This document shows positions 1-64,000 of a stretch of DNA of 64,000 nt, piece by piece. The DNA comes from Mycolicibacterium rufum (GTDB taxonomy: Bacteria; Actinomycetota; Actinomycetes; Mycobacteriales; Mycobacteriaceae). Each line of letters opens with the position of its first letter. Positions within the stretch are counted from its first letter, which is position 1. The stretch lies in the NCBI RefSeq assembly GCF_022374875.2, contig NZ_CP092427.2, positions 1,116,001-1,180,000 of the forward strand. The letters are read 5' to 3'. A program made the translations under genes and the position numbers. The notes below the pieces were generated by a model, which saw nothing but the letters and a program-made list of their open reading frames with translations, had not been told where the DNA came from and ran no database searches.

Positions 1-289
1 CGCGTGGCGGTGGCTGGTGGCCGGCGAGCCGAAAGAGGTGATCGCGCTCGTCGCGAGACAGATGCAGCCCCTGCGCGATCGACGCGATCATCTGCTCCGA
101 GGGCTGCGGTCCGCGTTCCTGCTCCAGCCGCGAGTAGTAGTCGGTCGACATGTGACACAGGGCGGCGACCTCTTCACGGCGCAAGCCACTCGTGCGACGG
201 CGGTGCCCCCGTGGGAGCCCGACGTCCTCCGGCTGGAGTGCGCCCCGGCGGCGGACCAGGAAGTCCGCCAGCGCCGTGCGATCGATCAT
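1..289 (-). CDS. HTH transcriptional regulator (MmyB-like), cut by window start
   Basis: This minus-strand frame starts at ATG 289 and runs off the window at base 1, so only the first 96 residues are seen. They contain an XRE-type helix-turn-helix around the motif [11 protein letters not shown], followed by [13 protein letters not shown], the recognition-helix signature of MmyB-like regulators. In that family a ligand-binding domain follows the HTH; here it lies outside the window. A GGGAGAA ribosome binding site sits just upstream. The gene is divergent from the SDR gene at 410, which suggests it regulates that gene, as such pairs often do. Function beyond DNA binding is inferred. Confidence 0.85.
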
Positions 290-409
290 GCCGCCATTCT
301 CCCCGCGCCGAGCTCGCCCAGCCACGGACAGTCGATCCGTGGTTACCGCCCCGCCAATCAGGGAGCGTGGACGTCGAACTCCCCGACGCGAAACATCCAG
401 GAGCAACGC

Positions 410-1342
410 ATGCCACCCCACAGCTACGACCTCACGATCCCCGATCTCTCAACGAAACGGGCGGTCGTCACCGGCGCGAGCGACGGCATCGGGCTTCGCA
501 TCGCGACGAGGCTGGCCGGCGCAGGCGCCGAGGTGATCATGCCGGTCCGCAACTCGGCAAAGGGTGAGGCGGCTGTTGCGGCGATCCGAGATCGGCATCC
601 CCGCGCCGTGCTCACGCTCGAGACACTCGATCTGTCTTCCCTCGTGTCAGTGGCGGAATTCGGCGAAAGACTCTGCGCCGAGGGAAAGCCGATCCACTTC
701 CTGATCAACAACGCAGGAGTGATGACTCCGCCGACGCGGCAGACGACTGCCGACGGCTTCGAGCTGCAGTTCGGCACGAACCATCTCGGCCACTTCGCAC
801 TCACCGCGCGATTGATGCCGCTGTTGCGGGCCGGCCGCGCCCGGGTGACCTCGCAGACGAGCGTCACCGCGCGCAGCGGTTCCATCAACTGGGACGACCT
901 GAACTGGGAGCGGACCTACGCCGGCATGGCCGCCTACCGGCAGTCCAAGATCGCTCTCGGGCTGTTCGGACTCGAACTCGGCCGCCGTAGTGCCGCCAGC
1001 GGATGGGGCATCACCAGCGTCCTCTCCCATCCCGGCGTCGCACCGACCAGCCTGCTTGCGGCGCGCCGCGAGGTCGGACGGGCGAACGACACAGGCAGTG
1101 TGCGGATGATCCGTTGGCTCTCTGCGCGTGGACTGCTGGTGGGAACGGTCGACAGCGCGTCGCTCCCAGCGTTGATGGCAGCGACCTCGACCTCAGACGG
1201 CGAGTTCTTCGGGCCTCGGTGGCCGGGCAGCGCGGGTGGCCCGCCCGGCCAGGCGGGTCTCTGGAAACCGCTGCGCGACAACGGTGCTGCGCGCCGGATG
1301 TGGACGGTGTCAGAAGAGCTCACCGAGGTCACTGTCCCGTGA
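410..1342 (+). CDS. Short-chain dehydrogenase/reductase
   Basis: The 310-residue protein is an NAD(P)-dependent oxidoreductase of the SDR superfamily. It shows the cofactor motif TGASDGIG near residue 21, the structural NNAG motif near residue 100, and the catalytic Tyr-x-x-x-Lys in YRQSK near residue 176, with a Ser/Thr-rich segment ([11 protein letters not shown]) ahead of it for the catalytic serine. The extended C-terminal part resembles the retinol-dehydrogenase/WW-oxidoreductase branch. I chose ATG 410 because it follows GGAGCAACGC and the family core begins about 20 residues later; a longer upstream frame overlaps the divergent regulator. The substrate cannot be told from the sequence. 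Confidence 0.9.
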
Positions 1343-1360
1343 GTGCGAGGAGCGCTGACG

Positions 1361-3199
1361 TCAGACGTCGACGAACGGGTCGACGAACGAGACGGCGATG
1401 CGATCGGGCACCCGCTTCCGTGCGTAGAAGACGGGAACGCTGCCCAACGGAGTCGAGAACGCCACGGTCTTCACATCACGCGTCGGTGTCGGCATGACGG
1501 ACTGCACGGTCCCAAACCCGCTGTCGCCCAACGTCACCACGTTGAACACCGATCCCACCGGCGGCACATCGCCCCGCGTGGTGCCGGCGAGTCCGTCGGT
1601 CACGTCGGTGACGAGGACGGCTTGGCTGCGGATGCCGAAGAGGTCGTGCTGGATGAACACGTCGGCATCGACACTGCCGATGCGCGAGCCCGTTGCGTCG
1701 TAGACGTCGAATTGTTGGTAGCCCTGGTACTGCACTTCTCTGGGCGGAAGCCCGTTGATGCCGACGGGTAGGAGCGGTGATGCGGGGACAAGGGTCAGTC
1801 CGTGGGTGACCGAGAGCGGCCGCGCCGACGGCGGTTCCGACGCGTCGATGAACGTTCGAGGACTTGTCTGGACCGCGCCGGAGTTGACCTGTTCGACGGT
1901 GACGACGGCGCCCGTCGGTGTAGGCAGCGACGAGTACAGCACGTAGTCGGTGTCGGCGCCGGCGTAGACGGCATTGAACACCGAACCGACCGGCGGCGTC
2001 TGGCCCGTACCCGTGCCGACGTCGACCCCGTCGTTGCCGGTGACGAGGATCGCCTGCGTGTAGGTGCCGAGAATGTCCGAGGTCGTGGTGAAGACGCCCT
2101 CGAAGCTGTTCACCTGATTGCCGGCGGGATCGAAGATGCCGAACACCTGGCGACCCTGTACGGAGGTCCAGAACGGGAGGACTCCGCTTGTCGCGGTGAT
2201 CGTTTCGGCGAGTGGATCAGCCGGGGCGATGCTGTAGCCGTTGGTGAGCCGAATGGGCCTGTCATCGAATGTGTGGTCGGCGATGCCCTTGGCGCCGTCG
2301 AAGGTGCTGCGCAACGGGATGTTTCCGAACGGCGTCACCAGGGCCAGCGAGATGACGTTGCCCGACGGCGCGGGCATGTCGGAGTACGACCACCCGACGG
2401 GACCGAACCGGAACGTGGCGATCAGCGAGCCGACCGGGGGCACCTGTCCAGCGGCAGTCCCGACATTCGTGCCGTCGTTGGCAGTGACGAGCAGCGAGGT
2501 GTAGTTGTAACCGTTGCCTCTGCTGACCAACGCGTCGAAGTCCCCGACCGTCGCGTCCGAGCGGGGATCGACGATGTCGAAGTGCTGCGTGCCCTGCACC
2601 AGGCTCGGCGCGCCGGGCAGATAGGTCCATTGCCCGTAGAAGGACGTGACCTGCTCGGTGGAACTGGGCACCAGGCTGTAGCCGTCGAGCTTGAGCCTCG
2701 GCGGCGCCGCAATCGGACTGGGAGGCGCGAAGTTCAGGATCGACGCGGACACAGCCACCGCGACCTCGAGGGCCGACGTCAGCGCGAGGCTCACCACACC
2801 GGGCGGGACAGGGTCGCGCCGCGGACGCGCGACCGAGGCTGTCGACCTTGACGCGGTCGGCTGCTGCTCCACCTTCGTTACGCTCGAATATTGGTCGGCC
2901 GCAACGACTTTCATCTCTTTCCTGGAGCGGCGTTCCCGCACGACCTGCCGGCGATCGTCACGGGCTTCGAGCCGCGCAGTCCGCCGCGCGAGGCGGTCGC
3001 CGTGGGCGTCACGCGCCGACTTGAGGTCCCGGGCGTGTCGCTGCGCCGCTGGTCTGGCGTGCGTCGTGTCGCTCGCAGCAGACTGCGACTGCGACTCTGG
3101 AGCGGCCGACGCCGTACCGCAGGGTGTCAGCATTGCTGCCCCCACCCCGAAGAAGACCGCCAGCGCCCCTACCCGGCCGACACCCCGTGACCCGTTCAT
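1361..3199 (-). CDS. Secreted protein with three tandem ~146-residue repeats
   Basis: The 612-residue protein begins with a Sec signal peptide (GRVGALAVFFGVGAAML, then an Ala-rich cleavage region) and an Arg-rich linker up to about residue 130. Three homologous repeats follow at about residues 170-316, 317-461 and 462-612. Each opens with a GYSLVP/GYSIAP/GLTLVP-type strand, contains a QxFDxxDP/DA segment and a LLVTxNDG/LVTDVTDG segment, and has PPVGS near its middle. I do not recognise a named domain; the pattern suggests beta-rich units on the cell surface. ATG 3199 was chosen because the signal peptide starts there; the longer frame upstream runs into the DUF222 gene. It is convergent with the SDR gene. 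Confidence 0.75.
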   Translation of the reverse strand: MNGSRGVGRVGALAVFFGVGAAMLTPCGTASAAPESQSQSAASDTTHARPAAQRHARDLKSARDAHGDRLARRTARLEARDDRRQVVRERRSRKEMKVVAADQYSSVTKVEQQPTASRSTASVARPRRDPVPPGVVSLALTSALEVAVAVSASILNFAPPSPIAAPPRLKLDGYSLVPSSTEQVTSFYGQWTYLPGAPSLVQGTQHFDIVDPRSDATVGDFDALVSRGNGYNYTSLLVTANDGTNVGTAAGQVPPVGSLIATFRFGPVGWSYSDMPAPSGNVISLALVTPFGNIPLRSTFDGAKGIADHTFDDRPIRLTNGYSIAPADPLAETITATSGVLPFWTSVQGRQVFGIFDPAGNQVNSFEGVFTTTSDILGTYTQAILVTGNDGVDVGTGTGQTPPVGSVFNAVYAGADTDYVLYSSLPTPTGAVVTVEQVNSGAVQTSPRTFIDASEPPSARPLSVTHGLTLVPASPLLPVGINGLPPREVQYQGYQQFDVYDATGSRIGSVDADVFIQHDLFGIRSQAVLVTDVTDGLAGTTRGDVPPVGSVFNVVTLGDSGFGTVQSVMPTPTRDVKTVAFSTPLGSVPVFYARKRVPDRIAVSFVDPFVDV

Positions 3200-3283
3200 C
3201 GCCCCAAAAGTTAGCCGTCCCCAAACAAGATCGTCGGACTTCTGACGCTGTCCGCGCCGGGCGTTTTTGTCGGTTGTCGAATG

Positions 3284-3289
3284 TATGTT
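3284..3289 (+). promoter_or_regulatory. -10 element TATGTT of a leaderless start
   Basis: TATGTT lies exactly 6 nt before ATG 3296, the geometry of mycobacterial leaderless transcripts. It supports 3296 rather than the in-frame ATG at 3281 as the start of the interrupted DUF222 gene. Confidence 0.4.
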
Positions 3290-3295
3290 CGAGTC

Positions 3296-3485
3296 ATGTC
3301 GGGGACGGATCTGCGGGCCGCAGTCGCAGCGGTGGCGGCCGCGGTCGACACCCTGGTCGGCTGCGGGGCCGCTGATCTGGCCACCCGCGCCGAGCTGATC
3401 GACGTGCTCGATGAGCTCGAAACCGTGGGGTGCCGGCTGCCCGCGATCCGGCACCGGCTGTTGGCGCGGCTGCAGGTCGAGACCA
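3296..3485 (+). pseudogene. DUF222/HNH endonuclease-like gene, 5' fragment
   Basis: This is the N-terminal part of a 13E12-type DUF222 protein. The segment ELIDVLDELETVGCRL and the following AIRHRLLARLQVET are characteristic. The frame is broken at 3485 by the IS256-family insertion and resumes at 6483 as TPQQLGAKNWKDV, so the junction is exact once the 8-bp duplication is removed. Relatives usually begin MFES. Here ATG TTC GAG TCA is present at 3285 but out of frame by one base relative to MSGTDLR, so an additional one-base loss near 3294 is possible. DUF222/HNH genes are multicopy in mycobacteria. Confidence 0.85.
3478..3485. repeat. 8-bp target-site duplication (CGAGACCA), left
   Basis: CGAGACCA directly abuts the left end of IS256 copy 1 and is repeated exactly at 6475-6482 on its other side. 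An 8-9 bp duplication is normal for IS256-family insertion. Confidence 0.9.
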
Positions 3486-3520
3486 GGACTTGTCAAGATT
3501 TCTGTGTATGTGGCGGTGGT

Positions 3521-4052
3521 CTACAGGTAGGGGTTGATGCGTTCGGGGTAGTTCAGGACGAGGGATCCGAGTGCTTGTTTCCAGCCGTTGGTGCGGGCTC
3601 CTTCGACGAGGCGGGTGTGGCGGGAGCGGTCTCCGGTGGCGAGGGGGTCGTCGATGTATCTCTGGCGTTCTCGGGCGCGTTTGTCTTCGATGTTGCAGAT
3701 CGCCAGCCACAGCAGTTTGACCGCGGCGGCGTCGTTAGGGAAGTGCCCGCGGTTTTTGATGATCTTGCGCAGTTGATAGTTCAGCGATTCGATCGCGTTG
3801 GTGGTGTAGATGATCCGCCGCAGCTCCGGCGGGAACGCCAGGAACGGGATGAACCGCTCCCACGCGTTACGCCACGCGATCACTGTCGTCGGGTTCGACT
3901 GTCCTAGAGTGGAATTGGCGAACTCTTCGAACGCCTCGGTCGCGGCGTCGACGGTCGGGGCGGTGTAGACGGTTTTCAATGCCGCGGCGATCGCCTTGCG
4001 CTGACCATAGGAGACGAACCGCATCGAGTTGCGGATCAGATGCACCACGCAG
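3521..4052 (-). pseudogene. IS256-family transposase, 3' fragment (copy 1)
   Basis: This segment matches the intact transposase of copy 2 from CVVHLIRNSMRF to the C-terminal NYPERINPYL. It contains the TTNAIESLN motif that carries the catalytic Glu of the DDE triad. It is separated from the N-terminal part, which holds both catalytic Asp residues, by the IS110-family insertion at 4053-5605, so this copy cannot make a working enzyme. Confidence 0.9.
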
Positions 4053-4137
4053 ACTCCCGCTGTCAACCTTTCATCGTGGACGTGTTTGGTCGCCGCGACT
4101 GACTCGGTTTGCTCAGCGCGGTCGTGGGGAGGGCGGA

Positions 4138-5358
4138 CTATGCCGCGGTGGTGCGGTGGTGGATGACCGGGTCGTAGAGGGTGTGATCGTGCCAGCAGCG
4201 CCACAGAATGCGGCACCAGCGCGCACCCAGGCCACGCAGAGCGCGGTGGTGTGGTTGGCCGGCGGCGCGGGCGTGTTCGTAGATGTCGGCCGACCATGGG
4301 TCCTCACGGACGGCGACGAACATCCACCAGTCGATGGCGTGGCGCATTCGCCGGTTGGCGGCGTAGCGGAACCTCACCTGACGGGTGCGCCCGGAGGCCT
4401 TGGTGACCGGAGCCAAGCCGGTCTCGGCCAACAACGACGGCGCCGATGGGAAACGGCTGCGCTGTTCACCCATTTCGGAGATTAATACGCCGGCGGTGAC
4501 GGGACCGATACCAGGGAAGCTGGTGAAGATCGGAGTGTCCGGGTGCATGTCGAGCAACTCGCCCAGCCGCTTGTCGTGGGCTCGCAGGTGAGTGTTGAGT
4601 AGCGCGAGCTGTTCTGTGAATGCTTTGGCCGCCAACGCTTTACCGGCGACGGTTCCTTCACTGGCCGACAACAGATGAGGCTGCATCCGGGCGATGAGCG
4701 TCTCAGGTTTCTGCCGGCCACTGTAGCCGTGTCGGCCGGTGAATCCACCCATTCGTCTCGTCGTGACCCTGCTCGCCTGCGCGGGAGTGGGAAAGGTCCG
4801 GATGAACGCCAGGGTGATGTCACGGTCCAACGAGGAGAACAGGTGCAAAGGTGCGGGGTGGTAGGCCTCCAAGATCGACCGCAGCCGATTTTCGGTATCC
4901 ACCTGCATATCCAGGATGCGCTGACGATCCCGGCTGACCGCGATCAGCTCGGCCAATACCGGCGACGCAACAGCCAACGGCCGCCACTGGGCATATTGGT
5001 GACGCAACGTGTCGGCCAAAACGTAGGCATCGAACTCGTCGGACTTGGCCGCCGCCATCCGATACCGTTCACGTGCACGCGCCGAGATCTTCGGTGACAC
5101 GCAATAGATTTCAGCGCTACAGTGCTGTTGCAGATGCTCGACAAGCAAGCCCTCGGCGCGTTCGATGGCGATACGCACCGAGCCAGTCAGTGAGGCGATC
5201 ACCTCGACCAATATCGTCAAACCGTCGACGGTGTGCGCGATCTTTCGGCTGAGAAGCTGCCCGCCGCGGTCGTCGAGGACGCAGAGGTAATGGGAGCGTC
5301 CGCCCCAATCAATGCCGCACCAGAAACGACTTGCACCGTCCGGACTATCCTGATTCAT
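4138..5358 (-). CDS. IS110-family DEDD transposase
   Basis: This 406-residue protein is an IS110-type recombinase. The N-terminal RuvC-like domain shows Asp17 in GIDWGG, Glu66 in AIERAEG, and Asp107/Asp110 in KSDEFDAYVLAD, the DEDD set of the family. The C-terminal Tnp domain has FPGIGPVTAGVLISEMG and a downstream ETGLAPVTKASGR segment, where the family's catalytic Ser lies. Length is normal and no lesion is seen. ATG 5358 was chosen because the catalytic domain starts 12 residues later. The frame is open far upstream through the element's leader into the IS256 remnant, so read-through translation is possible but the extra residues look non-coding. Confidence 0.92.
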   Translation of the reverse strand: MNQDSPDGASRFWCGIDWGGRSHYLCVLDDRGGQLLSRKIAHTVDGLTILVEVIASLTGSVRIAIERAEGLLVEHLQQHCSAEIYCVSPKISARARERYRMAAAKSDEFDAYVLADTLRHQYAQWRPLAVASPVLAELIAVSRDRQRILDMQVDTENRLRSILEAYHPAPLHLFSSLDRDITLAFIRTFPTPAQASRVTTRRMGGFTGRHGYSGRQKPETLIARMQPHLLSASEGTVAGKALAAKAFTEQLALLNTHLRAHDKRLGELLDMHPDTPIFTSFPGIGPVTAGVLISEMGEQRSRFPSAPSLLAETGLAPVTKASGRTRQVRFRYAANRRMRHAIDWWMFVAVREDPWSADIYEHARAAGQPHHRALRGLGARWCRILWRCWHDHTLYDPVIHHRTTAA

Positions 5359-5603
5359 TGCAGTCAGATCCCCTTCGATCCGAAGATTCACGCTGCAATG
5401 TGCGGGGCGTGCCCGGAACCTCATCTCGGCACTCGCCGCTGATACCGGTGGTGCTGCTCTCGCTGGCCGGTCCAAGCCCCGCAGCCACCACGGGCGGACA
5501 GGTCTGCATGTGGACCTCGAAGGTGACGCGTTTGCACAGGTCCTGCCCGTGGTGGTGCAGGTGAACGCCGAGACCATCCCGGCCCACCCATTGTTAATAG
5601 ATG
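5359..5603 (-). ncRNA. Putative bridge RNA region of the IS110-family element
   Basis: IS110 relatives encode a guide (bridge) RNA between the left end and the transposase. This 245-nt leader contains a perfect 11-bp stem (5485-5495 with 5545-5555). Its internal loop includes TGCAGACCT (minus strand, 5508-5500), identical to the target sequence left of and including the CT core. A second loop contains CAGCGGCGAGT (5441-5431), close to the right end CAGCGGGAGT, and AGATGAG (5426-5420), the exact complement of CT plus the left end CATCT. These look like donor and target guides. The two target-guide strands appear in an order I could not reconcile with the known IS621 layout. RNA ends are not defined. 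Confidence 0.55.
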
Positions 5604-5605
5604 AG

Positions 5606-6438
5606 GTCTGCACCGTGGTCTGCGGCCAGGTCGCCTCGACGGCTTCGGCGAAACCGGTCAGCCCGTCGGTGCACACGATCAGGATGTCCTTGACGCCACG
5701 GTTGGCCAGCTCGGCGCATACCCCGGCCCAGAACTTCGCCCCCTCATGGGCGGTCACCCAGATCCCCAGCACGTGCCGGATCCCATCGAGATCGACACCG
5801 ACGGCGATGTGGGCGGCTCGGTTCTTCACCTGGTGACCGTCGCGGATCTTGATGACCAGAGCGTCGAGGTAAACGATCGGATACAGCTCCTCAAGGGGGC
5901 GTTTCTGCCACTGGGTGACCTCCTCGAGCACCGCGTCGGTGATCCGCGAGATCGTGTCGTGGGACAGCTCGGTGCCGATCGTGGTGGCCAGATGATGCTG
6001 GATATCGCGGATCGTCATCCCGCCGGCGTAGAGCGAAATGATCATGTCGTCCAGACCGCCCAGGCGCCGCGAGCCCTTCGGGACCAGGGTCGGGGTGAAG
6101 CTGCCGTCCCGGTCGCGCGGGATCGCCAACCCCACGTCGCCGACCTCGCTGGCGACCGTCTTGGACGTGAACCCGTTGCGAGCATTGGGCAGCTCACGCC
6201 CAACGGGATCACCCTTGTCGTATCCGAGGTGATCGGTCAGCTCAGCAGCCAACCCGCGCTCGAGCACCGCTTTGACCATCTCGGGCAGAAACCCACCCTG
6301 ACCGGTCAACTGCAGCTGGCCCGCATCGATCTTGGCCAGCACGTCATCGAGAACACCTGCGGACTTCAACGCCTCTACGGCATCAGCCCCCGACATCGGC
6401 TCGTCAGTGGTCACATCCATCGATACTGCTCCATCCAT
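5606..6438 (-). pseudogene. IS256-family transposase, 5' fragment (copy 1)
   Basis: The segment encodes the N-terminal part of the transposase from MDGAVSMDVTTDEPM to VEATWPQTTVQT. It includes both catalytic Asp motifs (YLDALVIKI and IVCTDGLTGF). It ends at the IS110 insertion. One missense difference from copy 2 is seen (FTSKT here, FTPKT there). The frame continues by chance into the IS110-family transposase, giving an open frame of 766 codons. Confidence 0.9.
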
Positions 6439-6474
6439 CAGCAGCCACAGCTACACAAACCATCTGACACGCTC

Positions 6475-6482
6475 CGAGACCA
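6475..6482. repeat. 8-bp target-site duplication (CGAGACCA), right
   Basis: Second copy of CGAGACCA, immediately outside the right end of IS256 copy 1. Deleting the element plus one copy restores the DUF222 reading frame exactly. Confidence 0.9.
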
Positions 6483-7796
6483 CCCCCCAGCAGCTGGGCG
6501 CCAAGAACTGGAAAGACGTCCTGACGACCCGATGGCGCATCTCGTCGACGGAGGCGCACCGCCGGCTGACCGACGCGGCGCTGCTCGCCCCCCGCCAACC
6601 GGTCACCGGACCACCCCTACCCCCGGTACTGCACGCCACCGCCATCGCCCAACAGCAGGGCCTGATCACCGCCGAACACGTCACCGTGATCCGCAAATCG
6701 GTGGACAAACTCCCCGGCTTCGTCGACGCGGTGACCCGCGACCAGTTCGAGGTCGACCTGGTCCGGGTCGCGGTCGGAGTCGGCCCCAAAGAAACTCCAA
6801 GACACCGCCGATCTCCGGCTGTTCCTGCTCGACCAGGACGGCCCCGAACCCGACGACACCGACCGCGCCCGCCACCGCGCGGTGACCAAACACAAACAGC
6901 GCCGCGACGCGATGACCGACCTTTCCGCGACCCTGACCCCCGAGGCGTGGGCGGTATGGGAAGTCCTGTTCGCCAAATACGCCGCCCCGGGCATGTGCAA
7001 CCCCGACGACCCCGAACCCTGCACCTCCGGCACACCGACCCAAGCCCAGATCGACAACGATCACCGCAGCCTGGCCCAACGCCAACACGACGCCCTACTC
7101 GCCATCGGCCGCATCGCCCTGACGAGCGGCGAACCCGGCCAACTCAACGGGCTACCGGTGTCGGTGATCATCCGCACCACCCTCCAAGACCTGGAATCCC
7201 GCGCCGGGATCGGGGTCACCGGCGGCGGCACCCGCATCCCCATCAAAGACGTCATCCGGATGGCCGCCCACGCCAACCACTACCTCGCCGTCTTCGACAA
7301 AGCGACCGGCTCCGCCCTGGACCTGTTCCGCAGCCGCCGGGTCGCCTCCCCCGCGCAGCGCATCATGCTCATCGCCCGCGACGGCGGCTGCACCAAACCC
7401 TGCTGCACCGTCGGCGCCTACGGCTCCCAGGCCCACCACGCCACCCAAGACTGGGCCCACGGCGGCCTCACCAACGTCGACCACCTCGGCCTGGCCTGCC
7501 CACCCGACAACCGCTCCGTCAAAGACGGCGGCTGGAGCACCGCCATGAACACCCGCCACGAAGTCGAATGGACCCCACCCCCACACCTCGACACCGGCCA
7601 AACCCGCATCAACACCTACCACCGCCCCGAAGCCCTCCTCCGACCACCCGACGAGCCGGCGCGTCAGGAGCATGGGGCCGCCGCACCGGCCGAGTCGACC
7701 GCGTCGGCCGAGCCGACCGACGCAGAACCTTCCACCTCAACCGACGACCCCGGCGAACCCGGCGGACCCGCACCCCCCGACAACGAGGCGGCCTGA
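6483..7796 (+). pseudogene. DUF222/HNH endonuclease-like gene, 3' fragment with frameshift
   Basis: After the IS256 copy the gene continues in frame as TPQQLGAKNWKDV and runs to VAVGVGPKE. There an extra A in the run at 6792-6794 shifts the frame. From there a different frame reads LQDTADLRLFLLDQDGPEP and continues to the end. This C-terminal part has the HNH-type segment: RDGGCTKPCCTVGAYG, then HHATQDWAHGGLTN, then LACPPDNR. A Pro/Glu-rich tail closes it. The gene is therefore doubly inactivated. The IS-independent frameshift shows either earlier decay or relaxed selection after insertion. Intact relatives are about 450-500 residues. Confidence 0.88.
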
Positions 7797-7844
7797 ACCG
7801 CCGCCACGAAACACGAAACCTGCTGGGGGCGTGGGGCCTACCGG

Positions 7845-8102
7845 CTACTCCGGCTGGCGGAAATAGGGTTCGACCGTGCCGCTCAGCTTGACGACCATGG
7901 GATTTCCGCGGCGATCCTTCGCGGTAGGGACTTCCACTCGCACCCAACCCTCGGCCACGTCGTATTCGTGGACATTGGTTTTCTCGGCGCCGTTGAAGCG
8001 GATACCCACGTCGCGGCTGAGCACCTCTTCGTCATAGAAGGGGCTGCGCGGATCGATGGAAAGGTGATTCGGGGGAACGTCTGCGGTCTGATCCTCGGAC
8101 AT
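7845..8102 (-). CDS. DUF3297 family protein
   Basis: This 85-residue protein matches the DUF3297 pattern: HLSIDPRSPFYDEEVL, then VGIRFNGAEKTNVHEYDV, then EGWVRVEV and a C-terminal KLSGTVEPYF. Members are small and soluble, and their role is unknown. ATG 8102 was chosen because the family consensus begins about ten residues later and GACGAAAG lies upstream; a longer frame to 8213 adds unrelated Arg-rich residues. It lies downstream of the hydrolase gene but is separated from it by a strong terminator. Confidence 0.85.
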   Translation of the reverse strand: MSEDQTADVPPNHLSIDPRSPFYDEEVLSRDVGIRFNGAEKTNVHEYDVAEGWVRVEVPTAKDRRGNPMVVKLSGTVEPYFRQPE

Positions 8103-8228
8103 GATGGCTTTCGTCGAATGCTGCGTGATGGTTCTCGGGCTAGGTGTTCTAGAACCTACAAGACGTCCATCGCACCGGCGCCACACGGCCCTACGGACGT
8201 CAGTCCGACGCAACTGCGTGACGTAAAA

Positions 8229-8265
8229 CCACCTGCCCGCAGGGTTTTTCCGTGCGGGCAGGTGG
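8229..8265 (-). terminator. Rho-independent terminator of the hydrolase operon
   Basis: A perfect 13-bp stem (CCACCTGCCCGCA with its complement, 11-nt loop) lies 25 nt after the hydrolase stop. On the minus strand it is followed by TTTTAC. It separates the hydrolase operon from DUF3297. Confidence 0.8.
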
Positions 8266-8290
8266 CGCTGACCGGGCCAGCGTGAAACCG

Positions 8291-9157
8291 TCAGACGGTC
8301 GACGCGGACGGGGCCTTCTTCTGAAGCAGCTCGAGCGCCTGCAGGAGGTACGTGCGGAACACGGCGTGATTCTCGCTCATCGGGAAGTGTCCGATGTCCT
8401 TCATCTCGATGAACTCACCACCCTTGATCTGCTTGGCGGTCCGTGCGCTGTCCTCAGGGGTGGTCAGGTAGTCGTAGTCACCGGTCAACATCACCACCGG
8501 GCACTGATCACCGTCGATGTCACCGAGGCGCTCACGCAGATCGTGGTCGACGGAGTAGAAGTACAGATCACCTTTGAACGCCTCGGAGCCCTGGCTGTAG
8601 TAGAACCACGTCTTCCAGCGATCGGACTCAGGAGACTGCGGAGCCATCAGGTCCCACACGCCGCTTGCGCACACCTGGGCGGCGTTGGCATGCGGGTGCT
8701 GCCACCAGTCGAGGTAGAACCCCGGTGAGTAGTCGGCACCTTCGACCGGAATGACGCCGGCGAAGCGATCCGGCCGGCGCAGGGCCAATTGCAGGGCGAT
8801 GTTGCCCCCGAACGACGAACCCATGAAGATCGGGTTCTCCAGTTCCAACGCATCCACCAGCGCGACGATGAAGTTCGCGTAGTGGTCGGCGGAGAGTTGG
8901 TACTCCTCGGTCCACCACTGCGTGTTCTCAGGCGGATCGGACTTGCCATGCCGTGGCAGGTCGTAGGCGATGACGCGGTAGTCCTTCGTGATCTCCTCGT
9001 CTTCCAGGAGCCCCCGCCACTGGTGGTTGTGACAACCGGCGGTGTGCTGGCAGACCAAAGGTTGCCCTTGGCCGTTCTCCAGGTAGAAGACCTTGTAGAG
9101 GAGGCCGTCGACGTCGACGTCGACGTAATGCCCCGTGACGGGGGAAATCTTGCTCAT
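8291..9157 (-). CDS. Alpha/beta hydrolase
   Basis: The 288-residue protein has an alpha/beta-hydrolase fold. The nucleophile elbow is GSSFGG near residue 116, the acid is probably Asp in TGDYDYLTTPED, and the base is His in DIGHFPMSE. The oxyanion-hole region reads CQHTAGCHNHQW, where many family members have HG; this may tune specificity. GAAGGACG lies just before ATG 9157. It follows the 135-residue gene by 46 bp on the same strand, so the two probably form one operon, possibly under the LysR regulator beyond the IS. The substrate is unknown; ester or ring-cleavage product hydrolysis is plausible. Confidence 0.85.
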   Translation of the reverse strand: MSKISPVTGHYVDVDVDGLLYKVFYLENGQGQPLVCQHTAGCHNHQWRGLLEDEEITKDYRVIAYDLPRHGKSDPPENTQWWTEEYQLSADHYANFIVALVDALELENPIFMGSSFGGNIALQLALRRPDRFAGVIPVEGADYSPGFYLDWWQHPHANAAQVCASGVWDLMAPQSPESDRWKTWFYYSQGSEAFKGDLYFYSVDHDLRERLGDIDGDQCPVVMLTGDYDYLTTPEDSARTAKQIKGGEFIEMKDIGHFPMSENHAVFRTYLLQALELLQKKAPSASTV

Positions 9158-9203
9158 GGGTTCGTCCTTCGATTCGAGTTGAAGATGGTGACGGATGGCG
9201 GGT

Positions 9204-9611
9204 TCAGACGGGGACGCCGACGGCGCGGAGGAGCTCGAACTGGCGGGTGAAGCACCGCAGGTTCTGCATCAACACCAGGATCTCGCCCTCGAGTTTCAAG
9301 TCGCGTTGGAAGCTCGCCGACCAGATGCCGTGATACATCGGCGCGGGTACGGGGACGCCGAAGTTTCGCCAGGTGTCTGCGCTGGCGCGCAGCGCGAACT
9401 CATAGGGCACGTCCAGAGGGCCTGGATCGATGGCGACATTGACGATCTTGCCGCGGCTGACCTCGACGACGAACGTCCGATCGGCCATGTCGAGCAGATA
9501 CGAACACGTGAAGTACTTCCCGTGCGCTTGGATTTCTGGGTCTTCATTGCTGGCGCGGGTGAATGCGTCGGCCCAGTCGGCGGGGGTCGTCGCCGACGTT
9601 GTGACGGTCAT
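9204..9611 (-). CDS. Small protein of the hydrolase operon, SCP2-like
   Basis: This 135-residue soluble protein has the layout of an SCP2-like ligand-binding fold: a central KYFTCSYLLDMADRTFVVEV strand region, an ALRAS segment and a C-terminal GDLKLEG-like stretch (FQRDLKLEGEILVLM). The family assignment is tentative. It is the first gene of the minus-strand unit with the alpha/beta hydrolase. Its 5' region is truncated 40 bp upstream by IS256 copy 2, so its native promoter has been displaced or replaced. Confidence 0.6.
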   Translation of the reverse strand: MTVTTSATTPADWADAFTRASNEDPEIQAHGKYFTCSYLLDMADRTFVVEVSRGKIVNVAIDPGPLDVPYEFALRASADTWRNFGVPVPAPMYHGIWSASFQRDLKLEGEILVLMQNLRCFTRQFELLRAVGVPV

Positions 9612-9643
9612 GATGGGTCCTTTGCGGGAGATCGGCGGAGGCA

Positions 9644-9651
9644 GAATTCAT
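9644..9651. repeat. 8-bp target-site duplication (GAATTCAT), left
   Basis: GAATTCAT directly precedes IS256 copy 2 and is repeated at 11088-11095 on the other side, marking an independent insertion. Confidence 0.9.
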
Positions 9652-11087
9652 GAGCGTGTCAGATGGTTTGTGTAGCTGTGGCTGCTGATGGATGGAGCAG
9701 TATCGATGGATGTGACCACTGACGAGCCGATGTCGGGGGCTGATGCCGTAGAGGCGTTGAAGTCCGCAGGTGTTCTCGATGACGTGCTGGCCAAGATCGA
9801 TGCGGGCCAGCTGCAGTTGACCGGTCAGGGTGGGTTTCTGCCCGAGATGGTCAAAGCGGTGCTCGAGCGCGGGTTGGCTGCTGAGCTGACCGATCACCTC
9901 GGATACGACAAGGGTGATCCCGTTGGGCGTGAGCTGCCCAATGCTCGCAACGGGTTCACGCCCAAGACGGTCGCCAGCGAGGTCGGCGACGTGGGGTTGG
10001 CGATCCCGCGCGACCGGGACGGCAGCTTCACCCCGACCCTGGTCCCGAAGGGCTCGCGGCGCCTGGGCGGTCTGGACGACATGATCATTTCGCTCTACGC
10101 CGGCGGGATGACGATCCGCGATATCCAGCATCATCTGGCCACCACGATCGGCACCGAGCTGTCCCACGACACGATCTCGCGGATCACCGACGCGGTGCTC
10201 GAGGAGGTCACCCAGTGGCAGAAACGCCCCCTTGAGGAGCTGTATCCGATCGTTTACCTCGACGCTCTGGTCATCAAGATCCGCGACGGTCACCAGGTGA
10301 AGAACCGAGCCGCCCACATCGCCGTCGGTGTCGATCTCGACGGGATCCGGCACGTGCTGGGGATCTGGGTGACCGCCCATGAGGGCGCGAAGTTCTGGGC
10401 CGGGGTATGCGCCGAGCTGGCCAACCGTGGCGTCAAGGACATCCTGATCGTATGCACCGACGGGCTGACCGGTTTCGCCGAAGCCGTCGAGGCGACCTGG
10501 CCGCAGACCACGGTGCAGACCTGCGTGGTGCATCTGATCCGCAACTCGATGCGGTTCGTCTCCTATGGTCAGCGCAAGGCGATCGCCGCGGCATTGAAAA
10601 CCGTCTACACCGCCCCGACCGTCGACGCCGCGACCGAGGCGTTCGAAGAGTTCGCCAATTCCACTCTAGGACAGTCGAACCCGACGACAGTGATCGCGTG
10701 GCGTAACGCGTGGGAGCGGTTCATCCCGTTCCTGGCGTTCCCGCCGGAGCTGCGGCGGATCATCTACACCACCAACGCGATCGAATCGCTGAACTATCAA
10801 CTGCGCAAGATCATCAAAAACCGCGGACACTTCCCTAACGACGCCGCCGCGGTCAAACTGCTGTGGCTGGCGATCTGCAACATCGAAGACAAACGCGCCC
10901 GAGAACGCCAGAGATACATCGACGACCCCCTCGCCACCGGAGACCGCTCCCGCCACACCCGCCTCGTCGAAGGAGCCCGCACCAACGGCTGGAAACAAGC
11001 ACTCGGATCCCTCGTCCTGAACTACCCCGAACGCATCAACCCCTACCTGTAGACCACCGCCACATACACAGAAATCTTGACAAGTCC
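9652..11087 (+). mobile_element. IS256-family element, copy 2, intact
   Basis: This complete 1,436-bp element has imperfect terminal inverted repeats (GAGCGTGTCAGATGG at 9652; the complement of GGACTTGTCAAGATT at 11087). It carries one transposase gene with no visible defect. It is inverted relative to copy 1, 3.2 kb away. Target duplications GAATTCAT flank it. It lies in the divergent promoter region between the 135-residue/hydrolase operon and the LysR gene; without it the two starts would be about 190 bp apart. Confidence 0.95.
9688..11052 (+). CDS. IS256-family (Mutator-like) DDE transposase
   Basis: The 454-residue enzyme catalyses cut-and-paste or copy-out transposition of its element. 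The Mutator-type core is clear: an N-terminal helical DNA-binding region with GLAAELTDHLGY, first catalytic Asp in YLDALVIKI, second Asp in VCTDGLTGF, a CVVHLIRN motif, and the catalytic Glu in TTNAIESLNYQLRK. Length and motifs match active family members. It may also supply transposase in trans to the ends of copy 1, which are intact. The downstream inverted repeat begins within about 10 bp of the stop. Confidence 0.95.
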   Translation: MDGAVSMDVTTDEPMSGADAVEALKSAGVLDDVLAKIDAGQLQLTGQGGFLPEMVKAVLERGLAAELTDHLGYDKGDPVGRELPNARNGFTPKTVASEVGDVGLAIPRDRDGSFTPTLVPKGSRRLGGLDDMIISLYAGGMTIRDIQHHLATTIGTELSHDTISRITDAVLEEVTQWQKRPLEELYPIVYLDALVIKIRDGHQVKNRAAHIAVGVDLDGIRHVLGIWVTAHEGAKFWAGVCAELANRGVKDILIVCTDGLTGFAEAVEATWPQTTVQTCVVHLIRNSMRFVSYGQRKAIAAALKTVYTAPTVDAATEAFEEFANSTLGQSNPTTVIAWRNAWERFIPFLAFPPELRRIIYTTNAIESLNYQLRKIIKNRGHFPNDAAAVKLLWLAICNIEDKRARERQRYIDDPLATGDRSRHTRLVEGARTNGWKQALGSLVLNYPERINPYL

Positions 11088-11095
11088 GAATTCAT
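11088..11095. repeat. 8-bp target-site duplication (GAATTCAT), right
   Basis: Exact second copy of GAATTCAT outside the right end of IS256 copy 2. Confidence 0.9.
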
Positions 11096-11174
11096 GCATA
11101 CATGCAGGCTGTGTTCGGGCGAACCGTCCTGCATGACCGCAATCACACTCGCCGTCGCCCTGTGGTGTCCAATA

Positions 11175-11197
11175 CCTATCGACAACCGACCGATAGG
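11175..11197. promoter_or_regulatory. Candidate LysR operator dyad
   Basis: CCTATCG and its complement CGATAGG are separated by 9 nt, 46 bp before the LysR start. Dyads of this size in divergent regions are typical LysR binding sites. IS256 copy 2 now separates it from the opposite promoter by about 1.4 kb. Confidence 0.5.
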
Positions 11198-11230
11198 CAA
11201 CAACTAATGGTGGTCTGCGTCGACCTGAAC

Positions 11231-11236
11231 TACCGT
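11231..11236 (+). promoter_or_regulatory. -10 element TACCGT of a leaderless LysR start
   Basis: TACCGT lies exactly 6 nt before GTG 11243 and no ribosome binding site is seen, which suggests a leaderless mRNA. Confidence 0.4.
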
Positions 11237-11242
11237 TGAGCC

Positions 11243-12235
11243 GTGCTCCCCTCGCTGGACCTGCGACTTCTGGCGTACTTCGTCGCCGTCGCCGAGGAAT
11301 TGCACTTCGGTCACGCCGCTGCGCGCCTGCATATCGCGCAGCCGTCGCTGAGCGTTCAGATCCGCAAGCTCGAGCACTCGCTGAACACTCCCCTGTTCGT
11401 TCGGACCAGTCGTCACGTGGAGCTCACGCCCGCCGGCGAACTGCTCCTCGACGGCAGCAAACGGTTACTCACCGAGGCCGAACGACTGGCCTGGCAGATA
11501 CAGGACGCCGGTCGCGGCGGATCGGATCGCCGACTGGTCGTCGGATTCCAAGCCAACGCCGCCGCCGAGTTGACGCCGAGAATCCTCAACGCCTTCCACG
11601 ACCTGCACCCCCGCGTGGACGTCGAATTGCGCTCGCACGATTTCAGCGATCCCTACGTAGGACTGGCCGACGGTTCCGTCGACATCGCGTTCCTCCGCCC
11701 GCCGGTTCTCGTTCAGGACTGGCTCGGCATCGACACGCTCTTCGTGGAACCACGCGTCCTCGTGGTCTCGGCGACGTCCCCGCTGGCGAGCCTCGATGAG
11801 GTCAGCGTCGAACAACTACTCGATCAGCCGTTCGTCGCCCGCAAGTCGCCCGAGACGTGGCAGACGTTCTGGCTCGCCGCCGATCACCGTCAGGGCACGC
11901 CCGTTCACGTCGGCGCCGAGGTGTCGACCGTCGACGAATGCTTCGAAGCGATCCTCTCGGAGCGCGGCATGGCGTTCTCACAGGCATCGACCCAGCGCTT
12001 CTACGATCGGCCGGGGCTGGCGTTCGTCCCTGTCATCGACATTCCACCGACGATGCTGTCGATCGCGTGGCGCACCGACGTGGACTCCCCGGTGGTCAAA
12101 GACTTCGTGGAAACGGCCAAAGCCGTTGCGTCACTGAGTTCGATCCCCGACGCATGGATTCCGCGAAGATTCGCCGCGGGAGAGGCTTCGCCTGATGCGT
12201 GGGAGCCGGCCGCGCCGCTGCGGCGCGTTCGATAG
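11243..12235 (+). CDS. LysR-type transcriptional regulator
   Basis: The 330-residue protein has an N-terminal winged HTH (FVAVAEELHFGHAAARLHIAQ, then PSLSVQIRKLE) at residues 8-60 and a periplasmic-binding-protein-like effector domain from about residue 90. Length is typical, with a somewhat long, poorly conserved tail. GTG 11243 fits the usual LysR N-terminus (LDLRLLAYF). It is divergent from the hydrolase operon, the classical LysR arrangement, but IS256 copy 2 has been inserted between them. Regulation of that operon may therefore be lost. It is convergent with tRNA-Ala. Confidence 0.92.
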   Translation: MLPSLDLRLLAYFVAVAEELHFGHAAARLHIAQPSLSVQIRKLEHSLNTPLFVRTSRHVELTPAGELLLDGSKRLLTEAERLAWQIQDAGRGGSDRRLVVGFQANAAAELTPRILNAFHDLHPRVDVELRSHDFSDPYVGLADGSVDIAFLRPPVLVQDWLGIDTLFVEPRVLVVSATSPLASLDEVSVEQLLDQPFVARKSPETWQTFWLAADHRQGTPVHVGAEVSTVDECFEAILSERGMAFSQASTQRFYDRPGLAFVPVIDIPPTMLSIAWRTDVDSPVVKDFVETAKAVASLSSIPDAWIPRRFAAGEASPDAWEPAAPLRRVR

Positions 12236-12315
12236 CAACGGGATCGCGAAGGGCGAACTGAGACTTACGCGTCGCGGGTGCGTTGTTCGCGTGCGGCGCG
12301 AGGTCGCCCAATGGG

Positions 12316-12388
12316 TGGAGCTAAGGGGATTCGAACCCCTGACCCCCACACTGCCAGTGTGGTGCGCTACCAACTGCGCCATAGCCCC
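12316..12388 (-). tRNA. tRNA-Ala (anticodon GGC)
   Basis: The minus strand folds as a cloverleaf: acceptor GGGGCTA with TAGCTCC, D-arm GCGCAGTTGGTAGCGC, anticodon loop CTGGCAG (GGC), and T-arm GGGGTTCGAATCCCC. The G3-U70 pair in the acceptor stem is the alanine identity element. The genome continues with CC and then C, so the 3' CCA is completed after transcription. Confidence 0.97.
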
Positions 12389-12444
12389 GGATTGTCGTGC
12401 TCATCGAAGCTACACCACGACGGGTTACCGTTCAAAATCGCAGG

Positions 12445-13709
12445 TCACGGGCATTCGCCACCGGCCTCCGGGCCGAGCGGGCGGGCCTCCGTGCGCTCCC
12501 GGGCCACCCGCGGGCGGGTCTCCGGCGCGAACACCCACCCGATGCAGGCCACGCCCAGGATGACGCCGCTGACCAGGAACGCCCACCCGTATGACGTGTA
12601 CTGCGCGATGAGCCCCACCAGCAGCGACCCGCCGATCGAACCGAAGTCCGCCATCATCTGGAACGTCGCGATCGCCGTCCCGCCGCGCGACTTGTTGCCC
12701 ACCACGTCGGCGACCGCGGCCTGCTGCGGCGACACGAACACCCCCGTGGCCGCACCCGCGACGTACGCCGCCGCCAGGAACACCGGCAGCGACGTCGTGA
12801 ACCCGACCAGCGCCGTGGACAGCGCCGCCATGCTCAACCCGGCGATCAACAGCTTGCGCCGACCGAGCCGGTCCGACAGATAGCCGCTCGGGATGACCAC
12901 CGAGATGTTGCCCACCGCGAACGCCGTCAACGCGACCCCGGCTGCGCCGGGTCCCCTGCCGAGCACCTCGACGACGAACAGCGGCACCAGCGCGATCCGC
13001 AGACCGTAGGACGCCCAGCCCGTCGCGAAGTTCGAGAACAACGCGGCCCGGTACGCCCGGTGCCGGAACACGGCGCGGAACGGCACCGGCGCGCTGCCGT
13101 CGTCGTCGGAGCGTCCGACCACCGTGGAATGCCGGAGGCTGACGAACACGACCGTCGCCGCGACCAACAGCGCGACGCCGTAGATGACGAACGGCGCTGC
13201 CAACCCCAGGCCCACCGTGAGGGTGCCCAGAATGGGTCCGCCGACCGAGCCGATCATGAAGCCCGACGAGAACAGCCCGGAGACCCGGCCGCGCGCGTCC
13301 GGCGGGGAGATGCGGATCAGCAACCCCAGCGACGACACCGTGAACATCGCCGATCCCACCCCACCGAGGGACCGGAAAAGCAGCAGCTGCCAATAAGTTT
13401 GAGCGAAGGCGCAGGCGGCGGTGGAGACCGCGACGATCAGCAGTCCGCTGATGTACACCCGCCGCTCCCCCAGCCGCTGCACCAGCAGGCCGGCGGGCGG
13501 CGCACCGACCAGACGCATCACCGCGAATGCGGTGATGACGAACGTCGCCGCGCTGATGCTGACCCCGAAGTGCCGTGCGTACTGCGGCAGCACCGGGGCC
13601 ACCACGCCGTAGCCCAGCGCCACCACCACGTTGGCGGCGACGAGCACCCAGACCTCGCGGGGCAGACCCGGCCTGGTCGTTTCCCGACAGTCGCCGTCGG
13701 CGACCGAAC

Positions 13710-13713
<4 letters not shown>
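12445..13713 (-). CDS. MFS transporter
   Basis: This 422-residue membrane protein has twelve predicted hydrophobic segments and the MFS loop 2-3 motif in [16 protein letters not shown], repeated in weaker form in the second half as [16 protein letters not shown]. It is likely a proton-coupled exporter; the substrate is not evident. GTG 13713 overlaps the TGA of phosphoglucomutase (GTGA), so the two are translationally coupled. The link to sugar-phosphate metabolism is positional only. Confidence 0.9.
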
Positions 13714-15344
<1,631 letters not shown>

Positions 15345-15404
15345 GACTGCGATTCTGCCCCCTGGGCCGCCCCCACAGAACACTGGATCGGTGAGCGGTC
15401 GGCA

Positions 15405-15410
15405 TACTCT
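15405..15410 (+). promoter_or_regulatory. -10 element TACTCT of a leaderless crcB start
   Basis: TACTCT ends 5 nt before ATG 15416. No fluoride-riboswitch consensus is visible in the 71-bp gap to pgm. Confidence 0.35.
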
Positions 15411-15415
15411 CGGCC

Positions 15416-15811
15416 ATGGCCCTCGACCGGCGCGAACTGGCCGCCGTCTTCGCCGGCGGCGCGGTGGGCACCTTGGCGCGCGCCGGCCTGGAGGAGCTGG
15501 CCACGTCGGACCCCGCCCACTGGCCGTGGTCCACGTTCACGGTCAACATCGTCGGCGCGTTCCTGCTGGGCCTGTTCGTCACGCGACTGCTGGAACGGCT
15601 CCCGGTGTCGAGCTACCGGCGGCCGCTGCTGGGCACCGGGTTCTGCGGTGGCTTGACGACGTTCTCCACGATGCAGGTCGAGACCGTGAAGATGCTCGAG
15701 CACGGGCACTACGGCCTCGCGGCCGCCTACACCGCGGCGAGTCTGGCCGCGGGGCTGGCCGCGGTGTACCTGGCCACAGCGCTGGTGCGCCGGGTGCGGA
15801 CCCGCCGATGA
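15416..15811 (+). CDS. crcB: Fluoride exporter FluC/CrcB, first subunit
   Basis: The 131-residue protein has four membrane segments and the FluC signatures: [13 protein letters not shown] near the start, [15 protein letters not shown], and [15 protein letters not shown]. FluC channels are dual-topology dimers that export fluoride. In many actinobacteria two adjacent genes encode the two orientations, which fits the ATGA overlap with the next gene. No riboswitch is seen; expression is probably from a leaderless promoter. Confidence 0.93.
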
Positions 15812-16176
15812 CGACCGCGGCGGTGTGGCTGGGCGTGATGGTGATCGGCGGGCTGGGCGCCGTGGCCCGGCTGACCGTCGACAAGGCGGTGTCCCGGCGG
15901 GTGTCGCGGCCAGTCCCCCTCGGCACCCTGGTGGTCAACATCAGCGGCGCGTTCCTGCTGGGATTCCTCGCCGGGCTGGCGCTGAGCCCCCACCTGGCGC
16001 TGCTGGCCGGCACCGCGTTCGTCGGGTCGTACACCACGTTCTCCACCTGGATGTTGGAGACCCAACGGCTCGCCGAGGAACGGCAACTGGTCTCGGCGGC
16101 GGCCAACATCGTGGTCAGCGTCGCGCTGGGCCTGCTCGCGGCATGGCTCGGTCAACACCTGGGGGCCGCCCTGTGA
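15808..16176 (+). CDS. crcB: Fluoride exporter FluC/CrcB, second subunit
   Basis: The 122-residue protein is the partner FluC subunit: [31 protein letters not shown] and [19 protein letters not shown] 15808 overlaps the stop of the first subunit (ATGA). It is about as long as its partner and probably inserts in the opposite orientation, to judge by the positive charges near its N-terminus (VSRRVSR). The heterodimer is inferred. Confidence 0.93.
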
Positions 16177-17198
16177 CCGAAATCCTCTCTCTCACCGCAT
16201 ATTTTGCCGAACGCCAACGCAGCGGCGACCGCTTCCTCGCCGACGCGATGCTGGACCTGTTCGAACGCGAGCACGTCGCGGCCGGCATGATGCTGCGCGG
16301 CATCGCCGGTTTCGGCACCACCCACGTCGTGCGCACCGATCGTTCGCTGACGCTGTCGGAGGATCCGCCGGTGACGGTCACCGCGGTCGATCTGCCCGAG
16401 CGGATCCGGGCGCTGGCCGACACGGTGGTCGACCTGACCGGGCGCGGCCTCATCACGATCGAACGCGCCTGGCTCCTTCCCGGTTCCGCGCCAACGGATC
16501 TGGACGGCTCGGTGCGGCTGTCGCTGTACCTGGGACGCAAGCAACCCGTCGCCGGTATGCCCGGCTATGTGGCGGTATGCGACGTCCTGCATCGGCACGG
16601 ATTCGTCGCTGCAGACGTGTTTCTCGGCGTGGACGGGACGGTCGCCGGCGAACGCCGCCGCGCGCGTTTCTTCAGCCACAACACCGAGGTGCCGGTCCTG
16701 ATCACCGGCATCGGCACGCGGGGTCAGGCGCTGGACGCGGTCGACGAACTCACCGGGATGCTCGATTCCCCTCTGTTCAGTCTGCGGCCCGTGGTGGTGT
16801 GCAAGATCGACGGCCGGACGCTGGCGAGCCCGCCGGACGCGTGGCCGGTGCAGAAGCTGACCGTGCACACCTCCGAGGACACCCGCCATCACGGGCGCCC
16901 GGTGCACCGGGCGCTGATCGCGCAGCTGCGGGAGACCGACCACGCCGGCGGCGCGACGGCGCTGAGAGGCCTGTGGGGCTTCCGCGGTACCCAGCGACCG
17001 CACGGCGATCGGTTCCTGCAACTGGGGCGGAGGGTGCCGGTCACCACGGTTCTGGTCGACACCGCGGCGACGATGGCGGCCGACTACCGCATCGTCGACG
17101 CCGTCACCGCCGAACACGGCGTGGTCACCTGCGAGCCGGTTCCCGCGCTGATCGCGGTCAACGGCGACCGGCGCCGCGGCAGCCTGACGCTCGACTAA
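16173..17198 (+). CDS. DUF190 (PII-like) tandem-domain protein
   Basis: The 341-residue soluble protein has two or more DUF190-type units: LTAYFAERQRSGDRFLADA, then EREHVAAGMMLRGIAGFG, and again later DTRHHGRPVHRALIAQL and ALRGLWGFRG. DUF190 has a GlnB/PII-like fold, suggesting sensing of a small ligand. GTG 16173 overlaps the TGA of the second crcB (GTGA), so all three genes are coupled. This suggests that the protein modulates, or responds to the same signal as, the FluC channel; that role is inferred. Confidence 0.88.
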   Translation: MTEILSLTAYFAERQRSGDRFLADAMLDLFEREHVAAGMMLRGIAGFGTTHVVRTDRSLTLSEDPPVTVTAVDLPERIRALADTVVDLTGRGLITIERAWLLPGSAPTDLDGSVRLSLYLGRKQPVAGMPGYVAVCDVLHRHGFVAADVFLGVDGTVAGERRRARFFSHNTEVPVLITGIGTRGQALDAVDELTGMLDSPLFSLRPVVVCKIDGRTLASPPDAWPVQKLTVHTSEDTRHHGRPVHRALIAQLRETDHAGGATALRGLWGFRGTQRPHGDRFLQLGRRVPVTTVLVDTAATMAADYRIVDAVTAEHGVVTCEPVPALIAVNGDRRRGSLTLD

Positions 17199-17620
17199 CC
17201 GGCGAACAGCAGTACTCCGGTGACCACCAGGGCGACCACCTTCGCCACCTCGAGGCCGACGTAGACCAGGTGCGCATGCGAGCGCGGTCCGTCGGCACCG
17301 GCCAACACCTGATCCGACCTGCGGGTCAGGGCGGGGCGGACGAGGAGCACCTGCACGGCGAGCGTCACCACCGCGACGCCTGCGGCCACCGCCACGCCTG
17401 CACCGGCGCGCCCGACCAGCAGACCGGCGATCACCACCACCGCGAGCACCGCCTCGCAGGCGTTCAGCGCCCGGAACACCAGGCGGCCGATGCCCAGTCC
17501 GAGCGGCAGCGTCACTCCCGGGGCACGGAACTTCAGCGGCGCCTCGAGGAACGAAATGGCCAGCACCATGCCCAGCCACACGAACGTCGCCGCGGCCGCG
17601 ACGGCAGAACCAGCGTGCAC
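17195..17620 (-). CDS. Four-helix membrane protein, unknown function
   Basis: The 141-residue protein has about four hydrophobic segments and the conserved stretch MVLAISFLEAPLKFRAPG, which suggests a DUF4149/TMEM205-like family. It is convergent with DUF190 and overlaps it by 4 bp. A ribosome binding site is not obvious. It has no recognisable catalytic motif. Confidence 0.75.
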   Translation of the reverse strand: MHAGSAVAAAATFVWLGMVLAISFLEAPLKFRAPGVTLPLGLGIGRLVFRALNACEAVLAVVVIAGLLVGRAGAGVAVAAGVAVVTLAVQVLLVRPALTRRSDQVLAGADGPRSHAHLVYVGLEVAKVVALVVTGVLLFAG

Positions 17621-17650
17621 ATGCGGAGCTTACGGTGGCAGGGTGAGGTG

Positions 17651-17839
17651 ATGGACCGCGTCGCCGAACTGCAGCGCTGGGAGGACGCCGGCGCGCTCTG
17701 GCGGGTGATCGCCCGCTCAGCCGACTCCGTGACCGTCGCCCTGATGCGCTGTGACGGCGGAGAGGAGGCGGCCCGCTTCACCAGTGGCGACGCGCGCCTG
17801 CTGGCGTTCCTCGGTGATCGGGAGTCCAGCGAGGACTGA
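17651..17839 (+). CDS. Small conserved hypothetical protein
   Basis: The 62-residue protein is acidic and soluble (ELQRWEDAGALWRVI, then VALMRCDGGEEAARF). I recognise the type as a small protein conserved in mycobacteria, without a known role. The start ATG follows GGGTGAGGTG. A TACGGT hexamer at 17632-17637 could be its -10, giving a very short leader. It is divergent from the membrane protein gene at 17620, 30 bp away. Confidence 0.75.
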   Translation: MDRVAELQRWEDAGALWRVIARSADSVTVALMRCDGGEEAARFTSGDARLLAFLGDRESSED

Positions 17840-17950
17840 CGGTTCCCCGCAAACGGCGTCCCACCGGTGAGGACCGGCGTTACGGTGTCCGCGGGCGCGG
17901 CGCGCCGATTCCGTCGGCTCCGCGTCCGCGACGCTCGGAAAGGATGCCGC

Positions 17951-19720
17951 GTGGCCAGGACAGAGCACCTTCCGCCTCAGCTCATCGGCCGCGTCGGCGC
18001 GCTGGCTGTCGCCCTCGGCATCGGCGCCGCGATCGCCCAGCACCCGGGGGTGGCACTCGCGGACGACGACACGACCTCTGCGTCGACCTCCTCACCGGGA
18101 ACGCGGGCCGCCGACACCGACCGCGCCGCGGGCGCCGCGTCACCGACCCGGCGCACCCGCCAGCAGGCGGTGGCGCGCAGCGATCGGGCCGAGACACCGC
18201 TGCGGCCGCGGACACGACGGACGGCGACGGCGGCCGACGAGCCGCCGCGACGGCCGTCCACCCCCGACCCGTCACCCGCGGTCTGGGCTCTGGCCGGGGC
18301 GGCGCGGCGCGAACTGGGCATCGACCCGGCAACCAGCACGTCGGCTCTGGGCACCGAGCAGCAACTGCAGGCCGAACAGGTGGCCGCCGAGACCGTCCAG
18401 ACCCTGCCGGTGAAGCTGATGAAACGGGTGCTCCGCGCGGCGTGGACGCGCACCGCCGAGCGGGAGTACGACAGCATCGGCGGCGTCGACGACGAGAACC
18501 GTGCCCGCCTGGACAAGGCCGTCGACGAGTACGCGATGGGAGCGGCGTTCCAGCAGCAGCTGCTCGATCCGATGAAACCGACCGTGGTGGCGCAGGTCGC
18601 GCCGCCGCACACCTGGTACGGCAACGACGTTCCGGGTTCGCGCATCCTCTACGACAACCCGGACACCATCTACCGCTTCACCGCGGTCAACAAGACGTCG
18701 ACCTATGTGCTCACCGGCCGCTTCACCGGCGACATGCCCGCCGACACCACGTTCAGCGTGCTGACCGGGCTCTCGGGCACGACCGCGGCGGTGCTGAGTG
18801 CCCGCGATCTGCAGATCGACGACGACGGCCGGTTCAGGATCACGCTCAGCGGCGACCCGGCCGCGCCGGGCGAGGGCGACCACCTGCAGCTCACCGCCGA
18901 CTCCACGCTGATCGCGGTGCGGAACACGTTGTCGGACTGGAACTCTCAGCCGCCGATGGAGCTGTCGATCGAACGGGTGTCGGGGCCGCGGGACAGCCTG
19001 TTCGCGCAGCTCGGCGGTTTCGCGATCCCCGGCATCGGTCCGGCCGTGAGCAACAGCCGGCTGCTCACCACGCTGGTATCGGTGATCCCGCCGATGAAGA
19101 ATCCGCCCCGGTTCCTGCGCGGGACCCTGACCGCGGTGGTGATGGCGCTGGGCCTGCGCCGTGAGGCCACCTACATCAGGGTCGCCACCACCGATCCGCA
19201 GACGGGCGAGCGCGTCGCCCCGAACGTGCTGCGCGACCCGGCTCGCAACGCCGAGTTCCTGGCCACCCAGCTGCAGAGCGCCGGCTACTTCGACCTCGCC
19301 GACGACCAGGCCCTCGTCATCACCGTCGATCCGGGTAATGCCGGCTACTTCACGGTGCCCGTCACCGACCTGTGGACGATCACCGGGGACTACCGCGACG
19401 AGCAGACGAGCCTCAACAACGCGCAGGCGCGGCCGAATGCCGACGGGACGTACACGCTGGTGATCTCGCCGACCGACCCCGGCGTCGAGAACTGGGTCTC
19501 CACCGGCGGATTGAACCGCGGCACCCTGTCGCTGCGCTTCCAGGACCTCGATGCCGCGTCCCAGGAGACGCCGACCGTACGGGCGGTCGTCGTGCCCCTC
19601 GCGCAGCTCGCGACGGCGCTCCCGCCGGGCACCGCCGTGATCACCGCGGCGCAGCGCGCCGCACAGCTGGCCCACCGGCAGGCCGGCTACGACGTGCGCT
19701 TCGCGCCGTTCCCGCAGTGA
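17951..19720 (+). CDS. Secreted DUF1214-domain protein
   Basis: This is a 589-residue exported protein. The signal peptide is RVGALAVALGIGAAIAQ followed by a region ending ALA before DDD. A Thr/Arg-rich linker spans about residues 50-130. The C-terminal part has the DUF1214 pattern (GNDVPGSRILYDNPDTIYRF, later YRDEQTSLNNAQARPNADGTY and the end RFAPFP). DUF1214 often occurs with DUF1254 in exported proteins of unclear function. GTG 17951 follows GGAAAGGA and is where the signal peptide begins; an upstream frame to 17867 has Arg-rich residues that do not suit export. Confidence 0.8.
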   Translation: MARTEHLPPQLIGRVGALAVALGIGAAIAQHPGVALADDDTTSASTSSPGTRAADTDRAAGAASPTRRTRQQAVARSDRAETPLRPRTRRTATAADEPPRRPSTPDPSPAVWALAGAARRELGIDPATSTSALGTEQQLQAEQVAAETVQTLPVKLMKRVLRAAWTRTAEREYDSIGGVDDENRARLDKAVDEYAMGAAFQQQLLDPMKPTVVAQVAPPHTWYGNDVPGSRILYDNPDTIYRFTAVNKTSTYVLTGRFTGDMPADTTFSVLTGLSGTTAAVLSARDLQIDDDGRFRITLSGDPAAPGEGDHLQLTADSTLIAVRNTLSDWNSQPPMELSIERVSGPRDSLFAQLGGFAIPGIGPAVSNSRLLTTLVSVIPPMKNPPRFLRGTLTAVVMALGLRREATYIRVATTDPQTGERVAPNVLRDPARNAEFLATQLQSAGYFDLADDQALVITVDPGNAGYFTVPVTDLWTITGDYRDEQTSLNNAQARPNADGTYTLVISPTDPGVENWVSTGGLNRGTLSLRFQDLDAASQETPTVRAVVVPLAQLATALPPGTAVITAAQRAAQLAHRQAGYDVRFAPFPQ

Positions 19721-19733
19721 CGGTCGGCACGCC

Positions 19734-20672
19734 TCAGGCGTGCGACTTCTTCTTGCCGAACGGCAGTAGCGACACGATGCCGAGGACGACGGCGCCGACG
19801 ATCAACCCGATCACCGCCGACGCGGCGGTGTTGACGAGCCACGCGAGGACCCCGCCGACGCCGGCGACGTCATGCACGTACCCCTCTGCGTGGTGCACCA
19901 GTCCGTAGGGCGCATGCCAACCGAGGGTGTCGGTGCCGACGAGAAGGATGTGGCCGCCGACCCACAGCATCGCGGCGGTGCCGACGACCGACAGGAAGCT
20001 CAGCAGCTTCGGCATCCCGGCCACGAGACCGCGACCGACTTTCGTGGCCAGCCCGCTCGAGCGCTGCGTGAGGCTCAGCCCGACGTCGTCCATCTTCACG
20101 ATGCCGGCAACCACCCCGTAGACCGCCGCGGTGATCACGACCGCGACGATCAACAGAATGATCAGCCGCGGCCAGAACGATTGATCGGCCACCTCGTTGA
20201 GCGCGATCACCATGATCTCGGCCGACAGGATGAAGTCGGTGCGGATGGCGCCGGTGACCATGAACCGTTCGGCGTCGGGCCCTTCGGCTGCGGCCGGGGT
20301 GTCATGGGCGGCGTGCCCGAGCAATCGGCCCAGCACCTTCTCGGCGCCTTCGTAACAGAGGTACGTCGCACCGAGCATCAGGATCGGGGTGAGCAGCCAC
20401 GGCGCGAACTGGCTGAGCAGCAGGGCCGCAGGCAGGATGAACACGATCTTGTTGCGCAGCGAGCCGATCGCGATGCGCTTGATGATGGGCAGTTCCCGGT
20501 CGGCGGTGATGCCGTGGACGTACTGCGGGGTCACCGCGGTGTCGTCGATGACGACGCCCGCCGCCTTGGCCGTCGCCCGGCCCGCGGCCGCGCCCAGGTC
20601 GTCCACCGAAGCCGCCGCCAACCGGGCCAGTGCCGCCACATCGTCGAGCAGGGCGAAAAGCCCCCCGCTCAC
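19734..20672 (-). CDS. DUF808 family membrane protein
   Basis: The 312-residue protein matches the DUF808/YedI family: SGGLFALLDDVAALARLA at the start, DDTAVTPQYVHG, KIVFILPAALLLSQFAP, and ETD-type AEKVL in GATYLCYEGAEKVL. About eight membrane segments follow and the C-terminus is Lys-rich. Function is unknown. GTG 20672 was chosen because the family starts (M/V)SGGL; the frame extends further to a Cys-rich stretch that is not conserved. It is convergent with the DUF1214 gene, 13 bp away. Confidence 0.9.
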   Translation of the reverse strand: MSGGLFALLDDVAALARLAAASVDDLGAAAGRATAKAAGVVIDDTAVTPQYVHGITADRELPIIKRIAIGSLRNKIVFILPAALLLSQFAPWLLTPILMLGATYLCYEGAEKVLGRLLGHAAHDTPAAAEGPDAERFMVTGAIRTDFILSAEIMVIALNEVADQSFWPRLIILLIVAVVITAAVYGVVAGIVKMDDVGLSLTQRSSGLATKVGRGLVAGMPKLLSFLSVVGTAAMLWVGGHILLVGTDTLGWHAPYGLVHHAEGYVHDVAGVGGVLAWLVNTAASAVIGLIVGAVVLGIVSLLPFGKKKSHA

Positions 20673-20907
20673 CGGACACCTCTGATCGCACGTGCGGTCA
20701 TGGCGCAACGGTACCGGGCACGGCCCCGCGACGGGCCCCGGCCATCGGACTGCCCCGACAACACGCCGACACGCCGACCGGGACCGCCCGACACGCGCGA
20801 ATGGATCGCCCTCTGACCTGCGGACATGCTAGTTTGCGCAGAGATGACCGCTGGTCGCCACATGCGGGGGGCTGCGCGACGGCGTCATCGACAGCAGGGG
20901 GTGCGAC

Positions 20908-21996
20908 ATGCCGAAGTCCGTCCGTCCGTGGCTCACGGCGACAGTGACGATCGTCGGCGTCGGCGTCATCGCGGTCGCCCCGCTCGAACCGCCCGCCACA
21001 TCCGATGTCCGCGTGGAGAACACGGCCGTGCTGGTGCAGACGACGCCCGGCCCCTTCCAGTACTACCCGCAGGTCGTGCGGCGTTCGCTGGCCAACGCCA
21101 ACGACCTGGTCCGCGAATACCTGGCCGATCCCCTCCCGGTCGTCCGAGCCATCGCCGACAACCAGAGCAAGGCCGTCGCCGACATCGTCGAGGCGGCCGC
21201 CGCGCTGGATCCCGGGGCGTTCGTGCACGCCGTGGTCGCCGCGATCGGCCAGCCGGTGACCGGCCTGGTGAAGGTGGTGGGCAGCGGGGAACCGTTCGAG
21301 ACGGCCAGCAGCATGCTGATCCGGCTGGCGATCCCGGTGGTCAGTGGTGTGCTCGCGGCCGGAGCCGCGGTCGCCGACGTGGTCAAGGCGTTCGCCGACC
21401 TCGATGTGGTCAACGCCGTCAGCGGCCTGATCAACGTGCCGGGCCGCATCGCCGACGGACTGCTCAACGGACGCGTCGACGGTCAGCACGACGAATACTT
21501 CGGCCTCCTCGGCAAAGTAGTGGAAGCCCCTGTCTCCGAACAGATCTCCGGACCGGTCGACTACCTGATCCAGTCGCTGCACGGCATCGGCGACACCATC
21601 TCCGCCTCCGCACCGCCGTCGCCGGCGCTCGCCGGCCCCGCCGTGGTCCCCGACCTCGGGTCCGCGGCCACGACGGTGACGGTCACCCCGTCGGCCCACG
21701 ACCGGGACCCGGCCCCGTCGCGGGGTGCAGCCGATGACGACCGTTCCGCGGCCCCCGCGGGCGAGTCCCGCCCCGTCGGCGACGACCTGCCGACCGCGCC
21801 CGGCCACGACGACCACGACACGTCGACGTCCGCCCCGTCCGCCACCCAGGACGGTGAGGACGCCTCGGACGCCTCGACCGACCACCACCCGGCCGCGGAC
21901 ACCGGCGCACAGCACACCGACGCCGGGGTGTCCGCGCCCGCCGGGCCGTCGACGTCGTCGACGGGCAGCGACGAGTCCGGCACCCCCGCGGCCTGA
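20908..21996 (+). CDS. Secreted GjpA-like protein with low-complexity tail
   Basis: The 362-residue protein begins with a signal peptide (TATVTIVGVGVIAVAPL) and has an amphipathic helical body up to about residue 230, rich in Val/Ala helices such as VVKAFADLDVVNAVSGL. The layout resembles mycobacterial proteins annotated as outer-membrane porin GjpA, but the match is by general pattern only. From about residue 240 the chain is a disordered Asp/Ser/Thr/Pro/His tail, which could cross or anchor in the cell envelope. It is transcribed toward the Gly-rich lipoprotein gene, 74 bp away. Confidence 0.55.
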   Translation: MPKSVRPWLTATVTIVGVGVIAVAPLEPPATSDVRVENTAVLVQTTPGPFQYYPQVVRRSLANANDLVREYLADPLPVVRAIADNQSKAVADIVEAAAALDPGAFVHAVVAAIGQPVTGLVKVVGSGEPFETASSMLIRLAIPVVSGVLAAGAAVADVVKAFADLDVVNAVSGLINVPGRIADGLLNGRVDGQHDEYFGLLGKVVEAPVSEQISGPVDYLIQSLHGIGDTISASAPPSPALAGPAVVPDLGSAATTVTVTPSAHDRDPAPSRGAADDDRSAAPAGESRPVGDDLPTAPGHDDHDTSTSAPSATQDGEDASDASTDHHPAADTGAQHTDAGVSAPAGPSTSSTGSDESGTPAA

Positions 21997-22070
21997 ACGG
22001 ACCCTCCGGGGAGTTTCGAGCGGTGGGTGCTCGGGTACCTGCGGGGCACCCTTCGACAGTCAGGTGGCCC

Positions 22071-22517
22071 ATGAAATCCCATCCGAGGACCGCTCTCGCC
22101 GTGTTCGGCAGTGCGACCCTTCTCGTGTTCGCCGTGGGTTGCGGCGGCGGCGACGGCGGCGATTCGACCAGCACGTCGAGCACGACCGAGACCAGCGCCA
22201 CGACCACGGCACCGACGTCGACGCCGCCCACCACGGCGCCGTCGATGAGCACGAGCCCGGCTCCCGGCGGCGGGGGCACCGCGCCCGGCGGCGCGACCGG
22301 CGGTGGCGGCGCCGACGGTGGCGGTGGCGCCATCCCCGGCGGACCGACCGGCAGCGGTGGTCCCGGCGGTGGCGGTGGCGCCATCCCCGGCGGACCGACC
22401 GGCAGCGGCGGTCCCGGCGGTGGCGGCGGATCCATCCCCGGCGGACCCACCGGCAGCGGCGGACCGGGCGGCGGCGGCGGCTGTCTGCCCGGCGTCGGTT
22501 GCGTCTCGGTCCCCTGA
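22071..22517 (+). CDS. Glycine-rich repeat lipoprotein
   Basis: The 148-residue protein has a lipobox-type end of the signal peptide (LLVFAVGC), which makes Cys24 the likely lipidated residue. A Thr/Ser stretch follows, then three 17-residue units of the type IPGGPTGSGGPGGGGG, and a short C-terminal CLPGVGC segment with two Cys residues that could form a disulfide. It has no enzyme domain; a surface or structural role is plausible. AGGTGG precedes ATG 22071. It ends 8 bp before the HAD gene. Confidence 0.7.
   Translation: MKSHPRTALAVFGSATLLVFAVGCGGGDGGDSTSTSSTTETSATTTAPTSTPPTTAPSMSTSPAPGGGGTAPGGATGGGGADGGGGAIPGGPTGSGGPGGGGGAIPGGPTGSGGPGGGGGSIPGGPTGSGGPGGGGGCLPGVGCVSVP
22329..22481 (+). repeat. 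Three 51-bp tandem repeats within the lipoprotein gene
   Basis: Units start at 22329, 22380 and 22431 with only a few substitutions. They are an exact multiple of 3 bp, so copy-number change would alter length without breaking the frame. Confidence 0.9.
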
Positions 22518-22525
22518 GCGGGCCG

Positions 22526-23203
22526 ATGACCTCGTCGCGGCCCGCGGTGCTGTTCGATGTGGACGGCACCCTGGTGGACTCCAACTATCTGCACGTCCAC
22601 GCGTGGATCCGGGCGTTCCACGCCGAAGACGTGCCCGTGGAGGCGTGGCGGATCCACCGCTGCATCGGTATGGACGGGTCCACGCTGCTGCAGACGCTGG
22701 CCGGCGACGCGGGCGACGACGGACGGGACCGGCTGAAGGAGCGGCACACGGCGTTCTACCGGGAGGATGCGCACCTGCTCACTCCGCTGCCCGGCGCTCG
22801 CGACCTGCTGCGCCGGGTCGCCGACCTCGGACTGCAGGTGGTGCTGGCGACCTCGGCGCCCGAGGACGAATTGTCGCTGCTGCGTGAGGTTCTCGACTGC
22901 GACGACGTGGTGTCGGAGGTCACCTCGTCGCAGGACGTCGAGACGGCCAAACCGAAGCCCGACATCGTGGGCGTGGCACTGGAGCGGGCCGGCGTCGGTG
23001 CGGATCAGGCGGTGTTCGTCGGCGACGCGGTGTGGGACTGCGAGGCCGCGCGCCGCGCGGGGGTCACCTCGATCGGTGTGCTCAGCGGCGGGGTGTCGCG
23101 CGGCGAACTGTCCGAGGCCGGCGCGGCGGCGGTGTTCGAGAACGCCGCCGAACTGCTGGCCGAGTTGGACTCGACGCCGATCGGGAAGCTGACTAGCGGC
23201 TGA
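22526..23203 (+). CDS. HAD-family hydrolase (phosphatase)
   Basis: The 225-residue protein has all four HAD motifs: DVDGTLVD (nucleophile and acid Asp), LATSAP, the Lys in KPKPD, and GDAVWD. A helical cap lies between motifs I and II, as in phosphoglycolate or sugar phosphatases of subfamily IA. Substrate is unknown. It follows the lipoprotein gene with 8 bp between stop and start, so it is probably cotranscribed, and it overlaps the convergent MmpL gene by 11 bp. Confidence 0.9.
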
Positions 23204-26018
23204 GCTCGGCGAGCCTGCGGCGCGACGCCAGGCTCTGCACGCGCTGCGGCCACCAGAACCAGCGGCCCAGCAGCGCCGCGATCGCCGGCGTCATGAACGA
23301 CCGCACGATCAGCGTGTCGAACAGCAGGCCGAGCGCGATCGTTGTACCCACCTGGGCCATCACCGCCAGGTCGCTGAACGCGAACGACGCCATCGTGAAC
23401 GCGAACACCAGTCCGGCCGAAGTGACCACCGAGCCGGTGCCCGCCATGGCCCGGATGATGCCGGTCTTCAGCCCGCCGTCCTTCTCCTCCTTGAACCGCG
23501 ATACCAGCAGCAGGTTGTAGTCCGAACCCACGGCCAGCAGCAGGATCACCGACATCGGCAGCACCATCCAGTGCAGTTCCAGACCGAGCAGGTGCTGCCA
23601 GAGCAGGATCGACAGGCCGAACGACGCACCGAGCGACAACAGCACGGTCCCCACGATCACCGCCGCGGCCACCGCGCTGCGGGTGATGATCAGCATGATC
23701 ACGAAAATCAATGTGACAGCGGCGATCCCGGCGATCAGCAGGTCGTAGTGCGAGCCGTCCTTCATGTCCTTGTACGTGGCGGCGGTCCCGGCCAGGAACA
23801 CCTTGGACCCCTCCAGCGGGGTGCCCTTGATCGCCTCCTTGGCCGCGTTCTTGATCGGGTCCACATGGTTGAGACCCTCGATGGTCGCCGGGTCACCCTC
23901 GTGGCTGATGATGAAGCGCACCGACTTGCCGTCCGGTGAGATGAACTGGTCGATGCCGCGCTTGAAGTCCTTGTTCGAGAACACTTCCGGAGGCAGATAG
24001 AACGAGTCGTCGTTGCGGGAGTCGTCGAACGCATCGCCCATCGCCGACGAGTTCTCCTGCTGCGCCGCCATCTGGTCCTGCATGCTCTTCTGCGACTGGT
24101 ACATCGTCAGCATCATCGACTTCATCGACCGCATGGTCTCGATCTGGCTGGGCAGCAACTCGACGAGCTGCGGCATCAGCGTGTCGAGGCGCTCCAGTTC
24201 CGGAACCAGGTTCGCGATGTCGTCGGACATCGTGTTGATGCCGTCGAGGGTGTCGAACACCGAGCGGATCGCCCAGCAGGCCGGGATGTCGTAGCAGTGC
24301 GGTTCCCAGTAGAAGTAGCTGCGCAACGGCCGGATGAAGTCGTCGAAATCGGCGATGTTGTCCCGCAGTTGCGCGACGTCGACGGCGGTGTCCTTGGTCT
24401 TGATCACCATCTGGTGGGTGGTGTCGCGCATCTGCTGGGTGATGCTGTACATCTTCTGCATCGTCTCGATGGTCTTCTGCATCTCGTCGGCCTGGACGAG
24501 CATGTCGGCCATCCGGTCCTGCTGGTACTTCTGGTTCAGCTGCGTGAGCGTGCCCTGCATACTCATCTGGAACGGGATCGTGCTGTGCTTGATCGGCTTC
24601 CCGTCCGGGCGGGTGATCGTCTGCACCCGGGCCACCCCCGGGACCTTGAAGATGGCCTTGGCGATCTTGTCGATGACGAGGAAGTCCGCGGGATTGCGCA
24701 GATCGTGATCGCTCTGCACCATCAGCAACTCCGGATTCATCCGGGCGCTGCCGAAGTGGCGGTCGGCCGCGGCGTAGCCGATGTTGGCGGGGATGTCCGA
24801 GGGCAGGTAGTTCTTCGCGTCGTAGTTCGTCTTGTATCCGGGCAGCGTCACCAGACCGACCAGGGCCAGCGCCAGCGTCGCCGCCAGCACGGGGCCCGGC
24901 CAGCGCACCACCATCGTGCCGATCCGCCGCCAGCCGCGGGAACTGATGGCCCGCTTGGGCTTGAAGGCGCCGAACCGGCCCGCGATCACCACGACGGCCG
25001 GGCCCAGCGTCATCGCCGCCAGCACGGCCACCAGGGTGCCGACCGCGCAGGGCACGCCGAGCGAGTTGAAGTACGGCAGCCTGGTGAAACTCAGACACGA
25101 CATGGCGCCGGCGATGGTCAGGCCCGAGCCCAGGATGACGTGCGCGGTGCCGTTGAACATCGTGTAGTAGGCCGTGACCCGGTCCTGGCCGGCGCCCAAC
25201 GCCTCCTGGTAACGCCCGATCGCGAAGATCGCGTAGTCGGTACCCGCCGCGATCACCATCAGCACGAGCAGATTCACCGCGAAGGTGGACAGACCGATGA
25301 CGTCGTTGATCGCCAGGAACGCGACGATGCCCCGCGCGGCGCCGAGTTCGACGAACACCATCAGCAGGATCAGCACCATGGTCACGACGGACCGGTAGAC
25401 CAGCAGCAGCATCACGGCGATGACGCCGATCGTGATCAGGGTGACGCGGAAGATGCTCTTGTCACCGGCATGGTGCTGGTCGGCGATCAGCGGCGCCGGT
25501 CCGGTGACGTAGGTCTTCATGCCCGGCGGTGGCGGCGTCGTGTCGATGATCTCGCGGACCGCCGCGACCGACTCGTTGGCCAGCGGTTCACCCTGGTTGC
25601 CGTGCAGATAGATCTGCACGTACGCCCCTTTGCCGTCCGCGCTCTGGGCACCCGAGGCCGTCAGGGGGTCACCCCAGAAATCGGCGACGTGCTGGATGTG
25701 GGCGGTGTCGGCCTCGAGCTTGTCGACCAGCGTGTCGTAGTAGCGGTGGGCTTCGTCGCCGAGTGGCTGATCGCCCTCGAGGACGATCATCGCGGTGCTG
25801 TCGGAGTCAAACTCCTGGAAGTTCGCCCCGATCTGCTTCATCGAGATGTAGGCGGGTCCATCCTTGGCGGCCAGACCGACGGTGCGGTCCTCCCCGACCT
25901 TCTCCAGCGACGGGACGAACACGTTGGTGGCGATCGTCAGCAGCAGCCAGCCGAGCAGGATGGGCACCGCGAGGACGCGGACGATCCGCGCAGCCCCGGA
26001 GCGCTCATTCGCCTTCAT
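23193..26018 (-). CDS. MmpL family RND transporter (MmpL4/5-type)
   Basis: The 941-residue protein is an RND-type exporter of lipids, siderophores or drugs across the inner membrane. It has the MmpL layout: N-terminal helix, first porter domain, membrane block, second porter domain with a long coiled-coil-like insertion ([20 protein letters not shown], then [19 protein letters not shown]), and second membrane block. The paired Asp-Tyr motifs for proton relay are [14 protein letters not shown] and [15 protein letters not shown]. The coiled insert and length are typical of the MmpL4/5 branch. Such genes usually follow an mmpS gene, but none is seen upstream. It may have its own promoter near 26100. 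Confidence 0.92.
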
Positions 26019-26098
26019 GTACTGCCCCCATCAGGCCTGACACAGCCCATTCCAGGCCCACAGCAGGAGCCGCTCACCTATCGCTCCGCGCGTCGAGT

Positions 26099-26134
26099 GT
26101 TATACAACTAGCCAATCAAAGCATCTGCTGTCAA
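26099..26134 (-). promoter_or_regulatory. Candidate mmpL promoter
   Basis: On the minus strand TTGACA (26134-26129) is followed by TAGTTG after 18 nt and TATAAC (26104-26099) after 24 nt. The near-palindromic GTTGTATAAC could also bind a regulator. The spacing is not ideal. Confidence 0.3.
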
Positions 26135-26241
26135 TCGGGGTGGACGATACCGGTTGCCGTGATCTCTCCGGCGCGCGCACAGCCGATGTCACCGATGCGT
26201 TCTGGCCGGCGCGGGGCACCGACGGGCCGCGGGCGGCTCCG

Positions 26242-26247
26242 TAGGCT
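26242..26247 (+). promoter_or_regulatory. -10 element TAGGCT of a leaderless start
   Basis: TAGGCT lies exactly 6 nt before ATG 26254 and no ribosome binding site is visible. Confidence 0.45.
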
Positions 26248-26253
26248 GAACCG

Positions 26254-27204
26254 ATGACCGGGGAGGAGCGCGCCGGGGTCGAGCTGACCAATCTGGACCA
26301 GCCGCTCGCGGACGACGCCGACGCGACCAAGCGCGACCTCGTCGACTACCTCGACGCGGTCGCCGACCGGATCCTGCCGGTGCTCCGCGGCCGGCCGCTG
26401 ACGGTCCTGCGCGTGCTGCGCGGACGGGCCCCCTTCATGCAGAAGAACGTGCCGAAGTACACGCCCGACTGGGTGCGCACCGCGACGATCTGGGCCGAGG
26501 CGTCGCACCGCGAGATCCGCTACGCCGTCTGCGACGACCGGCGCACGCTGCTGTGGCTGGCCAATCAGCGTGCCGTCGAATACCACCCGGCCCTGGGTCT
26601 GGCCGAGGACATCTACCGCCCCACGCACCTGATCCTCGATCTCGATCCGCCCGACGGCGCGGACTTCGGCGCGGTGGTCGCCGTCGCCGGGCTGGTGCGG
26701 CAGGCCCTGCAGGACACCGGGCTGGCCGGAGCGGTCAAGACCAGCGGATCACGGGGCCTGCACGTCTTCGTGCCCATCGACGACAGCGCCCCGGTCGACG
26801 ACGTCGCCGCGGCGACGCGCGCACTCGCCGCCCGCGCCGAGGCACTCGATCCCACGATCGCCACGACGGCGTTCATCGTCGCCGACCGCGCGGGCAAGGT
26901 CTTCGTCGACGCGACGCGCGCCGGCGGGGCGACCGTGGCGGCCGCCTACAGCCCGCGGCTGCGGCCGGGAACGCCGGTGTCGTTCCCGGTCGCCTGGTCG
27001 GACCTGGACCGGGTGACGCCGACCGACTTCACGATCAGAACGGCGGTCGCGCTGCTCGACGGGCGGGACCCGTGGGCCGAGGCGATGCCGGGCCCGCAAC
27101 GACTGCCCGACGAGCTGATCGCCCAGGGCCGGACCATCCCGGTGGCCCGGGTGGCCGCGATGCACGAAGGCAAACGGCGCGCCCGCGCCCGCCGGGGCGG
27201 CTAG
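26254..27204 (+). CDS. LigD-type polymerase/primase domain protein
   Basis: The 316-residue protein is a stand-alone polymerase domain of the LigD (archaeo-eukaryotic primase) family. It shows KYTPDWVRT, the metal-binding LILDLDPPDG and the nucleotide-binding SGSRGLHVFVPI, with no ligase or nuclease domain. Mycobacteria have several such enzymes (PolD/PrimC type) besides LigD, acting in gap filling or end-joining. No Ku or ligase gene is adjacent, so its pathway here is inferred from the family. It is convergent with the STAS gene and overlaps it by 4 bp. Confidence 0.92.
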   Translation: MTGEERAGVELTNLDQPLADDADATKRDLVDYLDAVADRILPVLRGRPLTVLRVLRGRAPFMQKNVPKYTPDWVRTATIWAEASHREIRYAVCDDRRTLLWLANQRAVEYHPALGLAEDIYRPTHLILDLDPPDGADFGAVVAVAGLVRQALQDTGLAGAVKTSGSRGLHVFVPIDDSAPVDDVAAATRALAARAEALDPTIATTAFIVADRAGKVFVDATRAGGATVAAAYSPRLRPGTPVSFPVAWSDLDRVTPTDFTIRTAVALLDGRDPWAEAMPGPQRLPDELIAQGRTIPVARVAAMHEGKRRARARRGG

Positions 27205-27518
27205 TCGGAACCGGCCGGCTTCACGGAGACGACGTCGGTGAGGCCGCTGACCGTCAGCACCGACATCAGGATCGGGTTGGCGACCACGTCGATGGCGTCG
27301 GCGTGCTCGAACAGCACGTTGATCGCCCCGCTGTCGAGGTAGTCGACGCTGCTGAGGTCGATCTGCAGCGGGACCCCGTCGACGCGGTCGCCCACCGCCG
27401 CGTCGATCGCCTCGGAGAATTCTGCGATGTTGCTCAGATCGAGCTCGCCGACCGCCGTCAGCACCGTGCTGCCGTCCTCCCGACGGTCGGTGCGCAGCCG
27501 CAGCGGAGTCGCCATCAT
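27201..27518 (-). CDS. STAS anti-sigma-factor antagonist
   Basis: The 105-residue STAS protein has the conserved phosphorylation site YLDSGAINVL, where Ser is phosphorylated by an anti-sigma kinase in this family. It is the last gene of the signalling operon. The start overlaps the stop of the 1,381-residue kinase (ATGATGG, with TGA inside); the second ATG at 27515 is equally possible and better spaced from GAGGA. Its partner is probably the C-terminal ATPase domain of the preceding protein. Confidence 0.85.
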   Translation of the reverse strand: MMATPLRLRTDRREDGSTVLTAVGELDLSNIAEFSEAIDAAVGDRVDGVPLQIDLSSVDYLDSGAINVLFEHADAIDVVANPILMSVLTVSGLTDVVSVKPAGSD

Positions 27519-30500
27519 CCAATCCTCGTCTGCATGTGCACGGTGGTGCCGCTCGCCTGGGAGTCGATGCTGACATCCTGCATCAGCGCCCGCATCAGGC
27601 CGAGGCCCCGTCCGCGGTGCAGGGCCGGTGCGTCGGCGGGCGCCTTCCAGGTGCCCGTGTCGACGACCGTGACGTGCAGATCGTCGGCGAACGCGGTGGC
27701 CTCCAACCGCACCCGTCCGCCCGGAAGGTCACGGTGGCCGTGTTCGATCGCGTTCGCGAGGGCTTCGCCGGCGGCGATCAGCACATCGAGGGTCTGTTCG
27801 GCGTCGACTCCGGCGCTGCCCAGCCAGCTGCGCAGGGCCGTTCGACTGTTCGCGAGTTCGGTGACGTCGGCGGGGAACTCCAGCTCGAGCGGAGCGGGCT
27901 GCCGGTAGAGCAGCAGGGCGACGTCGTCCTCGTAGCCGTTGGCGGGCGTCAGCCGCGCCATGATCACGTCGGCCAGTTCGTCGAGCCCGGTGGCTCGGTT
28001 GTCGCCGACGACGCCGGTGGCCCGGGCGATGCCGTCGTCAATCGACTCGCGGCGCCGCTCCACCAGGCCGTCGGTGTAGAGCAGCAGCGTCGCGCGCGGC
28101 GGCATCGTGACCACGGTCTCCGGGCGGGATTCGGCGAACTTCACGGCCAGCGGTGTCGACCGCGCGTCGTCGAGAAGGCTCGTGGTGTGATCGGCGAGCA
28201 CCAGGATGGGCGGGGGGTGGCCGGCGCAGGAGTACACCAGCTCGCCGGTGCCCGGGGTGAGCACCGCGCAGAAGGCGGTGGTGCAGCGCGCACCGGGCAG
28301 CCGCGCAGCGAAGCGATCGAGTGCTGCCAGCGCGGCTGCGGGGCTGGGATGTTCGAGCAGCAGCGCGCGGCAGGCGCTGCGGAGCTGCCCCATCACGGTG
28401 GCCGCGGCGAGGCCGTGCCCGACGCAGTCCCCGACGATCAGGCCGATCCGGCCGTCGTCGAGGTCCACCACGTCGTACCAGTCCCCGCCGACCTGCAGCG
28501 GCCGGGTGGCCGGCTGATAGCGGACCGCGAACCCAGTAGACAGGGCCGGACCCAGGATGGCGTGCTGCAGCGCCAGCGCGGTCTCCCGCTGCTGGTCGAT
28601 CTGGTGCACCCGCTGCAGGCCCTGCCCGAGCCGGCCCGCGAGCACCGTCAGCAACGTGTGGTCCTCGGAGGTGAAGCGGCGCTGCTCGAACAACTCGATG
28701 TACATCACCAGCACCCCGCGCGGGTGTCGCAGCGCCACGCCCGCGGCGCCGGGCTCCGAGGTCGCCGGGTCCAGCAGATCGTCGTCACGCAGGGCGGTGA
28801 TCGCGGCGCGGGAGCGGGGTGACAGATCGTTCCAGCCCGAGACGGCCTCCCCGACGTACACGACCTCCGGGGTCACCGTCCGCCCCCCTGACCCGGAGTC
28901 GTCGCCCGGCATGGTGACCGCCAGTACCCGGCGGGCGTGCCACACCGCACGCAACTGCTCAGCGGCGGCCAGCACTGCGTCGTCGACCGTATCCGCTTGT
29001 GCCAGAGCATTACTGAGGGAGGCCAGCGCGGTCTCGCGTTGCACCACGTAGTGCTCGGCCGTGACGTCGCGCATCGTACCGACGACGACTTCGCGCCCGG
29101 TCCCGGGATCCTCGGCGTGGGTGAATGTCGCCGTGACCCACAGCCGATGGCCGTCGCGATGGGTGACGGGCACCTCGCTGATCGTGCCGTGCGGCTGGTC
29201 CATCAGGCTGCCGAAGGCCTCGGAGACCTCGCGGTGCGCGTCGGCGTCGGTGTCGGCCGCCGGCCACCACGGGTACATCGGTTCGTAGGGCAGGCCGCCG
29301 GCGTCGAAGCCGAGGATGTCGGTGAACGCCCCGTTGATCTCGACGACCGCACCATTCTCGTCGCAGACGAAGAACGCTTCCTGCAGTGAATCCACCAGTG
29401 CGGTGCGCCAACGGGCGTGATGGTCGCGCAGCCGGGCCAGTTCGACGCTCGCACGGACACGGGCGAGCAGTTCGGCGGCGGCGAAGGGTTTCACCAGGTA
29501 GTCGTCGGCGCCGGCCTGCAGGCCGCTGATCGAGGCCTCCTGACCGGCGCGCGCGGACAACAGCAGCACCGGCACCGCCGCAGTCCGGCGATCGGCGCGC
29601 AGCGCGCTCACCAGCGCGAGCCCGTCGAGGCCCGGCATCATCACGTCGCTGACCACCATCTCCGGCGGATCGGCGCGGATCGCGTCGAGGGCCTGCCGGC
29701 CGTCGGTGACCGCGTCGACCTGATAGCCGTCGGAGCGCAGCAGCCGGGTCAGATAGTCGCGCATGTCGGCGTTGTCGTCGGCCACCAGCACCCGGACCGG
29801 GCCACCCGACGGCGTCACCGGTGCCGAAGACGCCTCTGAAAGTGCTGTGGCATCGAGCTTTTCAGCATCGTCGACCGGAGTCCAGCGCAGTGCCTCCTCG
29901 ACGTAGGCGTTCGCGCCGGTGGTGACGCGGTGACTCAGCGTCGAGGCGATCGCGTCGGGAGGCAGGTGCGCGGTGCCGAACGGCAGGCGGATGGTGAAGG
30001 TGGTGCCGGCACCCTGCACGCTGTCGACCACGATGGTCCCACCGTGCAGTTCGATGAGCTCCTTCACCAGCGCCAGCCCGATGCCGCTGCCCTCATGGGA
30101 CCGGGCCGCGACGTTCTCGATCCGGTGGAAACGCTCGAACAACCGCGGGATCTCGTCGGGGGGCACGCCGGTCCCCGTGTCGGAGACGACGATCACGGCG
30201 TCGCCGCCGTCGCGCCGGACCCGCACCGAGATGGTGCCGTCGAACGTGAACTTCACCGCGTTGGAGAGCAGGTTGAAGATCACCTTCTCCCACATGTCCG
30301 TGTCGACGTAGACAGGCTCGTCCTGCGGCCGACAGTCCACCGCGTAGGTCAGGCCGGCCCGTTCGACGGCGGACCGGAACACGCTGGCGAGTTCTGCAGT
30401 GAGGGAACCGATGTCGACGGGCGCATACGTGGCCTGGGTGCGGCCTGCCTCGATGCGGGAGAAGTCCAGCAGGGTGTTGACCAGTTTGGTGAGGCGTAAC

Positions 30501-31660
30501 CCGTTGCGCCACACCACGTCCAGCTCGGCCTTGGTGTCGGCGTCCACATCGTCGCGGCGCCGGAGCTCGGCCACGGGATCGAGGATCAGCGTCAGGGGGG
30601 TGCGGAACTCGTGGCTGATGTTGGAGAAGAAGGTGGTCTTCGCGCGGTCGAGCTCGGCGAGTTCCTCGGCCCGCCGTTGCTGGGCCCGGTAGCTGCGGGC
30701 CAGGCTCACGCCCGCGGCGAGGTGGCCGGCCACCAGCGTGACGAATCCGCGGTACCCGTCGTCGAGCGGTCGGTAGCGGTTCAGGCCGGCGACGAGGAAA
30801 CCCAGTGGCGCACCGCCCTGTTGGAGCAGCGGGGTCACCAGCGCCTGCGCCGGTGGATCCCGCCACTGCCCCGTCGGCATCGGGGGGAACGTGCTGAGGT
30901 CGACGAGCACCGTCTCTCCGGCCGCCGGTTCCGCAGCCGGCCACAGGCCGCCGTCGGGTCCGATCACCGCGGGCGCGGCCGGGTGGTCCACCCCGATACC
31001 GCTCATGCCGGCCAGCCGTGCCGAGCCGTCGGCGTCGAACAGGTAGGTGAGCGTGAACGGCAGGTCGCGCAGGTTCTGACCCAGCTGCCGGTCGGCGAAG
31101 GCCAGGATCTCGGTCTCGGTGCGGGCGACGGTGGGGTCGGAGCCGAGGTCGCGCAGCGTCGCCATCCGCCGCTCGCCGATCACCTGCACGGTGTCCTCGC
31201 TGACGACGCACAGCAGGCCGACGACGCCACCGTCGTCGTCGCGCAACGGGCTGTAGGAGAACGTGTGGTAGGACTCCTCGAGGTATCCCGATCGTTCGAG
31301 GAACAGCAGCAGCGCCACGTCCCAGGTGGCGTCTCCGGTCGTCATCACGTGCTCGATGCGGGGGTAGACGTCGTCCCAGATCTCCGCCCACACCTCGTGC
31401 ATCGGCCGACCCAGCGCCCACGGGTACTTGCGGCCCAACGTGTCCCGCCGGTACGCCTCGTTGCAGAAGAACGTCAGCTCCGGCCCCCATGCCATCCACA
31501 TCGAGAACCGGGACGACAACAGGATGCTTACGGCGGTCTGAAGACTTTGTGCCCAGCCGGCGGGCGGGCCGAGCGGGGTCGCCGCCCAGTCGACAGCGGC
31601 GAGGTCGCGGCCGACCTCGCCGCCGGAGGCGAAGATCTCGGTGTGCTCAGGGTCCGTCAC
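27515..31660 (-). CDS. Giant sensor: histidine kinase, receiver, PP2C phosphatase and anti-sigma ATPase in one chain
   Basis: The 1,381-residue protein has a PAS-like and GAF-like sensory part (1-330), a dimerisation domain with His350 in [10 protein letters not shown], a HATPase domain, a receiver with Asp672 in [12 protein letters not shown] and a Lys in YLVKPF. A PAS segment ([17 protein letters not shown]) and a GAF-like segment follow. Next comes a SpoIIE-type PP2C phosphatase with the metal-binding GDWYDVV (Asp1060) and GDCVGHG, and a C-terminal RsbW-type ATPase with [10 protein letters not shown] and [10 protein letters not shown]. No membrane segment is seen, so it is cytoplasmic. GTG 31660 overlaps the upstream STAS stop (GTGA). 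It probably converts several signals to the phosphorylation state of the flanking STAS proteins. Confidence 0.9.
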
Positions 31661-32022
31661 GGCGGACCGGCGTCCGCTGCGAGCGCATCCGCGACAGACG
31701 GATAGGGGCGCAGCACCGCGTCCAGCTTCGTGACTTCGATCGGCCGGACCACCTCGGGATTGGTGGCCACCACCCGCACGGCGACGCCCTCGGCGAGACC
31801 GCGTTCATAGCAACCGAGTACGGCGTTGAGTCCGGCGCTGCCGAAATACGTCACGTTGGCCAACTCGATGACCAGCGTGCGCACCGGCGCCGAGGCGCTC
31901 GCCTGCAATCCGTCGTCGAGTGCGCTGACGAGCTGGTCGACGGTATTGGAATCGACTTCTCCCCGGACGCACACCACGACCGCGCCGCCGTCAACATCCT
32001 GCACAACGTCCAGTTGCCCCAC
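31657..32022 (-). CDS. STAS anti-sigma-factor antagonist
   Basis: This 121-residue STAS protein has the site YFGSAGLNAVL with a Ser for phosphorylation. It lies between the PAS-ANTAR gene and the giant kinase and overlaps the latter by 4 bp (GTGA), so it is translated with it. The start is GTG 32022. Two STAS genes bracket the kinase; they could be substrates of its phosphatase and ATPase domains, respectively. Confidence 0.87.
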   Translation of the reverse strand: MGQLDVVQDVDGGAVVVCVRGEVDSNTVDQLVSALDDGLQASASAPVRTLVIELANVTYFGSAGLNAVLGCYERGLAEGVAVRVVATNPEVVRPIEVTKLDAVLRPYPSVADALAADAGPP

Positions 32023-32073
32023 ACACCTTCGTACATGCCGCCACCGGCATCACCGACCACACCGCGCACCTCA

Positions 32074-32754
32074 TCAGCGTTCGGCCCGGGAGCCGACACG
32101 CTCGTGAACCGTGAGCATCACATGGTCGAACTGCCGACGCAAGGACGGCCCGCCGACGTCGATGGTGTCCAGTTCGGCGACGAGCTGGGCGGCCAGCGCC
32201 CGTAATTTGGTGTTCGTCTGCTGCGAGCGCCACAGCAGCAGCTTGAAGGCCTGGTCGGCGTCGACGCGGTACACCAGCATCAGTGCGCCCTTGGCCTGTT
32301 CGATCGCGGCCCGGGCCTCGAACAGGTCGGGCAGCGACTCGTCGAGCACAGCCCGCCGGGCGTTGTCCAGTGTTTCGGTCAGGTCGACGTAGAAGCCCTC
32401 GGTGCCGACGACCGCGCCGTTGCGGTCGTACATCCGGTCGGCGAGGACGATGACGTTGTGCTCGGCCCCCTGGGTGTCGACGAACCGGTGCCTGCTCGAG
32501 AACGAGCCGCCGGCATGCAGCGCATGGTCGAGGAGTTCCTGGACATGGCGCCGGTCGTCGGGATGCTTGTGGGACAGCAGCAGCTCGGTGGTGGGGACGA
32601 CCGAGCCGGGCTCGTAGCCGTGCATCCGGGCGAGCTCGTCGGACCACTCCCACCGCTGACCGACGAACCAGAAGCGGAAACCGCCGGCGCGCAAGACGCC
32701 GTCGGCGGGCGCCTGACCCTCCTCGGGAGCGGACGCGGGGGCGGAATCCGGCAT
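32074..32754 (-). CDS. PAS-ANTAR protein
   Basis: The 226-residue protein has a PAS domain (RFWFVGQRWEWSDELARMHG, then HKHPDDRRHV and HRFVDTQGAEH) followed by an ANTAR RNA-binding domain (AAIEQAKGALMLVYRVDAD, then QAFKLLLWRSQQTNTKLR). ANTAR proteins act as antiterminators by binding two small hairpins in leader RNA. ATG 32754 was chosen because the upstream frame adds non-conserved residues. It is the first gene of the operon with the STAS and kinase genes, 51 bp upstream of the STAS start. Confidence 0.9.
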   Translation of the reverse strand: MPDSAPASAPEEGQAPADGVLRAGGFRFWFVGQRWEWSDELARMHGYEPGSVVPTTELLLSHKHPDDRRHVQELLDHALHAGGSFSSRHRFVDTQGAEHNVIVLADRMYDRNGAVVGTEGFYVDLTETLDNARRAVLDESLPDLFEARAAIEQAKGALMLVYRVDADQAFKLLLWRSQQTNTKLRALAAQLVAELDTIDVGGPSLRRQFDHVMLTVHERVGSRAER

Positions 32755-32834
32755 TGACGCATTATTCCACCCCTCGGCCGCCCACAAACGTGTTCAGAGG
32801 TTACGGCGGGCTGCCCCAGCGGATCCCGCCCGCG

Positions 32835-33143
32835 TCACGCGGTGGCGCCGCTTGCCGAACGGTCCGGCGCCTCGGCCGCGGTGTGCGGCCCGAACTCGTC
32901 CGCGACCGGGACGACGAGGTCGGCGGGGAAGCCGCCGCGGCGCGCGTGCTCCCGGATGGCCTCCTCGTCGTCGGCCTCGTGGATGCAGTAGATCTTGTCG
33001 CCGGCGACGTAGCTGGTCACCCAGCGGTAGGGCACCCCGAGCGACTCCGCCGCGGCATTGGACGTGCAGGCGATCTCCGCCAACTGCGCTTCGGTCAGCT
33101 CCGACGCACCGGGGATCTGTCGCTCGATGAGGAATCTCGGCAT
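32835..33143 (-). CDS. DUF4242 family protein
   Basis: This 102-residue protein matches DUF4242: PRFLIERQIPGASELTEAQL, then PYRWVTSYVAGDKIYCIHEA, then EAIREHARRGGFPAD. Family members are small ferredoxin-like proteins thought to bind nickel. ATG 33143 follows AGGAGAAGCC. It is divergent from the LuxR regulator gene, with 170 bp between them. Confidence 0.87.
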   Translation of the reverse strand: MPRFLIERQIPGASELTEAQLAEIACTSNAAAESLGVPYRWVTSYVAGDKIYCIHEADDEEAIREHARRGGFPADLVVPVADEFGPHTAAEAPDRSASGATA

Positions 33144-33301
33144 GGCTTCTCCTGTTCGTGACCACTTCCGCCCGGCGGCCGCCGGACGTGATTCAGACTG
33201 GCCGCCGCGTCGCCGTCGGACATCGGGAAGAACTCCCCATCTACGGGTCGGTGCACCGCGTAGCGGCCGCATTTCCGCTGTTCACGCGCGCCGCTTGTCG
33301 A

Positions 33302-33307
33302 TACGAT
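33302..33307 (+). promoter_or_regulatory. -10 element TACGAT of a leaderless start
   Basis: TACGAT ends exactly 6 nt before GTG 33314, which supports that start for the LuxR-type regulator. Confidence 0.42.
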
Positions 33308-33313
33308 CGACCG

Positions 33314-35914
33314 GTGACGCTCACGGGACGCGAGCGCGAACTGGACCAGCTCGCGGCCAAGGCGGCCGCGGCGCACGCGGGCCGCGGTGGCGCGGTCGTC
33401 GTCTGCGGCGAGTCGGGCGCCGGCAAGACCACGTTCGTCGAGGAGTTCGTGCGGGGACTCCCCGACGGCACCCGGGTGTTGTGGGGCGCCTGCGATCCGC
33501 TGTCCACCCCCCGGCCGCTGGGACCGTTGCGCGACCTCGCCCACGGCCTCTCGGCGGCCACCCGCCGGCAGCTCGTCGAGAGCACCCAGCCCTACGACAT
33601 CTTCGTGTCGGTGTTCGAGGAGTTGCGCTCCGTCCCGTCGGTCCTCGTCCTCGACGACCTGCAGTGGGCCGACCAGGGAACTCTCGATCTGTGCCGGTTC
33701 CTGTTGCGTCGTGCCGCCCAGTCGTCCCTGCTCACGATCGGGATCCTGCGCGACGACGAGGTCAGCGTCACCCATCCCCTGCGTGGTCTGCTCGGTGACG
33801 TCGCCCGCTCCCCGCACGCGCACTCGCTGACCGTGCCTCCGCTGTCCGTCGGCACCGTCGCCGCATTGGCGGCCGATCGTGACGTCGACGCGGTCTGGCT
33901 GCACCGCATCACCGGCGGCAACGCGTTCTTCGTGTGCGAGATGCTCGATCACGACTGCTCCGACGGCGCGGATCTCCCGACCACGGTGCGCGACGCCATC
34001 CTGGCGCGAACCGCCGACCTCGACGCCACCGCCTGGGATCTGCTGCAGCTGCTGACCTGTGCGCCGGGCGCTATCGGGGACCGGCTGCTGATCGGCCTGG
34101 GCGTCACGCTTCCGGCGCTGCGCGCGCTCGACCAGGCGAAGCTGATCCGGCGCGATGCCCGCGGCGTGGCCTTCCGCCACGACCTGTGCCGGCGGGCGAT
34201 CGCCAGCGTCATCCCTCCGGGCGCCGAACCCGGTCTGCACCGCCGGTTCATCGACGTCCTCGACGCCGACCGCGATCCGGCGGTGCTCACCCACCACGCC
34301 CTCGGTGCCGGTGACACGACGCTGGTCGCCACCGCGGCCGCCGAGGCGGGCCGGGCCGCCGCGCGCGCCGGCGCCCACACCCAGGCGTGCGAGTTCTTCC
34401 AGATCGCGTTGCGGCACGGCGGACTGCCCGCCGATGCGACGGAGGCCGAGCTGCTCGAACTGCTCGCCGCCGAGTACTACCTGACCGATCGGCTCGCCGA
34501 CGCCATCAACGCCTGCCGGCGGGCGATGCTGCTGCGCCGCGCGATGGGGTCGGCGCTCGGGGTGAGCGCGAACCACCACGCGCTCGCGGTCTACGAGTGG
34601 TACAGCGGCAACCGCGTGGCGGCCGACGGACACGCCGCTGACGCCGTCGCCGCTCTCGACGATGCTGCGATGCAAGAGAATTCGGCGCACCGGGTGCAGC
34701 TCGGGCACGCCCTGGCGATGCAGGCCTATCTGGCCGTGCAGGCCAGTCACGTCGACGACGCGCACCGCACGCTCTTACGGGCCCGCGACATCGTGGCCGC
34801 CACGGGCGACGCGGACCTCTCGGTGCGGGTCGAGTTGATCGGGCACTACTGCGCGATCCTGCGCGGCGACGACGACGCCCGTCTTCGACTCCTCGCGGTG
34901 CTGGCGTCCGCGCCGCGCCACATCGACGAGACGTACTCGAGCGGTTACACCAACCTCACGTACTTCGACGTCGAACAGCGCCGCCTCGGACCGGCCGGGG
35001 ACCTGCTCGGCGAGAGCATCCCCCTGATGGTCGAGCACGACCTGCCGATCTGCCGGATGGTGCAACTCGGATCCCGCAGCAGGTGGGGCCTGCTGACCGG
35101 CGACTGGGACGCCGCGCTGGCCGATGCCGACGCCGTGCTCGACGCTCCCAGCGCCCCGCTCGCACGGGTGTGGCCGCTGCTGATCCGCGGGCTCGTCACG
35201 CTGCGCCGCACGGGCGCCGACACCGGCGACATCGACGAAGCGTGGGAGTTGGCCAGCCGGTTCGGCGAGATGATCCGGGTGCTGCCCGCCGCCTGCGCGC
35301 TCGCCGAGCGGACGTGGCTGACCGGTGTGCCCGAACCCCGCCTCCAACGATGCGACGCGTTGCTCGACGCCGCCCCGATCACCGGATTGGAGTGGGCCCG
35401 CGGCGAATTGCTGACATGGTGCCGTCGCCTCGGCGCGCACCCGCCCGACCGGGATGTCGCCGGGGTGGCCGAACCGTACGCACTGCTGCTCGACGGCCGG
35501 TTCGACGCGGCGGCCGCGGCGTTCGAGCGCCTGTCGACGCCGTACGACGCCGCACTCGCGATGCTCGACGCGGGCGCCGCAGCATCGACCCGCCGTGCCC
35601 TCGACGTCGTGGACCGTCTCGGCGCGGACGCGGTGGCCGCGAAGGTCCGCGCCGATCTGCGCGCCGCGGGGGCTGCCGCGGTTCCCGGCCCCCGCCGGGC
35701 GACCACCCTCGGCAATCCGGCGGGCCTGACCTCCCGCCAGGTCGACGTGCTGCGTCTGCTCGCCGACGGTCTGACCAACGCCGAATTGGCCGATCGACTG
35801 TTCCTGTCGGTGAAGACCGTCGACCACCACGTCTCGGCGATCCTGACCAAGCTGGATGTCACGAAGCGGCGCGACGCGGTGCGCCGCGCCCGCGAGACCG
35901 GGATCCTCACCTGA
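33314..35914 (+). CDS. LuxR-family regulator with AAA-type ATPase domain (LAL-like)
   Basis: The 866-residue protein has an N-terminal STAND/AAA ATPase: Walker A GESGAGKTT near residue 34 and Walker B VLVLDDLQWAD. A helical TPR-like middle follows, then a C-terminal LuxR HTH (LTSRQVDVLRLLADGLTNAE, then LADRLFLSVKTVDHHVSAIL). This is the architecture of large ATP-dependent activators. GTG 33314 is supported by the TACGAT -10. A longer frame from 33158 adds unrelated residues. The regulon is not apparent; the next gene, a methyltransferase, is on the same strand. Confidence 0.92.
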   Translation: MTLTGRERELDQLAAKAAAAHAGRGGAVVVCGESGAGKTTFVEEFVRGLPDGTRVLWGACDPLSTPRPLGPLRDLAHGLSAATRRQLVESTQPYDIFVSVFEELRSVPSVLVLDDLQWADQGTLDLCRFLLRRAAQSSLLTIGILRDDEVSVTHPLRGLLGDVARSPHAHSLTVPPLSVGTVAALAADRDVDAVWLHRITGGNAFFVCEMLDHDCSDGADLPTTVRDAILARTADLDATAWDLLQLLTCAPGAIGDRLLIGLGVTLPALRALDQAKLIRRDARGVAFRHDLCRRAIASVIPPGAEPGLHRRFIDVLDADRDPAVLTHHALGAGDTTLVATAAAEAGRAAARAGAHTQACEFFQIALRHGGLPADATEAELLELLAAEYYLTDRLADAINACRRAMLLRRAMGSALGVSANHHALAVYEWYSGNRVAADGHAADAVAALDDAAMQENSAHRVQLGHALAMQAYLAVQASHVDDAHRTLLRARDIVAATGDADLSVRVELIGHYCAILRGDDDARLRLLAVLASAPRHIDETYSSGYTNLTYFDVEQRRLGPAGDLLGESIPLMVEHDLPICRMVQLGSRSRWGLLTGDWDAALADADAVLDAPSAPLARVWPLLIRGLVTLRRTGADTGDIDEAWELASRFGEMIRVLPAACALAERTWLTGVPEPRLQRCDALLDAAPITGLEWARGELLTWCRRLGAHPPDRDVAGVAEPYALLLDGRFDAAAAAFERLSTPYDAALAMLDAGAAASTRRALDVVDRLGADAVAAKVRADLRAAGAAAVPGPRRATTLGNPAGLTSRQVDVLRLLADGLTNAELADRLFLSVKTVDHHVSAILTKLDVTKRRDAVRRARETGILT

Positions 35915-36022
35915 GCGCCGCCGCCGACATGGGTAGTGATTACCGATGACATGACCCGCCGCGCGGCCGACCATCGAGGCGGCCGGGCATCGCGCCCGGC
36001 CCCGGACGGAGGAGTGGGACCG

Positions 36023-36877
36023 ATGGGTGATGCGACGACGATGTCGCCAGCCGAGCAGGACGCGGCACGGGCATTGAAGGCCAAGCACCGGGCGCTGTGG
36101 GCCTCGGGCGACTATCCCGCGGTGGCGGCCGACCTGATTCCCGGCCTGGGCACCCGGCTGGTCCAGGCGTGCGGTGTGCGCGCCGGGCAGCGTGTGCTCG
36201 ATGTGGCCGCGGGTACCGGCAACGCCGCGATCCCGGCCGCGATGACCGGGGCGACGGTCACCGCCAGCGATCTGACACCGGAGCTGTTCGACGCCGGCCG
36301 GGCGATCGCCGCCGGCCGCGGGGTCCGGCTCGACTGGGTGGAGGCCGACGCCGAGGCGCTGCCGTTCGCCGACGACGAGTTCGACGTCGTGATGTCCTGC
36401 GTCGGCGCGATGTTCGCCCCGCATCACCGCGTGACGGCGCAGGAACTCGTGCGGGTGGCTCGGCCCGGCGGCACGCTCGGGATGATCAACTGGACGCCGG
36501 ACGGCTTCATCGGCCGGTTGTTCGCGACGATGAAGCCGTACGCTCCGCCGCCCCCGCCGGGAGCGAGCCCTCCCCCGATGTGGGGTGACGAGTCCCATGT
36601 CCGCGACCTGTTCGCCGACACCGTGGCCGATCTGACGTTGCGCCGCGAGACGGTGGTGATGGACCGCTGCTCCACCCCGCTCGAGTTCCGCGAGTACTGG
36701 AAGGCCAACTACGGCCCCACCATCGCGACGTACCGGTTCAACGAGGGTGATCCTGACCGGCTGGCCGCACTCGATGCCGACTTCCTCGCCCTGCTCGAAG
36801 AGTCCGACACCGCAACCGAATCGGGCCGCACCGCCTATCCCGCCGAGTATCTGCTCGTCACGGCGACGAAACGCTGA
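36023..36877 (+). CDS. Class I SAM-dependent methyltransferase
   Basis: The 284-residue protein is an UbiE/menaquinone-type methyltransferase: the SAM motif VLDVAAGTGNAAIPAA near residue 52, and LPFADDEFDVVMSCVGAMFAP, with GGTLGMINWTP as motif IV. Substrate is unknown. ATG 36023 was chosen because of GGAGGAG upstream; a frame from 35936 would add a short, Arg-rich leader. It is 108 bp after the LuxR gene. Confidence 0.9.
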   Translation: MGDATTMSPAEQDAARALKAKHRALWASGDYPAVAADLIPGLGTRLVQACGVRAGQRVLDVAAGTGNAAIPAAMTGATVTASDLTPELFDAGRAIAAGRGVRLDWVEADAEALPFADDEFDVVMSCVGAMFAPHHRVTAQELVRVARPGGTLGMINWTPDGFIGRLFATMKPYAPPPPPGASPPPMWGDESHVRDLFADTVADLTLRRETVVMDRCSTPLEFREYWKANYGPTIATYRFNEGDPDRLAALDADFLALLEESDTATESGRTAYPAEYLLVTATKR

Positions 36878-36933
36878 CGGCGCCCGACGTCGACGACGCC
36901 GCCGCCGATCTCGGTCTCACGGGCTGACCGGCG

Positions 36934-38361
36934 TCACAGCATGTGTTCGAGCCGGAGCTGACCCTCCTCCTCGACATCGGCCGGCACCGTCCCCAGCAGC
37001 GTCTCGGCCACCCGTTGCGCCTGCACCCGCAGCTCCGGCACCGCGATGGTCTCCCAGTAGGTGCCGCGCAGCGTCGGACCGAGCGCCAGCAGCCATGCCG
37101 AGCGGTCACCGCGACAAGTCAGCACGGTGTGGTCACGGTCGACGCGGATGCCCATGTCGGTGTCGTCGGGCGACACCATCCCGCGGGTCAGCAGGTTGCG
37201 CAGCAGAACGGACCTCGTCGCGGAGAATCGCGTCGAGGGCCCGGTCGCGTTGATCACGAGGTCGGCCACCACCGGCTGCTGGGCCTCGACGCAGATCCGG
37301 ATCTTCTCGCCGACCGCCTGCACCTGCCCGATCGAGCCGGCATGGACCGTCAACACGCCCGCACGGCGGGCCTGCTCCACCTGGTCGTGGATCTCGGGTG
37401 CGATGCGATGGCGCAGCACGTTCCACCGGGCGGCGTCGCGGCGGGCGAACTCCAGGCGTTCCTCGCGGCTGAATCGGCTCCAGATGCGCTGGGTGTACGG
37501 GCGCAGCTTGTCGACGACGATCGCCGGATCGGCGTCGCGGGCAACCAGTTCCGCGCAGTGCGCAGAGACCAGTCGACGCAGCGCGTCGAGTCCGAGCTCA
37601 GTGAGATCGATTCCGGCGGGCGGGAACTCGGGATACTCGACGCCCCGGAAGTGGGGCTGCGGCAGCCAGCCGTGGCGTGAGATGGCGTGGATCGAACCCC
37701 GCCACCCCAGATCGCCCAGCGTGATGATCGCGTCGACGGCCGTCAGGCCGGTGCCCAGGATCGCGATGCTGCCGGTGTCGGGCAGGCGGTGCTCCCACTG
37801 TCGCCACGGGTTGGCGACCCAGGCCGGGTGGTCGTCGTGGGCACCCGCACCCGGAAGGGGTGCGGGCGGTTCGTTGCCGGTGGCCAGCACGATCTTCTCG
37901 GCGGCGATTCGCGCCCCGTCGGCCATCCGGATCACGCCGTGGCCGTCGCCGGGTTCGATGTCGACGGCCTCACCGGTGACGAGTTCGGTGCTGACACAGG
38001 GCCGGTGGCCTGCCCCGCAGAGGTGGTTCTCCACGATGGAACGCAGGTAGTCGCCGTACACCTGGCGTGGCACGAACTGTTCGCTCAGTTCCGCATCGGG
38101 CAGCGGGTCGAACTCGGCCCGGGTGCGTAGCCACCGCAGGAAGTGATCGGGTTCGTCGCGGAACGCCGACATGTTCCGGGCGGCGACGTTCAGCAGGTAC
38201 TCGGGACGACGGACGCTGTAGGCCACGCCGCGGCCCACCGACCCGCGGTCGTCGACGACCACGATGTGCATGGGCCGATCACTGAGCCGGGCGACGTTGA
38301 CCGCGGTCATCGCGCCGCTGAAGCCGCCTCCGAGGACGGCGATACAGGCGGGGGTCGGCAC
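36934..38361 (-). CDS. FAD/NAD(P)-binding oxidoreductase
   Basis: The 475-residue flavoprotein has a dinucleotide-binding fold at the N-terminus (VLGGGFSGAMTAVNVA), a motif near residue 160 (IVLATGNEPP), and a second Rossmann segment (IAILGTGLTAVDAI). A hydroxylase-like C-terminal part follows. The layout fits the NAD_binding_9 family of FAD proteins. The start is GTG 38361, 9 bp after the stop of a 48-residue peptide gene, so the two are likely cotranscribed. The reaction is unknown. Confidence 0.85.
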   Translation of the reverse strand: MPTPACIAVLGGGFSGAMTAVNVARLSDRPMHIVVVDDRGSVGRGVAYSVRRPEYLLNVAARNMSAFRDEPDHFLRWLRTRAEFDPLPDAELSEQFVPRQVYGDYLRSIVENHLCGAGHRPCVSTELVTGEAVDIEPGDGHGVIRMADGARIAAEKIVLATGNEPPAPLPGAGAHDDHPAWVANPWRQWEHRLPDTGSIAILGTGLTAVDAIITLGDLGWRGSIHAISRHGWLPQPHFRGVEYPEFPPAGIDLTELGLDALRRLVSAHCAELVARDADPAIVVDKLRPYTQRIWSRFSREERLEFARRDAARWNVLRHRIAPEIHDQVEQARRAGVLTVHAGSIGQVQAVGEKIRICVEAQQPVVADLVINATGPSTRFSATRSVLLRNLLTRGMVSPDDTDMGIRVDRDHTVLTCRGDRSAWLLALGPTLRGTYWETIAVPELRVQAQRVAETLLGTVPADVEEEGQLRLEHML

Positions 38362-38370
38362 GGTCGACCG

Positions 38371-38517
38371 TCAGGCCCCGAGCCGGGCGACGAAGCGGCT
38401 CTCGCCGTCGCCGGATCCGGTGGTGTCGGGCGACGTCGACCGCGCGGTGGCCTCCGCACAGGTGTCGGTGGCGCCGGCGCCGGCCGGCAGCTGGTGTGCC
38501 TGGGTGGCGGCGCTCAT
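38371..38517 (-). CDS. Small 48-residue protein upstream of FAD oxidoreductase
   Basis: This short frame begins at ATG 38517, preceded by GGGAG with good spacing, and encodes a 48-residue polar peptide with one Cys (TDTCAEATARS) and a C-terminal FVARLGA. It ends 9 bp before the FAD oxidoreductase start. No homology is recognised. It could be a leader peptide, a small partner or a precursor peptide. The tight spacing and ribosome binding site support translation. Confidence 0.45.
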   Translation of the reverse strand: MSAATQAHQLPAGAGATDTCAEATARSTSPDTTGSGDGESRFVARLGA

Positions 38518-38585
38518 CGGTCATCTCCCGTCCGGCTCGAGGGCATCTGGGCTACTGTCCCCGCCCGAGCGCGTGCGTGACCTAG

Positions 38586-39968
38586 TTAAAATCGCCGCGC
38601 ATCGAAGTCAGCCTCGGTGCGGTCACCGCCACGGCGACGGGTCACCGTGCGCGCCAGCACGTAGAGCACGACACCGACCACCAACAGCACGGCCGCGAAC
38701 AGCCACACCGTCGCCGTCTGCTGGGTCAGCAGCAGCGCGCACGACGCGACGCCGAGGACCGGCACGAACGTCCACACCCGGAAATGCGGATGCCCGACGT
38801 GATCGCGGCGCAGCACCAGCACCGCAACGTTGGTCGACAGGAAGACGAAGAGCAGCAGCAACACCACAGTCTGGGCCAGCGTCGACAGATCGCCGACGAG
38901 GGTCAACAGCATCGCGACCACCGTGGTGGCGACGATCGCCACCCACGGGGTGCGGCGCTCGGGCAGCACCCGGGTCAGAACCCCGGGCAGCAGGCCCTGC
39001 TCGGCCATGCCGTAGGTCAGCCGGCTGGACATGATCATCGTGAGCAGCGCACCGTTGGCGACGGCGATCAGCGCGATGAGGCTGAACACCCAGTCCGGGA
39101 TGCCGACGCCGGATGCGCCGACGACGGCCAGCAGCGGACCCGACGACTTCGACAGCTCCTCGGGCGGCAGCGCGATCGCGCTCGCGATACCGACCAGGGC
39201 GTACATCACGCCGGCGGTGATCAGCGCACCGAACAACGCCCGCGGATACACCCGGCTGGGATCCTTGATCTCCTCGACCACGTTGGCCGATGTCTCGAAC
39301 CCGACGAACGAGTAGTAGGCGATGATCGCGCCGCCCAGGATCGCCAGCGCGGGGGTCGACCCGTCCGGGAACTCGGTGACGCGGCCGACGTCGCCGTCAC
39401 CGCGGCCGAGCATCACCGCCACCACGGCGATGACGATCAGCAGGCCGGACAGCTCGATCACCGTCATCACCACGTTCGTCTTCAACGACTCGCTGATCCC
39501 GCGGGCGTTCAGGCACGCCACCAGCACCAGGAACACCAGCGCGGCGGGAACGACGGGCACGTCCACGAACGTCGCGAGGTAGTCGCCGGAGAACGCCAAC
39601 GCCAGCCCGGCGGCGCTGGTCACACCGGCGGCGAGCATGGAGAACCCCACCAGGAACGACAGCAGCGGCTTGCCGAACGCCCGATCGGCGAACACCGCCG
39701 CTCCGCCCGCCCGTGGGTACTTGGTCACCAGCTCGGCATACGAGCCGGCGGTCAGCAGCGCCATCAGCAGGGCGATCACCAGCGGCGCCCAGAGCACACC
39801 GCCCACCTCGTCGGACAGCACCCCCATCAGCGCGTAGACGCCCGCCCCCAGCACATCGCCGAGGATGAACAGGAACAGCAGCGGCCCGGTGATCGAACGG
39901 GCGAGCTTGGTCGGCGCGGCGGTGTCGACGGCCCGTGCGGTGCCGGTCTCCGACGATGTGCGAGACAT
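38586..39968 (-). CDS. APC family amino acid permease
   Basis: The 460-residue protein has about twelve membrane segments and APC superfamily features: LFLFILGDVLGAGVYALMG at the start, then ELVTKYPRAGGAAVFADRAFG and YYSFVGFETSANVVEEIKDP. It transports amino acids or related compounds with a proton or by exchange. ATG 39968 was chosen because hydrophobic helix 1 begins 30 residues later; a longer frame is not conserved. The next gene downstream is the 48-residue peptide, 68 bp away on the same strand. Confidence 0.92.
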   Translation of the reverse strand: MSRTSSETGTARAVDTAAPTKLARSITGPLLFLFILGDVLGAGVYALMGVLSDEVGGVLWAPLVIALLMALLTAGSYAELVTKYPRAGGAAVFADRAFGKPLLSFLVGFSMLAAGVTSAAGLALAFSGDYLATFVDVPVVPAALVFLVLVACLNARGISESLKTNVVMTVIELSGLLIVIAVVAVMLGRGDGDVGRVTEFPDGSTPALAILGGAIIAYYSFVGFETSANVVEEIKDPSRVYPRALFGALITAGVMYALVGIASAIALPPEELSKSSGPLLAVVGASGVGIPDWVFSLIALIAVANGALLTMIMSSRLTYGMAEQGLLPGVLTRVLPERRTPWVAIVATTVVAMLLTLVGDLSTLAQTVVLLLLFVFLSTNVAVLVLRRDHVGHPHFRVWTFVPVLGVASCALLLTQQTATVWLFAAVLLVVGVVLYVLARTVTRRRGGDRTEADFDARRF

Positions 39969-40070
39969 GTGAGGTCCTCCCCGGGCCGGCGGACGAGCCG
40001 GTCCGCCGCAATCTGTACCCGTTGCGTCGACTTCTAGGCCCCGAACCTCCGCGAAGGCCAGAATGAGCGC

Positions 40071-41237
40071 ATGCGCTTCGGGAATTTCATGGCACCGTTC
40101 CACCCCACCGGACAGAATCCGACGCTGGCCATCGAGCGGGATCTCGACCTCGTCGTGGCGATGGACCGGCTCGGGTTCCACGAAGCGTGGATCGGCGAGC
40201 ACCATTCGGCGGGCTTCGAGATCATCGCCTCACCGGAGGTGTTCATCGGTGTCGCCGCGGAGCGCACCAAGCACATCAAACTGGGCACCGGGGTCAGCTC
40301 GCTGCCCTATCACCACCCGTTGATGCTGGCCGACCGGATGGTGCTGCTCGACCACCTGACCCGGGGCCGGGTGATGCTGGGCTGCGGGCCGGGCCAATTG
40401 ACCTCCGACGCGCACATGCTCGGCATCCCCGCCGACGAACAGCGGCCCCGGATGGAGCAGAGCCTCGATGCGATCATGCGGCTGCTGCGCGGCGAGACCG
40501 TCACGATGCACACCGACGGGTTCACGCTGCAGGACGCGCGACTGCAGCTGAAGCCGTACAGCGACCCGTGTTTCGACGTCGCGGTCGCGGCGTCGTTCTC
40601 CCCGACCGGTCCCCGCGGCGCCGGCAGGCACGGCATCGGCATGCTGTCGATCGCCGCGACCGCCCGGCAGGGGATGGACCTGCTGGCGCAGCACTGGAAG
40701 ACCTGGGAGGAGGTCGCCCTCGAACACGGCCATGTCGCGGACCGGTCGAAGTGGCGGCTCGTCGGCCCCATGCACCTGGCCGACACCCGCGAGCAGGCCG
40801 AGCGGGACGTCGCCTACGGCATCGCCGAGTTCTCGCGCTATTTCAGCCACATCCTGCCCGCGGGCCCGGTGCAGGGCGACACCGTCGAGGAGATCATCGC
40901 CAACAACCGGGAGTCGGGGTTCGCGGTGATCGGCACCCCCGACGACGCGGTCGCGAAGATCTCCGAGCTAGTCGAGGCGAGCGACGGCGGGTTCGGCGCG
41001 TTCCTGCTCTTCGACCACGACTGGGCGCCGCCGGCGGTCAAGCTGCGCAGCTACGAACTGTTCGCGCAGTACGTGATCCCGCACTTCACCGGTCAACTCG
41101 CCGCGCCGGTCGCGTCGCGCGACTGGGTCACCGACAGCGGACGCGAATTCGTCGACCGCGCCGCCCATGCCATCGGCAAGGCGATCGAGGACCACGCCGC
41201 CGAGCAACAGGCCAAGCACACCCCCGCCACCCCTTGA
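40071..41237 (+). CDS. LLM-class flavin-dependent oxidoreductase
   Basis: The 388-residue protein is a luciferase-like monooxygenase: FHEAWIGEHHSAGFE, then KLGTGVSSLPYHHPLMLADR and RGRVMLGCGPGQ, and SFSPTGPRGAGRHG. It probably uses FMN or F420. Close relatives are annotated as limonene 1,2-monooxygenase-like, but the substrate cannot be confirmed. It ends with a TTGA overlap at the next gene, so the two are translationally coupled. Confidence 0.9.
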   Translation: MRFGNFMAPFHPTGQNPTLAIERDLDLVVAMDRLGFHEAWIGEHHSAGFEIIASPEVFIGVAAERTKHIKLGTGVSSLPYHHPLMLADRMVLLDHLTRGRVMLGCGPGQLTSDAHMLGIPADEQRPRMEQSLDAIMRLLRGETVTMHTDGFTLQDARLQLKPYSDPCFDVAVAASFSPTGPRGAGRHGIGMLSIAATARQGMDLLAQHWKTWEEVALEHGHVADRSKWRLVGPMHLADTREQAERDVAYGIAEFSRYFSHILPAGPVQGDTVEEIIANNRESGFAVIGTPDDAVAKISELVEASDGGFGAFLLFDHDWAPPAVKLRSYELFAQYVIPHFTGQLAAPVASRDWVTDSGREFVDRAAHAIGKAIEDHAAEQQAKHTPATP

Positions 41238-42046
41238 GGCCGGACGATCCCGATCTGGCCGCACTGGCGCAGCGGCACCTCGAGCGGTGGCGGCTGCGCG
41301 CCGACGGAGCGGCGGTGCGCGGCGCCGACACGCTGACCATGCCGGTGCGCACCGCCGATGGCGCGCCCGCACTGCTGAAGACGGGCGCCGCCGACTCCGA
41401 GCATCTGGTGTTGCGCCGGTGGGGCGGCGACGGTGCGGTGCGACTGCTGCGCGCCGATCCGCACGAGCGTGTGCTGCTCACCGAACGGGTTGCGCCGACA
41501 ACGCTCGACGCGCTGCCCGACACGCAGGCCTGCGAGATCGTCGCGGCACTCTATGCGCGGCTGCACGTGCCTGCTCTCCCCCAATTGCCCTCGGCCACTG
41601 CGGAACTGCAACGCTGGGCGAACCGTCTGCCCGAGCTGGATGCGGCGGTTCCGGTGCCGCGCCGATTGACCGAGCAGGCCCTCGCGTTGAGCCGCAATCT
41701 CGCCGACGATGCCGCGGAGGTGGTGCTGCACGGCGACCTCCACTTCGCCTCGGTACACGCCGCCGACCGGGAACCGTGGCTGGCCGTCGACGCCCGCCCG
41801 CTCAACGGCGACCCGCACGACGAACTGGCCCCGATGCTCCTGCATCGCTGGGACGACTATGCCGGCCATGTCCGCGACGGTGTGCGGCACCGCTTCTGGA
41901 CGCTCGTCGACGCCGCCGGCCTCGACGAGGACCGGGCCCGTGCGTGGGTCGTCGTGCGGATGGTGCAGGCGGCCACCGGCGCGGCGCCCACACAGGCCGC
42001 CGCGGTGACCCGCTACCTGGCGATCGCGAAGGCGGTGCAGGACTGA
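41234..42046 (+). CDS. Aminoglycoside/hydroxyurea-type (APH(6)-like) kinase
   Basis: The 270-residue protein is a kinase-like enzyme of the APH(6)/hydroxyurea resistance family: VVLHGDLHFASVH with the catalytic Asp, and LAVDARPLNGDPHDELAPML as the metal-binding region. The start is TTG 41234, overlapping the TGA of the LLM oxidoreductase (TTGA), so translation is coupled. Such enzymes phosphorylate streptomycin, but many chromosomal homologues have other, unknown substrates. Resistance should not be assumed from this sequence. Confidence 0.82.
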   Translation: MRPDDPDLAALAQRHLERWRLRADGAAVRGADTLTMPVRTADGAPALLKTGAADSEHLVLRRWGGDGAVRLLRADPHERVLLTERVAPTTLDALPDTQACEIVAALYARLHVPALPQLPSATAELQRWANRLPELDAAVPVPRRLTEQALALSRNLADDAAEVVLHGDLHFASVHAADREPWLAVDARPLNGDPHDELAPMLLHRWDDYAGHVRDGVRHRFWTLVDAAGLDEDRARAWVVVRMVQAATGAAPTQAAAVTRYLAIAKAVQD

Positions 42047-42052
42047 GGCGCC

Positions 42053-42058
42053 TACGGT
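42053..42058 (+). promoter_or_regulatory. -10 element TACGGT of a leaderless start
   Basis: TACGGT ends exactly 6 nt before ATG 42065. Confidence 0.4.
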
Positions 42059-42064
42059 GAGACG

Positions 42065-42595
42065 ATGACCGACGCGGTGGTGCAGGAGATGATCGACGAG
42101 TTCGCGCTGCGCAGGCTCGTGCACCGCTACTGCCGCGCCGTCGACCGCGGCGATGCCGCGACGCTGCGCGACCTGTACCACCCGGACGCCACCGACGCCC
42201 ACGGCGCGTTCTCGTCGGGCCCGGCCGCGGATCTCGTCGCGCAGATCATGGCCGCCCGGCCCTTCCTGCGGTCCATGCAGCATCACGTCACCACGATGAA
42301 CTTCGCGATCGACGGCAGCGTCGCCGAAGGCGAGATCTACATGCTGGCGACGCACACGCTCGACGCGGGCGATCGCGATGTCGACGTGACGGTCGGCGGC
42401 CGGTACCTCGACACCTACGAAAAGCGGGACGGCCAGTGGAGATTCACCGCCCGCAGCATCGTGACGGACTGGGCGCGGGTCAGCGACCCGTCGGCCACCG
42501 ATCTCAGCCATCCGATCACCCGGGGTACCGCGCCGGGGAGTCCGGGTCCGGACGATCCATCGCACCGGTTCTTCTCCCTGCTCGGCGGCGGGTGA
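42065..42595 (+). CDS. NTF2-like/SnoaL family protein
   Basis: The 176-residue protein has the NTF2-like fold, as in SnoaL-type isomerases or dioxygenase beta-subunit relatives: FALRRLVHRYCRAVDRGDAA, then LYHPDATDAHG, and later VGGRYLDTYEKRDGQW. Function is unknown. It follows the kinase gene by 18 bp on the same strand but has its own leaderless promoter candidate. Confidence 0.85.
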   Translation: MTDAVVQEMIDEFALRRLVHRYCRAVDRGDAATLRDLYHPDATDAHGAFSSGPAADLVAQIMAARPFLRSMQHHVTTMNFAIDGSVAEGEIYMLATHTLDAGDRDVDVTVGGRYLDTYEKRDGQWRFTARSIVTDWARVSDPSATDLSHPITRGTAPGSPGPDDPSHRFFSLLGGG

Positions 42596-42658
42596 CGATT
42601 CGGTGAACACGCGGCGGGCCGCGGGAGGATCCGCGCCCGCGCGGGTACCCGTGAGGGT

Positions 42659-43090
42659 ATGGCTCTGGTCAACAGCACGGGTTTCGCCCACGTCCGCATC
42701 ACCGTCACCGACATCGCGCGGTCCAAGAAGTTCTACGACACGGTGTTCGGGTGGCCCCTGGTGGTCGACGCCTCGTCGATGGCCGACGACCCCGGTGTGG
42801 CGCAGTCGCAGGAACGCTTCTTCGGCGGCGCGGTCTATCAGACCCCGCAGGGCACCCTGTTCGGGCTGCGGCCCGGCGGCAGCGGCGACTTCGACGCCAC
42901 GCACCTCGGGCTGGACCACGTCAGCTTCGCGGTCGCGAGCCGGTCGGACCTGACGGCCGCGCAGTCGGCGCTGGGCAATGCCGGCATCGAGCACGGCGCC
43001 ATCACCGTCCTCGAGGACGCGGGGATCGCGATCCTGTCCTTCCAGGATCCCGACGACATCAACATCGAACTGACCGCGCCGCTGACCTGA
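42659..43090 (+). CDS. VOC family (glyoxalase-like) protein
   Basis: The 143-residue protein has two beta-alpha-beta-beta-beta units of the VOC fold: GFAHVRITVTDIARSKKFYD at the start and GLDHVSFAVAS in the second half, with a metal-ligand Glu in INIELTAPL. It could be a dioxygenase, glyoxalase or antibiotic-binding protein; its substrate is unknown. It is convergent with the DUF1214 gene, 9 bp away. Confidence 0.88.
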   Translation: MALVNSTGFAHVRITVTDIARSKKFYDTVFGWPLVVDASSMADDPGVAQSQERFFGGAVYQTPQGTLFGLRPGGSGDFDATHLGLDHVSFAVASRSDLTAAQSALGNAGIEHGAITVLEDAGIAILSFQDPDDINIELTAPLT

Positions 43091-43099
43091 CCGGACCGC

Positions 43100-44230
43100 T
43101 CACGACACGGCGGTCGGCGCATCGGCGCGTCGCACCAGTCGGGTGTCCGGGCGCGCCGGCACATGATCGGCGTGGAACCACCGGAACGCGAGGTTCCCGC
43201 GCGGGTAGTCGACCGTCGAGACCGAATTCGGGTGTGCCGTCGGGCGCTGGGAGATGACGAGGGTGACCGAGCCGTCGCTGTTGGGCACCGCAGTGTGACC
43301 GTTGACCGACACCCTCGCGTCGGTCACGATGTGGCCGCCCATGAACTGGTTCCACACCACCATGTTCCAGAACCGGCACGGCGGAGGCCGGTGCGTGACG
43401 ACGAGCGCTTCGTCGTCGCCGAGAACGAAACTGCCGTAGGCATAGCAGGCGTCGCGTGCCGACCAGCCGAAGTTGCTGTCGGGCACCTGATAGGGCTCGC
43501 CGAATTCGTTGGCCACCTGGGTGACCTCGTGCCCGAGGGCGTGGGTGTCCTCGACGCGGGCTCCCACCGCGAGCGGCACGATCGCGAACATGGTCCGTAG
43601 CCACGCGGCGCACGCCCGCAACGCGGCGGCCGTCTCGTGATCGCCGTGGCGGATCGGATCGGGCTCGTCGAGCGCCTCGATCTGCCAGCGCACCGGCCGT
43701 CCGGCGACCGGATCGACCTGATAGTCCCGGGTCACCAGCACCGCCATGCCCGGCAGCGGACCGATCTCGAACGAGAAGTCGCCATCGGCGTCGATGCTTC
43801 CCGCAGCGTCCAGGTCGCTGTCGTTGACGATCCGGACCACGCGGTCCGACCAACTGCCCGGGGCGGGCTCGTTGTAGGCGGTCACCGAGAAGTACACGCT
43901 GTCACCACGATTGCCACTGACACGGTAGCGGCGACGCTCGTCGACCGGGCACAGGTGATACCACGCGTCGGTGTTGTCCCCGCCCCAACGACGGTCGCGC
44001 CGGAAGGGGGTGTTCAGCTCGATGAACTGGGGTCGGCTGGGTTCGGCGAACAGGTAGGTGTCGAACGCGACCCCCAGCGTCGTGGCCAGCATGCGGTACC
44101 CGTCGGCGAGGTTGCGGTCGTCGAGGACGGCACGGTCGCCCTCGGTGAAGCTGCGGTCGAGACCACCGAGTGTGTCCACCAATTCCCGCCAGGCCGAACC
44201 GGATTCGCTGCTCTCGATGCTGTCGCTCAT
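43100..44230 (-). CDS. DUF1214-domain protein, cytoplasmic type
   Basis: The 376-residue protein has the DUF1214 pattern (CRFWNMVVWNQFMGGHIV, then DGSVTLVISQRPTAHPNSV and GNLAFRWFHADHV). There is no signal peptide, unlike the DUF1214 protein at 17951. It overlaps the TetR gene by 4 bp, so the two are probably cotranscribed under TetR control. The role is unknown. Confidence 0.85.
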   Translation of the reverse strand: MSDSIESSESGSAWRELVDTLGGLDRSFTEGDRAVLDDRNLADGYRMLATTLGVAFDTYLFAEPSRPQFIELNTPFRRDRRWGGDNTDAWYHLCPVDERRRYRVSGNRGDSVYFSVTAYNEPAPGSWSDRVVRIVNDSDLDAAGSIDADGDFSFEIGPLPGMAVLVTRDYQVDPVAGRPVRWQIEALDEPDPIRHGDHETAAALRACAAWLRTMFAIVPLAVGARVEDTHALGHEVTQVANEFGEPYQVPDSNFGWSARDACYAYGSFVLGDDEALVVTHRPPPCRFWNMVVWNQFMGGHIVTDARVSVNGHTAVPNSDGSVTLVISQRPTAHPNSVSTVDYPRGNLAFRWFHADHVPARPDTRLVRRADAPTAVS

Positions 44231-44796
44231 GTGGTGATTCCTCTCATGATCAGGGTCGCGGCACGATCCAGCCAGTCGTCGTCGGGGACGCGGGTCAGCA
44301 ACGACACCAGCGTGATGCCGGCGACGGCCTCAGCCACGTCGTCGGCGGACACCTCAGGGCGCACCTCCCCCCTCTCCACGGCGTCGCTCAGGACATCGCC
44401 GAGTCCGCGGGTGATGATGTCGCCGAACCGCTCGAGCAGAGCGGCATGCAAGGTGGGGTCGGCCGCCATCTCGCCGATCAGTCCGGGCAGGGCGGCGCGG
44501 GCCGGCGCGGCGCCCAGGACGTCCGCGACCCTGCGCACCATCTCGCGGATGTCGACCGCCAGTGATCCGGTCGACGAGATCTGCGTCGCCTCACCGATCG
44601 GGAACACCGCCTCGTGCACCAGGTGCGCCTTGCTGGGCCACCGGCGGTAGATCGCGGGCTTGCTGGTGCCGGCGCGCCGCGCGATCGCGCCCACCGACAG
44701 TTCGGCGTACGGAACCTCACCGATCAGTTCGGCGGTGGCCGTCAGAACGGCCTCGTCGATCTTCCGGTTGCGGGGGCGGCCGAGGTCTGTCGTCAT
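44227..44796 (-). CDS. TetR family transcriptional regulator
   Basis: The 189-residue protein has an N-terminal TetR HTH (LSVGAIARRAGTSKPAIYRR, then WPSKAHLVHEA) and a helical ligand-binding domain. ATG 44796 was chosen because the HTH begins about 20 residues later (RNRKIDEAVLTATAEL). It is upstream of, and overlapping, the DUF1214 gene, and divergent from the sulfotransferase gene. It probably represses both through the palindrome at 44800. Confidence 0.9.
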   Translation of the reverse strand: MTTDLGRPRNRKIDEAVLTATAELIGEVPYAELSVGAIARRAGTSKPAIYRRWPSKAHLVHEAVFPIGEATQISSTGSLAVDIREMVRRVADVLGAAPARAALPGLIGEMAADPTLHAALLERFGDIITRGLGDVLSDAVERGEVRPEVSADDVAEAVAGITLVSLLTRVPDDDWLDRAATLIMRGITT

Positions 44797-44799
44797 TAC

Positions 44800-44814
44800 G
44801 TTACTGAGAGTAAC
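44800..44814. promoter_or_regulatory. TetR operator palindrome (GTTACTGAGAGTAAC)
   Basis: A perfect 6-bp inverted repeat with a 3-nt spacer lies between the divergent TetR and sulfotransferase genes. It overlaps TAACAT (44811-44816), a -10 candidate 8 nt before ATG 44825. Binding there would block the sulfotransferase promoter. Confidence 0.6.
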
Positions 44815-44824
44815 ATAAGTGGCC

Positions 44825-46072
44825 ATGACCGACACCGGGCCCGCTGTCATCACGCTGGAGGATCTGGCAGCACCGCAGTACAGCGTTGCCGCGCAACAGG
44901 TTCGGGACATGATGGCGTCGATGGCCGCCGAGTGCCCGCTGACCTCCGACGCGCTGCACGCCGCGGCCCGCGAGGCCACCGGCCTGGACGACTTCGGCGC
45001 CGACGACTACCGCGAGCGCCTCGACATCTACCTGGGCGCCCTCGCCGAGCTCGACGACATGCACGCACCCGGCCGGGTCAACTTCTTCAGCCAGCTCTCC
45101 CAGTGGTTGAAGAACCGGCTACTGCTGACCGATCTGCTGCGCCGCCATCCCGAGATCGAGGACATCGAACTGGCGCCACCCGTGGTGATCGCCGGGTTGC
45201 CGCGCACCGGAACCACCCATCTGCACAACATGCTCGCCGCGGGACCGACGTTCCGCACGATGCAGTACTGGGAGAGCGTCGAACCGTTCCCGCTGCCCGC
45301 CGAAGTGGGTGTGGAGCCCGATCCGCGGCGGGCCAGGATGGAGGTGGCGGTGTCGATGATGGACCTGCTGATCCCCCACTTCCGCAGCATGCACGAGATG
45401 ACCACCGATCACGTGCACGAGGAGATCCAGCTGTTGGCCAACGACTTCTCCACGATGCTGATGGAGACGCTGGCGCACGCACCCGCGTGGCGCGACCACT
45501 ACCTGCGATCAGACCAGACGACGCACTACGAGTATCTGCGCACGCAACTCAAGGCCATGCAGTTCCTGCGCGGTGGCCGTCGATGGCTGCTCAAATCACC
45601 GCAGCATCTCGAACAGTTGCCGGTCCTCGACCGGGTGTTCCCGGGAGCGGTGGTGGTGTGCACGCACCGCGATCCGGTGCCGGTGGTGCTGTCGATGCTG
45701 GCGATGGTGATCTATGCGGCGCGGATGTACAGCGCGGCGCCGCCCGTGCCCGCGATCGCCGCGGCGTGGGTCGACCGGCTCGAGCTCATGTTGGCGGCAT
45801 TGATCCGCGACCGTGACGTCATCGGACCAGAACGGTCGGCGGACATCGCATTCGACGAGTTCATGGCCGATCAGGTGGGGACCGTCGAACGGATCTACGA
45901 CCTCGCGGACGAACCGATGACCGACGACGTCCGGGCGGCCGTCGACACGTATCTGGTGGCGCACCAACGCAACCGGTTCGGCCGGGTGGTCACGTCATGC
46001 GCGATGTTCGGCGTCGACGCGCAGGACCTCGAGAACCGCTTCAAGCCGTACGCCGACCGCTTCCTCGGGTGA
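44825..46072 (+). CDS. Sulfotransferase family protein
   Basis: The 415-residue protein has a PAPS-dependent sulfotransferase fold: the 5'-phosphosulfate loop in VIAGLPRTGTTHLHNM near residue 123 and the 3'-phosphate region RRWLLKSPQHLEQL with VCTHRDPVPVV. Many mycobacteria have several such proteins whose acceptors (lipids, steroids, glycans) are unknown. ATG 44825 was chosen because of the -10 at 44811; GTG 44819 would add two residues. It is divergent from TetR. It ends directly at the stop of the convergent GH13 gene, with no gap. Confidence 0.88.
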   Translation: MTDTGPAVITLEDLAAPQYSVAAQQVRDMMASMAAECPLTSDALHAAAREATGLDDFGADDYRERLDIYLGALAELDDMHAPGRVNFFSQLSQWLKNRLLLTDLLRRHPEIEDIELAPPVVIAGLPRTGTTHLHNMLAAGPTFRTMQYWESVEPFPLPAEVGVEPDPRRARMEVAVSMMDLLIPHFRSMHEMTTDHVHEEIQLLANDFSTMLMETLAHAPAWRDHYLRSDQTTHYEYLRTQLKAMQFLRGGRRWLLKSPQHLEQLPVLDRVFPGAVVVCTHRDPVPVVLSMLAMVIYAARMYSAAPPVPAIAAAWVDRLELMLAALIRDRDVIGPERSADIAFDEFMADQVGTVERIYDLADEPMTDDVRAAVDTYLVAHQRNRFGRVVTSCAMFGVDAQDLENRFKPYADRFLG

Positions 46073-48295
46073 TCACTCCGCCGGCGCCGGCGCCTCCACC
46101 AGCAGGGACATCCCGTGCAGCGTCGGCATCTCGACCGCGAAGCTGTGCAGATCGTCGACGGTCGCGATCTCGTTGCCGCTGAACATGTCCGACACCACCG
46201 CGCCGGGCGGCAGATGCTCCGAGCGCACGCTGCCCGCGATGTGCTCCTGAGCGAAGTTCAGCACCGTCAGCTGGAACCGACCCTCCCCGTCAAGCTCGTG
46301 CACCAGCACGAGCATGCCGCGGTGCGACACCTCGGGGATGTCGAGCTGGCGGCTGGTCGCGACGCCGTAGTGCGACCGCACCTTGAGGATCGCCTGCAGC
46401 TGGCGGATGAAGCTGGTCTCGTCGGCGAGCTGCTCGGGGATCGACCCGTAGAGGCTGCGACCCACCGGCATCCCGGCGGTGGACTGGCGGGCGTTCGGGT
46501 TGATACCCATCAGGTCGTGCGCGCCCCGGTTGATCCAACGGGTGTCCCCCTCGGCGATCAGTTCGGCGACCTCCGACACCGGCAGCGTGAGCATGCCGCA
46601 CAGGTCCCAGCCCGACAGCGCGAAGACGCCCGGCTGCAACGCGTTGAACATCGCGAGCAGCAGGTGGGCACGCCGGATCGGATCGACGTCGTCGATGTCG
46701 TCCAGCCTCTTGACACCGAGTGCTGCGGCGACGACCGACGCCGTGGTGCAGGCGATTCCGTTGGTGGTGAACACCCGGTTGTACGGCGCATCGGGCCCGG
46801 TCAGGTGTTCGACGAGATCGCTGCGCACGCTGGCGGCGATCTGTTCCCCGGTGACCTCCACGCCCTTGTAGCTGTAGACGTCGTCGCGGTGGCCGTTCTC
46901 CCAGTGCAGCAACTCGTAGGTGAGCTCGTCGTGGTTCTGCAGCGCGTGCACGAGCGAGGCCGGGTCGACGCCGAGTTCGAGCGTGGTGCGCAGCGTCAGA
47001 CGCAGGAACTCGGTGTCGCCGGTGGCCAGCGCGTGCTGGTAGGCAGGCCGGTTGACGAAGTCGTAGGACAGGTCGGCGCCCGCCTCGCCGATCTGGCGGA
47101 TGTCGTCGATGGTGAGGTTGAGCTCCTGGAACGTGAATCCACCGACCTTGCGCACCATGCTCGCGATCAGGTGATTGGCCGCCTCGGAGAGCGGATGCCC
47201 CTCCGACCACGCCGAATTACCCTCCGACGCAGCCTTTTCCACTCCGAGGAAGCCGTTGGCGTCCAGACGCAGCGCGCCGGTGCCCAGATCGGCCAGCGAA
47301 TGCAGGGCGTCGCCGATCACCAGCCGCATCCCGGCGAACGACGGATCGAGCCAGTTGATCGACGGCTGCCCGTCCTTGAAGTAATGCAGGTACACCCAGC
47401 GCCGTTCGACACCGTCGACACCGGCGACCGGCCGGGTGACGCTCCAGTTGGTCTCTTTGACCCCTTCGGCGTAGAAGATCACCCGCTGGAGTCGACCGAT
47501 GATGTACCCGGCCTTGTCGAGCCATTCCTCGGTCGCGGCGTCGATGTTGATCGAATCCGCGCCGGGCGGCACGTCCGGCAGCTCGTGCCAGTCCCGGGGA
47601 TCGATCTCGACCATGTGATAGATGCCCGGATAGTCGGCGTACTTCATCTCGGCGAGCCGGAAATCGGCGCCCTTGCCGGTGTGGCCGGGCACGATGTCGT
47701 CGATGATGGTGCCGCCGTACCAGGCGGCCGTCGCGCACATCTGCCGGAACTCGTCCTCGGTGCCGAACGCCGGATCGATCTGGGTGCCGATCCGGTCGAA
47801 GTGGCCGTCGACGCTGGGTGTGTACTGCCAGCCGGAGATCCCGCCGGCCCGCTTGACCGGGCCGGTGTGGATGGCCTCGATCCCGATCTCGGCGAACGCC
47901 TTCCACATGTCCTCGCTGGCCATCGCCTTGAGGAACGATTCCTCGGGACGGGTGATCAGCGACAGCGGGTAGGCGGTGAACCACACCGATGCGGTGTCCA
48001 CCGCGCCTCGCGGGTTCGGGGTGGCGTAGGGGTTCTGCCACATCGAGCCCTGCCCGGAGAACTGCGCGCTGATCTCGTTGGCGTCGGCCAACATCGACTG
48101 CGCACGCAACCACTCCACGTAGGCGGGGTTGTTGCCGTTCGCCGGGCCGTCCTGGGAGACCGAACGCCGCACGAATGGCGTCTTGACCCGGGGACGGAAC
48201 CGCAGCGTGCGGGGACGCGCCGGATGAAGGTGCTCGGCGTAGGTGGGTTCGACCGACTCGTGTCCCTCGTCGTCGGTGACCTCCAACTCCGACAT
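46073..48295 (-). CDS. GH13-family alpha-glucan enzyme (trehalose synthase-like)
   Basis: The 740-residue protein has an alpha-amylase (GH13) barrel with the catalytic set: nucleophile Asp345 in ALRLDANGF, acid/base Glu391 in FTFQELNL and the transition-state Asp456 in LQNHDELT. The family includes trehalose synthase and maltosyltransferases, and the [15 protein letters not shown] segment after NHDELT is consistent with that branch. Assignment to one reaction is uncertain; it is longer than mycobacterial TreS. GAGGAGA precedes ATG 48295. No signal peptide; cytoplasmic. Confidence 0.8.
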
Positions 48296-48447
48296 GCATC
48301 TCCTCCTCATCGGTAACGTTCCTGCCCCGTATTGCCACCGCGCCGTGGCCGGAAACCGACGGACGGATACCGTCGCATGATCGCCAGTGACGACGATACT
48401 GCGCACGACGATCGATTCAACGCCCGAGACGAGGAGCCACCCCGCCG

Positions 48448-50112
48448 ATGAGCCGAGACATCCGCGCCCGCTGGGTCCGGCCGGCCGCGTCTGCGCTGGT
48501 GGCGACCTGCCTGCTGGGAGTGACCGGCTGCTCGGGCACCGAGAGCGGCGAGACGCCGACGGCCTCGCCGACCATCGCGGCGCCGACGGCCGCACCCGCG
48601 ATGGACGGTGTGCCACCCCGGCCGCTGTCCGCCGATCCGGCGCGTCTGGCCGACGACCTCGCCGCCGACGAGCGCGCACTGCGCGACCCTGCGACCCCCG
48701 ACGCGGTCCTCGACGCCGCCGCCCACCGTCAGCAGGCCGCCTACCGCCTGCTCGGCCGCCATCCCGAGTGGGACGCGATCGCCCGGCCTCGGATCCCGCG
48801 CGACCTGCTCACCGCGTATGACCACAACATCGACGCCCGCCGCCAGCTCGCCGCGATGGCCCGGCCGCGGGCGACGCTGCCGCCCTGGCGCATCGTCGCG
48901 CCGCGGCCGGCCGATGAGCTGATGGGTTACTACCGCGAGGCCGAGACGGCGTTCGGGGTCGGATGGAACGTGCTGGCCGCGATCAATTTCGTCGAGACCG
49001 CGTTCGGCCGGATCGCCGGTGTCAGCACCGCAGGCGCGCAGGGTCCCATGCAGTTCATGCCGTCGACGTTCGCGGCCTACGGCGCCGGCGGCGACATCCT
49101 CGCCCCACGCGACGCGATCATGGCCGCGGGCCGCTACCTGGCGGCCAACGGCTTCGCCCGCGATCCGGACCACGCGCTCTACCGGTACAACAACTCGATG
49201 CAGTACGTGCGGGCGATCAACGACTACGCCGCGGTGCTGGCCGCCGATCCGGCCGGGTTGCGCGGTTATCACCGCTGGGGCGTCTACGTGAACACCACCT
49301 CCGGCGACGTGCTGCTGCCGGACGACTACGCGGCGGCGGCTCCCGTTCCGGTCGAGGACTACCTGTCGAGGGTCGCGAAAGTGTCGACGCACGTGGAGCT
49401 TTCGCCGGCGAGCGCCCGGGTCCTGGACGCCGCGTTGGCCGTCGCGCGGGACGCGGCCGGTGCCCCACCAGCCGCGCGGGCCGAGGCCCTGTCCCGGCAG
49501 TTCCTCGGAACCCCGTACGGCGCAGACACTCTCGTCGGATCGGGCGGCGTGCCCGAGCGCTTGGTGGCCGAACTGGAGAGAGTCGACTGCTTCACGCTGG
49601 CCGACTACGTGGAGGCACTGAAGCGGTCGACATCCCGCGACCAGTTCGTCAATGCGCTGATCCGGGTGCGCTACAAGGACGGGATCGTCGGCTTCGCGAC
49701 CCGCAAGCACTTCTTCACCGATTGGGCCGCGGCAGCACCGGCCATCGCCGCCGACATCACCGCCACGCTGAGTCCCGACGCCGTCGAGGTGCCCAAGAAC
49801 CTCAACCGCAAAGACGCGGGCGGGGTGTATCTACCCGGCCTGCCGGTGGTCCCGCGCACCGTCGCCTACCTTCCGAGCGCACGGGTGAACGACGATGTCG
49901 TCGGGCAGCTGCGCACCGGGGACTACGTCGGGGCGTACGCCGAGGACGGCGGCCTGGACGTCACCCATGTCGGCATCTACGTCGACGGCCCCCGCGGTCC
50001 CGTGCTGCGCAACGCGTCGTCGCTGACCGCGGACCAGAAGGTGGTCGACACCCCGCTGTTCGACTATCTGCGGACGGTGCCGGGGATCGTGGTGCTGCGC
50101 CCGCTGCAGTAG
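48448..50112 (+). CDS. Lipoprotein: lytic transglycosylase fused to DUF1460 amidase
   Basis: The 554-residue protein has a lipobox signal ([10 protein letters not shown], Cys28), a linker, and an SLT-type lytic transglycosylase domain with catalytic Glu183 in NFVETAFGR and [16 protein letters not shown]-terminal DUF1460 domain (NlpC-like amidase fold) follows, with the candidate nucleophile Cys381 in VDCFTLADY and the motif [12 protein letters not shown]1460 enzymes cleave N-acetylmuramyl-L-alanine bonds in other bacteria. Combining glycan-strand and peptide cleavage in one membrane-anchored protein would remodel peptidoglycan. SD GAGGAG precedes ATG 48448. The domain combination is inferred from motifs. 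Confidence 0.82.
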
Positions 50113-50181
50113 GCCGGCCGAGCCTCGGGGACGCACGAGGTCGACGCAAGAGGCACCGGCGTCCACGCGCCGCCGATGAGA

Positions 50182-51813
50182 TCAGCTCGACCCGACCAGC
50201 AGGTCCTCGAACGTCGCTATCTCGGTTCCGTTGTTCTCATTCGATGCCTTCAGCACGGCGATTCGCAGGTGGTCGTCGTGTACTTCGGCGATGTCGCGGG
50301 GCGACGGCTGGCCGAGATCACCCTCGTAGAACCCGCGAATGACATCGATGAACACCGGTGCCGCCAGGCGCCGGGTCACGGTGAGCCTCAGGAGGGCATC
50401 CGCCAAAGCGGGGTACGGAGTGTCACGATCGCCGAGCCACGCGACCATATCGGAGACCGGCTCGACACTGGTCAGAATGTTGACGGAGCTCAACGCCTTG
50501 AGTGTGTCCTCGGGGGTCAACGTGCCGGACAGGACCTTCAACGCCTGGGCGTTGGTGCCTAAGCGGACGGCGCCGCCTTCCCTCCCCACGTAGATCGGGC
50601 CGTTCCACACGTCGCCCACACGCCAGAAGAACTCGAAGCCGAACTGGCACCTGTTTCGCGCGACGAGTTCGAGGTTCCCGTGCTCACCGCCGTAGTTCGA
50701 CTGGATGAGGGACACTTCGTCATACAGCGCGTCCCCGCCGAAGCGCGTTCCCGGCCCCCAGCCCTCCGTCAGCCCGCCCACCGGGTTGTGCGGGATGCCC
50801 ACGTTGCGCGCCCGGTGCAGCAATCCTCCACTTTTCAACGGTGAAACGAGTTCGAAGTTGCCGTAATGGCCGTCATCGAAGAGTCCCGAATCGTCTTGGT
50901 TGTAGTCGCCCTGGATGATCGACGGACGGCCGAAATAGGCGCGCAGCTCTTCGGACTGTGTTTCGGGGGCCGGTTTGGTGACAGTGTCGGCGCTGATCCA
51001 CTCGCAATTGACACCACCGGGTGCCAGCTGATCGAGATACGCGCTGGAGCAGCACCAGATTTGCAGCGCATTCTGTTCAGAGCCCGCAATGATGTACGTG
51101 TTGCCGCGTCGCGTGCAACTTCGGTCCTCCCAGATATCCTTGTAAGTCGTCTGTGTCGACGTAGCGAACGCCGTCGAGAGGATGATGCCCATTCCCACGA
51201 GCTTGCCGCCGGCAATCTGACGCCCGATGTACTCTTCCGGCTTGAGCTTTCCGGGGAATCCTGGCACGCGAGTCCACGCTGATCCCTCATCAGTCGATTT
51301 GATGTAGTAGGTCCATCCCCCGAGTTCGTTTGCCACGACGAGGTGGAACAGTCCGGCCTCGTGAGCATCTCGATGGGCTCCGGGCACCAACGGAATGTCT
51401 TTGAACATCGCCCCCGAGTACGTGATCGCAGGGACACCTGTGCATCCCTGTGCGATCTGCGACCCCAGGTGCCATGTGAGTGCGCCGCCGTTTTCCCGCC
51501 ACCAGTGCTCGAGGGCACCGTCTTGGCGCACGGCGACGACCTCCAGGTTCTTGGTGGGCGTGCCCTGATAGGACATGAAATCCGACTCGGTGACCGAGAC
51601 GCCCTGGTAGTGCGATTCCTGCGCGAAAAGAGTGGGCCCGTACCACTGCAACGCGGCCGCGTCGTCGTTGTCCCGATAGAAGTGAGCGATACCGCCGTCG
51701 GGCCAGGGAATCACGACCTCGAAGTTGTTGCGGTGACGCCCGGCTCGGCTCTGGATGAAGAACCCACCCCACGGCGAGGCTTGCGGCCGCTCGCGCCAAT
51801 CGAATTCGACCAT
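50182..51813 (-). CDS. Lectin/beta-propeller-like protein of a two-gene operon
   Basis: The 543-residue protein contains repeated blades with a shared pattern: NNFEVVIPWPDGGIAHFYRD, then NLEVVAVRQDGALEHWWREN, NFELVSPLKSGGLLHRARN and NLELVARNRCQFGFEFFWR. Each ends in an aromatic/Arg motif that resembles PLL-type or tachylectin-like carbohydrate-binding propellers. A helical C-terminal part follows from about residue 420. No signal peptide. ATG 51813 was chosen because the first repeat begins shortly after; a longer frame extends into the neighbour. It lies 43 bp downstream of the 822-residue gene on the same strand and is probably its partner. Confidence 0.65.
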   Translation of the reverse strand: MVEFDWRERPQASPWGGFFIQSRAGRHRNNFEVVIPWPDGGIAHFYRDNDDAAALQWYGPTLFAQESHYQGVSVTESDFMSYQGTPTKNLEVVAVRQDGALEHWWRENGGALTWHLGSQIAQGCTGVPAITYSGAMFKDIPLVPGAHRDAHEAGLFHLVVANELGGWTYYIKSTDEGSAWTRVPGFPGKLKPEEYIGRQIAGGKLVGMGIILSTAFATSTQTTYKDIWEDRSCTRRGNTYIIAGSEQNALQIWCCSSAYLDQLAPGGVNCEWISADTVTKPAPETQSEELRAYFGRPSIIQGDYNQDDSGLFDDGHYGNFELVSPLKSGGLLHRARNVGIPHNPVGGLTEGWGPGTRFGGDALYDEVSLIQSNYGGEHGNLELVARNRCQFGFEFFWRVGDVWNGPIYVGREGGAVRLGTNAQALKVLSGTLTPEDTLKALSSVNILTSVEPVSDMVAWLGDRDTPYPALADALLRLTVTRRLAAPVFIDVIRGFYEGDLGQPSPRDIAEVHDDHLRIAVLKASNENNGTEIATFEDLLVGSS

Positions 51814-51856
51814 CGTTTCCGTAATCCGTCCGTATCGTGGGGGCGCAAGTATTCGG

Positions 51857-54325
51857 TCAGGGTTGCAAGCCGGTGACCGCTCGGTCGGACATCTCCACAT
51901 CGGGAAAGAACTGACCGAACAGTTCGGGCTCAGCGCGCGCGGCCAAGTCGAGAAATCGCTCGATACTGACCGGGTTCGCGAAATCCTGCTGACGCATCCA
52001 ACCGATGATGGGGTCCATCGGCCCTGGATGACGGACTCGGTAGAACTTGTAGAAATCCGCGATCTGCTTGCCCTTCTCCGCGATCGCCCGATGTTCCTGA
52101 TCGAAGAACGTCTGCGGCACGTAGGTCAGCTGGCCGTTGATCGGGATCGGCGTCGCGGTATGCAGGACTGTCCCAGAGCTCAGAGTTTCCTCGACGACCA
52201 GAAAGACGACGTAGTTGCGGTCACTGGGCGTGTTGGTCAGGCGCAGTTCGAAACCCTCACCGCTCCACGTGAAGCTGTACCCAAGTGTCACCACGGCGGC
52301 AGCGCCATCACGGCGTTCCCCGCCCCACCCTGATTCCCCGTTCTTCCAGGGGATCCGGAGCTCGTCGGTGGTGAACGGCTGCTCACCGAGATTGAAAAGC
52401 ACGACGTCGCGACGTGGGATGCTCAGCGAGTCCGACCCGGAACCAACTGTCTCGAAGGTGAAGGCACCGTCGACACCGAAGTCGTCGTGGACGGGCTGCT
52501 CGACACGTTGATGGTCGGGTATCCACCAGTCGAACGTGTGCGCGGCGATCGACAGCGTGCCTTCGTCACGGTGCAGGCTTCTCGGTGTCGGCCCGCTCGC
52601 CAGCGTCGCTTCGCCGAGGCCGAGGTGGGCCTGCCAGGTCTCCACGACGAGGCACCGCTCGTGCTGGGGATCGGGCTTGTACGACGCCCGCCAGAAGTCG
52701 CCGTACTGACGTTCGTCGTAGCTTCCCCGGCTGCCCAGACTCGCCAGTGTCCTGAGCTTGATCTCGTAGTGGAATGGTCGCGCACGATTCGGTGGTTGTG
52801 TCGTCAGAGTCAGCTCGGCGCGTACGTCCTGGGGCTCGAGGAGGACTTTCGCGGTGATCGGCCGACCGGCCAGCTTCCAGTTGCTCGTGATGCGGGAGTC
52901 TTGCTGAAGGCCCGCGTCTCGAAGGATGCTTCTGGCGGTGACGTCGACCGTTTCGCTGGATGTTGGTTCGCTCATTTCGTTGCGGAGCACGGCCGCGAGG
53001 TGAACGAGCTGGGTGTAGCCGCTGGAGGACAACAGTTCCGCATAATCCCGTTCGGCCTGTGCGTTAGCCGCCGCGGCGCACTCCTCGGGGTTTCCTATCG
53101 CGAAATTGCCGAATGCCCCTGCGATGAGGTCAGCGTTCGGCGGGATCCAACGCAGGTCCATGCCACCCTTCTTCGTCGCCGCGGGACGGCCGACGAATTC
53201 CGCCTGAAAGAGCTCGTTGACGAAATCGCCGTAGAACACGTTGTCGTGGTAGCGCAGGTCCTGAGCGCCTACGGGAAACTGGCTGCACGTTTTCTTCAGA
53301 ACCGGGACCTCGTGAGGGAACGGGACGACGTCGGAGTCAGCGGCCGGGACCCAGTCGATCTCAGCCGGCGTGATGGCGGCACGGCGGAAGTCGTCAGCAG
53401 TGTAGTGAGTGATACCGAGGCATTCTCGGCGCATGCGCTGTGCCAGGTCGTCCAGATCATCGGCGTAATCCCGCAGGGAATCCCGGAAGTCGCCGGTGCT
53501 TCGGTATTCGGGGATGATTCCGCGGATGCACGTCAGATACGACGTCGCTGCCCACGCCGCCATCGGCACCATCAGCCGGTGATCGAAGACGAACCCGTTC
53601 TCCTCCGGCCACGGTGCCGGCTCGGGCTGCGTGCCAGGCGCGAAGGGCAAGGTGTGCAACGTGTTCGGCCACACCAAGTTGTTCGCGCGACGGTCGAAGG
53701 TGGCGAGCCAGGTGTCAACCGCGAGCAGGATGCCGACATCGGTGGCGTGGTGTGAGTGGCTCGACAGCAGGCGCGTCCGATCGGCCTCTAGCTGGTCCGG
53801 TGTCAACGCGCTCGAGGTCGGGCTCTGCCTCACGTAGGCGCTGACGTCAGCGACGAAGGTCTCGACACTGACTCGGTGATCTCTCAGATCTTTGACCTGG
53901 ATTAGGACCTTGAGCGCGTCGACGTTCCGCTCGAGCTCGTCGAAGCGCGCCGTCACCAGCTTCTCCAGAGGCGAAGGTCCCTCCTTGAGGACTCCGAACA
54001 TCTTCAGCGCTTCGACGGCGACGGACGCCACAGCCAGGACGGGCACGGCGACGCTCGCGATGGCGGCCACACCGGCGAGCAGATCGAGCACCTTCGTGTC
54101 GAACCCTAAGCGCTTGAAGATGTCGAGCGCAGGACCCTTCTGGTTGATGTCCTTCAACGCCTTCTGGACGGCTTCGACCGCGGGCTTGATCTTGCTCGGC
54201 TCGATCGGCAGTGCAAACGGCGGTTTGTAGACCGGAGCGCCCGGCGGGGGCTCTTTGGTGAATTGTCCGTCGGCATCGAGGTACATCCCGTTGCCCAGCG
54301 CGAGGGCGAATTCAGAACGGGCCAT
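51857..54325 (-). CDS. Large protein with toxin-like hydrophobic helical N-terminus
   Basis: The 822-residue protein is not recognised. Its N-terminal 200 residues are helical, with a long hydrophobic stretch (residues 80-113; DLLAGVAAIASVAVPVLAVA) preceded and followed by amphipathic helices, as in pore-forming toxins such as the Cry helical domain. The C-terminal third is beta-rich (GYSFTWSGEGFELRLTN). There is no signal peptide or lipobox. SD GGAGGG precedes ATG 54325. It is followed by the propeller-like gene after 43 bp. Codon use has more A/T-ending codons than neighbours by eye, suggesting transfer. The toxin resemblance is a pattern-level inference. Confidence 0.6.
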   Translation of the reverse strand: MARSEFALALGNGMYLDADGQFTKEPPPGAPVYKPPFALPIEPSKIKPAVEAVQKALKDINQKGPALDIFKRLGFDTKVLDLLAGVAAIASVAVPVLAVASVAVEALKMFGVLKEGPSPLEKLVTARFDELERNVDALKVLIQVKDLRDHRVSVETFVADVSAYVRQSPTSSALTPDQLEADRTRLLSSHSHHATDVGILLAVDTWLATFDRRANNLVWPNTLHTLPFAPGTQPEPAPWPEENGFVFDHRLMVPMAAWAATSYLTCIRGIIPEYRSTGDFRDSLRDYADDLDDLAQRMRRECLGITHYTADDFRRAAITPAEIDWVPAADSDVVPFPHEVPVLKKTCSQFPVGAQDLRYHDNVFYGDFVNELFQAEFVGRPAATKKGGMDLRWIPPNADLIAGAFGNFAIGNPEECAAAANAQAERDYAELLSSSGYTQLVHLAAVLRNEMSEPTSSETVDVTARSILRDAGLQQDSRITSNWKLAGRPITAKVLLEPQDVRAELTLTTQPPNRARPFHYEIKLRTLASLGSRGSYDERQYGDFWRASYKPDPQHERCLVVETWQAHLGLGEATLASGPTPRSLHRDEGTLSIAAHTFDWWIPDHQRVEQPVHDDFGVDGAFTFETVGSGSDSLSIPRRDVVLFNLGEQPFTTDELRIPWKNGESGWGGERRDGAAAVVTLGYSFTWSGEGFELRLTNTPSDRNYVVFLVVEETLSSGTVLHTATPIPINGQLTYVPQTFFDQEHRAIAEKGKQIADFYKFYRVRHPGPMDPIIGWMRQQDFANPVSIERFLDLAARAEPELFGQFFPDVEMSDRAVTGLQP

Positions 54326-54505
54326 GGCGTCCCTCCCCGCGATCGTCCGTGACGACGATCTGACTGTGCCCGCCCGAGTCCGGACTCTGGCTGGCTCGGA
54401 CCCGTTCGAACTCGTGAGTCACCTGATGCTAGGTCATGCGGCGTGGTTTGATCGTCGGTTTAAACCTGTTACCTGCCGATTCCGACCCACCAGCGCTCAT
54501 CGAGA

Positions 54506-55933
54506 CTAGACGCCGCGCTCGACCGGGATCCGGCCGTTGTCGACAGCAGCCACCAGCGCGGCGTGGTCGGCCTCGGTCTGATCGGCGTACCGCCGGGCGA
54601 AGGTGCACAACGCCCTGTCCACCTTGTCGGAGCGGCCGAGGTAACCGGCGATCATCGACGCGCCGCTGGTTCGCGCGTGCCCCTTCGCGAGGAGTTGCCC
54701 GACCACCCCGGTGTAGTCGATGAGCGCCGTACCGTCCATCGCGTCCAGCGGGATCGTGCCCTTCATGTTGCGGAACTGGCGCACATAGAACTGCCGCCCG
54801 TCGACCGTCGTCCACCCCAGCAGCGGGTCGCTGACCGTCTGCAGCGCCTGCTGGTACTCCACCACCCGCTGGCCCTGGTGCGCGTGCCAGGCCGACTCGC
54901 CGTGCACGTAGCGCGCCAGGACGGAGCGACGGGCCTGCTTGAGCTGGAGGAAGACGACGTCCTCGGGTGATGAGCCCTCCAGCAGCGCGACATAGGCACG
55001 CAGTCCGACACTGCCCACGCCGACCACCTTGTGCGCGACGTCGAGCAGCGTGTAGCCGCCGAGCACCCGTCGCCAGTGCGTGGACAGCGTCGGGAGGTAA
55101 TCGTCGAGCGCTTCGGCCAGAGCGTCGGCTTCGCTCCCGGGTAGGCGCGTGATCAGCGGAGGTTCCTCGACGATCTTGCGGATCCCGCCGACCTCTTCGG
55201 TGAACCGGGGCAGCGCGCGGTCACTGGTGCGGTGCCGCGCGCGTTTGGCCGAGCGTCGCACCTCGTCGGCGAGCGGGCCGTCCGTCTCGCCGGCCAGCCG
55301 GTCGACGTCGAGCCGGGTGAACGACCGGGTGAACAGCGGCTCGTCGGCCAGCCGGCGCACTTCGTGGCGGTAGGCGGCCACGCACCTTCGCACCGCGGCA
55401 CCGCAGTCGTCCTCGGACGAGCCGTTGTGCCGGCCGGCCACCCAGATGCTGGCGACCAGGCGACGCAGATCCCATTCCCATGCGCCGGGGTGGGCCTCGT
55501 CGAAGTCGTTCAGATCGATCACCAGATCGCGTTCCGGCGATGCGTAGAAGCCGAAGTTCCCCAGGTGGGAGTCACCGCACACCACCGGCGTGATGCCGGT
55601 GGCAGGCAGGTGCGCGACGTCCTCGGCCATGACGACCGCGGTACCGCGCAGGAATCCGTAGGGGGAAGCGACCATCCGTCCCACGCGGATGGGGACCAGA
55701 CGGTCGACCCGGCCGCGATGGTTGTCCTCGATGAGCCCGATCGGATCCGGTCTGTCGGCCGGGGGCGTCCAGTCGGCGAGCGAGCGCCGGGGCACCCGTT
55801 TGCGCAGACTCTTGCCGAGCGCGTACCGCTCGGCGCGGGTGGCCGGTTGTTGCCGCAGGGAGTGGTAGGCGGCGCTGTCGGTGTCCGCCAGCACGGTGTG
55901 TCGGGTCGGCTCGGCAGTGGTCATCGGTTCCAT
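54506..55933 (-). CDS. DUF2252 family protein
   Basis: The 475-residue protein matches DUF2252, a kinase-like fold: VCGDSHLGNFGFYASPERDL, then VIDLNDFDEAHPGAWEWDL, and the later RQFRNMKGTIPLDAM. The His-Leu-Gly-Asn and Asp-Phe-Asp motifs resemble the catalytic loop and metal motif of APH-type kinases, but the activity of this family is unknown. ATG 55933 or 55924 could be the start. It is separated by 180 bp from the 822-residue gene. Confidence 0.85.
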   Translation of the reverse strand: MEPMTTAEPTRHTVLADTDSAAYHSLRQQPATRAERYALGKSLRKRVPRRSLADWTPPADRPDPIGLIEDNHRGRVDRLVPIRVGRMVASPYGFLRGTAVVMAEDVAHLPATGITPVVCGDSHLGNFGFYASPERDLVIDLNDFDEAHPGAWEWDLRRLVASIWVAGRHNGSSEDDCGAAVRRCVAAYRHEVRRLADEPLFTRSFTRLDVDRLAGETDGPLADEVRRSAKRARHRTSDRALPRFTEEVGGIRKIVEEPPLITRLPGSEADALAEALDDYLPTLSTHWRRVLGGYTLLDVAHKVVGVGSVGLRAYVALLEGSSPEDVVFLQLKQARRSVLARYVHGESAWHAHQGQRVVEYQQALQTVSDPLLGWTTVDGRQFYVRQFRNMKGTIPLDAMDGTALIDYTGVVGQLLAKGHARTSGASMIAGYLGRSDKVDRALCTFARRYADQTEADHAALVAAVDNGRIPVERGV

Positions 55934-55969
55934 GGTGCGCCGGTCAGCGTCGGCGCGGACCCCAACAGC

Positions 55970-56467
55970 TCAGTTCGAGGCCGGGCTGAACACGTCCACC
56001 GGCCGCCCCGGCGAGAGCATGACCAGGGGGATGTACCGACTCGTCGACCGCTGATACGCGATGTAGGGCGGGTAGAGGTGGCTCATGTACTCCCAAACCT
56101 CATGCCGCTCAGTGTCTTCCGGCTCGCGCCAGGTGGCCTCGAAGGCCTGGGTGGCGATCTGCACACCGATGGTCTCGTTGGCCAGGATGCTCAGATACCA
56201 CTCCGGATGGGTGTCGGCTCCGCCCTTCGACGCGACGATCACGATCTCACCGCCCCAATTGCCGTAGATGAGCGGCTTGACGTAGGTCCTGCCCGACCTG
56301 CGGCCCGTGTACCTGATCAGGCAGTGCGTCGTCATTGCGCGGCCACCGACCGAACTGAGGTCGACGATGTGGCCCTTCGCCCCGCCCGACTCGAGGTACT
56401 CGGCGAGATGCTCGGCCATCCAATCTCCGCGGTCGGTGTTCATCGCAGCGGCGTCGGCGTCAGCCAT
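55970..56467 (-). CDS. Deazaflavin-dependent nitroreductase family protein
   Basis: The 165-residue protein belongs to the DUF385/Ddn family, which binds F420: LIRYTGRRSGRTYVKPLIYG, then IVASKGGADTHPEWYLSILAN. These are soluble F420 oxidoreductases of mycobacteria; the native substrate is unknown. GAGGGGACTGACAC precedes ATG 56467. It ends 36 bp before DUF2252 and follows the sigma-like gene by 77 bp; all three genes are on the minus strand. Confidence 0.88.
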   Translation of the reverse strand: MADADAAAMNTDRGDWMAEHLAEYLESGGAKGHIVDLSSVGGRAMTTHCLIRYTGRRSGRTYVKPLIYGNWGGEIVIVASKGGADTHPEWYLSILANETIGVQIATQAFEATWREPEDTERHEVWEYMSHLYPPYIAYQRSTSRYIPLVMLSPGRPVDVFSPASN

Positions 56468-56544
56468 GTGTCAGTCCCCTCGATCGGCTGAGCCGACCTT
56501 ACGGGAGGTGCAGTTCGCTGTGGTGCCGGACCTGCGCCAGCGAG

Positions 56545-57021
56545 TCACGCCGTCATCGCACGGGTGATCGCCCTGCGGATCCACCACGTGGCGTAGACCG
56601 CGAACCGATATCCGCTGTCGGGATTGTAGGCGCGGATCGCCTGGGCGAGGCCGACGTTGCCGACCTCCAGGAGGTCGAGAAACGCGGTGCCGTGGCCGGT
56701 GTAGCGCCTGGCCAGGCTGACGACAAGGCCCAAGTGCGCGTCGCGCAGCGCCTGCTCGGCCGCATCGACCTCGATGCCCGCCCGGATATGTTCGGCGAGC
56801 TCGGCCTCCTCGTCGGCGGTGATCGGCGCGGCGTCGCGGACGTGGTGCAGCATCGCCCGGACAGCGTCGGCTGACCACACCACGCGGGCGTCCATCAGGG
56901 CACGCCACAACACTTCCGCGTCAGCGGGCTCGCCATCGAGTGCCACGTCGTCCTCCCAGACCTCCAGACTGACATACAGCGCCGCCGCCTCGGCCCGTAC
57001 CGGTTTGTAGGCTCTGGTCAT
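56545..57021 (-). CDS. Truncated sigma-70-type factor (regions 1.2-2 only)
   Basis: The 158-residue protein contains sigma region 1.2-like residues ([20 protein letters not shown]) and a clear region 2 ([20 protein letters not shown], then [20 protein letters not shown] and [17 protein letters not shown]). It stops immediately after region 2.4, so regions 3 and 4, needed for -35 recognition, are absent. No continuation of those regions is seen in other frames downstream. It may be a decayed sigma factor or a real short regulator. ATG 57021 overlaps the start codon of the divergent kinase gene. Confidence 0.75.
57008..57013 (+). promoter_or_regulatory. -10 element TAGGCT of a leaderless kinase start
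   Basis: TAGGCT ends exactly 6 nt before ATG 57020. It lies inside the 5' coding end of the divergent sigma-like gene. Confidence 0.45.
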
Positions 57022-58816
57022 GCCGCTGCACGAGGGCGAGGAGTTCGCCGGATACCTGATCCAGCGGCAGCTGGGCACCGGCGGGATGGGCGAGGTCTAT
57101 CTCGCGCAGCACCCGCGGCTGCCCCGCCGTGACGCGCTCAAGATCCTGACGCCCACCTCGACGGCGGACACGGAGTTCCGCGCGCGGTTCATCCGCGAGG
57201 CCGAGATGGCCGCCGCGCTGCAACACCCGCACATCGTCGGAGTGCTCGACCGGGGCGAGTTCGACGGCCGGCTGTGGATCTCGATGGAGTACATCGACGG
57301 CACGGACGCGGGCCACCTGATCAGGGAGACCTACCCCCGCGGCATGCCCGAGCGCGAGGTCGTCGACATCGTGACCGCCGTTGCCGACGCGCTCGACTTC
57401 GCCCACGAACGCCGTCTGCTCCACCGTGACGTCAAGCCCGAGAACATCCTCGTGACCGCGTCCGACGCCCGTCGGCGCAGGGTGCTGCTGACCGACTTCG
57501 GTATCGCCCGGCGCATCGACGACGTCAGCAACCTCACCGACGACAACGTCGCGATCGGAACGGTCAGCTACATGTCCCCCGAGCAGCTGCGCGGCCAGTC
57601 GCTCGACGGCCGCGCAGACCAATATGCGTTGGCCGCCACTACGTTTCACCTGCTGACCGGCGCTCCACCGTTCGACGACGCCAACCGCGCCGTCGTCATC
57701 GGTCAGCATCTGGGCGCGTCGCCGCCACGCGTCTCGTCGCGCCGGCCCGATCTCGCGCATCTCGACGGCGTGCTGGCGAGAGCGTTGGCCAAAGATCCCG
57801 ATCAGCGCTATCCCAGTTGCCTCGACTTCGCCGAGGCCCTGTCACGCCCACACCCCAGTGCCGTGGACACGCAACCGCACCCGGCCGCACCTGCCGGGGT
57901 CGCGGACGGCCGTCCCGCCACGCAGCGCCTCGAGCGTCTGGTCCTGCGGGGCACGGCACACGGTGTCGAACGACGCGCTGTCGGGGCCGACGGCGCGATG
58001 GAGGCCGTGTCCTTTCGTCTGACGCCGACCGAAGCGGCCCACCACCTGCCCGCTCCGGTCCCCGTCGCGATCAACACCCAACTCGGACCCGGTCGGCTCG
58101 GCGACGGCGCCGCCGTCGAGGTGCACGGGGTCTGGGACGGGCGGACCCTCGACGCCGACGAGATCACCATCTTTCCCGCCCGCACTCCCCCGATGCCCCA
58201 ATCGTCACGCGCGACCGCGACCTTCGAGAAGGAGACGTCCGGGGCGGAGCCGAAGCACGGGAGCCGCCGGACGCCGATCCTCGCCGCGCTCGTCGCGGTG
58301 ATCGTGGTGGCGGTGGCCGCGGCGGCATGGTTCACCGATGGATTCGGACTGTGGACGCGGCAGGGACCGATCGTCACGCCGGCGAGCGTCACCGTGTTCG
58401 CGCCGTCGGGCGGCGCGGACAACCCGGACAAGGCCGGCTCGGTGATCGACGGCAACCCCGCGACGTCGTGGTCCACCGTTACGTACACCGACCCGGTGCC
58501 CTTCCCGAATTTCGTGGAGGGAGAGGGACTGATGCTGCACCTGTCCGAACCGACGGCGCTGAGCGCCGTGACGATCGACGTGTCGAGCACCGGCACCGAG
58601 GTGCAGATCCGCTCATCGCCCACCGAGGCTCCGGCCAAGCTGGCCGACACCACGGAACTGGCCCCGACGACCCCACTGCAACCGGGGCACAACCGCATCG
58701 AGATCCGGGATCAGACGAAGACGACCAATGTCCTGGTGTGGATCAGCACGCTGGGCACCACCGACGGCAAGAGCCGTACCGCGATCTCCGAGATCACCCT
58801 GCAGGCGGCCGCGTAG
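57020..58816 (+). CDS. Transmembrane Ser/Thr protein kinase (PknB-type) with extracellular discoidin-like domain
   Basis: The 598-residue protein has a cytoplasmic kinase domain (1-280): glycine loop [14 protein letters not shown], Lys in DALKIL, catalytic [11 protein letters not shown] in LTDFGIAR, and APE-equivalent MSPEQL. A small beta-rich juxtamembrane domain follows, then one membrane segment at about 419-438 ([20 protein letters not shown]). The extracellular domain has the discoidin-like pattern [15 protein letters not shown], as in some mycobacterial kinases and MurJ. It probably senses cell-wall material. ATG 57020 is supported by the TAGGCT -10. The start overlaps that of the divergent sigma-like gene. 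Confidence 0.93.
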
Positions 58817-58825
58817 CGCACGGGG

Positions 58826-59437
58826 TCAGGCGGACAGACCCTCGACGACGGCCAGCGCGGTCAGGTAGCGGACTTCCTCGGTGGCGGCGCGATCGCTGAG
58901 GAACTGGCCGGAGGCGCCGGCCTGCGCCGCCATCAGCGCGCGGGTGAAGATCTCCGGGGTGACGGTCATCGTCCGGCCGGTCTTGGCGATCAGGGCGACG
59001 AAGATTCCCTGCAGGCCCTCACGAAGCCGTTCGACCCGGGCGTCCAACGCCCGGGCGATGTCGGGCTGATGCGCTGCGCGGGCCACCAGCGCGGCATGGA
59101 GCGCGATGCGCGGTTGGTCGGCGACGCCTGCCTTCAACAGGTGGCGCACCACGCGCTCGGTCTCGAGAACACCGGCGATGCGCAGCAGGGGTTCGGCCGT
59201 GTCCCGCAACCGCTCGACGAGGGCGTCGTTCTGGTGCTCGTACACCTCGAACAGCAGGTCCTCCATGCCCTCGTAACTGGAGTAGAAGGCCCCCCGGGTG
59301 TAGCCGGCCGCCCGGCACACCTCCTCCACGGAGAACCACGTCCGGCCGCTGTCCCTGATCAGGGCGTCGGTGGCCTCGATCAACCGCGCCCGGGTATTGC
59401 TGCGCCGGCGGATTCTCGGCGTCTCTGTGACCTTCAC
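58826..59437 (-). CDS. TetR family transcriptional regulator
   Basis: The 203-residue protein has a TetR HTH (WFSVEEVCRAAGYTRGAFYS, then SYEGMEDLLFEVYEHQ) and a helical effector domain. GTG 59437 was chosen because GGAGGGGCTGTTTGTC precedes it; a longer frame is not conserved. It is divergent from the ABC/YhgE-Pip operon and probably controls it. It is convergent with the kinase gene, 9 bp away. Confidence 0.9.
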   Translation of the reverse strand: MKVTETPRIRRRSNTRARLIEATDALIRDSGRTWFSVEEVCRAAGYTRGAFYSSYEGMEDLLFEVYEHQNDALVERLRDTAEPLLRIAGVLETERVVRHLLKAGVADQPRIALHAALVARAAHQPDIARALDARVERLREGLQGIFVALIAKTGRTMTVTPEIFTRALMAAQAGASGQFLSDRAATEEVRYLTALAVVEGLSA

Positions 59438-59461
59438 GACAAACAGCCCCTCCAACTCGAT

Positions 59462-59490
59462 ACATTCCGTATTGGATGCATATCGTATTG
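59462..59490. promoter_or_regulatory. Candidate TetR operator/promoter for the ABC operon
   Basis: Direct repeats CGTATTG at 59468-59474 and 59484-59490 lie 16 bp apart between the divergent genes. TATCGT (59481-59486) is 8 nt before ATG 59495 and may be its -10, overlapping the repeat. Confidence 0.45.
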
Positions 59491-59494
59491 AACC

Positions 59495-60205
59495 ATGGAC
59501 ATGTTCGAGCCGGCAACCACGAACGCGGGCACTCCGCTGGCACAGCCCGGCGCCGACGACGACGCGATCATCGTCGCGCGGGGGTTGACGTTCGACGGCG
59601 AGCACGGCCCGCTGTTCCGTGGCGTCGACCTGGACATCGCTCGCGGCCTGCACGCGGTACACATGCCCGGCGGCCACAGCCAGAAAGCGCTACTGCTGAC
59701 GCTGGCCGGTCGGCTCAAGCCGAGCGCCGGCACCGTCGCCGTGTTCGGCGAGACCTCCCCACGGGCGATCCGCCGGCACTGCGCGATCGCGGCCTTCGGC
59801 GACATCGACGACCTGGACGAGGCCGTCACCGTGGGAACGGTGGTGGCCGAGCAGCGCCGCTGGCTCGCTCCCCTGTTCCGTCGACCGCGTGCGGATACCG
59901 ACCGAGACGTCCTGGCTGAGGTGTTCGGCGACCTCGAATGTCCGGCACCGACCGACTACGTCGACGACCTGGGCGACCTGGAGACGTTCCTGCTGCAGAT
60001 CGCCCTGGCGCTGTGCTCGGACCGACCCGTGCTGGTGGTCGGCGATCTCGAACAGGTACGCGACAGCGGACGACGGGCGCAGGCGGTACAACGCCTCGGC
60101 GCACTGGCCGCGGACCGCACGGTCGTTGTCGGCGTGACGAACTCGCTCGGCGATCAGGCACCCGAACACGACGTGCACATCCCGGACTTCGCAGGGAAGG
60201 ACTGA
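59495..60205 (+). CDS. ABC-type ATPase-like protein with degenerate nucleotide motifs
   Basis: The 236-residue protein has an ABC ATPase fold, but the Walker A region reads PGGHSQKALLL: the GKS/T core is altered, although a Lys remains. The signature region (VDDLGDLETFLLQIALALC) lacks LSGGQ, and the Walker B region VLVVGDLEQ has no clear catalytic Glu. Such degenerate ATPases often accompany YhgE/Pip membrane proteins. It is 3 bp upstream of that gene and likely cotranscribed. ATP hydrolysis is doubtful. Confidence 0.75.
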   Translation: MDMFEPATTNAGTPLAQPGADDDAIIVARGLTFDGEHGPLFRGVDLDIARGLHAVHMPGGHSQKALLLTLAGRLKPSAGTVAVFGETSPRAIRRHCAIAAFGDIDDLDEAVTVGTVVAEQRRWLAPLFRRPRADTDRDVLAEVFGDLECPAPTDYVDDLGDLETFLLQIALALCSDRPVLVVGDLEQVRDSGRRAQAVQRLGALAADRTVVVGVTNSLGDQAPEHDVHIPDFAGKD

Positions 60206-60208
60206 GAG

Positions 60209-62155
60209 ATGGTGGGCGGACTTGCCCTGGGGTCGGAGATCAAACGCTTCGCCCGGAACCGGATGACACGGATCGCGATCGTCGTGTTGATGCTGATGCC
60301 ACTGTCCTACGGCGCGCTCTACCTGTGGGCGTACTGGGACCCGTTCGGACACGTGAACAAGCTGCCGGTGGCGTTGGTCAACGCGGACCGGGGCACCGAG
60401 GTGTCCGGTCAACCGATGAACGTCGGCGCCGAGATCGCCGACCGACTCACCGACGACGCCAGCCTGGATTGGCACCTGGTCGACGACGCCGACGCGCGCG
60501 ACGGTGTCGCGCACGGCAAGTACTACTTCATGCTGGAACTGCCGCCCGACTTCAGCGAAGCCATCGCATCGCCCACCACCGGTGCGCCCCGCAAGGCGCA
60601 ACTGATCGCCGAATACAACGACGCCAACAACTACATCTCGTCGAGCATCGGCCGCACCGCCGTGGAGCAGGTGCTCAACGCCGTATCGACCCGGATCTCG
60701 GGGCAGGCGGTCAACCAGGTGCTGTCGGTGATCACCACCTCGGGCGCGGGAATCAAGCAGGCGGCCGACGGAGCGAGTCAGCTCTCCGACGGCGCAGCCC
60801 AACTCGACTCGGGCGCAGGGCAGTTGGTGGCCGGCCTGGACACCGCCCGCACCGGATCCGCGGACCTGGCGGCGGGCTCCCGCACGCTGTCGGACGGCAT
60901 CAACACCGCTACCGATCCCCTGCTCAAGATCACCGACCTGTTGGCACAGATCGACACGCAGAGCGATCAGGTCAACGGCCGCGTACAAGACAGCTCGTCT
61001 GCGCTGACGGAGGCGTCCGACGAACTCGACACCATCGCCGGCGCGCAGGACACCGCCGCCCAGTCGTTGACGTCGATCATCGACAGCCTTTCCGCCAACC
61101 AGGATCCGGTGTCGATGGTGGCCGTCGGAAAACTGCGCGAGACCCGCGATCAACTACTCGCCCACCAGAAGACCCCGGACATCCAGGCGAAGCTCGACAA
61201 GGCCCGCGCGGCCGCCGACGCGGGAGGCCCCGTCGGGTCCGCGCTCTCCGACATCTCCACCAAGGGCAAAGAACTCAGCGACAAGCTCCATCAGTTACGG
61301 GACGGCGCCGAGCAGGTGGCGTCCGGCAACGAACAGCTCAACGCCGGCATCATCAAGCTCGACGACGGCGCCCGCCAGCTGAAAACAGGTACAGCACAAT
61401 TGAGCTCGGGGTCGAACGAGTTGGCGACCAAGCTCTCCGAGGGCGCCCAGAAGGTCCCCGACTGGAGCCCCCAACAGAAGGACGCCATCGCCGAGGCGAT
61501 CGGTGGCCCGGTTCACTTGACGAGTTCCCACGAGAACTCGGCCCCCAACTTCGGCACCGGCATGGCACCGTTCTTCCTCACGCTCGCACTGTTCTTCGGC
61601 GCCATGCTGTTGTGGATGGCGTTCCGTCCGCTGCAGAACCGGGCCATCGCCGCAGAGGTCAGCCCGATCCGCGTGACCCTGGCCAGTTATCTGCCCGCAG
61701 TCCTGATCGGAATTCCCCAGGCGGTGGTCCTCTACAGCGTCGTGCGTTTCGCGTTGCACGTCCACGCGGAGCATCCGGTGGCGATGCTGGGATTCATGAT
61801 CCTGGCGTCCTGCGCCTTCATCGCGGTGGCCCAGGCGATCAGCGCCTGGCTCGGCCCGGTGTTGGGCAAGGTGCTCCTGATGACGCTGCTCATGGTGCAA
61901 CTGGTCAGCGCCGGGGGGCTCTACCCCGTCGAGACCACGACCAAGCCGTTCCAGTCGCTGCACCGACTCGACCCGATGACCTACGGCGTCAACGGCCTGC
62001 GGCAGTTGATCCTCGGCGGTATCGACGGCCGGCTGTGGCAGGCGCTGATCTTCCTGGGCGCCTTGTGGGTGGGGTCGCTCCTGCTGACCGCCCTGGCGGC
62101 CCGGCGCAACCAGTTGTGGAACCTCACCCGGCTGGTGCCGAGCGTCAAGATGTAG
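60209..62155 (+). CDS. YhgE/Pip family membrane transporter
   Basis: The 648-residue protein matches the YhgE/Pip architecture: N-terminal membrane segment (IAIVVLMLMPLSYGALYLW), a long extracytoplasmic region with heptad-like repeats (GASQLSDGAAQLDSGAGQLV, later GAEQVASGNEQLNAGIIKLD), and a C-terminal block of about five membrane segments with GGLYPVETTTKPFQSLHRL. Relatives include the phage-infection protein Pip and exporters of the ABC-2 type; a toxin or lipid export role is possible. It is preceded by a degenerate ABC ATPase and regulated by TetR. A strong stem-loop follows 7 bp after the stop. Confidence 0.88.
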   Translation: MVGGLALGSEIKRFARNRMTRIAIVVLMLMPLSYGALYLWAYWDPFGHVNKLPVALVNADRGTEVSGQPMNVGAEIADRLTDDASLDWHLVDDADARDGVAHGKYYFMLELPPDFSEAIASPTTGAPRKAQLIAEYNDANNYISSSIGRTAVEQVLNAVSTRISGQAVNQVLSVITTSGAGIKQAADGASQLSDGAAQLDSGAGQLVAGLDTARTGSADLAAGSRTLSDGINTATDPLLKITDLLAQIDTQSDQVNGRVQDSSSALTEASDELDTIAGAQDTAAQSLTSIIDSLSANQDPVSMVAVGKLRETRDQLLAHQKTPDIQAKLDKARAAADAGGPVGSALSDISTKGKELSDKLHQLRDGAEQVASGNEQLNAGIIKLDDGARQLKTGTAQLSSGSNELATKLSEGAQKVPDWSPQQKDAIAEAIGGPVHLTSSHENSAPNFGTGMAPFFLTLALFFGAMLLWMAFRPLQNRAIAAEVSPIRVTLASYLPAVLIGIPQAVVLYSVVRFALHVHAEHPVAMLGFMILASCAFIAVAQAISAWLGPVLGKVLLMTLLMVQLVSAGGLYPVETTTKPFQSLHRLDPMTYGVNGLRQLILGGIDGRLWQALIFLGALWVGSLLLTALAARRNQLWNLTRLVPSVKM

Positions 62156-62162
62156 GAAAACC

Positions 62163-62197
62163 ACAACAGGCCAGACCTTTTCGGCCTGGCCTGTTGT
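62163..62197. terminator. Bidirectional terminator
   Basis: A perfect 12-bp stem (ACAACAGGCCAG with its complement) lies between the convergent YhgE/Pip and DUF4189 genes. On the minus strand it is followed by TGGTTTTCC; on the plus strand there is no T-run. Confidence 0.7.
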
Positions 62198-62206
62198 CGG
62201 TGGAGC

Positions 62207-62929
62207 TCAGAAGTACGTCGTCGCTGTCGTGCTCGTTCCGTTGTCGCAGGTGATGGTGACTGTCCAGTTCCGGAACTGCGGGATGGCCGGCACGATCTTC
62301 AGGTCATAGGCGGAGTTGGCCGGAAGCGCGAAGCTCCGGTTGACGCCGTCGGTGACGTAGGTGCACTGCGACGACACTCCACTGCGGTCGGTGATGTGGG
62401 CGACGAGCCCGCCCACGATCGTCTTGAACGACACCGTCGGCCCCTGCTTCGGCGCGGGCGGGGGCGGCGGCGGATCGTTCGGCGGCGGCGGCGTGGATCC
62501 GTTCGCGCACCCCGAGACGATGACCTTCGCGCCCTGCTGATTCTGCAGCATGCTCTTGGCCTTGCTCTGCGCGGTGGCGAGCGAGGGGTCTGAAGCTCCG
62601 GTCATCTCGCCGAAGTCGTTGGAGGCCGCGGCGGCGCAGGCGTTCGTGGCGACGACCTGAGCGACGCAGTGGTTGCCGCCGTTGCCCGAACAGTTGGTCA
62701 GCGCGCCCTGGGCCGCCTGTTCCTGGGTCGCGCTGATCGCCGAACCACCGGCCATCGTGACGGGCGGGTTCTCGTTGATGTAACCCAGTGCCAGGGCGAT
62801 GTACTGGTCGGCCGCCTGCGCCGGCGCCGAGGCGGCGATCATGCCGGCGACGGTCGCGGATGCAGCCAGCAGGGCGGCCGCGGCGTTCCGCGCTCGCCGG
62901 CCGGTCCGAATCGGGTGGGTGGTGGTCAT
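62207..62929 (-). CDS. Secreted DUF4189-domain protein
   Basis: The 240-residue protein has a Sec signal peptide ending SAPAQA and a DUF4189 domain (YIALALGYINENPPVTMAGG, then AAQGALTNCSGNGGNHC and VVATNACAAAASN). A proline-rich linker (PPPPNDPPPPPPAPK) follows, then a C-terminal beta-rich part with two Cys (SQCTYVTDGVNR and VTITCDNG). DUF4189 is common in exported actinobacterial proteins of unknown role. GAGGAGAATC precedes ATG 62929. Confidence 0.87.
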   Translation of the reverse strand: MTTTHPIRTGRRARNAAAALLAASATVAGMIAASAPAQAADQYIALALGYINENPPVTMAGGSAISATQEQAAQGALTNCSGNGGNHCVAQVVATNACAAAASNDFGEMTGASDPSLATAQSKAKSMLQNQQGAKVIVSGCANGSTPPPPNDPPPPPPAPKQGPTVSFKTIVGGLVAHITDRSGVSSQCTYVTDGVNRSFALPANSAYDLKIVPAIPQFRNWTVTITCDNGTSTTATTYF

Positions 62930-63098
62930 GATTCTCCTCGAGGTCGTTGCGGCCCCGGTGGGCTGCGCTCTGCACGTAATGCTCGTGCTCGGCGAACGAC
63001 GAGGTAATCGCCGGAAAGTCAGAGTTCGGCGACGGAGGGGAAGAGTTTCCTGTCTGCTGAGTAAGGGCGGGACCGAGGAGGCCAAGGGGGGCTAGAGA

Positions 63099-63132
63099 AG
63101 AGCAGGCCCCCCATCTCTGGGGGGCCTGCTCT
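63099..63132 (-). terminator. Terminator after tmRNA
   Basis: A perfect 14-bp stem (AGAGCAGGCCCCCC with its complement, 6-nt loop) lies 5 bp beyond the 3' end of tmRNA on the minus strand and is followed by TTCTCT. Confidence 0.65.
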
Positions 63133-63136
63133 TTTC

Positions 63137-63503
63137 GGTGGAGCTGCCGGGAATCGAACCCGGGTCCTACGGCATTCCCTCAAGGCTTCTCCGTGCGCAG
63201 TCCGCTAGGTCTCTACTCGGATCTCCTGATCACGCGAACAAGTCAGGATGACGATCCCAGTCGCTGTTTGATGTCCCCACGGGTCCCGCGACCGAACCCG
63301 TGGGTGGGTCCCTCTAGCTGACGCCAGGGTCCGGGTCGAGGGCACTCCCGGTCTGACGGATTAGCTTCGCTTAGGCAGCGAGAGCGTAATCGCGCTGATT
63401 GGAATCGGCGCTTAATTGGTTGCAACGACGCTTACGGTGGTCATTTGCCTGCACCGGCACGCTTCCCTTGATTCGATGCGCGAAGTCGAAACCGTTCAGC
63501 CCC
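63137..63503 (-). ncRNA. ssrA: Transfer-messenger RNA (tmRNA)
   Basis: The minus-strand RNA (about 367 nt) has a tRNA-like domain: 5' GGGGCTGAACGGTTTCGAC and 3' GGGTTCGATTCCCGGCAGCTCC with ACC. A G-U pair at the third acceptor position is the alanine identity element. The tag frame at 63371-63409 encodes ADSNQRDYALAA and stops with TAA. tmRNA rescues stalled ribosomes and marks incomplete proteins for proteolysis. The tag differs from the M. tuberculosis tag (ADSHQRDYALAA) by Asn for His. The length matches other mycobacteria. Confidence 0.97.
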
Positions 63504-63572
63504 TCGCACCCCTGCCGACCATCAGCAGGAAGGTCCATACTACCGGCCGCTTCAACACATGCCAGCGCATTT

Positions 63573-64000
63573 TTAGTCCGTCGAGTGTGCGTCCAGGACG
63601 GGAATGTCGTCGTCGAGCCGCCCTGGACGCACACTCGGCGCCAGATCGCCGTACTCGGCGACGATGTCGGCGATCGGCGCGGGCCGTCCGAACAGGTGCC
63701 CCTGTGCAAGGCGGCAGCCCGCCGCGACGATGGTGCCGGCCTGCTCGGCCGACTCGATGCCCTCGGCGATCACGTCCAGCCCCAGGTCTGCGCACAACCC
63801 GACCACGGAGCGGTACAGGGTGAGGTCGCGCGAGGCCTCCGATCCCACCACGAGGCTGCGGTCGAGTTTGACGATGCCGACCGGCAGCGCATGCAGGTAG
63901 GTCAGCGAGTTGTATCCCGCCCCGAAGTCGTCCAGCGCGACCCGCACCCCGGTGGCGTTGAGCCGATCGATCTGCGCCGCCGCATCGGCGAGGTCGACGA
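63573..64000 (-). CDS. EAL-domain protein, C-terminal part (cut by window end)
   Basis: The frame continues past the window end. The visible 142 residues are the C-terminal part of an EAL domain for c-di-GMP hydrolysis: VALDDFGAGYNSL, the Lys-Leu-Asp motif in GIVKLDRSLV, AEGIES and the final QGHLFGRP. The DDFG motif with both Asp residues and the later Glu are kept, so this EAL domain could be active. Its N-terminal domain, commonly GGDEF or PAS, is outside the window. Confidence 0.9.
   Translation of the reverse strand, partial: VDLADAAAQIDRLNATGVRVALDDFGAGYNSLTYLHALPVGIVKLDRSLVVGSEASRDLTLYRSVVGLCADLGLDVIAEGIESAEQAGTIVAAGCRLAQGHLFGRPAPIADIVAEYGDLAPSVRPGRLDDDIPVLDAHSTD

Follow-up and report, generated by a model that had tools for sequence, protein, structure and literature searches.

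ISEc21, a member of the IS110 group, targets the codons around the second D of IS3 transposases (PMC11187229). Both ISEc21 transposition and IS621 recombination need RNA (PMC11187229, PMC11208160, PMC11208158). In the IS1111 group, the RNA is located downstream and its guide order is reversed.

Here we analyze an IS110-family element in a 64,000-nucleotide stretch of the Mycolicibacterium rufum genome, referred to below as the window. Judged from its sequence, it is very probably an IS110-group insertion sequence that carries a bridge RNA with the IS621 order of guides and targets Mutator transposase genes between their Q-T/R and C-x-x-H codons. We infer that it is a specialized parasite of another transposon.

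The element and its insertion site

The element occupies positions 4053 to 5603 of the window on the minus strand (1551 bp), between two core dinucleotides, as defined by comparison with an empty site. Its transposase gene is also on the minus strand, and the gene it interrupts encodes an IS256/Mutator transposase. The two IS256 arms (3486-4052 and 5604-6474) match the uninterrupted copy as inverted repeats and overlap by exactly 2 nt, so the insertion can be placed at base resolution. Relative to that copy there is one substitution in the 567-bp arm and four in the 871-bp arm. An earlier sequence-only reading of this DNA, which had described an IS110 element at an exactly known site with a CT core at both junctions, is confirmed on both points; the core is AG on the plus strand and CT on the minus strand at either end.

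Within the element, the transposase is preceded by 245 nt and followed by 85 nt. Its PF01548 (DEDD) and PF02371 domains both score above curated cut-offs. IS621 is the only PDB sequence matched at E <= 0.001 (E 5.4e-6). Residues D17, E66, D107, D110 and Ser322 are invariant across the 16 sequences of alignment A1. S322 aligns with IS621 in a significant stretch, while E66, D107 and D110 fall in a weak one (i-Evalue 73) and D17 is outside the alignment. In naming the DEDD residues and the serine we rely on those IS621 residues that we take to be catalytic, with an offset of 2.

Some features of the surroundings may be mentioned here. Segments 3281-3485 and 6483-7796 appear to be a gene interrupted by IS256; 6882-7796 matches DUF222, and the upstream piece has no Pfam match. 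A 766-aa open frame (4138-6438, minus strand) begins at the IS256 start, continues across the leader and takes in the IS110 transposase; it may be due to chance. Similar fused frames of 754-770 aa are found in the seven copies of the window genome. Most intact relatives listed have frames of 416-426 aa, and two have frames of 509 aa.

Table 1. Coordinates of the element, its predicted RNA and its host, in window positions.
Feature	Position	Strand	Basis or detail
IS110 transposase (recombinase), 406 aa	4138..5358	-	Pfam PF01548 and PF02371
Leader encoding predicted bridge RNA, 245 nt	5359..5603	-	leader alignments, stem counts, guide scoring
Bridge RNA 5' stem-loop	5567..5583	-	of 7 pairs, one with a two-sided change (CG, GC, UA) and three with a one-sided change
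Target-binding loop, outer stem, 5' strand	5540..5555	-	6 of 15 helix pairs changed on both sides
Left target guide UGCAAAC (predicted)	5530..5536	-	guide scoring
Target-binding loop, presumed inner hairpin ACCU-UCG-AGGU	5514..5524	-	92.5% of cells paired
Right target guide CAUGCAG (predicted)	5504..5510	-	pairs with CTGCAT or, by wobble, CTGCGTG
Handshake guide AC	5502..5503	-	complementary to donor positions 7 and 6 (GT); invariant in A3; IS621 scheme
Target-binding loop, outer stem, 3' strand	5485..5499	-	pair counts
Donor-binding loop, outer stem, 5' strand CCGG	5467..5470	-	pattern reading in relatives
Left donor guide CAGCGAGAGC (predicted)	5456..5465	-	8/10 to right end CAGCGGGAGT; assigned by homology to second lineage
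Donor-binding loop, inner hairpin	5429..5454	-	GCAC/GUGC here; GUGC/GCAC in 3 of 4 W leaders, UUGC/GCAC in L108
Right donor guide AGAUGAG (predicted)	5420..5426	-	pattern reading, guide scoring
Handshake guide GU	5418..5419	-	complementary to target positions 7 and 6 (AC); CG in second lineage, target CG
Donor-binding loop, outer stem, 3' strand CCGG	5413..5416	-	pattern reading
TTGACA in right end, 8 nt before core	4061..4066	-	possible -35 box of circle-junction promoter (role inferred)
Left core dinucleotide CT	5604..5605	-	sequence, empty-site comparison
Right core dinucleotide CT	4051..4052	-	sequence, empty-site comparison
IS256/Mutator element carrying the IS110 insertion	3486..6474	.	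8-bp target duplication CGAGACCA at 3478-3485 and 6475-6482
Uninterrupted IS256/Mutator copy	9652..11087	+	8-bp duplication ATGAATTC
Empty target site TGCAGAC-CT-GCGTG, codons V-Q-T-C-V	10514..10527	+	guide rank 1 of 20,239 sites

Copies and relatives

The window genome (G000) contains seven copies of the element that are alike over 1551 bp. Six reside in near-identical IS256 elements, and one (L007) is found at the homologous codon of a divergent Mutator gene, with GT instead of CT at its left junction. Of 396 genomes sampled in the genus, 12, counting the window genome, have relatives in a protein search at E <= 1e-90. In samples of the order, class and phylum, only one genome beyond the genus (G478) carries a relative with more than 50% identity at the cut-offs used; in families f4 and f2, relatives occur in 1 of 17 and 0 of 24 genomes. 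Among the 40 plasmid records listed of 586 matching, at least three exceed 50% identity, and two of these carry the same element. A scan of genome contigs gave nine loci, several of them from the same genomes. A single-protein scan of viral contigs found no relative, nor did phages yield any; an alignment scan of viral contigs returned one 34% relative, which was left out of the analysis.

Copies were listed fully for 13 genomes. Places were picked by patterns in the left end and the leader hairpin, independently of the target, and right ends were located with a pattern that includes CT. Removing eleven loci that repeat a place gave 45 distinct places. Left out of these are the partial loci L039, L040, L041 and L118 (left end unreadable) and L107, which is identical to L106 over the compared 1.9 kb. 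The 45 places comprise 41 of the window's lineage (V) and four of a second lineage (W: L052, L063, L106 and L108), whose transposases share 53-55% protein identity with that of the window. All are from Actinomycetes, mostly mycobacteria. Loci L064 to L072, at about 36% identity, have other left flanks as read by eye, and TTGACA is retained at the right end of the five that were inspected.

Target sites in Mutator transposase genes

Of the 45 distinct copies whose left end and leader can be read, 44 are inserted at the same codon of a Mutator transposase gene, with Q-T/R on one side and C-x-x-H on the other. The left-flank pattern matches 43 of these, and L042 was assigned by eye; in 41 the right flank also starts with C-x-x-H, the right ends of the other three being unreadable. 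When ten flank halves were each compared separately with Pfam, nine matched PF00872: the match stops at profile position 252 in eight left halves and begins at 253 in one right half. For the remaining half, the right flank of L123, there was no Pfam match. Places beyond these ten halves were judged to be Mutator by motif and translation. The target motif lies about 20 residues after a conserved (C/S/T)-D-(G/A) motif.

L123 is the exception. It lies outside a Mutator gene and has a split transposase frame. The guide pairs with its site, CCCAAAC-CT-GCTGT, at six of seven left positions and at positions 8-11, and the site shares CAAAC-CT-GC. Its location, for which no empty site was seen, may result from rearrangement. 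The sequence-only reading had named elements with the same leader at unrelated targets as evidence against it; 44 of the 45 places share one kind of target, and L123 does not.

The core T is present at all 45 left junctions, preceded by C in 33, G in 11 and A in one. Right junctions have CT in 42 of 42 cases, as located by a pattern that itself contains CT. In the 17 distinct V targets with both sides (L123 excluded), positions 3, 4, 6, 7, 9, 10 and 13 are invariant. The third codon positions (2, 5, 8, 11 and 14) all vary, and so do positions 1 and 12. Since the first core base and third codon positions vary and the right guide wobbles, the element should be able to enter, and break, different Mutator transposase genes. 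In genome G320, the left and right flanks of L055/L126, L120, L114 and L115 apparently derive from different Mutator types, which points to recombination between copies.

The consensus TGCARACNTGYRT, itself derived from the targets, has one occurrence in the window, where 0.06 would be expected. In G000 it is found uninterrupted at four places, three in empty Mutator genes and one in another gene that is also empty; the consensus read backwards, as a control, occurs twice. The other gene (L140), the sole non-Mutator exact match in this genome, is a 432-aa open frame with V-Q-T-C. Mutator genes have 25 matches in G000, among which seven belong to the window's IS256 (six occupied), three are of a second Q-T-C type (one occupied), and the six others with a readable motif are Q-R-C types (none occupied), giving seven occupied sites. 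This census leaves out L094 and treats L097 and L105 as fragments of a single gene.

A predicted bridge RNA in the leader

The proposal that the 245-nt leader resembles a bridge RNA is borne out. Target-binding and donor-binding loops are predicted (Table 1), and the two-loop RNA is supported by compensatory changes in its stems. Pair counts were made on alignment A3 (11 leaders, 10 of them distinct; 112 columns; 26 pairs). The longer cross-lineage leader alignment A2 misaligned the donor loop, so this loop was interpreted from patterns in 12 leaders, without scoring against controls. In A3, 96.1% of cells are paired. Seven pairs are changed on both sides; the value for shuffles is 4.3, with 5 of 500 reaching the observed count, and sliding the structure gives 0-3. 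The covariation score is 0.279, compared to 0.140 in shuffles (0 of 500 as high) and at most 0.097 when slid. Further pair types number 12, no higher than in shuffles (13.1).

RNAalifold recovers the 5' stem-loop and the outer stem of the target loop. Other inner pairs replace the presumed inner hairpin, which shows zero compensatory changes and is absent from the consensus. The outer target-loop stem also appears in single-sequence folds, and the donor loop often folds differently there. Donor-loop outer stems in relatives read CCGG/CCGG, CUGG/CCAG and UCGG/CCGA, with CCGG/UCGG in L038. An Rfam scan of the window at gathering scores returned only tmRNA and tRNA, with nothing in the leader; the tmRNA (63136-63503) and the tRNA (12316-12388, minus strand) are ordinary. 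Counting duplicate loci, 50 of the 53 listed right ends contain TTGACA, as do the five outgroup loci inspected. A search by eye for a -10 box at the circle junction gave none that was convincing.

Three strings quoted in the sequence-only reading are all found in the leader: CAGCGGCGAGT at 5431-5441, AGATGAG at 5420-5426 and TGCAGACCT at 5500-5508. Their roles have fared differently. AGATGAG, noted there as a complement of a donor end, is supported as the right donor guide. CAGCGGCGAGT had been taken for a donor guide and is instead part of the donor-loop inner hairpin; the W donor guide corresponds by homology to 5456-5465, which fits at eight of ten positions here. TGCAGACCT had been taken for the left target guide and is mostly right guide plus handshake bases. 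The order of target guides, described as differing from IS621, is that of IS621, with the left guide at 5530-5536 and the right guide at 5504-5510. A further candidate for the left target guide, GGACCU, was dropped, as it is stem.

Guide-target fit in two lineages

Predicted guides of the V lineage are UGCAAAC on the left (CGCAAAC in G320) and CAUGCAG on the right, with the handshake AC. The corresponding W sequences are GGCAGCG (GGCAGGG in L063), GCGGCAG and AC. The donor-loop handshake is GU in 41 places (V, target AC) and CG in four (W, target CG), complementary to the target each time. The AC handshake is complementary to the donor-end GT found in the 53 right ends listed.

On the true empty site the V guide scores 12.5 of 14 and ranks first of 20,239 T-core sites in the window, where the next best scores 11; this is not an independent test, because the guides were assigned with V targets in view. 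The W lineage comes nearer to one, its guide positions having been taken from the alignment. On two W targets the W guide scores 12.5 and 13 of 14, and on ten V targets 6-8; the V guide scores 9-12.5 on the same ten and 8-9 on W targets. Each lineage's predicted guides are thus found to fit the codons of its own hosts, and the handshake bases change with them. The covariation rests on few independent events, because only two lineages differ clearly in guide.

The fit is uneven. The left guide of L063 itself has one mismatch and scores one less, and that of L042 fits at three of seven positions as read. The targets of L051 and L053 score 9.5 and 9, values reached by 68 and 147 background sites. 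In the 14 places of G320 the left guide pairs at five of seven positions, or six at L123. Position 5 is an A-C mismatch in 12 of the 17 distinct V targets. At positions 11 and 12, G-U wobble lets the right guide pair with either of the usual forms. The left donor guide has two mismatches in ten in V; in W it pairs at 11 of 11 in three of four leaders, and L108 starts with CTAG instead of CCAG. At the core positions the left target guide has GC in one lineage and UG in the other, neither of which pairs with the core.

Alternative explanations

If TGCAGACCT, located in the 3' part of the target loop, were the left target guide, the order would be reversed relative to IS621, as in the IS1111 group. 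On ten V targets outside G320 this strand fits at 5-7 of seven left positions and beats the 5' strand in eight (mean 6.4 versus 5.9). However, it resembles the left target, and fits V targets better, because the half-sites are nearly palindromic. On W targets the equivalent strand fits at 4-5 of seven positions, whereas the 5' strand fits at 6.5-7. Moreover, the AC in the TGCAGACCT strand is invariant in A3 and complementary to the donor-end GT, as a handshake guide would be, and IS1111 elements have their RNA downstream of the transposase, whereas the leader here is upstream. A reversed order is rejected as highly improbable because the W targets fit the 5' strand, with the caveat that two lineages are few. 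It is extremely improbable that the recombinase protein alone chooses the site and that the leader similarity is a by-product. The leader RNA at this locus is predicted from sequence, but guide positions differ with target codons between lineages, the leader stems have compensatory changes, and RNA is required for IS621 recombination and ISEc21 transposition.

A different possibility is that IS256 carried the copies along as hitch-hikers, or that gene conversion spread them, instead of repeated RNA-guided insertion, such that the common site reflects one ancestral event. Six copies do occupy the same site in near-identical IS256 elements, and four copies in genome G140 have one flank type in common. 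The window copy keeps the 8-bp IS256 duplication outside it, and an intact IS256 transposase acting in trans could mobilize this composite. The hybrid flanks of G320 show that copies recombine. Yet among the six IS256 hosts there are 11 substitutions and one indel over about 1.44 kb, and none among the IS110 elements inside them; the same element is also present in the divergent Mutator gene on C2 (L007), and the elements of G004 and G320 are in several different Mutator genes. Because host elements differ and IS110 copies are identical, recent separate insertions are favored over joint spread, and this alternative as a whole is very unlikely. Gene conversion is a possible source of the identical copies.

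Mechanism and comparison with known systems

For an RNA-guided element aimed at Mutator codons, the steps can be sketched by analogy with IS621. The element would excise as a circle whose joined ends form a promoter, and the leader would be transcribed into the bridge RNA. The target and the joined ends would be bound by the two loops of this RNA through base pairing, with strand exchange at the core carried out by the DEDD/serine recombinase. Apparent in the DNA are the ends, the core, a predicted two-loop RNA, and guide and handshake bases whose differences between lineages match those of the targets.

A broader reading is tentative and rather less likely to be correct than its converse. The guide might evolve along the Mutator C-x-x-H codons, with wobble and the free core base falling on variable codon positions. 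Many diverged Mutators would then be entered and curbed, amounting to an RNA-guided check on another transposon family. If the proposed targeting is true, an RNA-guided element can specialize on another transposon by attacking codons that are not easily altered in the prey. These elements also form a natural test bed for bridge RNA rules, with closely similar guides set against 17 distinct natural V targets, a W lineage that addresses this motif through different codons, and a single genome that offers both empty and occupied sites.

The element resembles IS621 (PMC11208160, PMC11208158) in its upstream leader, a 5' stem-loop with two internal loops, the guide order, the handshake guides, and a core with invariant T and variable first base. 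In contrast to IS621, whose left target guide pairs with the core, that of the window element does not; in the same accounts the IS621 target is REP, whereas here it is coding sequence, and the recombinase match is weak (E 5.4e-6). The features of the IS110 group found here are the domains and residues of the recombinase, a predicted two-loop RNA, left guides 5' and right guides 3' (decided by W), and a T-invariant core. The downstream RNA and reversed guides of the IS1111 group are not seen in the window element.

IS4321 and IS5075 are reportedly likewise aimed at another transposon, through Tn21-family terminal repeats. However, they belong to the IS1111 group with RNA downstream, and they target terminal repeats rather than coding sequence. 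No paper in the literature searched combines IS110, bridge RNA and IS256, and among the papers listed by further searches, seen mostly as titles and the first parts of abstracts, none has this target. The main texts of PMC11208160 and PMC11187229 do not mention IS256 or Mutator.

The closest likeness in target choice is to ISEc21. Both are IS110 elements aimed at the transposase codons of another insertion sequence, with IS3 as prey in one case and IS256/Mutator in the other. Because the insertion of ISEc21 into IS3 is already published, the element described here is a new member with new prey. Its RNA-guided mechanism is known; the Mutator prey, and the two lineages that follow it with different codons, look new.
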